A stretch of DNA of 28,330 nucleotides from a virus. The notes below the pieces were generated by a model. The model saw nothing but the letters and a program-made list of their open reading frames with translations. It was not told where the DNA came from and made no database searches. Below, in pieces: positions 1-28,330 of the stretch; position 1 is the stretch's first letter, and each line of letters opens with the position of its first letter. A program made the position numbers and the translations under genes. The stretch spans positions 1 to 28,330 of the IMG/VR virus record IMGVR_UViG_3300017917_001321; one strand, written 5' to 3'.

Positions 1-16
1 CAAGGGCAGGCCCTTG
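1..16 (-). terminator. Possible terminator stem after gp32 (cut by window edge)
   Basis: A 7-bp perfect inverted repeat (CAAGGGC / GCCCTTG, 2-nt loop as drawn) lies 14 bases beyond the gp32 stop codon. A U-tract, if present, would be outside the window, so the terminator call is only tentative. Confidence 0.35.
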
Positions 17-30
17 TCCATTACTGCTTA

Positions 31-1020
31 TTACTTCTGACGATTGCGAATCATCGCCAATATATCTTCTGCCCTTTGACTAGAAGCACGGGCTACGGGT
101 TCAGGAGTTTTCACTGGGGCTGTAGGAGCCACATCCTCATCATCACCGTCATCAACCTCAACAGAGGCACGGGCCTGGGCGGCAGCAGGTGCTGGTGCAG
201 AATCAGTGACAGCAGGGCCAGTATCTAAACCGGGAGGTTTATAGTATTGCCCCCAACGCTGTACATCATACTCTTCCCCATTTACTGAAGCCTCAAACAT
301 TTCTTTGATTACACGCAGTTCGACTTCACCCGGCTTCTTAGGCAAGAAGTCGGATAGATTGAACAAACCATATTTGTCGATTGCCTCAATGTCTGCGGCT
401 GCGAGCGACGTCTCCCGACGTGCCCATTTACTGGTGCTGTAATCAGCATAACCACCTTTGCTAGTTTTACTAATAGTAAAATCAAGACCATTTTCATAAT
501 CTGTAGGAAGATTCTCTAGCTCAGGATCCATTAAGCTACCTTTAATAAGGTTAAAAATTTGCGGGCTAATAATAAACCTGCGAATTGGGTTTTCTGGAGT
601 CCTATCTTCTTTTAGAGGATTATCGCGTACAAATCCTTGAAACAGGTATGACTTTTTCTTCCAATATTTCCGACCTTGATCTTCCAAACTTGGATCTTTG
701 AACCAAGTGCGAACTTCTGCTAGGATCGGGCAAGGTGTTTCTTTGCCATACATCTCCATACAGGGTACTTGAACAATTACAGGACGGCTATCAGCCTGAC
801 CCTTGATACCAGCAAATGGTAACTTGATCATAGCACGTTCAACCCAAAAGAAAGTATTCTTTGGATCTGCGTCGGGTAGGAATCTTACTTTGGCGTTGGA
901 ACCTTCTTCAATGTTCCAGTGTGGGTAGATCCCACCATCGCCATTTGTACTTGAACCAGTTGAGCCACGGTTCTCGGCTGCTGCAAGTTTTGCACGAATT
1001 TCTGCTAGAGTAGTTGCCAT
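31..1020 (-). CDS. 32: Single-stranded DNA-binding protein gp32
   Basis: This 329-aa protein matches T4-like gp32, which coats ssDNA at replication forks and in recombination and organises the phage replisome. The core runs from about residue 30 to 250 and includes PCMEMYGKETPCP (residues 86-98), the aromatic/basic segment YWKKKSYLFQGF, PENPIRRFIISPQIF and the STSKWARRE segment typical of marine T4-like gp32. The tail has a Pro/Ala linker and an acidic stretch (VEVDDGDDED), as in the T4 acidic C-terminal domain that recruits partners, but ends in a basic helix (AEDILAMIRNRQK). T4 gp32 binds zinc through one His and three Cys; only two Cys (87 and 97) are visible here, so the zinc site is altered or absent. 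The ATG at 1020 is preceded by AAAGGAAAA. Transcription is probably from the sigma70-like promoter at 1087-1114, giving a leader of about 60 nt. Confidence 0.95.
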   Translation of the reverse strand: MATTLAEIRAKLAAAENRGSTGSSTNGDGGIYPHWNIEEGSNAKVRFLPDADPKNTFFWVERAMIKLPFAGIKGQADSRPVIVQVPCMEMYGKETPCPILAEVRTWFKDPSLEDQGRKYWKKKSYLFQGFVRDNPLKEDRTPENPIRRFIISPQIFNLIKGSLMDPELENLPTDYENGLDFTISKTSKGGYADYSTSKWARRETSLAAADIEAIDKYGLFNLSDFLPKKPGEVELRVIKEMFEASVNGEEYDVQRWGQYYKPPGLDTGPAVTDSAPAPAAAQARASVEVDDGDDEDVAPTAPVKTPEPVARASSQRAEDILAMIRNRQK

Positions 1021-1086
1021 GATGAATTTTCCTTTATAATTAAGATGGTCTTACAAAAGTGCCTAGATATACTATACACAAAATAC

Positions 1087-1114
1087 AGTATAACATTAAT
1101 ATTTAGCTTGTCAA
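1087..1114 (-). promoter_or_regulatory. Sigma70-type promoter for gp32
   Basis: On the minus strand TTGACA (1114-1109) and TATACT (1092-1087) are separated by 16 bp, close to the bacterial housekeeping consensus. The expected start is near 1080, about 60 nt before the gp32 ATG. It sits just downstream of the terminator of the 489-aa gene, so gp32 has an independent transcription unit. The leader is A/T-rich; T4 gp32 represses its own translation by binding such a leader, which may also apply here (inference). Confidence 0.75.
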
Positions 1115-1115
1115 C

Positions 1116-1138
1116 AAAAAAGGCAGAAATAATCTGCC
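1116..1138 (-). terminator. Rho-independent terminator of the 489-aa gene
   Basis: On the minus strand GGCAGA, a 5-nt loop (TTATT), TCTGCC and then T6 form a standard intrinsic terminator, about 20 bases after the stop of the 489-aa gene and immediately before the gp32 promoter. Confidence 0.85.
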
Positions 1139-1156
1139 CATTATAAACTTAGTAGT

Positions 1157-2626
1157 TTATCTAATTCCGGCAAGGTTACGCAATTGATCTAGTTCTAAAC
1201 TTTCTCTTGCTGGTTGTGCCGGTTGAGCAGGAATCTGAGTTGTAGCCATTTGCGTTTTTGGAGCAGTGTTAGGATCCTGACTAGCAGGATCAACGGGTTC
1301 TGGTGCAGTAACTTGTTGAGCTAATAACTGTTTGAATTCGGCTGCTAACTGACTAAAGCCATTTTCACCTAACCATGCTATGATATTCAACCTAACATCA
1401 GTTTTGTCACCCTCGGGACCTTGTGCAGCATCGGCAAAAGCACGATTTAGATCATCGGAACCAATTATGTCATCTAGGGCAGAACTGGCTTGATCACCAT
1501 CGGGCCCAGCTAAAATTGGCTTGCTCATTATTTTCCGTAATTGCTCAATTTTTTCATTGTCGTCTGGGGTGGCCCACTCACCTTCTACCAAATCATCGGC
1601 CCAAGCAGAAAACTCATTTACTAGTCCATTTCCTTCTGTCATGCTTTGTTGATAAGCACGATAAACATAGGGCAGAGCCGTAGTTAATCTGTCATCAAAC
1701 ATTTTTTTTACAAAACGTTCTTTGAGTTCGTCAATGTCATATTCTTCTATTAATTCAGTATCTTCTGGAACAAAGTTTTCAGCAAAAACATGATAATTAC
1801 GTGTTTTGCCTAAACTACTTAAAGTTTCTCTTAACTTTTTGTATCTACCATACGCCGCTTCAACCATGCCCGAAGTCTCGGTATCTTCGAATGTTCTATG
1901 TTTAGTGCTGCGTACAAAGAAAGCAAGATTGTTCATTTCTTCAGCCATGCCCGAAATATACTGCCCTGCTTCATCATAAACACGCCCACCATGAGCTACA
2001 TGTTGTGCCATGGCACGCCCGAGACTTAGTCTATTATATGGCATACGAAACCGCTCGCCTTGTGTGGTTTCCACAAACATACTTTCAATTTTGCGACTAC
2101 GGGCACCGGGTTTTTCTTCATCTACTCGCTCACTATGGCGAATTACTAAACGTGCTTCACCAAAGTCTTGTATACTAGTACGTGTTGTTCCTGTCCATTG
2201 AATACTTTCACTCATGGGACGACCAGATTCTTCGGCATGTTTTTTGCTGGCTATGACTTGTTGCCTATCTCTAGGAGTCAACATATCTTTGCCAATGTCA
2301 CGAATGTCAAAATCCATAATATTTCTTTTGGCAAACTTCCTCATACCTAACACAAATTGTTCCCATTCATTTTCTTCACCTTGCATTTTGAAATTGAATG
2401 GCATATTCTTTGTGAAACTTATTTTTAATGCTCTTTCATCAATTATACTTACATCCAATAAGCCCAGCTTACGACCAGAAATTCTGCTTAGATAAGGAAA
2501 TGTAAACAGTCTAGCTTCACGTTCTTTGTCAGTGGGTTTTCCATCTTCCCCAAATAGAGACACCGGCTCAAATCTTGAACGAATTTTGTTAAAAAGCTCT
2601 TCGGCGATGTTTTCAATATTGTTCAT
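1157..2626 (-). CDS. Conserved phage protein, probably virion-associated (489 aa)
   Basis: The function is unknown. The sequence resembles, from memory, a family in marine T4-like and T7-like phages with a central block around ARLVIRHSERV, an ERFRMPYNRL segment and a following AMAQHVAHGGRVYDE segment. It is mostly helical and charged, with a Pro/Gln/Ala-rich linker (about residues 440-475) leading to a short C-terminal peptide, LELDQLRNLAGIR. A similar peptide occurs in the 88-aa protein at 4213-4479. No catalytic motif, signal peptide or membrane segment is seen. It lies directly after the large terminase and before an intrinsic terminator, so it is the last gene of the packaging cluster, which suggests a capsid role (inference). 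The ATG is preceded by CTAAATA only 7 nt upstream and has no clear Shine-Dalgarno. Confidence 0.8.
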   Translation of the reverse strand: MNNIENIAEELFNKIRSRFEPVSLFGEDGKPTDKEREARLFTFPYLSRISGRKLGLLDVSIIDERALKISFTKNMPFNFKMQGEENEWEQFVLGMRKFAKRNIMDFDIRDIGKDMLTPRDRQQVIASKKHAEESGRPMSESIQWTGTTRTSIQDFGEARLVIRHSERVDEEKPGARSRKIESMFVETTQGERFRMPYNRLSLGRAMAQHVAHGGRVYDEAGQYISGMAEEMNNLAFFVRSTKHRTFEDTETSGMVEAAYGRYKKLRETLSSLGKTRNYHVFAENFVPEDTELIEEYDIDELKERFVKKMFDDRLTTALPYVYRAYQQSMTEGNGLVNEFSAWADDLVEGEWATPDDNEKIEQLRKIMSKPILAGPDGDQASSALDDIIGSDDLNRAFADAAQGPEGDKTDVRLNIIAWLGENGFSQLAAEFKQLLAQQVTAPEPVDPASQDPNTAPKTQMATTQIPAQPAQPARESLELDQLRNLAGIR

Positions 2627-2633
2627 AATAGTA

Positions 2634-2640
2634 TATTTAG
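2634..2640 (-). promoter_or_regulatory. Possible late promoter (CTAAATA)
   Basis: CTAAATA lies 7 nt before the ATG of the 489-aa gene and overlaps the terL stop codon. It is a degenerate match to the T4 late octamer. A start 6 nt further on would leave a leader of about 2 nt. Confidence 0.4.
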
Positions 2641-2828
2641 CTCATCATGATAAAGGGCATGGGCTCTATAGCTTCATCGAAGTTGTCTCTGAATTTTGAA
2701 TCTATTTCAGCATCAAAACTTTGTAAAACTTGAGTCATTCTAACAGCCAATAGCATACTTAATACAAGGTCATCTGTTTCTCCGATTTTGGCTTCGAAAC
2801 TTCCCCCCCATGCTACAAAGTTTTTCAA
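2637..2828 (-). CDS. 17: Large terminase gp17, C-terminal nuclease fragment (out of frame)
   Basis: These residues continue the terminase in the -1 frame relative to 2837-4210. The frame is open from 2864 and reads VNNYEFNLISELKNFVAWGG, then FEAKIGETDDLVLSMLL, which is the usual end of T4-like TerL nucleases; the aspartates in GETDDLV are the last metal-binding acidic residues. The only in-frame start codon is a TTG at 2828 with no Shine-Dalgarno, so this is not a convincing independent gene. It is best read as the true end of TerL, separated by a one-base deletion, a sequence error or an unrecognised recoding event. Adding one A in the GTTAACAA stretch (near 2857) would restore a continuous frame. 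Confidence 0.8.
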   Translation of the reverse strand: MKNFVAWGGSFEAKIGETDDLVLSMLLAVRMTQVLQSFDAEIDSKFRDNFDEAIEPMPFIMMS

Positions 2829-2836
2829 TTCGCTTA

Positions 2837-4210
2837 TTAGGTTGAACTCGTAATTGTTAACCGTTTACTCTCGACCATGGTTTTAAATTTAGCACATACT
2901 GCTATTTTACTCTTGTTGGTAGTGGTAAATCCTTTGCGATATCTACGAGCATTTCCCATCTTGGCCGGTTCGCTTAGAAAAATTCCACGAATGTTTTCCT
3001 CACCTAACTCTGCTATAGATATCAGTGCGGCTTCACCTATTGTATTATTTTCTACACTATAATATATACTATTTTCGGTACCTATTGTATCGTATATATG
3101 ATTACATATCTCTTTCAAAACCTTGATTTGTCCGGGTATAGGAGTCTTATTATGCTGCCATTCTGCCACTTGGTTACAGCTTGGTAGTTCTAAAACTTGT
3201 ATAGCTGCCGGGTCTCCACCTGTACCTAAACTTGGATCCAGAGCGATAACATATGTTTGATCACGCTTAGGTTTAGCATACCAGCGTATTTGACCTTGTC
3301 TTTCTATGGGCTGAGTGCCGACCATGTCTATCAAATGAATAGGACTAATAAGTGTTTCTTCATCGCGAATAAACTCGCATCCGATTTCACGTCTAAAACG
3401 TTCCTCACCCAATTGTGCTCGTTGTTCTGCTGCCCATTTATCATCCCTGTCAGGATGCTCGGTCCAATGAGCTTGGTATGCTTTGAAACCATTTACACCC
3501 AACTCTGTTGGATTACCATATTCATCAACACATTTATTTGCACCTTTCCACAACTCTGCAAACTTATCTTCATCAGAGTTTGGTGTCGACGTAATAATTG
3601 CTTTACCACCAGTGCTCAATGTTGGTGATATAGATGTCCAAAATTCTTTAGCAATCGTGGGACGCACATAGGCAAACTCGTCAGCATACAATAAAGAGAT
3701 TGACATACCACGACCAGTTGTTTCTGTAGTAGTTTGTGCTACTATTCGGGAACCATTGTCAAACTCTAAACTGCCTTTGTTGTAACTTATTACCCCGGCA
3801 CGTATATGATCTGGCACGCTTTCATAAGCATATCTAACACGCTGCATGATTTCTTGTGCACCTGTATATTTGTGTGCTGCAACTAAAACAGTTGAGTCAG
3901 GTACAAACATTGCATACCATAACAAATAACCTGCTGCACTGGTCGTTTTTCCGGTCTGCCGCGGCATTAAGCTGATACTAAATCTATAATTGTGATAAGT
4001 ATCAATCAATCTAACTTGATAACCATAGGGTTGATACAATAACCGTCCACGCACAGGATGCTGTATATAAAAGAAATTTCTTAAAAAATATTCTGGCCCA
4101 GAATAGGGATCAGCACAGGCGATAAATTCTTTTATTTGTTTTTCGCTGAACGATTCTGTGGTGTGAGGTTTCTTGATTAATGTATAATCTAATGGTTTGC
4201 TCATAGTCAT
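2837..4210 (-). CDS. 17: Large terminase subunit gp17 (ATPase and most of the nuclease)
   Basis: TerL is the ATP-driven motor that packages DNA into the prohead through the portal and cuts the concatemer. Visible motifs are Walker A MPRQTGKTT (about residues 82-90), Walker B LLYADEF with D177 and E178, the coupling motif ITSTPNS (about 206-212), and the RNase H-fold nuclease acidic residues D325 in ALDPSLGTGGD and E387 in SVENNTIGEA. The frame stops after MVESKRLTITSST, just before the last nuclease motif, which continues in another frame (see 2637-2828). Without it the nuclease would lack its last acidic residues. The ATG at 4210 lies 2 nt after the stop of the 88-aa gene, suggesting translational coupling; a second ATG is at 4204. 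Identity is secure; the uncertainty is whether the frame break is real. Confidence 0.95.
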   Translation of the reverse strand: MTMSKPLDYTLIKKPHTTESFSEKQIKEFIACADPYSGPEYFLRNFFYIQHPVRGRLLYQPYGYQVRLIDTYHNYRFSISLMPRQTGKTTSAAGYLLWYAMFVPDSTVLVAAHKYTGAQEIMQRVRYAYESVPDHIRAGVISYNKGSLEFDNGSRIVAQTTTETTGRGMSISLLYADEFAYVRPTIAKEFWTSISPTLSTGGKAIITSTPNSDEDKFAELWKGANKCVDEYGNPTELGVNGFKAYQAHWTEHPDRDDKWAAEQRAQLGEERFRREIGCEFIRDEETLISPIHLIDMVGTQPIERQGQIRWYAKPKRDQTYVIALDPSLGTGGDPAAIQVLELPSCNQVAEWQHNKTPIPGQIKVLKEICNHIYDTIGTENSIYYSVENNTIGEAALISIAELGEENIRGIFLSEPAKMGNARRYRKGFTTTNKSKIAVCAKFKTMVESKRLTITSST

Positions 4211-4212
4211 AC

Positions 4213-4479
4213 TTATTTGATTGGTTTTTCACCAGTTAAATAAGGCAAACTAAACCATAATTTAAACCATTCTGGAGTACCAGGTTTTATTTTATGTTTA
4301 CGTTCTAAATGTCGTTTTTCCATGCCTGTTTTGCTAATGTTTATACCAGGCATGGATTCCACTGAGGGTTCAATACCAGCAAGACGACGTAATTCATTTA
4401 ATTCAGATTCTGAGATATAAGCGTCGTGCACGTTTTCTTTAGGCACAAAGTCTTCTGACCTAAATTTAATTTGCCGCAT
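4213..4479 (-). CDS. Small conserved protein with LRRLAGI peptide, upstream of terL
   Basis: This 88-aa protein of unknown function has two recognisable parts. Residues 26-37 read ELNELRRLAGIE, echoing the C-terminus of the 489-aa protein. The C-terminal half (HKIKPGTPEWFKLWFSLPYL) is basic and aromatic, with no known catalytic motif. The gene sits between the DUF3008-like frame and terL: its ATG overlaps the preceding stop as TAATG, and terL starts 2 nt after its own stop, so the three are probably translated together. No Shine-Dalgarno is visible, consistent with coupling. A packaging or capsid-assembly role is inferred from position only. Confidence 0.75.
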   Translation of the reverse strand: MRQIKFRSEDFVPKENVHDAYISESELNELRRLAGIEPSVESMPGINISKTGMEKRHLERKHKIKPGTPEWFKLWFSLPYLTGEKPIK

Positions 4480-4682
4480 TATTTGCCAGCCCGTTTGGGC
4501 AGTCCCTTATGCTTGGTGCTGGCAAAGTCTCGAGCATCTTTCTTGCCCATAGTACTAGCTACTTTTTTAAGCTCGGGACTGGCACTTTTGACTTTTTTGC
4601 CTTTTTGCATGGCGTGCACCATGCCCATGAATTTCTGTTGTTGCTGACTTACTGCCTTTTCAGCAACAACAGTCTCACTTAC
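4479..4682 (-). CDS. DUF3008-like domain encoded in the -1 frame of the 485-aa gene
   Basis: Read from the slip site, this frame gives 67 residues beginning VSETVVAEKAVSQQQQKFMG and containing KKDARDFASTKHKGLP. It resembles DUF3008 phage proteins (pattern AVSKAQQ..MGMV...KKG...SP...KK.A...DFA.TKHKGLP, recalled from memory). The first possible start codon is ATG 4628, inside the conserved part after the AVSQQQQKF segment; no ATG, GTG or TTG occurs in this frame between its upstream stop (TGA at 4779-4781) and that ATG. The domain is therefore most simply made by -1 frameshifting on A AAA AAG at 4682-4688, giving a fusion of about 552 aa. Alternatives are an A9 homopolymer miscount (A10 would fuse the frames) or a truncated 49-aa product from ATG 4628. 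The stop overlaps the next ATG (TAATG). Confidence 0.8.
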   Translation of the reverse strand, partial: VSETVVAEKAVSQQQQKFMGMVHAMQKGKKVKSASPELKKVASTMGKKDARDFASTKHKGLPKRAGK

Positions 4683-4688
4683 TTTTTT
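4635..4688 (-). promoter_or_regulatory. -1 programmed ribosomal frameshift signal
   Basis: On the minus strand the in-frame heptamer A AAA AAG (4688-4682), within a run of nine A, is followed by a 9-nt spacer (4681-4673) that begins with the zero-frame TAA, then a perfect 13-bp stem (CTGTTGTTGCTGA, 4672-4660, with TCAGCAACAACAG, 4647-4635) closing a 12-nt loop. Heptamer, spacer length and stem-loop match the known layout of bacterial -1 signals such as E. coli dnaX. No strong Shine-Dalgarno-like stimulator is seen at the dnaX distance. Transcriptional slippage on A9 could add to or replace ribosomal slippage. Confidence 0.8.
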
Positions 4689-6136
4689 TTTGATTTGTCG
4701 GCAATGGCCTTTTTCATTGGCTCTTTCCGGTCGCCATCTTTGTCCATGTCTAGAAAGTCTGGCTTCTTGCCTTTCTTTTCAGCTAGAACTTTAAATGCTG
4801 CTAATTCCTCATTCAGACGGCGTTCAATTTCTGCAAGCTCTTTTGCTTCACGCATAGCCATGGGATTGTCACCTTGACGATAGCTATGTTGATGTTGGGT
4901 CTTAGGACGATTAAGGTCATTGCCCTGTTGCATTTGGACTTCTATGCCTTGTACTTCAGGTTCCGGAGTATTGGCATATTCCTCTTCCATTTCATGCGGC
5001 CCTGTTGCCATTGATGATCCGCCACTGGCTAGACCGCTCAATTGAATCAACTTGGCTAATTCATCTGCTGCATCACCGCTAGCAGTCACAGTCAATGATT
5101 TACTGCCCGTCTTTGTATCCGTGCTTGCATTGATGTTTAGCCCAGACTCCTGCTCTTTCTGCATCATTGCACCATCATAACATTCTTCTAATGCTTCATG
5201 TGGATTACGTTCAATGGCTTCGCCAACTTTCTTAAGTTTAACAATAGCAGTTTTTTTATCGTCACCGTGTTTCTTATTCCATGACTTTGCGTAGTCTTGT
5301 GCTTCTTCTTCGTCCTTGAATGTTTTATGATGTTGATAATCTGACTTACCGTCCATGTGCTTGACACGATGATAGACATGAGCTTCGTAGATATCCTCAA
5401 CGCTTTCATTTAAATCATCTTCATCGTCGGCATCATCTTCTTCTTTAATATCATCATCTTTGTCTTTGGCTTCCTTTACCGGATATTTTTTGCCGTCAAC
5501 TTCAAACTCGTCTGCACCTGAGGCTTTAGCTTTGGCTAGTTCACCAGAAAATTCATTACCTTCTTCTGTTTTTTCTTCATCCATTTCTTCTTTTTTAGCT
5601 TCGGCAATGTAATCTAGTTTAGATAATAAGTTATGGAAATCAAAACCTTCCTTGGCCAATGGACTGGGAACTGGTTTTTGACCTGGTTTCAATCCTTGTG
5701 CAAATGCCAGTGCTTTATCTACTTCAGCACGAAACTTGGGATCAGTTTTATACTTGGGATGAGCTAGAGCTTGATCTAATGTCATGCCCTGTAGAGGATC
5801 CATACCCGGTTTTTCAGGTGGTGTGGGAGGTGGCACCTTCATGTTGGCATTCCAAGGTTGACCTAATTCTGCTTCATCAACTTTATCTTTCTTGGCACGT
5901 TTTTCTGCACGTTTAGTGTCAGCGTCCTTACTAGTGTCTTGACCAGGTAAATCTTTTTTAGTATACTGAGTACCTTTGTCAGTTTTTTTGGCCATATGCC
6001 CTGTATCAGTCTCACGTTCTTTTGAGCCTGAGTCTTTTTTGTCTTTACCAAAATAATATTCGTAATCTTCTTTAGATTCGTTAAGTTGCTTGCCCCCTAA
6101 GGAGTCAATTTTTTCTAATAGTTTCTTAAAATCCAT
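4679..6136 (-). CDS. Large charged, low-complexity phage protein, frameshift donor (485 aa)
   Basis: The function is unknown. The protein is very rich in Lys, Glu and Asp. It starts MDFKKLLEKIDSLGG and repeats a related peptide (FDFHNLLSKLDYIAEA, about residues 165-180). An acidic stretch (KDDDIKEEDDADDEDD) follows near the middle. Next is a compact segment around YHRVKHMDGKSDYQHHKTF, and then LTVTASGDAADELAKLIQ ending in LSGL, a peptide type I recall from marine phage proteins. The end, PDFLDMDKDGDRKEPMKKA, is an EF-hand-like acidic loop also common in such phages. Translation normally stops at TAA 4679-4681 after a lysine run, but a -1 signal here would append a DUF3008-like domain. The ATG is preceded by AAAGGAAAGT. 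Position between small and large terminase suggests a capsid-internal or scaffold-type role (inference). Confidence 0.8.
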   Translation of the reverse strand: MDFKKLLEKIDSLGGKQLNESKEDYEYYFGKDKKDSGSKERETDTGHMAKKTDKGTQYTKKDLPGQDTSKDADTKRAEKRAKKDKVDEAELGQPWNANMKVPPPTPPEKPGMDPLQGMTLDQALAHPKYKTDPKFRAEVDKALAFAQGLKPGQKPVPSPLAKEGFDFHNLLSKLDYIAEAKKEEMDEEKTEEGNEFSGELAKAKASGADEFEVDGKKYPVKEAKDKDDDIKEEDDADDEDDLNESVEDIYEAHVYHRVKHMDGKSDYQHHKTFKDEEEAQDYAKSWNKKHGDDKKTAIVKLKKVGEAIERNPHEALEECYDGAMMQKEQESGLNINASTDTKTGSKSLTVTASGDAADELAKLIQLSGLASGGSSMATGPHEMEEEYANTPEPEVQGIEVQMQQGNDLNRPKTQHQHSYRQGDNPMAMREAKELAEIERRLNEELAAFKVLAEKKGKKPDFLDMDKDGDRKEPMKKAIADKSKKK

Positions 6137-6138
6137 TT

Positions 6139-6651
6139 TTACTTTCCTTTAGGGGTTTCTTTAGCAGCAAACTCATATTTGCGTGTTTTCTTTGATAATT
6201 CTTTAAGCATACTGTCAACACGTTTTTGACCAGCTAATTCTTGTGCAGATTCAGCTTCAATCACAGGGTTATTTAATACAGAACCATCTTTGGCTTTTTT
6301 GGGAGTTGCCACTGGAGTGAAATTAGCTTCTTCACCTTTGGTTCTTACCATAACACTACTTGCAGTTAGACCTAAACTTTCAGCTATGACCTGACGCAAT
6401 TGATCTGTGACAACTGGATACTTTAAAGTTACTTCCATCATACAGACTTCACAGGCACCCATTGAAGGAAAATCTGCGTGTTCTTTGATTGGTAAACGCT
6501 TAACTGATCCAAAATTCTCAACAACATAGGCATCTAAACTGGTCTGTACTCGTTTCTTCATGTCTTCATTAAAATCTTCGCAGCCAGCTATACGAACTAC
6601 AAATTCGTATACAGGTTTAAGATTTATAAGATATTCAGTAAATGGTTTCAT
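6139..6651 (-). CDS. Conserved phage protein, probably capsid-associated (170 aa)
   Basis: The function is unknown. The central part (KRLPIKEHADFPSMG, then EVTLKYPVVTDQLRQVIAES) resembles a family I recall from marine T4-like and T7-like phages, in which an ADFP motif is followed by a strand and a helix carrying RYPA..PQIKQ-type sequence. The N-terminus, MKPFTEYLINL, resembles the capsid-targeting peptide of T4 internal head proteins (MKTYQEFIAEA). The C-terminal third is basic and probably disordered. It has an exact late promoter TATAAATA at 6670-6677 and an AGGA Shine-Dalgarno 6 nt from the ATG, and the 485-aa gene follows after 2 nt. Confidence 0.75.
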   Translation of the reverse strand: MKPFTEYLINLKPVYEFVVRIAGCEDFNEDMKKRVQTSLDAYVVENFGSVKRLPIKEHADFPSMGACEVCMMEVTLKYPVVTDQLRQVIAESLGLTASSVMVRTKGEEANFTPVATPKKAKDGSVLNNPVIEAESAQELAGQKRVDSMLKELSKKTRKYEFAAKETPKGK

Positions 6652-6669
6652 AGGTATTCCTAATATGTA

Positions 6670-6677
6670 TATTTATA
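6670..6677 (-). promoter_or_regulatory. Late promoter, exact TATAAATA
   Basis: An exact T4 late octamer lies 18 nt before the ATG at 6651. A start near 6664 would leave a leader of about 13 nt holding AGGA, a normal arrangement, unlike the very short spacings at 2626, 7184, 10357 and 14699. Confidence 0.75.
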
Positions 6678-6686
6678 ATCTTACCT

Positions 6687-7184
6687 TTACTTTTGTGGTT
6701 TGCTTTGCTCAAGAAGTTGTTTTAACAAACTATTTCTATCAACTACCACTGCATGACCATCTATTGGTGCTGAGGAGCTTTCTTTTTGAGCAGTTTGATC
6801 TAATCGCATTTTCTTCAACTGTAAATCAATCATTCGTAATTTTTTATCTATTTTAGCTTGTTTAGCAGTGATAGCATGACCCAATAATACACCGGCAGTT
6901 TGTAGTATTTGTCCACTGAATCTAGCTTCTACGTTCATCCCTAAGTTCATTAAGTCCTCAAACTTGTCCTTGGCCATATCAGATAGCTCATCTAATTCTA
7001 GATCTGCATGATCTAAATCACTTACCTGCGGTAAAGCCTGATCAATACGATCTATAATGTCTTTGGCAGATTCCAACTCTTGCTTTCTTTGGTCCAGCAG
7101 ATTATTGATATCAACTGGCCTAGACTCTAGCGGCTCAGGTGCAGATTCCGGTAAATCAAACAATTCTTCAAGTTTTTTTGTCAT
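6687..7184 (-). CDS. 16: Small terminase subunit gp16 (TerS)
   Basis: The size (165 aa; T4 gp16 is 164), the all-helical composition and the position between gp4 and the terL cluster fit gp16, which recognises phage DNA and stimulates the TerL motor as a ring oligomer. The central segment, about residues 70-135 (KFEDLMNLGMNVEARF, then QILQTAGVLLGHAITAKQAK, then KKLRMIDLQLKKM), corresponds to the coiled helical oligomerisation core. The N-terminus is acidic and starts with an LEELFDLPES peptide, as in T4 gp16 (LLDISDLPG). Assignment rests on length, helical pattern and context, since gp16 is poorly conserved. The ATG has no Shine-Dalgarno and the late octamer AATAAATA is only 5 nt upstream, so the mRNA may be leaderless. 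Confidence 0.75.
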   Translation of the reverse strand: MTKKLEELFDLPESAPEPLESRPVDINNLLDQRKQELESAKDIIDRIDQALPQVSDLDHADLELDELSDMAKDKFEDLMNLGMNVEARFSGQILQTAGVLLGHAITAKQAKIDKKLRMIDLQLKKMRLDQTAQKESSSAPIDGHAVVVDRNSLLKQLLEQSKPQK

Positions 7185-7189
7185 ATGGA

Positions 7190-7197
7190 TATTTATT
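7190..7197 (-). promoter_or_regulatory. Late promoter (AATAAATA) abutting gp16 start
   Basis: AATAAATA is followed by TCCAT and the gp16 ATG, and it overlaps the gp4 stop codon. With the T4 spacing (octamer at -13 to -6) the start of transcription would be the A of the ATG. Confidence 0.6.
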
Positions 7198-7627
7198 TAC
7201 TGCGAATGTTAGTGAAGATATCTTGTTCTGTGACTACTCTAAACTTGATTCCTTGTTGTTTACACCAATCATGTGCAGCTTCCCACTTTGCTATGTTCAA
7301 TGCTAAACTTGCTCGATCCCTTACACTGCGAGCACTTTCCATTCTTGCTTCTCTTGTTGGTTTAACTTCTATTACTTCTGCATGTTGCTGTTGGTTCTTA
7401 TCAACATAAACTATCATAAAATCTGGCACATATACTGTTTTCTTTCCAGTAAAAGGATTACGATAAGGAATCATAAATGGTTCGCTTGCCCATTGAAGTA
7501 TATTAGGATTATTGTCACAAAAAAGCATAAATGTAAATTCCCAACTACTTCTATAGGTGGGTTCCCTTTTGCCTGCATACTTGGCACGATTCTTTATTGT
7601 GTATTTGCCAGTTGCGTATTTGGCCAT
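7193..7627 (-). CDS. 4: Head completion protein gp4 (TnsA-like nuclease fold)
   Basis: Gp4 (also called gp50/gp4 in T4) acts after DNA packaging to complete the head before tail joining. This 144-aa protein has the family pattern YRSSWEFTFMLFCDNNPNI, then EPFMIPYRNPFTGK, then VPDFMIVYVDK and EVIEVKPTRE. The conserved E in SSWEF, D in PDF and E.K in IEVKP form an E-D-ExK nuclease-type arrangement like the TnsA N-terminal domain. The start chosen is ATG 7627, which overlaps the preceding stop as TAATG; an in-frame TTG at 7639 is less likely. It is coupled to the lectin-like tail gene upstream and followed by gp16. Confidence 0.9.
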   Translation of the reverse strand: MAKYATGKYTIKNRAKYAGKREPTYRSSWEFTFMLFCDNNPNILQWASEPFMIPYRNPFTGKKTVYVPDFMIVYVDKNQQQHAEVIEVKPTREARMESARSVRDRASLALNIAKWEAAHDWCKQQGIKFRVVTEQDIFTNIRSK

Positions 7628-8733
7628 TATCTTAACCAAATGATATAATCAATTATATTGTTATATTCCGATGCACTGTCTGATTCGTAGTAATATATGT
7701 ATCTACCAGTTTCTAACTGCGTTGAGTCATATTGGAAAAAGGCAGTAGAATCTAAAGTTACTATTCCTTGAAATTGAGCAGGCCAAATACTCGAGCTAGC
7801 TTTTTTGTATAATCTTATTAGGTCGCTGCTGGTTTCTCTACCGTTGCCCAATGCCCAACCATAGCTGCTAAAATTATTACCAAGGTCGAAATCATTCTCA
7901 GTAAACGTAACAACCATGTTATTAGTGGGATTGCCACCTCCCCATTCAGGACTGGGTGCGTCGGCAGCAAAGTATCCATCTTGCCCGCCTACACAGTTGA
8001 ATTGAACTCTATTGATTCGTATTCCAGTCAACTTTACATTGGGCCCTAGATCCCATCTTAATCCTTTTAGAATACCATTTCTAGGATTGGACGCAACGAA
8101 TCCGCCTGTTGCAGTTACCTGGTAATCTTTTGTAATTAAATTAATAGCAGAGTTTCTATACTGTTTTACTAGGTCGTTATCAAACCTCATCCACCCTCCG
8201 ACATTACCGCCCGACTCACTACCATTCATGTCGCAATATACCTGCATTACTGTGTTGTTAGCACCCCTTATCCAATAATATCCGTTAGTATTTGTACCTG
8301 TTAAAAACTTGATTGATCTTGCGTTGTTGGCTGCACGATCCGGACTACTACCATCTGCATAAGAAGTTAAAGGTGGGGAAATCATTCTTTGAATGAAACG
8401 ATTGTTCCGACTTGGAAGATGAACACCAAGCTGGCTAGTGCCAATTCTATTAAAGTTTAAAAAGGTAGAAGTAAAACGATTTCGTTCATCAATGTTCATG
8501 TTACGCATTTGGTCAATGATAGTAAGAGGGTCTACGCCCTGTGCCAATGCTGTATACACAACAGAACTTGCTAACACTTTAGCTGATTCAAGTTCACCTG
8601 TTTGATTTTCAAAGAAAGCAATTATTGCCGAATCAGTATTAGACGAAATAGTGTACGTTGGTTTGTAAAAATTATTGAGAAAGTTATCACCGGTATTATT
8701 ATTACCAGATGTTGAAGTTAAATTGTTAGCCAT
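7627..8733 (-). CDS. Tail protein with C-terminal fibrinogen/intelectin-like domain
   Basis: The N-terminal ~105 residues (from NDS-type TDSAIIAFFENQTGELESAK through LAQGVDPLTIIDQMR to FLNFNRIGTSQLGV) resemble a helical domain I recall from small structural proteins encoded next to tail tube genes in marine T4-like phages. After a linker (RAANNARSIKFLTG), residues about 140-368 resemble the fibrinogen-C / intelectin type of lectin fold: GYYWIRG, MQVYCDMNG and GGWMRFDN correspond to the usual G.YWI, .QVYC.M and GGWT elements. Such domains bind glycans, so it may be a host-recognition or decoration protein at the tail (inference). The ATG overlaps the end of the 543-aa gene by 8 bases, and its stop overlaps gp4, so the three form one operon. 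The Shine-Dalgarno is weak. Confidence 0.75.
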   Translation of the reverse strand: MANNLTSTSGNNNTGDNFLNNFYKPTYTISSNTDSAIIAFFENQTGELESAKVLASSVVYTALAQGVDPLTIIDQMRNMNIDERNRFTSTFLNFNRIGTSQLGVHLPSRNNRFIQRMISPPLTSYADGSSPDRAANNARSIKFLTGTNTNGYYWIRGANNTVMQVYCDMNGSESGGNVGGWMRFDNDLVKQYRNSAINLITKDYQVTATGGFVASNPRNGILKGLRWDLGPNVKLTGIRINRVQFNCVGGQDGYFAADAPSPEWGGGNPTNNMVVTFTENDFDLGNNFSSYGWALGNGRETSSDLIRLYKKASSSIWPAQFQGIVTLDSTAFFQYDSTQLETGRYIYYYESDSASEYNNIIDYIIWLR

Positions 8734-10357
8734 TTATAGCATTTCTTTCTATAATTGCAGAATTTATTTTACTTTGAGTTTGAGTTATCTCAGTACGTAA
8801 ACTAGTTAACCTAGCCTCGCTGGCCTGTTTATCTGCTATTGCTACTGATATCTGCTGTAATATGCCATCTATTATATCTTGACTAGTGCCAGCATTTCTC
8901 GCTATTGCTAATTTGTTATTCAAATTGCTGATAACTACAGTTAAACTGGCAATTTGTTTTTGCTCGTTAGCAGCAGTTTGCGATAAAGATCGTAATTGTT
9001 TATCTAAAGTAGTGATATTTTGATTAATGTTTATCCGCTGTTGCTGAATATCAATCAAGCGTTGATTAGTATCTTTTAACAAAATTGTATTATCATTTGC
9101 CTTGAGTAAACTACTAGGGGCCGAGGCAGGAATCGCAGTTCCCGGAACGGTAGGGAATCGTGGATCGTAGTTGTTATTAACTTGTGACTTTGTGGCTTGA
9201 GTAATAGGAGTTTGTTGATACTTGTTAGAACTGGTTCTTGAATTTAACAGAACGGCAGCACCAGTAAGTGCTAACACCGAACCAACATCATTTATACTTG
9301 GGCCCTCTGAAGCGTTGGGTAATGTCCTATTAGATATAATATTATATCCATTGTTGTTTGATGATCTCATTGATTGAGTAATCAATCCTGTGATTGCGTT
9401 AGTAGCACTTACTGTAAAGGATTGTCTAATCTCATTTAATGCTGCTTTTTTAATATTGACACCTTTGAACGAATTTCTAGCAGTTGCAAATTTAAAAATG
9501 GCACTGAGATAATTGCCTCTTCCTATGTCGGTGATAATACTTGATGCCGTATTAATTAAGCCACCGGCTCCAAAAATGGTTCTTCGTGATCCAATCCTGT
9601 TTAGTGGTGATCTTGTTCTGTCATAATGTAATGTGGCGAATCCTTTGACTTCGCCACTATCTACATAACCTTGATTATAAAAGACACCTTCATAATTTAC
9701 CGACATATCGTGAGTCATACCGGCTGATTCTTGTCCCTCATAATCATGCTTAGGATGTCTAAAATTTGTTATGATAGGATTTACTAACAGGTATTCGCTG
9801 AATTGGTTATGAGTTAGACTATAAATTCGTATGGCCTGTAAATATTTGTAGTCGGGTATGTCTGATCTTAGTTTAAATCCAAAATCATAAGGGCTGTTTG
9901 GTACATACTTATAGTCCTGCCTATGTACTTCAATAGGATTTAATGTATCTGCGTAATAATAACTGTAGTAATCAAACCAAAAGTTTCTTATTAGGTTAAC
10001 ACTATCGTCCCTAAAAGTTATATTGACTTGATCATACTTAATTTTGCTTTGCACAATATTAGGTCTATTGTAGGCATTATAGCTTTTATAATCTATTGAA
10101 AATTTTGGAAGTTCTACATCTTTCACCATCATCCCAATTTCAGCCGATCTAGTAGAATCAAGCAAAATAGGGTTAGCAGCATAAGGATTAAGATCGAAGA
10201 ATACATGAAATAGATAACCAGATTTTGGGATTAAACTAAAATCATTACCCACAAACAATTCGCTTGCGTGTTTATAGTCACGAAGAAAATCAGTGCTTAC
10301 TGCACCTTTAAAGGCAGCTCGCATAAAACTCATTGCATCTGAAAAGATTGAAGCCAT
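8726..10357 (-). CDS. Tail-tube-fold protein with C-terminal coiled coil (gp48/gp54-like)
   Basis: The N-terminal ~250 residues look like the tail tube / baseplate hub-tube fold. GYLFHVFFDLNP is followed by MVKDVELPKFSIDYKSYNAY, then IKYDQVNITFRDD and RNFWFDYYSYYYAD, the pattern of T4 gp19-related tube initiators gp48 and gp54. The middle is low-complexity Ser/Asn/Thr/Gln. Residues about 430-543 form a predicted coiled coil (NQRLIDIQQQRININQ, LDKQLRSLSQTAANEQKQIA, KQASEARLTSLRTEITQTQ). A tube-like head with a long coiled coil could cap or initiate the tube, or contact the tape measure (inference). It follows gp19 across a terminator and has its own late octamer AATAAATA only 4 nt from the ATG, with no Shine-Dalgarno. 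T4 gp48 and gp54 are 364 and 320 aa, so this is longer. Confidence 0.75.
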   Translation of the reverse strand: MASIFSDAMSFMRAAFKGAVSTDFLRDYKHASELFVGNDFSLIPKSGYLFHVFFDLNPYAANPILLDSTRSAEIGMMVKDVELPKFSIDYKSYNAYNRPNIVQSKIKYDQVNITFRDDSVNLIRNFWFDYYSYYYADTLNPIEVHRQDYKYVPNSPYDFGFKLRSDIPDYKYLQAIRIYSLTHNQFSEYLLVNPIITNFRHPKHDYEGQESAGMTHDMSVNYEGVFYNQGYVDSGEVKGFATLHYDRTRSPLNRIGSRRTIFGAGGLINTASSIITDIGRGNYLSAIFKFATARNSFKGVNIKKAALNEIRQSFTVSATNAITGLITQSMRSSNNNGYNIISNRTLPNASEGPSINDVGSVLALTGAAVLLNSRTSSNKYQQTPITQATKSQVNNNYDPRFPTVPGTAIPASAPSSLLKANDNTILLKDTNQRLIDIQQQRININQNITTLDKQLRSLSQTAANEQKQIASLTVVISNLNNKLAIARNAGTSQDIIDGILQQISVAIADKQASEARLTSLRTEITQTQSKINSAIIERNAING

Positions 10358-10361
10358 ATAG

Positions 10362-10369
10362 TATTTATT
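10362..10369 (-). promoter_or_regulatory. Late promoter (AATAAATA) abutting the 543-aa gene
   Basis: AATAAATA is followed by CTAT and the ATG at 10357, just after the terminator of the gp19 unit. T4 spacing would place the transcription start at the initiation codon, giving a leaderless mRNA. Confidence 0.65.
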
Positions 10370-10373
10370 AATG

Positions 10374-10400
10374 AAAAAAGGGGAACAAGTCCCCTTTTTT
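10374..10400 (-). terminator. Rho-independent terminator after tail tube gene
   Basis: GGGGA, a 5-nt loop and TCCCC are flanked by A6 and T6, so the hairpin can work on either strand; on the minus strand it ends the gp18-gp19 unit 17 bases after the gp19 stop. It separates gp19 from the late promoter of the next gene. Confidence 0.85.
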
Positions 10401-10416
10401 GTATATAAAAGTTACA

Positions 10417-11046
10417 TTAACCAGTAACAGTCTGTTCAATAGCACGACCAACAAATCTACCAATACCGGCAGCAGTACCACCAGAATCTGTCTGGATAGC
10501 GTTGTCAAATCGTAGGCTTAATTGAATCTGTACCGGATCACTGTTGGCATAGTTTACTTCATTATAATTTGCTTCACGAATATAGCAACCGTACAGCTCC
10601 CAACGCTCTAACACAGTTGGTTCAAATACACCGTTACCACCATCTAACATTTCACATTTGGTTGTAAACTTGTAGGCAATACCAGCAGAAGCACTAGCTT
10701 GTTCGTAGAAATCAAACTGCTTTTGCATCTGTTCGCCGATTAGTCGACTAACGTTGTTCTGAGCATCATCACGTAACGTGATAGAGCAATCACTCCATTC
10801 ATGTTTACCAGCTAAACGAACCACACTGTTATAAACATGAATATCAGTATTCGAAAAACTTACTGTAGGACGATTAAAACTTACAACTTGTTTTGTCATC
10901 TCTACTAAATCGGCATTGCTTACACCTAATCCTTCAAAGATGATTCGAAAACGATATTGTAATTTAGGCATCAATAGGCCTTGTGTACTTGCACTCTGGT
11001 TAGTTGGCAAAGGTACTGTGAATCTTGTTAATGAGGCAACTGCCAT
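10417..11046 (-). CDS. 19: Tail tube protein gp19
   Basis: Gp19 hexamers stack inside the sheath to form the tube through which DNA passes. The 209-aa sequence shows the T4-like tube pattern: PKLQYRFRIIFEGLG near residue 27, VSFNRPTVSFSNTDIHVYN, EWSDCSITLRDDAQN, and the C-terminal RWELYGCYIREANYNEVNYA followed by VQIQLSLRFDNA. Length is close to the 163-210 aa of the family. It lies directly after sheath gp18 as in T4. The ATG has an AGGAGA Shine-Dalgarno. A weak late-like octamer (CGTAAATA, 11070-11077) and a GC-rich hairpin (11086-11113) lie between it and gp18, which could let tube be made in excess of sheath. The unit ends at the terminator at 10374-10400. Confidence 0.95.
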   Translation of the reverse strand: MAVASLTRFTVPLPTNQSASTQGLLMPKLQYRFRIIFEGLGVSNADLVEMTKQVVSFNRPTVSFSNTDIHVYNSVVRLAGKHEWSDCSITLRDDAQNNVSRLIGEQMQKQFDFYEQASASAGIAYKFTTKCEMLDGGNGVFEPTVLERWELYGCYIREANYNEVNYANSDPVQIQLSLRFDNAIQTDSGGTAAGIGRFVGRAIEQTVTG

Positions 11047-11069
11047 TTTAATCTCCTAGTCTACACTAA

Positions 11070-11077
11070 TATTTACG
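11070..11077 (-). promoter_or_regulatory. Weak late-promoter-like octamer before gp19
   Basis: CGTAAATA lies 23 nt before the gp19 ATG; it matches the T4 late octamer at the last six positions only. The leader would hold the strong AGGAGA site. Confidence 0.35.
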
Positions 11078-11085
11078 TCTTTTTT

Positions 11086-11113
11086 GGCTGGGTCAACTCC
11101 AAGCTACCCAGCC
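11086..11113 (-). repeat. Inverted repeat between gp18 and gp19
   Basis: GGCTGGGT and ACCCAGCC form a perfect 8-bp GC-rich stem with a 12-nt loop, 14 bases after the gp18 stop. On the minus strand it is followed by A6, not U, so it is not a standard intrinsic terminator; it could stabilise or mark a processing point in the gp18-gp19 mRNA. Confidence 0.6.
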
Positions 11114-11127
11114 ATTATCTACATAGT

Positions 11128-14100
11128 TTATGCTGTCTCTGTTGTTACTGAAGCCCCAGAAATGCTTCCTGGATTCTTGAGTCTAATCGGGATATAGATA
11201 AATTCTACTGCCTTCATTGGCTCAATAGCGACATCAACATAGAGTTCATTACGTGCTATTCTGTCACTGGTATTGTTTGTTTCATCACAAACCACCAAGT
11301 AATCATATACACCACGTTTAGCAACTAAATCGTTAAGCACACCATCAATAGCTGTCTTGATCTGATCTCTGGTAATTTTATCATTTGGTTCAAAAATGAA
11401 CTGGTTAGCGATACCAGTCATTATTGTTCTTAGATAACTTACCAAACGTGCCACATTTACTCGATCTAGACTACTACCAGCATTACTGATAGCTGAATTG
11501 CGAGTCTTTTGACCGTAAGCAACAATACCTACACCATTTAGTAGTGTGATTGGGTTAATACGATTATCGTACAGAGTATCACGTAGAGCATTATTGATGC
11601 CAGTACGCATAAACACACCAGTGTCAGGATCAATGTACCCAATAGCATTAGCATTATCGATTAGACCACGACGTGTGCCTGCTGGTGCAAACCATGGATA
11701 GGCAACTTGATCATTATACAAGAATGTACGCAACATCATGTGGCTGGCTGGAACAACAATATCATTTCCTGTCAAGTCATTCGTTAATGCACTTGGATAA
11801 TACACTGCCAAATAAGGACTTGCAGTTGTAAGTTCGTTATCCTCATAATTGATAATTGCTGATGCACTGTTTGGTAACTGCATTGCTGTGTCACCGATAA
11901 CAAAACCTGTTTGGCCTCTGTCATTATTTAAAGCAATCAAGTTCGGAATAAGTTCCGGGTACCCAGGGGCAGCAAGCAAATTATAATTATATCCTTCTTC
12001 ACGCAAATCTGTATTACCATCAACAGCAGCTCTAAGTGCTGCCACTACTTCATTACGCTGCGAATGACGTCCCATTTTTGGTTCGCCATTTGTTTTGTAA
12101 CCAATTTCTGTTACCCATGTTGATGTTTGAGCTGGTAATGTGCTAGCAGCTCCTGGCACTGTTGGTAAACTTGGGAAAGCAGAATTGTTAAAGTAGTTAT
12201 TAACAAATTTCTTAACTGTGTAACCACTACGACGAGTGTTGAACAACAAAGTTCCACGTGGATAAAGTCTGTAGTCAGGTGCATCTTGATCAATATAGTT
12301 TGATGTTAGCATGGCAGCCACAGGAGGTAATGTGTCAGTAACAGGATCAACTGTTCCTGTCATATCCCAACGTGCGTCAGCAAACACAATGCCATTTTGA
12401 CTCAAACGATCAGCATTATTGATTAGGTTCCAAACCCTAGAAGTTTTATCAAATCTGTATAGTCTAGGATAATTTTCTAAGTCACTAGAATCTAACCATA
12501 AATCACCGCTTTGTAATGCTCCACCACCTTGCTGTACAGTAGGTTCACTAGCACTGACAATAACTCCTAAAGGATCGGTCAATGTTAGGTTATAACCTCT
12601 TGAATCAGATGTTAGAACACGATAGCCTCTCCAACCCGAATCGTCATTGATCATGATGTCAACTGTGGCAGGATCACTATAATACCATAGTTTACCATCT
12701 GGTGGGTTAGCTGCTGGAGCACTGGTGCTATGAACGTATAATTCAGAATCGCTCCAATTGGTTAAATTTATATCGCCAACCGTTCCACCTATGTTCATAA
12801 CTACACCAAGAGTAGAACTAGTAAACCCTGCAGTAGTTAACGGAGTTCCTGAGACATTGTTAAGAGATATTATACCACCACTTCTGTGTATGATGCTAAT
12901 TTTTCCTGTAGATTCTACCACAGCACTTACATTAGGAATATTTTGGTCTAAAATAGCCTGTACAAATGCTTTTTGGTTTGCAAAAGTATCAGATCCAATG
13001 ACACCAATAGTACAAGTTCTTGTAATTGCCGAACCATCTAATTGGCTTACTTTAATGGTAAATGTGTTACCAGTTGTCATGGTCATTGTAGAATTAGCAC
13101 CAGTAACTTTGGTTTGGCCTTTGGATTTTTGGGTGTAAACTTTGAAACCAACTAAACCATTGTTCATTGGTACTTGCATAGTGAAAACGCTGCCAACATC
13201 GATGTTCAAACCACCACCAGCACGATCTAGATCGTAAATTGCATCATAAGCATTGGCGTAAACCTTGTTTGCTAGAGTCAACCAACTATTGGCTGTAGCG
13301 TTGTATCTTTTGTATTTGATGTTAACACCGTTGTTAGTGCTTGTGTTCTTCATCCATACGCTGCCGCTAGGTCTAGCAGAACCACCATTTAGGTATTCTT
13401 CTTTACGCCATTTTGGCGGATTATTGTTGGAAGCATGAACCACTGCTGCCTTTTGGAAGGTGTAGGATGCTTGATGCCATTTCTGATTAGATACACTCCA
13501 ATTCCAACTTACACCAATACTAGAAACATTTCCAGTGTGGGGGTGATCAATATTGGCCGGTAAAGCAGGTGGTAACCCAAAAAATCCTAGGTTCTGTAAA
13601 GGACTATTGATACCATCTATAATACGAATTTTACCATCAGGAGCAGATAAATTACCATCTGAAGCAGCTTGAGCATTGGCAAAAAACTGTAGAAGATCGC
13701 CTGTATTTACTGTGGTTCTTACACCAGGTACTGTACTGCTTAACCAAGTATTCAATAATGAGCTAAGGCTAGTAATACTTGTTATAGAGGATCCACTTAC
13801 AGTATAGACATTTGCATTGATATTAAATGTGCTACCAACAGCGATATTACCAAGACCATCAAGTCCGGCACTGATTGTGGTTTTAGTAGACACTGCCAAT
13901 GGAACATTTTCTATCCAGGTGGCACTACCGTTACCGATGTTTACCCATTGTGCCGACCCTGCTGACGATCCTTGTGTTTTGTAAAAAATGTAGTTTTTAT
14001 CAGTTAATGTTACTACAGCATAATCGCCAACAGTACCTTCAGTTGATAAAGGAACATAATTAGGCGAACCTGTAGTTTTGTCTGTATCACTTATAATCAA

Positions 14101-14589
14101 AGGTGTTTTACGAACAAATGGGTCTTGCCCCGATGGAGTATTGGCATCAAACTCATATATGCCCCATGTAGATTCAGCAGTGTCTAACCAATTAGTTCCA
14201 TTAGGCACAAAACCACGAGGTCTTACTGTGCTACCAATTAATTGTTTAGTGTCAATATCTGCACGTACTACCCATACTCTGTTACCAAGTCCCAAGGCAC
14301 TGTACGCTGCCATTAGACCATATTCGTTGAGCTCGTCACCGTGTAACGGCGTATCGCTTGAACTACGTCTAAATTTAGGAGCACCAAATAAACTTGTAAG
14401 CTCGCGTTGGCTTGTTATACCATAAATTTGACCTGCTTTGGCTTTTGTAGTGGCCTCTGCGGTTACGCCATTTATTGTTTTGTCTTGTTCGGTAGCTACC
14501 ACTACAAACGGCACTGAGCCAATAGCTGTTGGCAAATATTGTGCTTCATCTGTAATTGTAACTTGTACACCTGGTGATACTAGTGCCAT
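11128..14589 (-). CDS. 18: Contractile tail sheath protein gp18 (enlarged)
   Basis: The N-terminus (MALVSPGVQVTITDEAQYLP, then TSLFGAPKF and ALGLGNRVWVVRA) and the C-terminal ~300 residues (YPWFAPAGTRRGLIDNANAI, NPITLLNGVGIVAYGQKT, LDRVNVARLVSYLRTIM, FEPND) are typical of T4-like tail sheath, which contracts to drive the tube into the cell. At 1153 aa it is far longer than T4 gp18 (659 aa). The extra length lies between residues about 125 and 800 and holds two related domains (about 236-336 and 496-590), plus repeated Trp-rich motifs of the form GxLW...YR.D.....W (near 408-438, 632-656, 694-722). These should form the exposed outer layer of the sheath. The ATG is preceded by AAAGGAAT, with a late octamer AATAAATA at 14632-14639. 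Confidence 0.95.
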   Translation of the reverse strand: MALVSPGVQVTITDEAQYLPTAIGSVPFVVVATEQDKTINGVTAEATTKAKAGQIYGITSQRELTSLFGAPKFRRSSSDTPLHGDELNEYGLMAAYSALGLGNRVWVVRADIDTKQLIGSTVRPRGFVPNGTNWLDTAESTWGIYEFDANTPSGQDPFVRKTPLIISDTDKTTGSPNYVPLSTEGTVGDYAVVTLTDKNYIFYKTQGSSAGSAQWVNIGNGSATWIENVPLAVSTKTTISAGLDGLGNIAVGSTFNINANVYTVSGSSITSITSLSSLLNTWLSSTVPGVRTTVNTGDLLQFFANAQAASDGNLSAPDGKIRIIDGINSPLQNLGFFGLPPALPANIDHPHTGNVSSIGVSWNWSVSNQKWHQASYTFQKAAVVHASNNNPPKWRKEEYLNGGSARPSGSVWMKNTSTNNGVNIKYKRYNATANSWLTLANKVYANAYDAIYDLDRAGGGLNIDVGSVFTMQVPMNNGLVGFKVYTQKSKGQTKVTGANSTMTMTTGNTFTIKVSQLDGSAITRTCTIGVIGSDTFANQKAFVQAILDQNIPNVSAVVESTGKISIIHRSGGIISLNNVSGTPLTTAGFTSSTLGVVMNIGGTVGDINLTNWSDSELYVHSTSAPAANPPDGKLWYYSDPATVDIMINDDSGWRGYRVLTSDSRGYNLTLTDPLGVIVSASEPTVQQGGGALQSGDLWLDSSDLENYPRLYRFDKTSRVWNLINNADRLSQNGIVFADARWDMTGTVDPVTDTLPPVAAMLTSNYIDQDAPDYRLYPRGTLLFNTRRSGYTVKKFVNNYFNNSAFPSLPTVPGAASTLPAQTSTWVTEIGYKTNGEPKMGRHSQRNEVVAALRAAVDGNTDLREEGYNYNLLAAPGYPELIPNLIALNNDRGQTGFVIGDTAMQLPNSASAIINYEDNELTTASPYLAVYYPSALTNDLTGNDIVVPASHMMLRTFLYNDQVAYPWFAPAGTRRGLIDNANAIGYIDPDTGVFMRTGINNALRDTLYDNRINPITLLNGVGIVAYGQKTRNSAISNAGSSLDRVNVARLVSYLRTIMTGIANQFIFEPNDKITRDQIKTAIDGVLNDLVAKRGVYDYLVVCDETNNTSDRIARNELYVDVAIEPMKAVEFIYIPIRLKNPGSISGASVTTETA

Positions 14590-14631
14590 AATCCATTCCT
14601 TTTAGAAGATAAGATATATTATCTGTTCAAA

Positions 14632-14639
14632 TATTTATT
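14632..14639 (-). promoter_or_regulatory. Late promoter (AATAAATA) for tail sheath
   Basis: AATAAATA lies 42 nt upstream of the gp18 ATG, giving a leader of about 37 nt with AAAGGAAT. It faces away from the plus-strand octamer at 14686, so 14590-14698 is a two-way late promoter region. Confidence 0.65.
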
Positions 14640-14667
14640 TTGAAAACACAAAAGAACCCATGTTTAC

Positions 14668-14687
14668 GGTCCTTTAATGGTCCTTTA
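14668..14687 (+). repeat. Direct repeat GGTCCTTTA next to late promoter
   Basis: GGTCCTTTA occurs at 14668-14676 and 14679-14687, 11 bp apart (about one helical turn). The second copy runs into TATAAATA. A protein-binding site is possible but unproven. Confidence 0.5.
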
Positions 14688-14693
14688 TAAATA
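14686..14693 (+). promoter_or_regulatory. Late promoter, exact TATAAATA, abutting zinc-finger gene
   Basis: An exact T4 late octamer is followed by TTAAT and the ATG at 14699. T4 spacing puts the transcription start on the A of the ATG. Confidence 0.7.
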
Positions 14694-14698
14694 TTAAT

Positions 14699-15040
14699 AT
14701 GGAACGGACTTTATGCCCTATATGTAAAAAGAATTTAATCGCAATAAACTATTATCGCAAGGGTAAGGTTTATTACAGAACCGCCTGCACTCCTTGCATA
14801 CACAATCACCGTAAACCGCAACCACTAGTTCCGGGTTGGGTTAAATCAGGATATAAAAAGCACGATAAATGCGACAAATGCAACTTCAAGTTCAAATTAC
14901 ATCAACAAAGCAGAGTATTTTATGTTGATGGGGATATCAAGAATAATCATTGGGCAAATTTGAAAACAATTTGCCTTAACTGCACTATAGAAGTTACTAA
15001 AACTAGTTGGCGTCCTAGTCCTATTCAACCAGACTTTTAA
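14699..15040 (+). CDS. Zinc-finger protein with degenerate HNH-like module
   Basis: This 113-aa protein has four Cys pairs: CPIC near the N-terminus, CTPC, CDKC and CLNC. The C-terminal part, VFYVDGDIKNNHWANLKTIC, resembles the HNH endonuclease beta-beta-alpha finger (H.H..DG...NN...NL...C..C), but the catalytic histidine is replaced by Tyr and the final His by Thr after CLNC. I recall close relatives in T4-like cyanophages that keep a His there (FHVDG). It may be a DNA-binding protein or an inactivated nuclease. It is the only plus-strand gene in the tail block, sits between gp18 and dNMP kinase, has an exact late octamer 5 nt before its ATG and no Shine-Dalgarno, and overlaps the convergent dNMP kinase end by 20 bases. 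Confidence 0.8.
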   Translation: MERTLCPICKKNLIAINYYRKGKVYYRTACTPCIHNHRKPQPLVPGWVKSGYKKHDKCDKCNFKFKLHQQSRVFYVDGDIKNNHWANLKTICLNCTIEVTKTSWRPSPIQPDF

Positions 15041-15668
15041 TTTGAGCGTAAAGCTCATCTACTGTCCCGTTATTATCAATGACTTGATCAAACTTAGTGC
15101 CTAACCAAGCCCATTCACTGGGATGAATGTCAGGGTAACGTGACGGCATATCAAGTTGTTGATCAGAGATAATCCACTGATCATCGTCTGGAGTGTGAAC
15201 AGTCTGTAGGGCACAGGCTAACCATTCGGGTGGCTGACCACGTTCAACGCAGATCATTTTCCCACCCACACCACGTATGGCACGAACTTCATTTGGGAAA
15301 CGCACATCGGATATTACAATATTGTCTGTGCTTTGGCGTAGTCGGTTTTCTAAACTAGCTACCCAGATATCATCATGGAATCCATGGCGACAAACATCAG
15401 TGCCCCAGTACTGTAAGATCCAGCGTGGCGTAAGATTAGGCATTTTGAGCCGTTCGGCCCACCATGTGTCCACTTGTTCACGCCAGGCACGACTAGCAGC
15501 AGTACGCCCTTCAAGCATGATTCTGTCCCAACCAAACACACAGGCAACAGCATCTTTAAGAGTATTAGCAAAACTTTCCCTACGAAAGCCGTGATAGTTG
15601 ACAAGGTAGTCGGCTACAGTGTCTTTTCCTGAGCCAATGAATCCTGATATACCGATGATTTGTGTCAT
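15021..15668 (-). CDS. 1: Deoxynucleoside monophosphate kinase (T4 gp1-like)
   Basis: T4 gp1 phosphorylates dNMPs, including the modified ones, to dNDPs to supply phage DNA synthesis. This 215-aa protein begins MTQIIGISGFIGSGKDTVAD; the P-loop is residues 9-17, with Asp in place of the usual Ser/Thr after the Lys, as in T4 gp1 (SGKDT). Other landmarks are FANTLKDAVACVFGW, the ILQYWGTDVCR segment and NIVISDVRFPNEVRAIR, a Walker B-like strand with a conserved Asp-Arg pair. The ATG at 15668 is preferred because the fold starts there; an in-frame GTG at 15686 is possible. No Shine-Dalgarno is seen; instead the ATG is abutted by a perfect hairpin (15669-15693), with an alternative hairpin covering the start codon. 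Confidence 0.9.
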   Translation of the reverse strand: MTQIIGISGFIGSGKDTVADYLVNYHGFRRESFANTLKDAVACVFGWDRIMLEGRTAASRAWREQVDTWWAERLKMPNLTPRWILQYWGTDVCRHGFHDDIWVASLENRLRQSTDNIVISDVRFPNEVRAIRGVGGKMICVERGQPPEWLACALQTVHTPDDDQWIISDQQLDMPSRYPDIHPSEWAWLGTKFDQVIDNNGTVDELYAQIKSLVE

Positions 15669-15693
15669 ATAGATAGTGTATGACACTATCTAT
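15662..15693 (-). promoter_or_regulatory. Competing hairpins at the dNMP kinase start codon
   Basis: A perfect 11-bp inverted repeat (ATAGATAGTGT / ACACTATCTAT, 3-nt loop, 15669-15693) ends directly at the ATG. An alternative 8-bp pairing, GTGTCATA (15686-15679) with TATGACAC (15669-15662), would bury the ATG. The two cannot form together, which suggests a translational switch or attenuator (inference). Confidence 0.5.
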
Positions 15694-15694
15694 G

Positions 15695-15711
15695 CTAAGT
15701 CAATGACTTAG
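15695..15711 (-). repeat. Inverted repeat at end of the 125-aa gene
   Basis: CTAAGTCA and TGACTTAG form a perfect 8-bp palindrome with a single central base, including the stop codon of the upstream gene. It is 1 base from the dNMP kinase hairpins, so two hairpins stand in tandem in this junction. No U-tract follows. Confidence 0.6.
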
Positions 15712-16085
15712 ACTCCAAATTTGTTCTTAGATTTTGCTCGAACTGGGCTAGTCTTATGTGTGTCACTGGCCTCTCGACTACGACCATCCTTGACTGGATT
15801 TTTAACATTTGTTTTAACAGTTTTGAATGCTTGGTGCATCATTTTATGCTCTAAATCAGTATAAGGCACTGCTACATTGTTAGTTGAGTACCAAGTACGC
15901 TCATCTAAATCAACAGGTTTATTGCCACCATCTGCCATAGCAGCCGCCATACCTACACGATAAAAATTCATAGTTCCATCAGTATGGTATCCGTCACTAT
16001 AGGCGTGAGTCTTGTGCATGGCCTTTTCGGCATGCTTATGTAATTTGCCCTTTTTTCCTTCTATGATAACTTCTGATATTTTCAT
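15708..16085 (-). CDS. Small conserved virion-type protein (125 aa)
   Basis: The function is unknown. The sequence resembles, from memory, a family of phage proteins with a central YRVGMAAAMADGG block (often YR.GIALA) and a conserved SREASDTHKTSPVR tail. The protein is basic and His-rich near the start (KLHKHAEKAMHKTHAYSDGY). Its N-terminus, MKISEVIIEGKK, resembles T4 capsid-targeting peptides, and IIE is compatible with the gp21 prohead protease rule ([L/I]xE), so it may be a cleaved internal head protein (inference). The start is ATG 16085, overlapping the gp13 stop as TAATG; a longer in-frame start at 16100 would lie inside gp13 and is less likely. Confidence 0.75.
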   Translation of the reverse strand: MKISEVIIEGKKGKLHKHAEKAMHKTHAYSDGYHTDGTMNFYRVGMAAAMADGGNKPVDLDERTWYSTNNVAVPYTDLEHKMMHQAFKTVKTNVKNPVKDGRSREASDTHKTSPVRAKSKNKFGV

Positions 16086-17218
16086 TATCCTATTACCCAT
16101 GTTAATGGCATAGCACCGTCGACATAACGTTTTAGATCTTCTTCTAACTTATCCATTTCTTCTTTGGCTTCTGCAATGAGAGCAGTACCATTTAATTGCG
16201 TGCCTCCACCCGGGCCTGCTAGCTGAGCAAACTTACTACGGGCTTCTCCTAATATACGTTTGGCAAAACTATAAGCATATTCTTGTATCCAAGGAAAAAT
16301 CATGTAGTCATTTAAAATCATTGAGTCGGGTTTATAGTTATATATGTGTAGTAGTACAGATTCTGCCGGACTATCTGTCACTGGGCTGGTCACTTCAGTT
16401 TTACTTGCATCAAAGCCAGTAACCGACAACCCGCCAAGTGTGGTAACCGATGTTACTGTAACAGTTTTTGTAGAAATATTAACAGTTTGTGCAGTATAAT
16501 TTCCATTGTACCCAGCGACTGGACAATTGTTGATAACAACAATATCCCCTTGTGAAATGTTAAACTCGTTGTTTACAACTATAGTAATGGTACTTCCTAC
16601 TGTAGTGGCATTGGCAGTGAGAGAATTTATACGAAAAACATTCTTTCCACTTGCTGGCATTTTACGAACAATGGTCAGCTTCTTAGTTACATTGTTGAAT
16701 GTGTAGTTGATGAAACCACCAAAGAAACGCATGGCCATTTCTTGATATTGAGTAAACAGTTCATAATTCACTAGGCCACCAACACGACCCGCCACTAGCA
16801 TATAAGTATTCAAATACCCTGACGCGAACGGTTCGAACTGGCTAGCTGTGGTTCCAGTAACAGATCCAATACCTCTTCGATATATTTGCCTAACTTGCAT
16901 AATCTCGTTAGGCAAGATATACTCTTGTGTTTCGGGTAATAAGTTAAGAAAAGCATAACTTTCTTCAACACTATTACTAGACTTTTGTCTGTATTTGAGC
17001 AGAGCTGTTTTAATAGATAGATCATAATGCTCTTTATCTAGCTCAACATCTACCATGCCATCACCTAAACGCAACTTGATGTAATCTATGATTTCATTAC
17101 GCTTTGTGTTTAGGCTAGTATATAAATCTTCGTCATAGGCTATTGGCCCTGGGCCACCAAGGCTTTGTGTTATTAATGCGTTTTTGTTGTCAAGTCCAGT
17201 TTTTTTAGTTACGGCCAT
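16085..17218 (-). CDS. 13: Neck protein gp13 with inserted beta domain
   Basis: Gp13 with gp14 forms the neck that seals the packaged head and accepts the tail. The family pattern is visible: IIDYIKLRLGDGMVDVELDK near residue 43, then ILPNEIMQVRQIYRRG, and the C-terminal part with WIQEYAYSFAKRILGEARSKF, GGGTQLNGTALIAEAKEEMD and LEEDLKRYVDG. Residues about 190-285 are an insertion not expected in gp13, beta-rich, with ITIVVNN.FNISQGDIVVI and YNGNYTAQTV, similar to FCCH-like repeats of phage fibres; T4 gp13 is 309 aa and this is 377. The ATG has AGGA 7 nt upstream, but that site is inside a 13-bp hairpin containing a late promoter (17223-17255), predicting late-only translation. The stop overlaps the next gene as TAATG. 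Confidence 0.9.
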   Translation of the reverse strand: MAVTKKTGLDNKNALITQSLGGPGPIAYDEDLYTSLNTKRNEIIDYIKLRLGDGMVDVELDKEHYDLSIKTALLKYRQKSSNSVEESYAFLNLLPETQEYILPNEIMQVRQIYRRGIGSVTGTTASQFEPFASGYLNTYMLVAGRVGGLVNYELFTQYQEMAMRFFGGFINYTFNNVTKKLTIVRKMPASGKNVFRINSLTANATTVGSTITIVVNNEFNISQGDIVVINNCPVAGYNGNYTAQTVNISTKTVTVTSVTTLGGLSVTGFDASKTEVTSPVTDSPAESVLLHIYNYKPDSMILNDYMIFPWIQEYAYSFAKRILGEARSKFAQLAGPGGGTQLNGTALIAEAKEEMDKLEEDLKRYVDGAMPLTWVIG

Positions 17219-17222
17219 AGTA

Positions 17223-17255
17223 GAGTCCTACGATATTTTATTTATCGTAGGACTC
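17223..17255 (-). promoter_or_regulatory. RBS-sequestering hairpin with embedded late promoter before gp13
   Basis: A perfect 13-bp inverted repeat (GAGTCCTACGATA / TATCGTAGGACTC, 7-nt loop) ends 4 nt before the gp13 ATG. Its downstream arm holds the AGGA ribosome site (17229-17226). GATAAATA (17246-17239) spans the end of the upstream arm and the loop. A late start about 6 nt further on (near 17233) gives mRNA without the upstream arm, freeing AGGA, whereas read-through mRNA would fold and hide it. T4 genes e, soc and 49 are regulated in this way. Confidence 0.75.
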
Positions 17256-17258
17256 AGC

Positions 17259-18440
17259 TTATGCTACTTTGAGTAGTAGAGTATCCTCGTTGATCCTGCC
17301 ATTCATACGCACTTCTACTGCTTTGATGTCTTTTAGAAAAGTACGTAACGCAACCTTGCCTGCTCGTGCAAACTCTTTTAGTTGCTCATCTGGTTTGCGT
17401 AGTGTCTTAGCTAGACTTTTAGCTTCATCAAACCCCGTAATTGAAGTGCCTTTAACACCAAGTTGGCCCAAGTTTTCTGCAATATATCGCCCAAGTTTGC
17501 GAGTTTTGGTATTGAATACCCAAAGCTCTTGGGCACCAATAATGTCGGTGGGATTGATGCTGACAACTTTGAGTGCACGATCTTCTCTTGCGAACTTGAG
17601 ACGAGATACCACTTTTTCCTTAGCTGGAGCCTTACGAACCCTTGCTTTTTTAACTGCTTTCTTAACGCCGCGGTACTGCTCGATTCCAGCCAAGAGATCA
17701 GCAAGAAAGGCAAACAAGCGTTTGTAATCACCAGCACGATAGTGACGATAAGACTCCACCAATTGTCCATCTGTTTTGTCCTGAGCAGCCATTAGTTCTT
17801 GAACGTGTCTTTGAAATACCGTTTCATATTTACCTAATTGACTCTGTGGGACACGATTTACTGTAAGGAAATCATAAATCTTAAATTCAGTCTTTTTACC
17901 TTTTAAGACTTCGTCGTAGATACCTTCAATCTCACCAATCAATTCCGCAGTACGCTCTTGCAAGCGATCCTGTATAGTAACTTTACGATCTACAACTTGG
18001 ACAGGTGTAGCTAATTTGTCCTCGCCCATGTCACCACTCTTTGCTGCCAATGTCAAACTATACTCTACTTGATCGTGAATGTATTTGATATGTCTATCTA
18101 ACAAAGGCATGCCTGCCCGATGTGCCATGATAAGGCTACAGGGAGTCATAAGAACATAACGATCTGCAATAGCAGCGAACCTAGCAAGTTTACGCCGATC
18201 AAGTTTAGAATTACGCTGTAACCAGTCATTCAAATGCTTGCGAACCTGTTTGGTGGTATAGTGGTAATTGTAATAGTGGAAACTCTTACGTAAGTGATGG
18301 TCAAATGTTTCTGTATCAAAAGCAAGAGCTCGCTCGGTGTCCCACTTGGGCTCGGGACCAGTGGCTTTCTCGTCAGCTTGAATTTGAGTACGAATAGGTG
18401 CCTTCTTTTTAGGCACTTTAATTCCAGCAATTTTAGCCAT
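17259..18440 (-). CDS. Conserved basic phage protein of unknown function (393 aa)
   Basis: The N-terminus is Lys-rich (MAKIAGIKVPKKKAPIRTQ). The first two thirds are helical, including KSFHYYNYHYTTKQVRKHL, a RKLARFAAIADRY helix and YDEVLKGKKTEFKIYDFLT. A Lys/Arg/Ala linker (KKAVKKARVRKAPAKEKVV) leads to a C-terminal domain of about 110 residues: SRLKFAREDRALKVVSINPT, then GAQELWVFNTKTRKLGRYIA, TSITGFDEAKSLAKTLRKP, and the end RMNGRINEDTLLLKV. I recall this C-terminal domain from several T4-like phages as a conserved hypothetical. The basic content suggests nucleic-acid contact (inference). The ATG has an AGGAG site. No late octamer is seen, so it is probably co-transcribed with the small upstream gene, possibly before the gp13 late promoter acts. 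Confidence 0.75.
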   Translation of the reverse strand: MAKIAGIKVPKKKAPIRTQIQADEKATGPEPKWDTERALAFDTETFDHHLRKSFHYYNYHYTTKQVRKHLNDWLQRNSKLDRRKLARFAAIADRYVLMTPCSLIMAHRAGMPLLDRHIKYIHDQVEYSLTLAAKSGDMGEDKLATPVQVVDRKVTIQDRLQERTAELIGEIEGIYDEVLKGKKTEFKIYDFLTVNRVPQSQLGKYETVFQRHVQELMAAQDKTDGQLVESYRHYRAGDYKRLFAFLADLLAGIEQYRGVKKAVKKARVRKAPAKEKVVSRLKFAREDRALKVVSINPTDIIGAQELWVFNTKTRKLGRYIAENLGQLGVKGTSITGFDEAKSLAKTLRKPDEQLKEFARAGKVALRTFLKDIKAVEVRMNGRINEDTLLLKVA

Positions 18441-18450
18441 GTCTACGCTC

Positions 18451-18708
18451 CTAAATTGACAATAATGCTAGTGTAACATATTGATCAAGATTTGTCACTG
18501 ACTCAGAAAATTTGTTGTTTAAATCCAACAGTCGATGACTTACTAACTTATTTCTGCTATTGACCGTTTCTTGTGCTATTTCGCGTTTGAGATTTTCACA
18601 AGTCTTATACATTTTAAGCAAGTCACGCCGAACTGAATACCGCTCTATATCGCGTATTCGTTGGGGTAATGCTTCATAGATAGCTAGAATGTCTTCGTCC
18701 ATATCCAT
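18451..18708 (-). CDS. Small helical protein of unknown function (about 85 aa)
   Basis: No family was recognised. From MDMDEDILAIYEALPQRIRD the protein is helical and charged, with segments such as RRDLLKMYKTCENLKREIAQ and RLLDLNNKFSESVTNLDQY, possibly a short coiled coil. Starts at 18708, 18702, 18726 and 18741 are possible; 18708 was chosen because earlier residues are a hydrophobic stretch overlapping the divergent promoter region. No Shine-Dalgarno decides it. It ends 10 bases before the 393-aa gene, suggesting one transcript. Confidence 0.55.
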   Translation of the reverse strand: MDMDEDILAIYEALPQRIRDIERYSVRRDLLKMYKTCENLKREIAQETVNSRNKLVSHRLLDLNNKFSESVTNLDQYVTLALLSI

Positions 18709-18727
18709 ATTATATAGCAAATTCATC

Positions 18728-18735
18728 CATAAATA
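18728..18735 (+). promoter_or_regulatory. Late promoter (CATAAATA) for the plus-strand neck/sheath-stabiliser block
   Basis: CATAAATA is followed by a leader of about 16 nt with TTGGAGA, positioned 5-6 nt before the TTG at 18757. It drives 18757-21694. Confidence 0.65.
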
Positions 18736-18756
18736 CAACATATTTGGAGAGTGATC

Positions 18757-19839
18757 TTGCCTAGAATTAGCCTGTGGCGTGATGGACGTCATTCTAATGA
18801 CTACCGTTTTTTTGATAGAAACATAGCGGAATTTATGAATGCTTCGGGCACAGGCGTGCTTGTTCATAAGTATTTGGGCCCAATGCCTCAGCCTGGGACA
18901 GATGACCTTACTAAACCCGGTAATGCTACTCAAAGCGAACTTAACATACAAGATCTGCTCTTTTTAGAAAATAGGGATCGCAAATATGAGGAAAATGTCT
19001 ATAAACTAAGAGGTTGTTATCAAGTAGCAGACAATAGTTTTGATCTTAGCCAGTTTGGGCTATTCCTACAAACTGGTACATTGTATATGACTTTTCATCT
19101 GACCGAAATGGTAAATGCCATAGGTAGAAAAATCATGAATGGAGATGTTTTAGAACTGCAACATCTTGTTGACTACGAAACTTTGGATCCAAACCTGCCC
19201 GCAGCCCTAAAAAGATTTTTTGTAGTTTCTGACTGCACAAGGGGTGCGGAAGGCTACAGCCCAACATGGTGGCCACATATTTGGAGATGTAAAATAAATC
19301 CCTTGGTAGACAGCCAAGAATATCGCGATATCATAAACAAAATTACTGTAAGTGAAGACAATAATACTCCAATACGAGAGATCATGAGCACATATAACAA
19401 GTATACTCAAATAAATGATGCTATTGTCCAGCAAGCTGAAATTGAGTTACCACAAAGCGGATATGATACAACACCTATCTACCATAGAAGTGTAGATGAG
19501 TACAGTGCAAATTTTAGTGTCAACGCATATTTAGGCAGCACCGATACAGCACCAAATGGAGAAAATGTAACTCAAAGCGTTACGTTTCCTGCAGATCCTG
19601 ATATTGGTGACTACTGCTTGAGAGTTGATTTTGTTCCAAATAGACTGTTCCGATGGGACGGAGTACGTTGGAGAAAGATAGAAGATAAGGTAAGAACTAA
19701 TATAACAAATAATAGTGCAGATAATAAAACTCAACGTAATAGTTTTATTACTAATACTAATACATATGTAGATGTTTATGGCAACACTCAACCGCAAAAA
19801 CAAAGTTTACATAATGCACTTAAACCCAAGGCAGATTAA
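18757..19839 (+). CDS. Neck-region structural protein next to gp15 (gp14 position)
   Basis: This 360-aa protein has strong motifs recalled from T4-like marine phages: PRISLWRDGRHSNDYRFFDR at the start, ELNIQDLLFLENRDRKYEEN, FGLFLQTGTLYMTFHLTEMV, MNGDVLELQHL and the GYSPTWWPHIWRCK segment. Near residue 290 it has FRWDGVRWRKIED. The position directly before gp15 is where T4 has gp14, so it may act in the neck, but it is not clearly homologous to T4 gp14. The start is probably TTG 18757: it begins the conserved PRISLW sequence and lies 6 nt after GGAGA, whereas GTG 18751 would directly abut that ribosome site. The stop overlaps gp15 as TAATG. Confidence 0.75.
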   Translation: MPRISLWRDGRHSNDYRFFDRNIAEFMNASGTGVLVHKYLGPMPQPGTDDLTKPGNATQSELNIQDLLFLENRDRKYEENVYKLRGCYQVADNSFDLSQFGLFLQTGTLYMTFHLTEMVNAIGRKIMNGDVLELQHLVDYETLDPNLPAALKRFFVVSDCTRGAEGYSPTWWPHIWRCKINPLVDSQEYRDIINKITVSEDNNTPIREIMSTYNKYTQINDAIVQQAEIELPQSGYDTTPIYHRSVDEYSANFSVNAYLGSTDTAPNGENVTQSVTFPADPDIGDYCLRVDFVPNRLFRWDGVRWRKIEDKVRTNITNNSADNKTQRNSFITNTNTYVDVYGNTQPQKQSLHNALKPKAD

Positions 19840-21284
19840 TGAGTTCATATTTCTATTCAGGTCAAATACGTCGTTATATCCAACAGTTCATTAGACTGTT
19901 AAATAACTTTCAAATTCAATTAGGCAAAGACAATAATGGTATGGCCAGTCTCTTACGTGTACCTATATACTATGGAGATAGTAGTAGACAGGTTTCTAGC
20001 ATAATTGCTAAAAATTCTGAAAATAGTCTGGCATCAGTGCCCGCCATGGCAGTTTATATATCTGGATTAAAATATGATAGACAGCGTATTCAAGAACCGC
20101 AGCATGTGAGCAAAATGCGTATTCGTGAACGTGCATATGATTCAGATACAGATGAATACACCAATATCCAAGGAGACCTTGTAACCATCGAAAGGTTGAT
20201 GCCTGTCCCATATCTACTAACAATGAAGGTTGATATTTGGACTTCAAACACAGACCAAAAACTACAACTAATAGAACAATTAGCAGTTTTATTCAATCCT
20301 AGTTTAGAGGTACAAAGTACCGATAGTTACATAGATTGGACTAGTCTAAGCACTATTAACCTAGTTGACCAAAACTTCAGTAGTCGTACAGTTCCAGTAG
20401 GAGCAGAAGATCCATTGGACATAGCAACGCTTACATTTGAGATTCCTATCTGGTTAAGTGCACCAGCAAAAATTAAAAAACAAGGTGTTATTCATAAAAT
20501 TATTGCCAGTGTTTACGATCCTATCACTGATACAAATAGTATACAGAATTATTTCGACATAGCCGGCAGTGTTGTTGCTACAAAACAAATCTATACTCCT
20601 ATTAACTTAAATGTGGTATATCTTGATAATGTTGTACAACTTTATGTTAATCGCAGTGAAGTAGAATTTGACGATGGTACTTTACCTGCCATGCAAACCG
20701 GCGATTGGAGAGTGGCCATTCGAAGTTTTGGCGAATTGGCCGGGGTTGGGCCTAATGCAGACTTACTTAAGAATGGTATCAGTCAATTGCGTTTAGAAAA
20801 CGATGGTATTACTATAGTAGGCACTGTTGCCTATCATCCAGTAGATAATAGTTTATTATTGTTTACAGTTGATCAAGATACCTTGCCTGTTAATACGCTA
20901 TTACCGGTAGACGCCATAATTGATCCGCAAAATGTAAAAATAACCGATTCCTTGCTCAATCCCAGTATTGGAACTAGATTCTTAATCTTAAGCGGCATTG
21001 GTTCATTAGATAATAATGATTATGATGTTATGACAGTAGATGGAGCTCAGTTATGGAATAGACCAGGCGAGCCAGAACTAGTTGAAGCAACATATGATAT
21101 TATAGAATGGGATGGGTTGAAATGGATAGTGGCATTTGATAATACTAGCGTAAACTATCAAAATACCGTACAATACGTTACTAACCTTACTACCGGAATT
21201 CAATATAAATGGAAAAATCAACAATGGACAAAGAGCGTGATGGGTCGCTACGGCGTAGGGGCATGGAGTTTCGTTCCAAATTAA
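19839..21284 (+). CDS. 15: Proximal tail sheath stabiliser gp15 with C-terminal extension
   Basis: Gp15 caps the top of the tail tube and sheath and joins the neck. Residues 1 to about 220 match the family: YFYSGQIRRYIQQFIRLLNN, LLRVPIYYGDSSRQ, ERLMPVPYLLTMKVDIWTSN directly followed by TDQKLQLIEQ, LFNPSLEVQSTDSYIDWTSL and PLDIATLTFEIPIWLSAPAK. T4 gp15 is 272 aa; this one has about 200 extra residues. The extension is beta-rich and ends with Trp motifs (IEWDGLKWIVAFD, QYKWKNQQWTKS) like those in the neighbouring neck protein and sheath. It overlaps the preceding stop (TAATG) with AAGG upstream, and its end overlaps the Nudix gene. Confidence 0.92.
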   Translation: MSSYFYSGQIRRYIQQFIRLLNNFQIQLGKDNNGMASLLRVPIYYGDSSRQVSSIIAKNSENSLASVPAMAVYISGLKYDRQRIQEPQHVSKMRIRERAYDSDTDEYTNIQGDLVTIERLMPVPYLLTMKVDIWTSNTDQKLQLIEQLAVLFNPSLEVQSTDSYIDWTSLSTINLVDQNFSSRTVPVGAEDPLDIATLTFEIPIWLSAPAKIKKQGVIHKIIASVYDPITDTNSIQNYFDIAGSVVATKQIYTPINLNVVYLDNVVQLYVNRSEVEFDDGTLPAMQTGDWRVAIRSFGELAGVGPNADLLKNGISQLRLENDGITIVGTVAYHPVDNSLLLFTVDQDTLPVNTLLPVDAIIDPQNVKITDSLLNPSIGTRFLILSGIGSLDNNDYDVMTVDGAQLWNRPGEPELVEATYDIIEWDGLKWIVAFDNTSVNYQNTVQYVTNLTTGIQYKWKNQQWTKSVMGRYGVGAWSFVPN

Positions 21285-21694
21285 CCCAAGCAGTCGGAGC
21301 CCTGATTTTCAGTAAATCTACTAAACGTTATTTGTTTTTATTAAGAAACAACGGTTCGTGGCCAATGACTTGGGCCTTGCCCGGGGGAAAGATAGATAAC
21401 GGTGAGACTATTCTAGATGCATTAACAAGAGAGATTGATGAAGAATTGGGCGGTACTATACGTGACCCAATTCTTATTCAATTAGATAAATTTATTAGCA
21501 ACAATTCTAAATTTAGTTACACAACCTATTTTATTTCAGTCGAAGATGAATTTATTCCATTTCTAAATTCAGAGCATCTAGGATACGCATGGTTACCGTT
21601 ACTAAATGCACCAAATCCATTACACCCAGGAATTAATCGTACTATGAAAAATCCTGGGGTAATGGACCGAATCAAAAAAGCAGAGAGTAATTAA
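21263..21694 (+). CDS. Nudix hydrolase
   Basis: The Nudix box is complete: GGKIDNGETILDALTREIDE followed by ELGG, fitting GX5EX7REUXEEXGU and carrying the metal-binding Glu residues. The family hydrolyses nucleoside diphosphates linked to another group; the substrate cannot be told from sequence (oxidised dNTPs, NADH, ADP-ribose and others are possible). The domain starts near TQAVGALIF, so ATG 21263 (MEFRSKLTQ) leaves a compact protein of 143 aa; in-frame ATGs at 21209 and 21224 overlap gp15 further and also remain possible. The only ribosome-site-like sequence, AGGGG, is unusually close to 21263. Being in the late structural block is unusual for a metabolic enzyme. It converges with the 128-aa gene; the two stop codons share TTAA. 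Confidence 0.85.
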   Translation: MEFRSKLTQAVGALIFSKSTKRYLFLLRNNGSWPMTWALPGGKIDNGETILDALTREIDEELGGTIRDPILIQLDKFISNNSKFSYTTYFISVEDEFIPFLNSEHLGYAWLPLLNAPNPLHPGINRTMKNPGVMDRIKKAESN

Positions 21695-22077
21695 ACTGGT
21701 TGTGGAGGTGGTGGTACTTCAGTCCAATCAGTTATGGATTCGTCCCATATATACATTTTAGGTGGGTCACCTGTACCAGCATCACTGGGCATGGACTTAG
21801 GAGGATTCCATGATCCTGTGTTTTCATCTAGTATCCAGCTGGAGAAAGGTTTAGGCGGGATAAAGGCATCCAACTGTCTATTATATGTGTATCCAATTCC
21901 GGCATAGTTTTTACGCAAGGGCGTACCGCCTAGTCTATGTACGCCACCACTGGTATTATAGCTTGTCTGTATCCAACGGCTTGGATCGCCAACTGCACCA
22001 GTATTAATAAAATCTTGTTCAGCTACAATAACTTGTACTACAATATCATTTTCGTCGACTTGGGCAAAATGTCCCAT
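21691..22077 (-). CDS. Small accessory virion-type protein, copy B
   Basis: This 128-aa protein belongs to a family I recall from marine phages: MGHFAQVDENDIVVQVIVAE, then GGTPLRKNYAGIGYTYNRQL, DAFIPPKPFSSWILDENTG and a terminal YIWDESITDWTEVPPPPQ. It is a paralogue of the gene immediately upstream (22097-22444). Small, acidic and Trp-rich proteins of this kind are usually coded beside fibre genes and may be capsid or tail decorations (inference). The start is ATG 22077 with AAGGAGA 5 nt upstream; a longer frame to 22161 runs into the neighbour and lacks a ribosome site. Confidence 0.8.
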   Translation of the reverse strand: MGHFAQVDENDIVVQVIVAEQDFINTGAVGDPSRWIQTSYNTSGGVHRLGGTPLRKNYAGIGYTYNRQLDAFIPPKPFSSWILDENTGSWNPPKSMPSDAGTGDPPKMYIWDESITDWTEVPPPPQPV

Positions 22078-22096
22078 TAATTTCTCCTTCTTTATA

Positions 22097-22444
22097 TTAT
22101 TGATATGGAGGCCATTTGATCCATGCCTGTTCATTTTCGTCCCAAGCATAGTTCCATCCATCTACAGGATAAGGGAACGGGGGTACCCATTGCCCTGTAT
22201 TGGAATCAATTATGTAGCTAGGCACAGGCTTAGGTGGTATAAAGGCGTCTAACACTTCATCATAGGTATAACCCATTTGAGCAAAATTTTTTCTTAGTGG
22301 AACCCCACCTTCCATATGGATTCCTCCTCTAGTAAGAGGGTCAGTTTCTATCCAACGTCCAGACTGAGTTTTTACCCACTCTTCATCGTCTGCCTTAATG
22401 TCTATTACAACATTATTATCATCAATTAAAGCATAAACGGCCAT
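22097..22444 (-). CDS. Small accessory virion-type protein, copy A
   Basis: This 115-aa protein is similar to its neighbour. It shares GGVPLRKNFAQMGYTYDEVL, DAFIPPKPVPSYIIDSNTG, and a terminal YAWDENEQAWIKWP; its N-terminus MAVYALIDDNNVVIDIKADD matches the start of copy B. No catalytic motif is visible. The ATG at 22444 has GGAG 6 nt upstream and a late octamer AATAAATA at 22463-22470, so it leads the two-gene unit. An in-frame TTG at 22456 would lie upstream of the ribosome site and was rejected. Confidence 0.8.
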   Translation of the reverse strand: MAVYALIDDNNVVIDIKADDEEWVKTQSGRWIETDPLTRGGIHMEGGVPLRKNFAQMGYTYDEVLDAFIPPKPVPSYIIDSNTGQWVPPFPYPVDGWNYAWDENEQAWIKWPPYQ

Positions 22445-22462
22445 TCTGTTCTCCAATATTTT

Positions 22463-22470
22463 TATTTATT
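22463..22470 (-). promoter_or_regulatory. Late promoter (AATAAATA) for the paralogous pair
   Basis: AATAAATA lies 18 nt before the ATG at 22444, giving a leader of about 13 nt that carries GGAG. It follows directly after the terminator of the 1049-aa gene. Confidence 0.65.
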
Positions 22471-22485
22471 GTTTATTCTGAGTAG

Positions 22486-22514
22486 AAAAAAAATGTGCCG
22501 CAAATAGCGGCACA
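22486..22514 (-). terminator. Rho-independent terminator of the 1049-aa gene
   Basis: On the minus strand TGTGCCGC, a 5-nt loop and GCGGCACA form a perfect 8-bp stem followed by eight T, 20 bases after the stop of the 1049-aa gene. Confidence 0.9.
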
Positions 22515-22534
22515 TTGTTTGGTCTCTGTTTATA

Positions 22535-25500
22535 CTAGGCCTGTGCTTCTGTCCAGTTCAAACGAGCAGCAACCGCCGAGTTTGCACCTAGTGGTGTAAC
22601 AACAATAGTAACCATGTCCGGTCCATCTGGATACTTGTTATTGTCACTTACAGTGTTAGTCAGTGTATATCCACCACCCAAGATACTGTTACCTAAATCA
22701 CGCACCAAGTTCAAGTCAGTACTATTAACGTTACCGGCAGCAACAAAAAACACAAAGATAACTTCACCGCCTGTAATAGCACTAGTAGTTCCGTGAGTCG
22801 CAAACTGTGCTAAACTAGAACCGCCCACTGGTGTCCATGTTCCTGGCGTACCAGTTACACGACCATTTAAGATTATCTCAACTCGAACAGCAGCAGTTGA
22901 TACAAAACAGTCAATTGAACGCATGGTCAATTGCATTCTGTTGATAATTTCTCTTGCACCAGTAAGTCCTGTTAAACCCTGATCCACACTGGGTGCTAAA
23001 CGTACACTAAAAACAGGATAGCGTGTACCAGCAGTCGTAAATGTCTGTTGTGCCGATTGACCATAGTTAAAAATGAACGATTTATCATCGTCATATCTAC
23101 CGTCCATGACCACTGAACTTCCCCAATGCCCAATAGTCACACCAGCCTGTGGTGCGTATAAGGCAACTTGAGTTGGTGCTAGTGCGCTAAAAGTAAACGT
23201 GTTTGTACCGGCACTTCCGCCTAAGTTAACTAATCCACCGGGTCCCGATAAACTTTGTAAGGCACGAGTTAACCCAGTGAAAGTGGTACCAGTTTTACCA
23301 GTATACCTAATGTATTCAATAGCACCACTTGCCCATAATGCCTGTTTAATAATTAATATACCCGTTGAAGGGAATTGGCTGGTGTCTGCTACATTTATAG
23401 TGCTGGTTTCTGCTGACGAAATCGTCGCAGTGGTAGTAGTAAATGGCCAATTAGTATTGACTTCATATCTAGCTGGTAAGTTACCTGAACGCATATAGGC
23501 TTCTGTGTTTTTACCTGCATTAGAAATTCTATGAGCATAACGCACTTCACCACGCTGATCTTTGATGCCAAAGCGAATAGCACCAGCACCATACCAACTA
23601 TAGTCAATATACCACATTTGCATTCTTGTGAAATCAAGGGTATAATTGCTCACTCCTGTTCCATCTAACCTGTCTATATTAAACTGGCTTTGAGGAATAC
23701 GTGTATTAACAGTTTTACTCATTGTTACTTGAGCAGGAAAACCAATGTTAATACCACGATACTCTGGATAAATTACCATTTGACTGTCGCTCAAAATATT
23801 TTCAACTACATGACTCATCCCGCGAATTACCACATAATCACCTGGAGTAAGCTGCTTAGAGAAAACCGAACTGTTGGCAGTTACAATAGTGTTACCTGCA
23901 TTCAACGTGGTAATAAGACCCGATAATTGTTGCGTACTGCTTCTTAATACAGCATAAAGTTGCTGACCATCATGCTCCCAATAAAAACCGTTTTGCATAT
24001 CAAACATGCCCACACGTACACAAGCTCCATACCAACTTGATGCTTGGACATTAATTGGGAATCCCAATGTCGGGCTGGTGCTAGGAGCAGAGTTGGCTGT
24101 ATATGTTAATTGTGTTAACGATGGTGTAGCTGTAACTAGGAAAGTACCATTGTATGCTGTATCTGTTGCACCACTTACTCTAATAAAGGTGTTTGCACCT
24201 AAACTATGTGGCAAACGGCAGTTTACGGTTACAGTAGTACCACTAGAAACTAAGTTATCAACAAATATAGGTGGACTAAAGTTTGAGCCTGTACTAAACT
24301 GCATACCTTTACCAGACTGGTAACGGAAATAACGACGTGTTTGACGAATTGTTTGGTTACCGTTGTAAGGAATACCAGCAGTAAAGTTTACACCGCCGTC
24401 CCATGGTCTATGAATGCTTGATCCATAAGTTCTAGCAAAAATTGTATTACAACTAAATGCCATTGATGTAGCAACAGCACTAGCAGTTGAATATCCTGTT
24501 CCGCCGTGATAAAGAGAAACAGCGTTAGGCACGCCACCATTAACAGCCATAATTTTAGCAAAAGCGTTTCCACCACCACCTGAAATGAGTACAATATCAC
24601 CTGCTGCATAACCAGAGCCAGCCACGTTAATTGTTACTAAACTGATAATACCACCAATAAGCACAGTTGTATTCAAAGTCAAACCAGAACCGCCAGCTGT
24701 TACACCAATTGTGCCCGTTGGTGCGTTCAATACATCAAACACAAAAGAAGTAGTGGAAGGAGTATTTCTAATAGTCCAAACACCGTTTGGTGGATTAGTG
24801 GTAGCTGTGGTGCCAATAACAAAAATACCGTTACCTGCTGCTAAACCATGAGGTTGAATGGTAGTTACTGTGATTGCTGTGCCCGAAAAGGTAAACGCTA
24901 CTCCAGCCGATGCACTTACAGTCAATCCTGACATACTGAAAAAACTTCCTACCCAAACATATGTTTTTGTATAGTCATAAACAGATTGGTTGAATACTGG
25001 TGCTAGAGCAGTATAGGTAATACTGGTGTTTGTAACAACGGTATTAGGTAAAAACCACCCATTAGCGTTAGGATCTATACAGTCCTGTACGAAAATTGGA
25101 GTAGATGTGGTTATACCAGCGGTATTATTAATATTAATTGTTACTGCTCGGTTACCTACTCCAAAAATGTTAGTGATTTGATAATTTCCCGAAGCATTAA
25201 AAAAGGTGCCTGGATTGCTAACATTAGTCAACGGACTCGTAGCATCAAAGAATGCACTAGGTCTGTTATTAATTAAAGTGATAGTTTCCCATTTAGTAGG
25301 TTGTGTGCCGTATTCAAAGTCGGTATCAATTAATGCTTGCGGAGTACTGGTTCTAAACTTTTGTACCGGATCCATTAACGTTTCAGAAGGATACATTAAC
25401 TCGTTAACTTCATCAACTATGATGCTGAGCCTATCGGTATTGGCCATAGAAGTTGTATTGTAATTCAATACAATTGTAGTTGACTCAGCAAATGTAGTAG

Positions 25501-25684
25501 GATCAACAGTTACGGTATATGCTGTGGCTGTTAAATTAGGATCCGCAAAATTATAAATTACTGTGTTTTTTGTTACGTTTAGAATGAGAACAAGTGATTC
25601 TCTGCGAATAGTTTTACCATTTACAATAATAGTCCTGGTAGACGCAGTGAATGAATAATTCTCACCAATTACTCTTTTAGCCAT
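22535..25684 (-). CDS. Large virion structural protein with FCCH-like repeats (1049 aa)
   Basis: This resembles a large structural protein conserved in marine T4-like phages. Diagnostic blocks are GACVRVGMFDMQNGFYWEHD and QQLYAVLRSSTQQL (about residues 553-587), GDYVVIRGMSH, FNIDRLDGTG and MWYIDYSWYGAGAIRFGIKD (about 690-709), followed by EAYMRSGNLPARYEV. The N-terminal half is beta-rich with FCCH-like repeats (ITVTTIQPHGLAAGNGIFVI at about 271-290 and TVTVNCRLPHSLGANTFIRV at about 484-503, each followed by a NGT/NGV strand) and a GSGYAAGD / GGTGYST repeat (about 356-405). I infer a baseplate or fibre-attachment component; the exact T4 equivalent is unknown. The ATG follows AGGA, and the gene is downstream of the 78-aa gene; it ends at an intrinsic terminator. 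Confidence 0.85.
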   Translation of the reverse strand: MAKRVIGENYSFTASTRTIIVNGKTIRRESLVLILNVTKNTVIYNFADPNLTATAYTVTVDPTTFAESTTIVLNYNTTSMANTDRLSIIVDEVNELMYPSETLMDPVQKFRTSTPQALIDTDFEYGTQPTKWETITLINNRPSAFFDATSPLTNVSNPGTFFNASGNYQITNIFGVGNRAVTININNTAGITTSTPIFVQDCIDPNANGWFLPNTVVTNTSITYTALAPVFNQSVYDYTKTYVWVGSFFSMSGLTVSASAGVAFTFSGTAITVTTIQPHGLAAGNGIFVIGTTATTNPPNGVWTIRNTPSTTSFVFDVLNAPTGTIGVTAGGSGLTLNTTVLIGGIISLVTINVAGSGYAAGDIVLISGGGGNAFAKIMAVNGGVPNAVSLYHGGTGYSTASAVATSMAFSCNTIFARTYGSSIHRPWDGGVNFTAGIPYNGNQTIRQTRRYFRYQSGKGMQFSTGSNFSPPIFVDNLVSSGTTVTVNCRLPHSLGANTFIRVSGATDTAYNGTFLVTATPSLTQLTYTANSAPSTSPTLGFPINVQASSWYGACVRVGMFDMQNGFYWEHDGQQLYAVLRSSTQQLSGLITTLNAGNTIVTANSSVFSKQLTPGDYVVIRGMSHVVENILSDSQMVIYPEYRGINIGFPAQVTMSKTVNTRIPQSQFNIDRLDGTGVSNYTLDFTRMQMWYIDYSWYGAGAIRFGIKDQRGEVRYAHRISNAGKNTEAYMRSGNLPARYEVNTNWPFTTTTATISSAETSTINVADTSQFPSTGILIIKQALWASGAIEYIRYTGKTGTTFTGLTRALQSLSGPGGLVNLGGSAGTNTFTFSALAPTQVALYAPQAGVTIGHWGSSVVMDGRYDDDKSFIFNYGQSAQQTFTTAGTRYPVFSVRLAPSVDQGLTGLTGAREIINRMQLTMRSIDCFVSTAAVRVEIILNGRVTGTPGTWTPVGGSSLAQFATHGTTSAITGGEVIFVFFVAAGNVNSTDLNLVRDLGNSILGGGYTLTNTVSDNNKYPDGPDMVTIVVTPLGANSAVAARLNWTEAQA

Positions 25685-25707
25685 AATTAATTCCTATTTT
25701 TTTACTA

Positions 25708-25944
25708 TTAACCGTTATTTTGTGCTGGCTCAATTGGTGATCCAGGAACTGGATTTAGCCAACTGATATCATCAGTTTCTAGTTTGTGTTTTACAGCAAA
25801 AACTATTCTGCCTTGGTAATTCACAACATGACCATCATCTCCGGTCAATCTAGCACAACGTTCTAGAGCATCACCAAAACTCATATTTCCGACTTCGTAG
25901 AAGTAAAAATGGTCTGGAAAAATGTTGTTTAATTCATTATACAT
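25708..25944 (-). CDS. Small protein of unknown function (78 aa)
   Basis: No family was recognised. The sequence is compact, with FPDHFYFYEVGNMSFGDAL, ERCARLTGDDGHVV and NYQGRIVFAVKHKLE, ending in a Pro/Asn tail. It has tandem late octamers (25968-25982) and a CGGAG ribosome site before ATG 25944, so it heads the unit with the 1049-aa gene, starting 23 bases downstream. It could be a chaperone or small structural partner of that protein, which is a guess from context. Confidence 0.75.
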   Translation of the reverse strand: MYNELNNIFPDHFYFYEVGNMSFGDALERCARLTGDDGHVVNYQGRIVFAVKHKLETDDISWLNPVPGSPIEPAQNNG

Positions 25945-25967
25945 GTGGAATCTCCGTAATTTAACAT

Positions 25968-25982
25968 TATTTATTATTTATG
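25968..25982 (-). promoter_or_regulatory. Tandem late promoters (CATAAATA and AATAAATA)
   Basis: CATAAATA (25982-25975) and AATAAATA (25975-25968) share one base and lie 24-31 nt before the ATG at 25944, giving two possible start sites 7 bp apart for the 78-aa and 1049-aa genes. Confidence 0.65.
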
Positions 25983-25996
25983 TTAGGCAAAACAAA

Positions 25997-28330
25997 TTAA
26001 CTCCAGAATGTGACCGGATCTTTCTTACGCTGAATTTCATGTAATGGGTGCTGAGATTTAGCCGGTAATCTGAACATTTCCAATCTACCAAATGAATTGC
26101 TAGCTGGTACTAAAGCGAATCCTATGGCAAAATCAACTACATTAAACTTAGATCTCACCTCTAATCTGCCGAAGCGTCTAAGGTCTGTCAAATCAACAAG
26201 GCTAGCCAATCTTCTCTGTAAGAAAGAGAAGTACCTAGCATCAGCACGATTTACTAAATCAAGTGCTTCTTTGAAAACTTCTTTTGGTGCTAAAATTAGG
26301 CCATCAATGCGTATTTGTGGACCCATCAATTTTAATTGCACCTTGGCAACTTCGTTAATACCAAAACTTTTTTCAATGCCTGGAACAGTCACTACTTTTT
26401 GGAAAGCCCGATTTAAAACAGCAATTCTTCTATCAAGTGGAAAGTCTTGCCATAATTGCCAAATATTACCACGCTTTAGACCAATAGCAAATATATTACC
26501 CAAACTGCCATTTAATTTACTGGATGGGCCCGACTTCTCATCTGCTAAGAAACTGGCTTTTCCTATAGTGAAAATACCCCCACCTAGATTGATAGCCGCT
26601 ATACCTTTGAGTCCTGGTGCTCTTTGAGCAAAGTATAATAAATCTCTAGGTTTGTTTGCTGATGCTAAAGTTATTGTGCTGTATGTATTTTGTACAATAA
26701 CAGCATTACCAGTAGTCACGCTTGTATTTGCGTTTAATGGATATGATACATCTGAACCATATGCTATCCTAACAGCTCCGTTACCACCTCGACCTCCGGT
26801 GATAAAATAATTATACCCAACTAACCCAACTGGGCTACCACCCGAACCGCCACCACCATACAGGCCCCCATCTTTTCCATCCTGTGGAACAAATGTGGTA
26901 AATCCCGTACCATTGGCTCCAGCAGTGCCACCTGAACCACCGCCACCACCAGTAAACTTTGGACCTAGATATGTAGTACCATTCCAAGCTGCCCTGGCTA
27001 CTCTTACGTTTGTAAGGCCACCAAAAACTTGGTTACCCGAATAAAACGAACTGTCAAAATACACAGTTTGCCCTTGACCATAATTGACAGAATAAAGTAA
27101 AGTACTACCATTATAATGCTTGATGAAACCATCAACATCGTAAACAATGTAAAATTTATTATTTGGATTCCATGACCCACTAAAAAATACCTGAGTACCA
27201 TTATGGTGCACCGAGTATATGTCAGTTCTATATGGATAAGCACAATAATCCAGTGTATCGTAGCTGGCATTAGTTGTGGGATCGTTATTCCAACCTATCA
27301 TTGTATAACCGACACCATTGTCACCAGAGTCCGCACGTTTGAAAAATTCTATAGTACAAGGTGCGGTGAAAGGCTGTAGGGAATAAACCTGTGCGTCCCA
27401 TCCATCCCCTGCCTGTGATCTGTACATAGTAACATCAGAAAATGTGGTTTGTGGTGCAGTTCGTGTTTGAAATCTTACATGACTTATATAAGAAGCTTCA
27501 TCAGTAGCGGCTTGGTCTACGCCGATGAAAGTACCAACTGTAATATTTGCTGTGGTATGATTGATCCAGCCTGTGTCTACGTAAAAATACCCGTTGAATC
27601 CATCACCCCTGTTACCGCCCCAAGGTGCGTAACTGTATCCGTTGTAGGTTCGCCAAGAGAAATTACCACCATTGGCACTGTTGGACGAACACAAATTAGT
27701 TGTTGTAGAAGATGCTCCGGCCACGTTCCAAACTTTGGTAAATTGTAAATAACGCACTCCATCTACATCAAAAAAGCTAGTTTCGTTGTCCACACTGTCA
27801 ACAAAATGCCAGTAGAAACTATATCTAACTTGTGTATGTTGTGGTAATGTATTAGCAAAAAAGTAAAACCACGTTGACGGTGAATGCCCGTGTGCAGTAG
27901 TGTTGCCTAGGCCGCCCATTTGTGTCATATTGAATGTGACATTAGGGCTCCAGTTACCCAAATAAGGTGTAGCATCATTGCCTTCATAATACTCAGTGGT
28001 ACCTACAATATGTGCTGTACCAGTGGCAACGTAATTCATCTGTTCAAAAACATATTCATTACTAGTTAAGGTCCCTCTAGCATCTAAATTGCCAGCGGTA
28101 CCACTTGAACCAATTAATAGTAAACCAGTACCACCACCGCCACCACCAGAAGAACCAACATAATCATATATTGATGTACTGCCGTAAGCACCAGCCCCAC
28201 CGCCTCCACCGCCACCAATACCAGCAGTTGCTAGTTGCGAAATGGTAGGAGTACCTGTTGTACTAGCACCGCCATTACCGCCTTGTCCCAAATAGCCGCC
28301 AGCACCGCCACCACCACCTCCTGCTCTAAA
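25997..28330 (-). CDS. Glycine-rich tail fibre/adhesin, 5' end beyond window
   Basis: The frame is open to the window edge, so the N-terminus is missing; at least 777 residues are seen. The visible N-terminal part and a region near its middle have glycine clusters (GIGGGGGGGAGAYG, SSGGGGGGTG, FTGGGGGSGGTAGANG and GGLYGGGGSGGSP), ending GGRGGNGAVRIAYGS, typical of phage fibre tips; T-even gp38 adhesins use glycine-rich loops of this sort. Between them is a beta-sandwich that resembles ConA/LamG or SPRY domains (CTIEFFKRADSGDNGVGYTM, FYIVYDVDGFIKHYNGSTLL and NVRVARAAWNGTTYLGPKF). The last ~200 residues differ: mixed helical, Arg/Lys-rich, with FSFLQRRLASLVDLTDLRRF; no family was recognised for them. 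A receptor-binding role is inferred from composition. Confidence 0.75.
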   Translation of the reverse strand, partial: FRAGGGGGGAGGYLGQGGNGGASTTGTPTISQLATAGIGGGGGGGAGAYGSTSIYDYVGSSGGGGGGTGLLLIGSSGTAGNLDARGTLTSNEYVFEQMNYVATGTAHIVGTTEYYEGNDATPYLGNWSPNVTFNMTQMGGLGNTTAHGHSPSTWFYFFANTLPQHTQVRYSFYWHFVDSVDNETSFFDVDGVRYLQFTKVWNVAGASSTTTNLCSSNSANGGNFSWRTYNGYSYAPWGGNRGDGFNGYFYVDTGWINHTTANITVGTFIGVDQAATDEASYISHVRFQTRTAPQTTFSDVTMYRSQAGDGWDAQVYSLQPFTAPCTIEFFKRADSGDNGVGYTMIGWNNDPTTNASYDTLDYCAYPYRTDIYSVHHNGTQVFFSGSWNPNNKFYIVYDVDGFIKHYNGSTLLYSVNYGQGQTVYFDSSFYSGNQVFGGLTNVRVARAAWNGTTYLGPKFTGGGGGSGGTAGANGTGFTTFVPQDGKDGGLYGGGGSGGSPVGLVGYNYFITGGRGGNGAVRIAYGSDVSYPLNANTSVTTGNAVIVQNTYSTITLASANKPRDLLYFAQRAPGLKGIAAINLGGGIFTIGKASFLADEKSGPSSKLNGSLGNIFAIGLKRGNIWQLWQDFPLDRRIAVLNRAFQKVVTVPGIEKSFGINEVAKVQLKLMGPQIRIDGLILAPKEVFKEALDLVNRADARYFSFLQRRLASLVDLTDLRRFGRLEVRSKFNVVDFAIGFALVPASNSFGRLEMFRLPAKSQHPLHEIQRKKDPVTFWS

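Follow-up and report, generated by a model that had tools for sequence, protein, structure and literature searches.

A predicted -1 frameshift on a run of nine A's that would add a DUF3008-like domain to an uncharacterised phage protein encoded near the terminase gene

An open -1 frame behind the P0001 gene

How could a phage express a conserved domain that has neither a start codon nor an in-frame gene ahead of it? This question is raised by a locus in the window, by which we mean the whole 28,330-nt stretch of viral DNA analysed here. The zero-frame gene (P0001; 4679..6136, minus strand) was defined as an open reading frame and its translation is an acidic, Lys-rich protein of 485 aa. In the gene order of the window it is flanked by tail/neck genes and by the gene for the terminase large subunit (TerL). 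On the minus strand its 3' end reads TCA AAA AAA AAG TAA. The run of nine A's (A9, 4691-4683) occurs once in the window and forms, with the G that follows, an A9G slip tract (4682..4691, minus strand) containing the in-phase slippery heptamer A_AAA_AAG at 4688-4682. The next codon is the zero-frame stop TAA (4679..4681, minus strand), exactly as the preliminary description of this DNA had it. A_AAA_AAG is found in phase at 2 of the 7938 codons of the window.

The -1 frame is open over 4778-4482 on the minus strand and has its stop at 4481-4479. Read from the heptamer, it gives an extension of 67 aa plus stop (4479..4682, minus strand), VSETVVAEKAVSQQQQKFMGM...LPKRAGK, and the predicted fusion of P0001 with this extension has 552 aa. 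As had been claimed earlier, no ATG, GTG or TTG precedes the conserved N-terminus AVSQQQQ in the window's -1 frame, where the earliest ATG (4628) lies within the domain itself. Residues 10-64 of the extension (4491..4655, minus strand) match the DUF3008 profile PF11450 over positions 1-56 of 57 with 22.5 bits (E 1.3e-4), narrowly below the curated cut-off of 24, and PHROG 30268 is matched at E 1e-20. The DUF3008-like identity first proposed for this frame thus stands on the PHROG match together with a slightly sub-threshold Pfam match. Residues S12, Q15, F18, G20, M21, G28, T56, G60 and P62 are invariant across the extension and 32 relatives. An AlphaFold model of the extension has three helices at low confidence (pLDDT 64). 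Sequence searches of the PDB found no match for P0001 or for DUF3008, and DUF3008 is not mentioned across the open-access literature that we searched.

The -1-frame stop shares nucleotides with the ATG (TAATG) of a gene for 88 aa (4213..4479, minus strand), the product of which gave zero matches in Pfam or PHROG searches. This gene is followed by TerL (2837..4210, minus strand; PF03237, 5e-17; phrog_36964, 4e-106). The locus had originally been placed between gp16 and gp17. These labels are not supported, as the 485-aa and 88-aa proteins match no small-terminase family in Pfam or PHROG, and the recognisable TerL is the gene after the 88-aa gene and not the immediate neighbour of the 485-aa gene. 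The window has no DNA-level similarity to named phages, and a tblastn search of P0001 against named phages gave no match. A full-length P0001 homologue is present in L188, and most of P0001 is covered in L007, L083, L084 and L088. The TerL gene is separated from its next neighbour by a gap of 210 nt (2627-2836), almost all of which is taken up by a minus-strand ORF of 63 aa that starts with TTG (2637-2828). Elsewhere in the window a block of plus-strand genes (18751-21694, plus strand), which includes a T4 gp15-like tail sheath stabiliser (19839-21284), breaks the otherwise minus-strand structural cluster.

We propose, with a probability of about 0.8, that this gene makes two proteins of 485 and 552 aa through a -1 slip on A9G. 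Normal decoding would halt at the TAA and yield the 485-aa form. In some passages a -1 slip would occur on A9G, made by a ribosome on A_AAA_AAG with the aid of the hairpin described below, by a polymerase inserting one A, or by both. The -1 frame would then be translated, adding 67 aa with DUF3008 and ending the 552-aa product at the start of the next gene. That slippage occurs, how often, and which machine slips is what we infer from the sequence. Standard gene callers would probably stop at the zero-frame stop and miss the conserved N-terminus of DUF3008.

Conservation of the junction in related phages

With the extension as the sole query, 80 loci were recovered, and the layout of the window recurs in four of them that come from different metagenomes (L002, L003, L007 and L008). 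Their TerL proteins are 80%, 79%, 82% and 76% identical to that of the window, respectively, and the five phages are therefore not copies of one phage. The junctions read TCA AAA AAA AAG TAG/TAA in L002/L003, TCA AAA AAA AAG AAG TAA in L007 and TCA AAA AAA AAA TAG in L008. The homopolymer of at least 8 A's is thus A9 in four loci and A10 in one (L008), and the in-phase heptamer before the zero-frame stop is A_AAA_AAG in the window, L002, L003 and L007 and A_AAA_AAA in L008. The stop of the relatives is TAA or TAG and comes one codon later in L007. DUF3008 lies at the identical -1 offset in 5/5 loci, with the A-run directly or one codon before the zero-frame stop. When the loci were aligned, the A9 columns were unchanged across the five frameshift-type and two in-frame loci; the tenth A of L008 is a G-to-A substitution, the change in L007 is a 3-nt insertion, and no aligned locus has a 1-nt indel at the junction. 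Every locus still has TAA or TAG as its zero-frame stop, although the overlapping -1 codons vary (GTA AGT, GTA GGT and ATA GAT, for VS, VG and ID). In 5/5 loci no ATG, GTG or TTG precedes the conserved core in the -1 frame, and the -1 ORF is adjoined downstream by a homologue of the window's 88-aa gene. The comparison with relatives that the preliminary description had called for therefore favours it on three counts, the A-run, the -1 phase and the zero-frame stop all being kept in 4/4 same-layout relatives. Because the five loci share ancestry, this census of five represents conservation and not five independent events, and the loci count as one origin. A TerL tree of the frameshift-type phages gave no resolution on whether the layout arose once.

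In L007 (3001-3714) and L008 (254-1000) the -1 extension runs 170-185 aa past DUF3008. These added sequences differ from each other and have no Pfam match, and some include signal-peptide-like stretches. As a side reading, the two tails may be exchangeable cassettes behind one frameshift site.

Motif-blind searches yielded 122 distinct DUF3008 contexts. DUF3008 is continuous with more than 100 upstream codons or the contig end in 97 of the 122, has its own start codon in 20, and in the remaining five has neither a start nor an in-frame upstream ORF. In each of these last five the -1 junction has a run of A9 or A10 (5/5), and a run of at least 8 A's is present in just 5 of the other 117 contexts.

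Close relatives show the gene and the domain in further states. L012 and L019 carry the same A9 and encode the fusion in a single frame; what separates them from the frameshift type is an indel of 10 nt immediately upstream. L188, on the same contig as L019, provides a one-frame homologue that aligns end to end with the predicted 552-aa fusion, the alignment passing through the junction (SKKKVSETVVAEKA / APKKKVAETVVAEKA). This homologue and the layout of the relatives support the two products, 485 and about 552 aa, that had been suggested at the outset. In L004, L009, L017 and L022 DUF3008 is encoded separately and begins with an ATG. DUF3008 is missing from L084, L086 and L088, where the gene closes with AAA AAG TGA and either overlaps the beginning of the 88-aa gene or directly adjoins it; L083, likewise without DUF3008, ends AAAAGAAG TAA ahead of a different gene. 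A9 at the gene end is absent in these four DUF3008-less relatives. Since DUF3008 is missing in some close relatives, continuous with the gene in others, reached by a predicted frameshift in a third set and encoded separately in a fourth, these phages offer a natural comparison for studying why some domains are kept sub-stoichiometric. A search with the pattern AAAAAARTAAGTNNNN{0,12}CTGTTGYTG was discarded, as its single match (L082) is unrelated and has no DUF3008.

Possible slippage mechanisms and alternative explanations

Past the heptamer and a spacer of 9 nt (4681-4673) lies a hairpin (4635..4672, minus strand) that may act as a stimulator. The perfect 13-bp stem (4672-4660 paired with 4647-4635), 12-nt loop and 9-nt spacer described earlier are borne out by the coordinates and by the RNA fold of 4700-4600, at -32.3 kcal/mol (z -5.6), with 0/200 shuffles equally low. 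The usual spacing between heptamer and hairpin is 5-8 nt, as against 9 nt in the window (PMC4066793). A null model that drew synonymous codons according to codon usage in the window produced a 13-bp stem in 0.1% of draws (P about 0.001), and the corresponding P values are 0.005 for L002, 0.012 for L007 and 0.04 for L003. Hairpins of 13, 12, 11 and 8 bp occur in four frameshift-type loci. The stem is lost in L008, and a covariation test of the relatives' alignment found nothing above shuffles. A hairpin is also present in the in-frame relatives L012, L019 and L020. Because it is absent in L008, present in these three and without covariation, the hairpin is not specific to or diagnostic of frameshift loci. 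Bacterial -1 signals of the X_XXZ_ZZN type often, though not always, include a conserved hairpin or Shine-Dalgarno-like element as a stimulator. No Shine-Dalgarno-like stimulator was found in the usual place, and an Rfam search gave a chance match alone, far under its cut-off.

These results bear on which machine would slip. The slippery site of dnaX is likewise A_AAA_AAG, one of the heptamers on which shifting is most frequent in E. coli (PMC5009743; PMC4066793). The dnaX-like signal first described here holds as to the heptamer and its phase, which are conserved, but its hairpin is not diagnostic, and a ribosomal mechanism is not established over a transcriptional one because RNA polymerase, too, is recognised to slip on A9/A10. 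It is possible that RNA polymerase alone slips, giving a mixed mRNA pool from which messages with one extra A are read into DUF3008, the hairpin being incidental; we hold this only tentatively. All five loci have 9-10 A's, more than the heptamer requires, and runs of 9 A's are established to slip transcriptionally in bacteria (PMC5009743), as in Thermus dnaX, where A9 makes gamma, the short product (PMC3711429). L008 lacks the hairpin and has A10 and A_AAA_AAA, the weaker heptamer for ribosomes, a combination that fits polymerase slippage better. The window, L002, L003 and L007 nevertheless retain A_AAA_AAG, the best form for ribosomes (PMC5009743), and three of these four have stems of 11-13 bp that are unlikely under the synonymous-codon null. 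For the window we judge ribosomal shifting to be slightly more likely and a polymerase contribution quite possible.

Three further explanations dispense with slippage. Homopolymers are error-prone and the related phages L012 and L019 have in-frame fusions, so that the true tract might be ten A's in an ordinary in-frame fusion, misread in assembly or sequencing. We consider this improbable: it needs an error of the same sign in five contigs of different metagenomes, the substitution in L008 and the extra codon in L007 both leave the -1 offset intact, and A9/A10 was assembled in frame in four in-frame contexts (L011, L012, L014 and L019). Production of DUF3008 as a separate protein, by reinitiation or from a non-standard start after the 485-aa gene, would resemble the own-ATG genes of the four relatives above and the stop-overlapping GTG of L172. 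This is very unlikely given that the core has no standard start before it in 5/5 loci and that the domain's N-terminus precedes the first ATG; the only near-starts are ATA in L008 and ATC 39 nt upstream in three others, with none in L007. Finally, the lost frame and missing start could mark DUF3008 in these loci as the decaying remnant of an earlier fusion. Pairwise dN/dS in the -1 frame is, however, 0.03-0.17, indicating strong purifying selection at near-saturated synonymous divergence (dN 0.03-0.16; dS 0.83-3.4 where computable, one pair being saturated); in one alternative frame dN/dS is about 0.9-4.5. From the low -1-frame values it follows that the extension is translated as protein now or was until very recently. 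With the frame also open in 5/5 loci, and in L007 and L008 free of stops for as many as about 230-240 codons counted from the core, we find decay hardly credible.

Known recoding systems, possible function and other A-run sites

In phage lambda a -1 frameshift in gpG-T serves the tail assembly chaperone. P0001 resembles gpG-T in having a -1 shift near the end of a structural-region gene with a minor longer product predicted, but the genes, their position and the slippery site are different, and P0001 showed no link to a chaperone or a tape measure. The same purpose is seen in phage capsid or tail proteins, those of T3/T7 gene 10, A2, PSA and SPP1 and the major tail proteins of 936 phages, in which there is likewise a stop at the gene end, a low-frequency shift and an optional out-of-frame domain (PMC5009743, PMC6669499), and in which the appended domain, like DUF3008, is elsewhere in frame or separate. 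This has been related to recombination that brings in domains out of frame (PMC5009743). The appended domain is DUF3008 here, as opposed to the Ig-like (often) or carbohydrate-binding domains of the capsid and tail systems, and the carrier is an uncharacterised TerL-side protein known from sequence rather than a major capsid or tail protein. By analogy, the locus appears to operate as the reversed-polarity dnaX layout of Chlorobi and others, where A9/A10 or A_AAA_AAG also lies directly before the zero-frame stop and the shift is needed for the longer product (PMC3711429, PMC5009743). Unlike the P0001 locus, which has no polymerase function, dnaX is an unrelated cellular gene. It is well supported that this case has a known recoding purpose, an optional domain on a phage protein, and that what is new is this gene and DUF3008. 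Few phage proteins are known whose optional domains depend on recoding, and to these the locus would add a gene and a domain.

Hints of function come from other phages. The nearest named TerL is that of PA5oct (56% identity), and PA5oct gp281, encoded at the position of P0001, is annotated as structural by mass spectrometry; P0001 and gp281 gave no convincing alignment, and their similarity is not significant. ORF93 of cyanophage S-SCSM1, a DUF3008 protein, is labelled a virion protein, and S-SCSM1 virions were analysed by mass spectrometry (PMC9602691). We suggest that the long form may be a virion component in sub-stoichiometric amount, DUF3008 being a helical and basic tail that only a minority of the copies of a protein of the head/neck region would carry as an option.

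The A-run was also seen in other settings. In the linkers of L012 and L019 (L189 and L188) stops lie 1 and 5 nt beyond A9 in the other two frames, and slippage there would yield a short form, a polarity opposite to that of the window. A9 might on this basis be a conserved two-way slippage site, adding DUF3008 in the frameshift type and removing it in L012/L019, which we regard as rather unlikely. Were it true, selection would keep the ratio of two products while a 10-nt indel flips the coding polarity. L172 (9795-9982; the same as L212) belongs to a phage in which homologues of the window were not detectable; an unrelated ORF is closed there by CGA AAA AAA AAG TGA, with DUF3008 in the -1 frame. 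L172 was set aside as a second independent origin, as a GTG overlaps the stop there and makes reinitiation possible. Members of the L198-L211 group, from other phage families (for example L198:1329-1511 and L200:5347-5521), were recovered in a search biased towards A-runs and carry A9/A10 in the in-frame linker before DUF3008.
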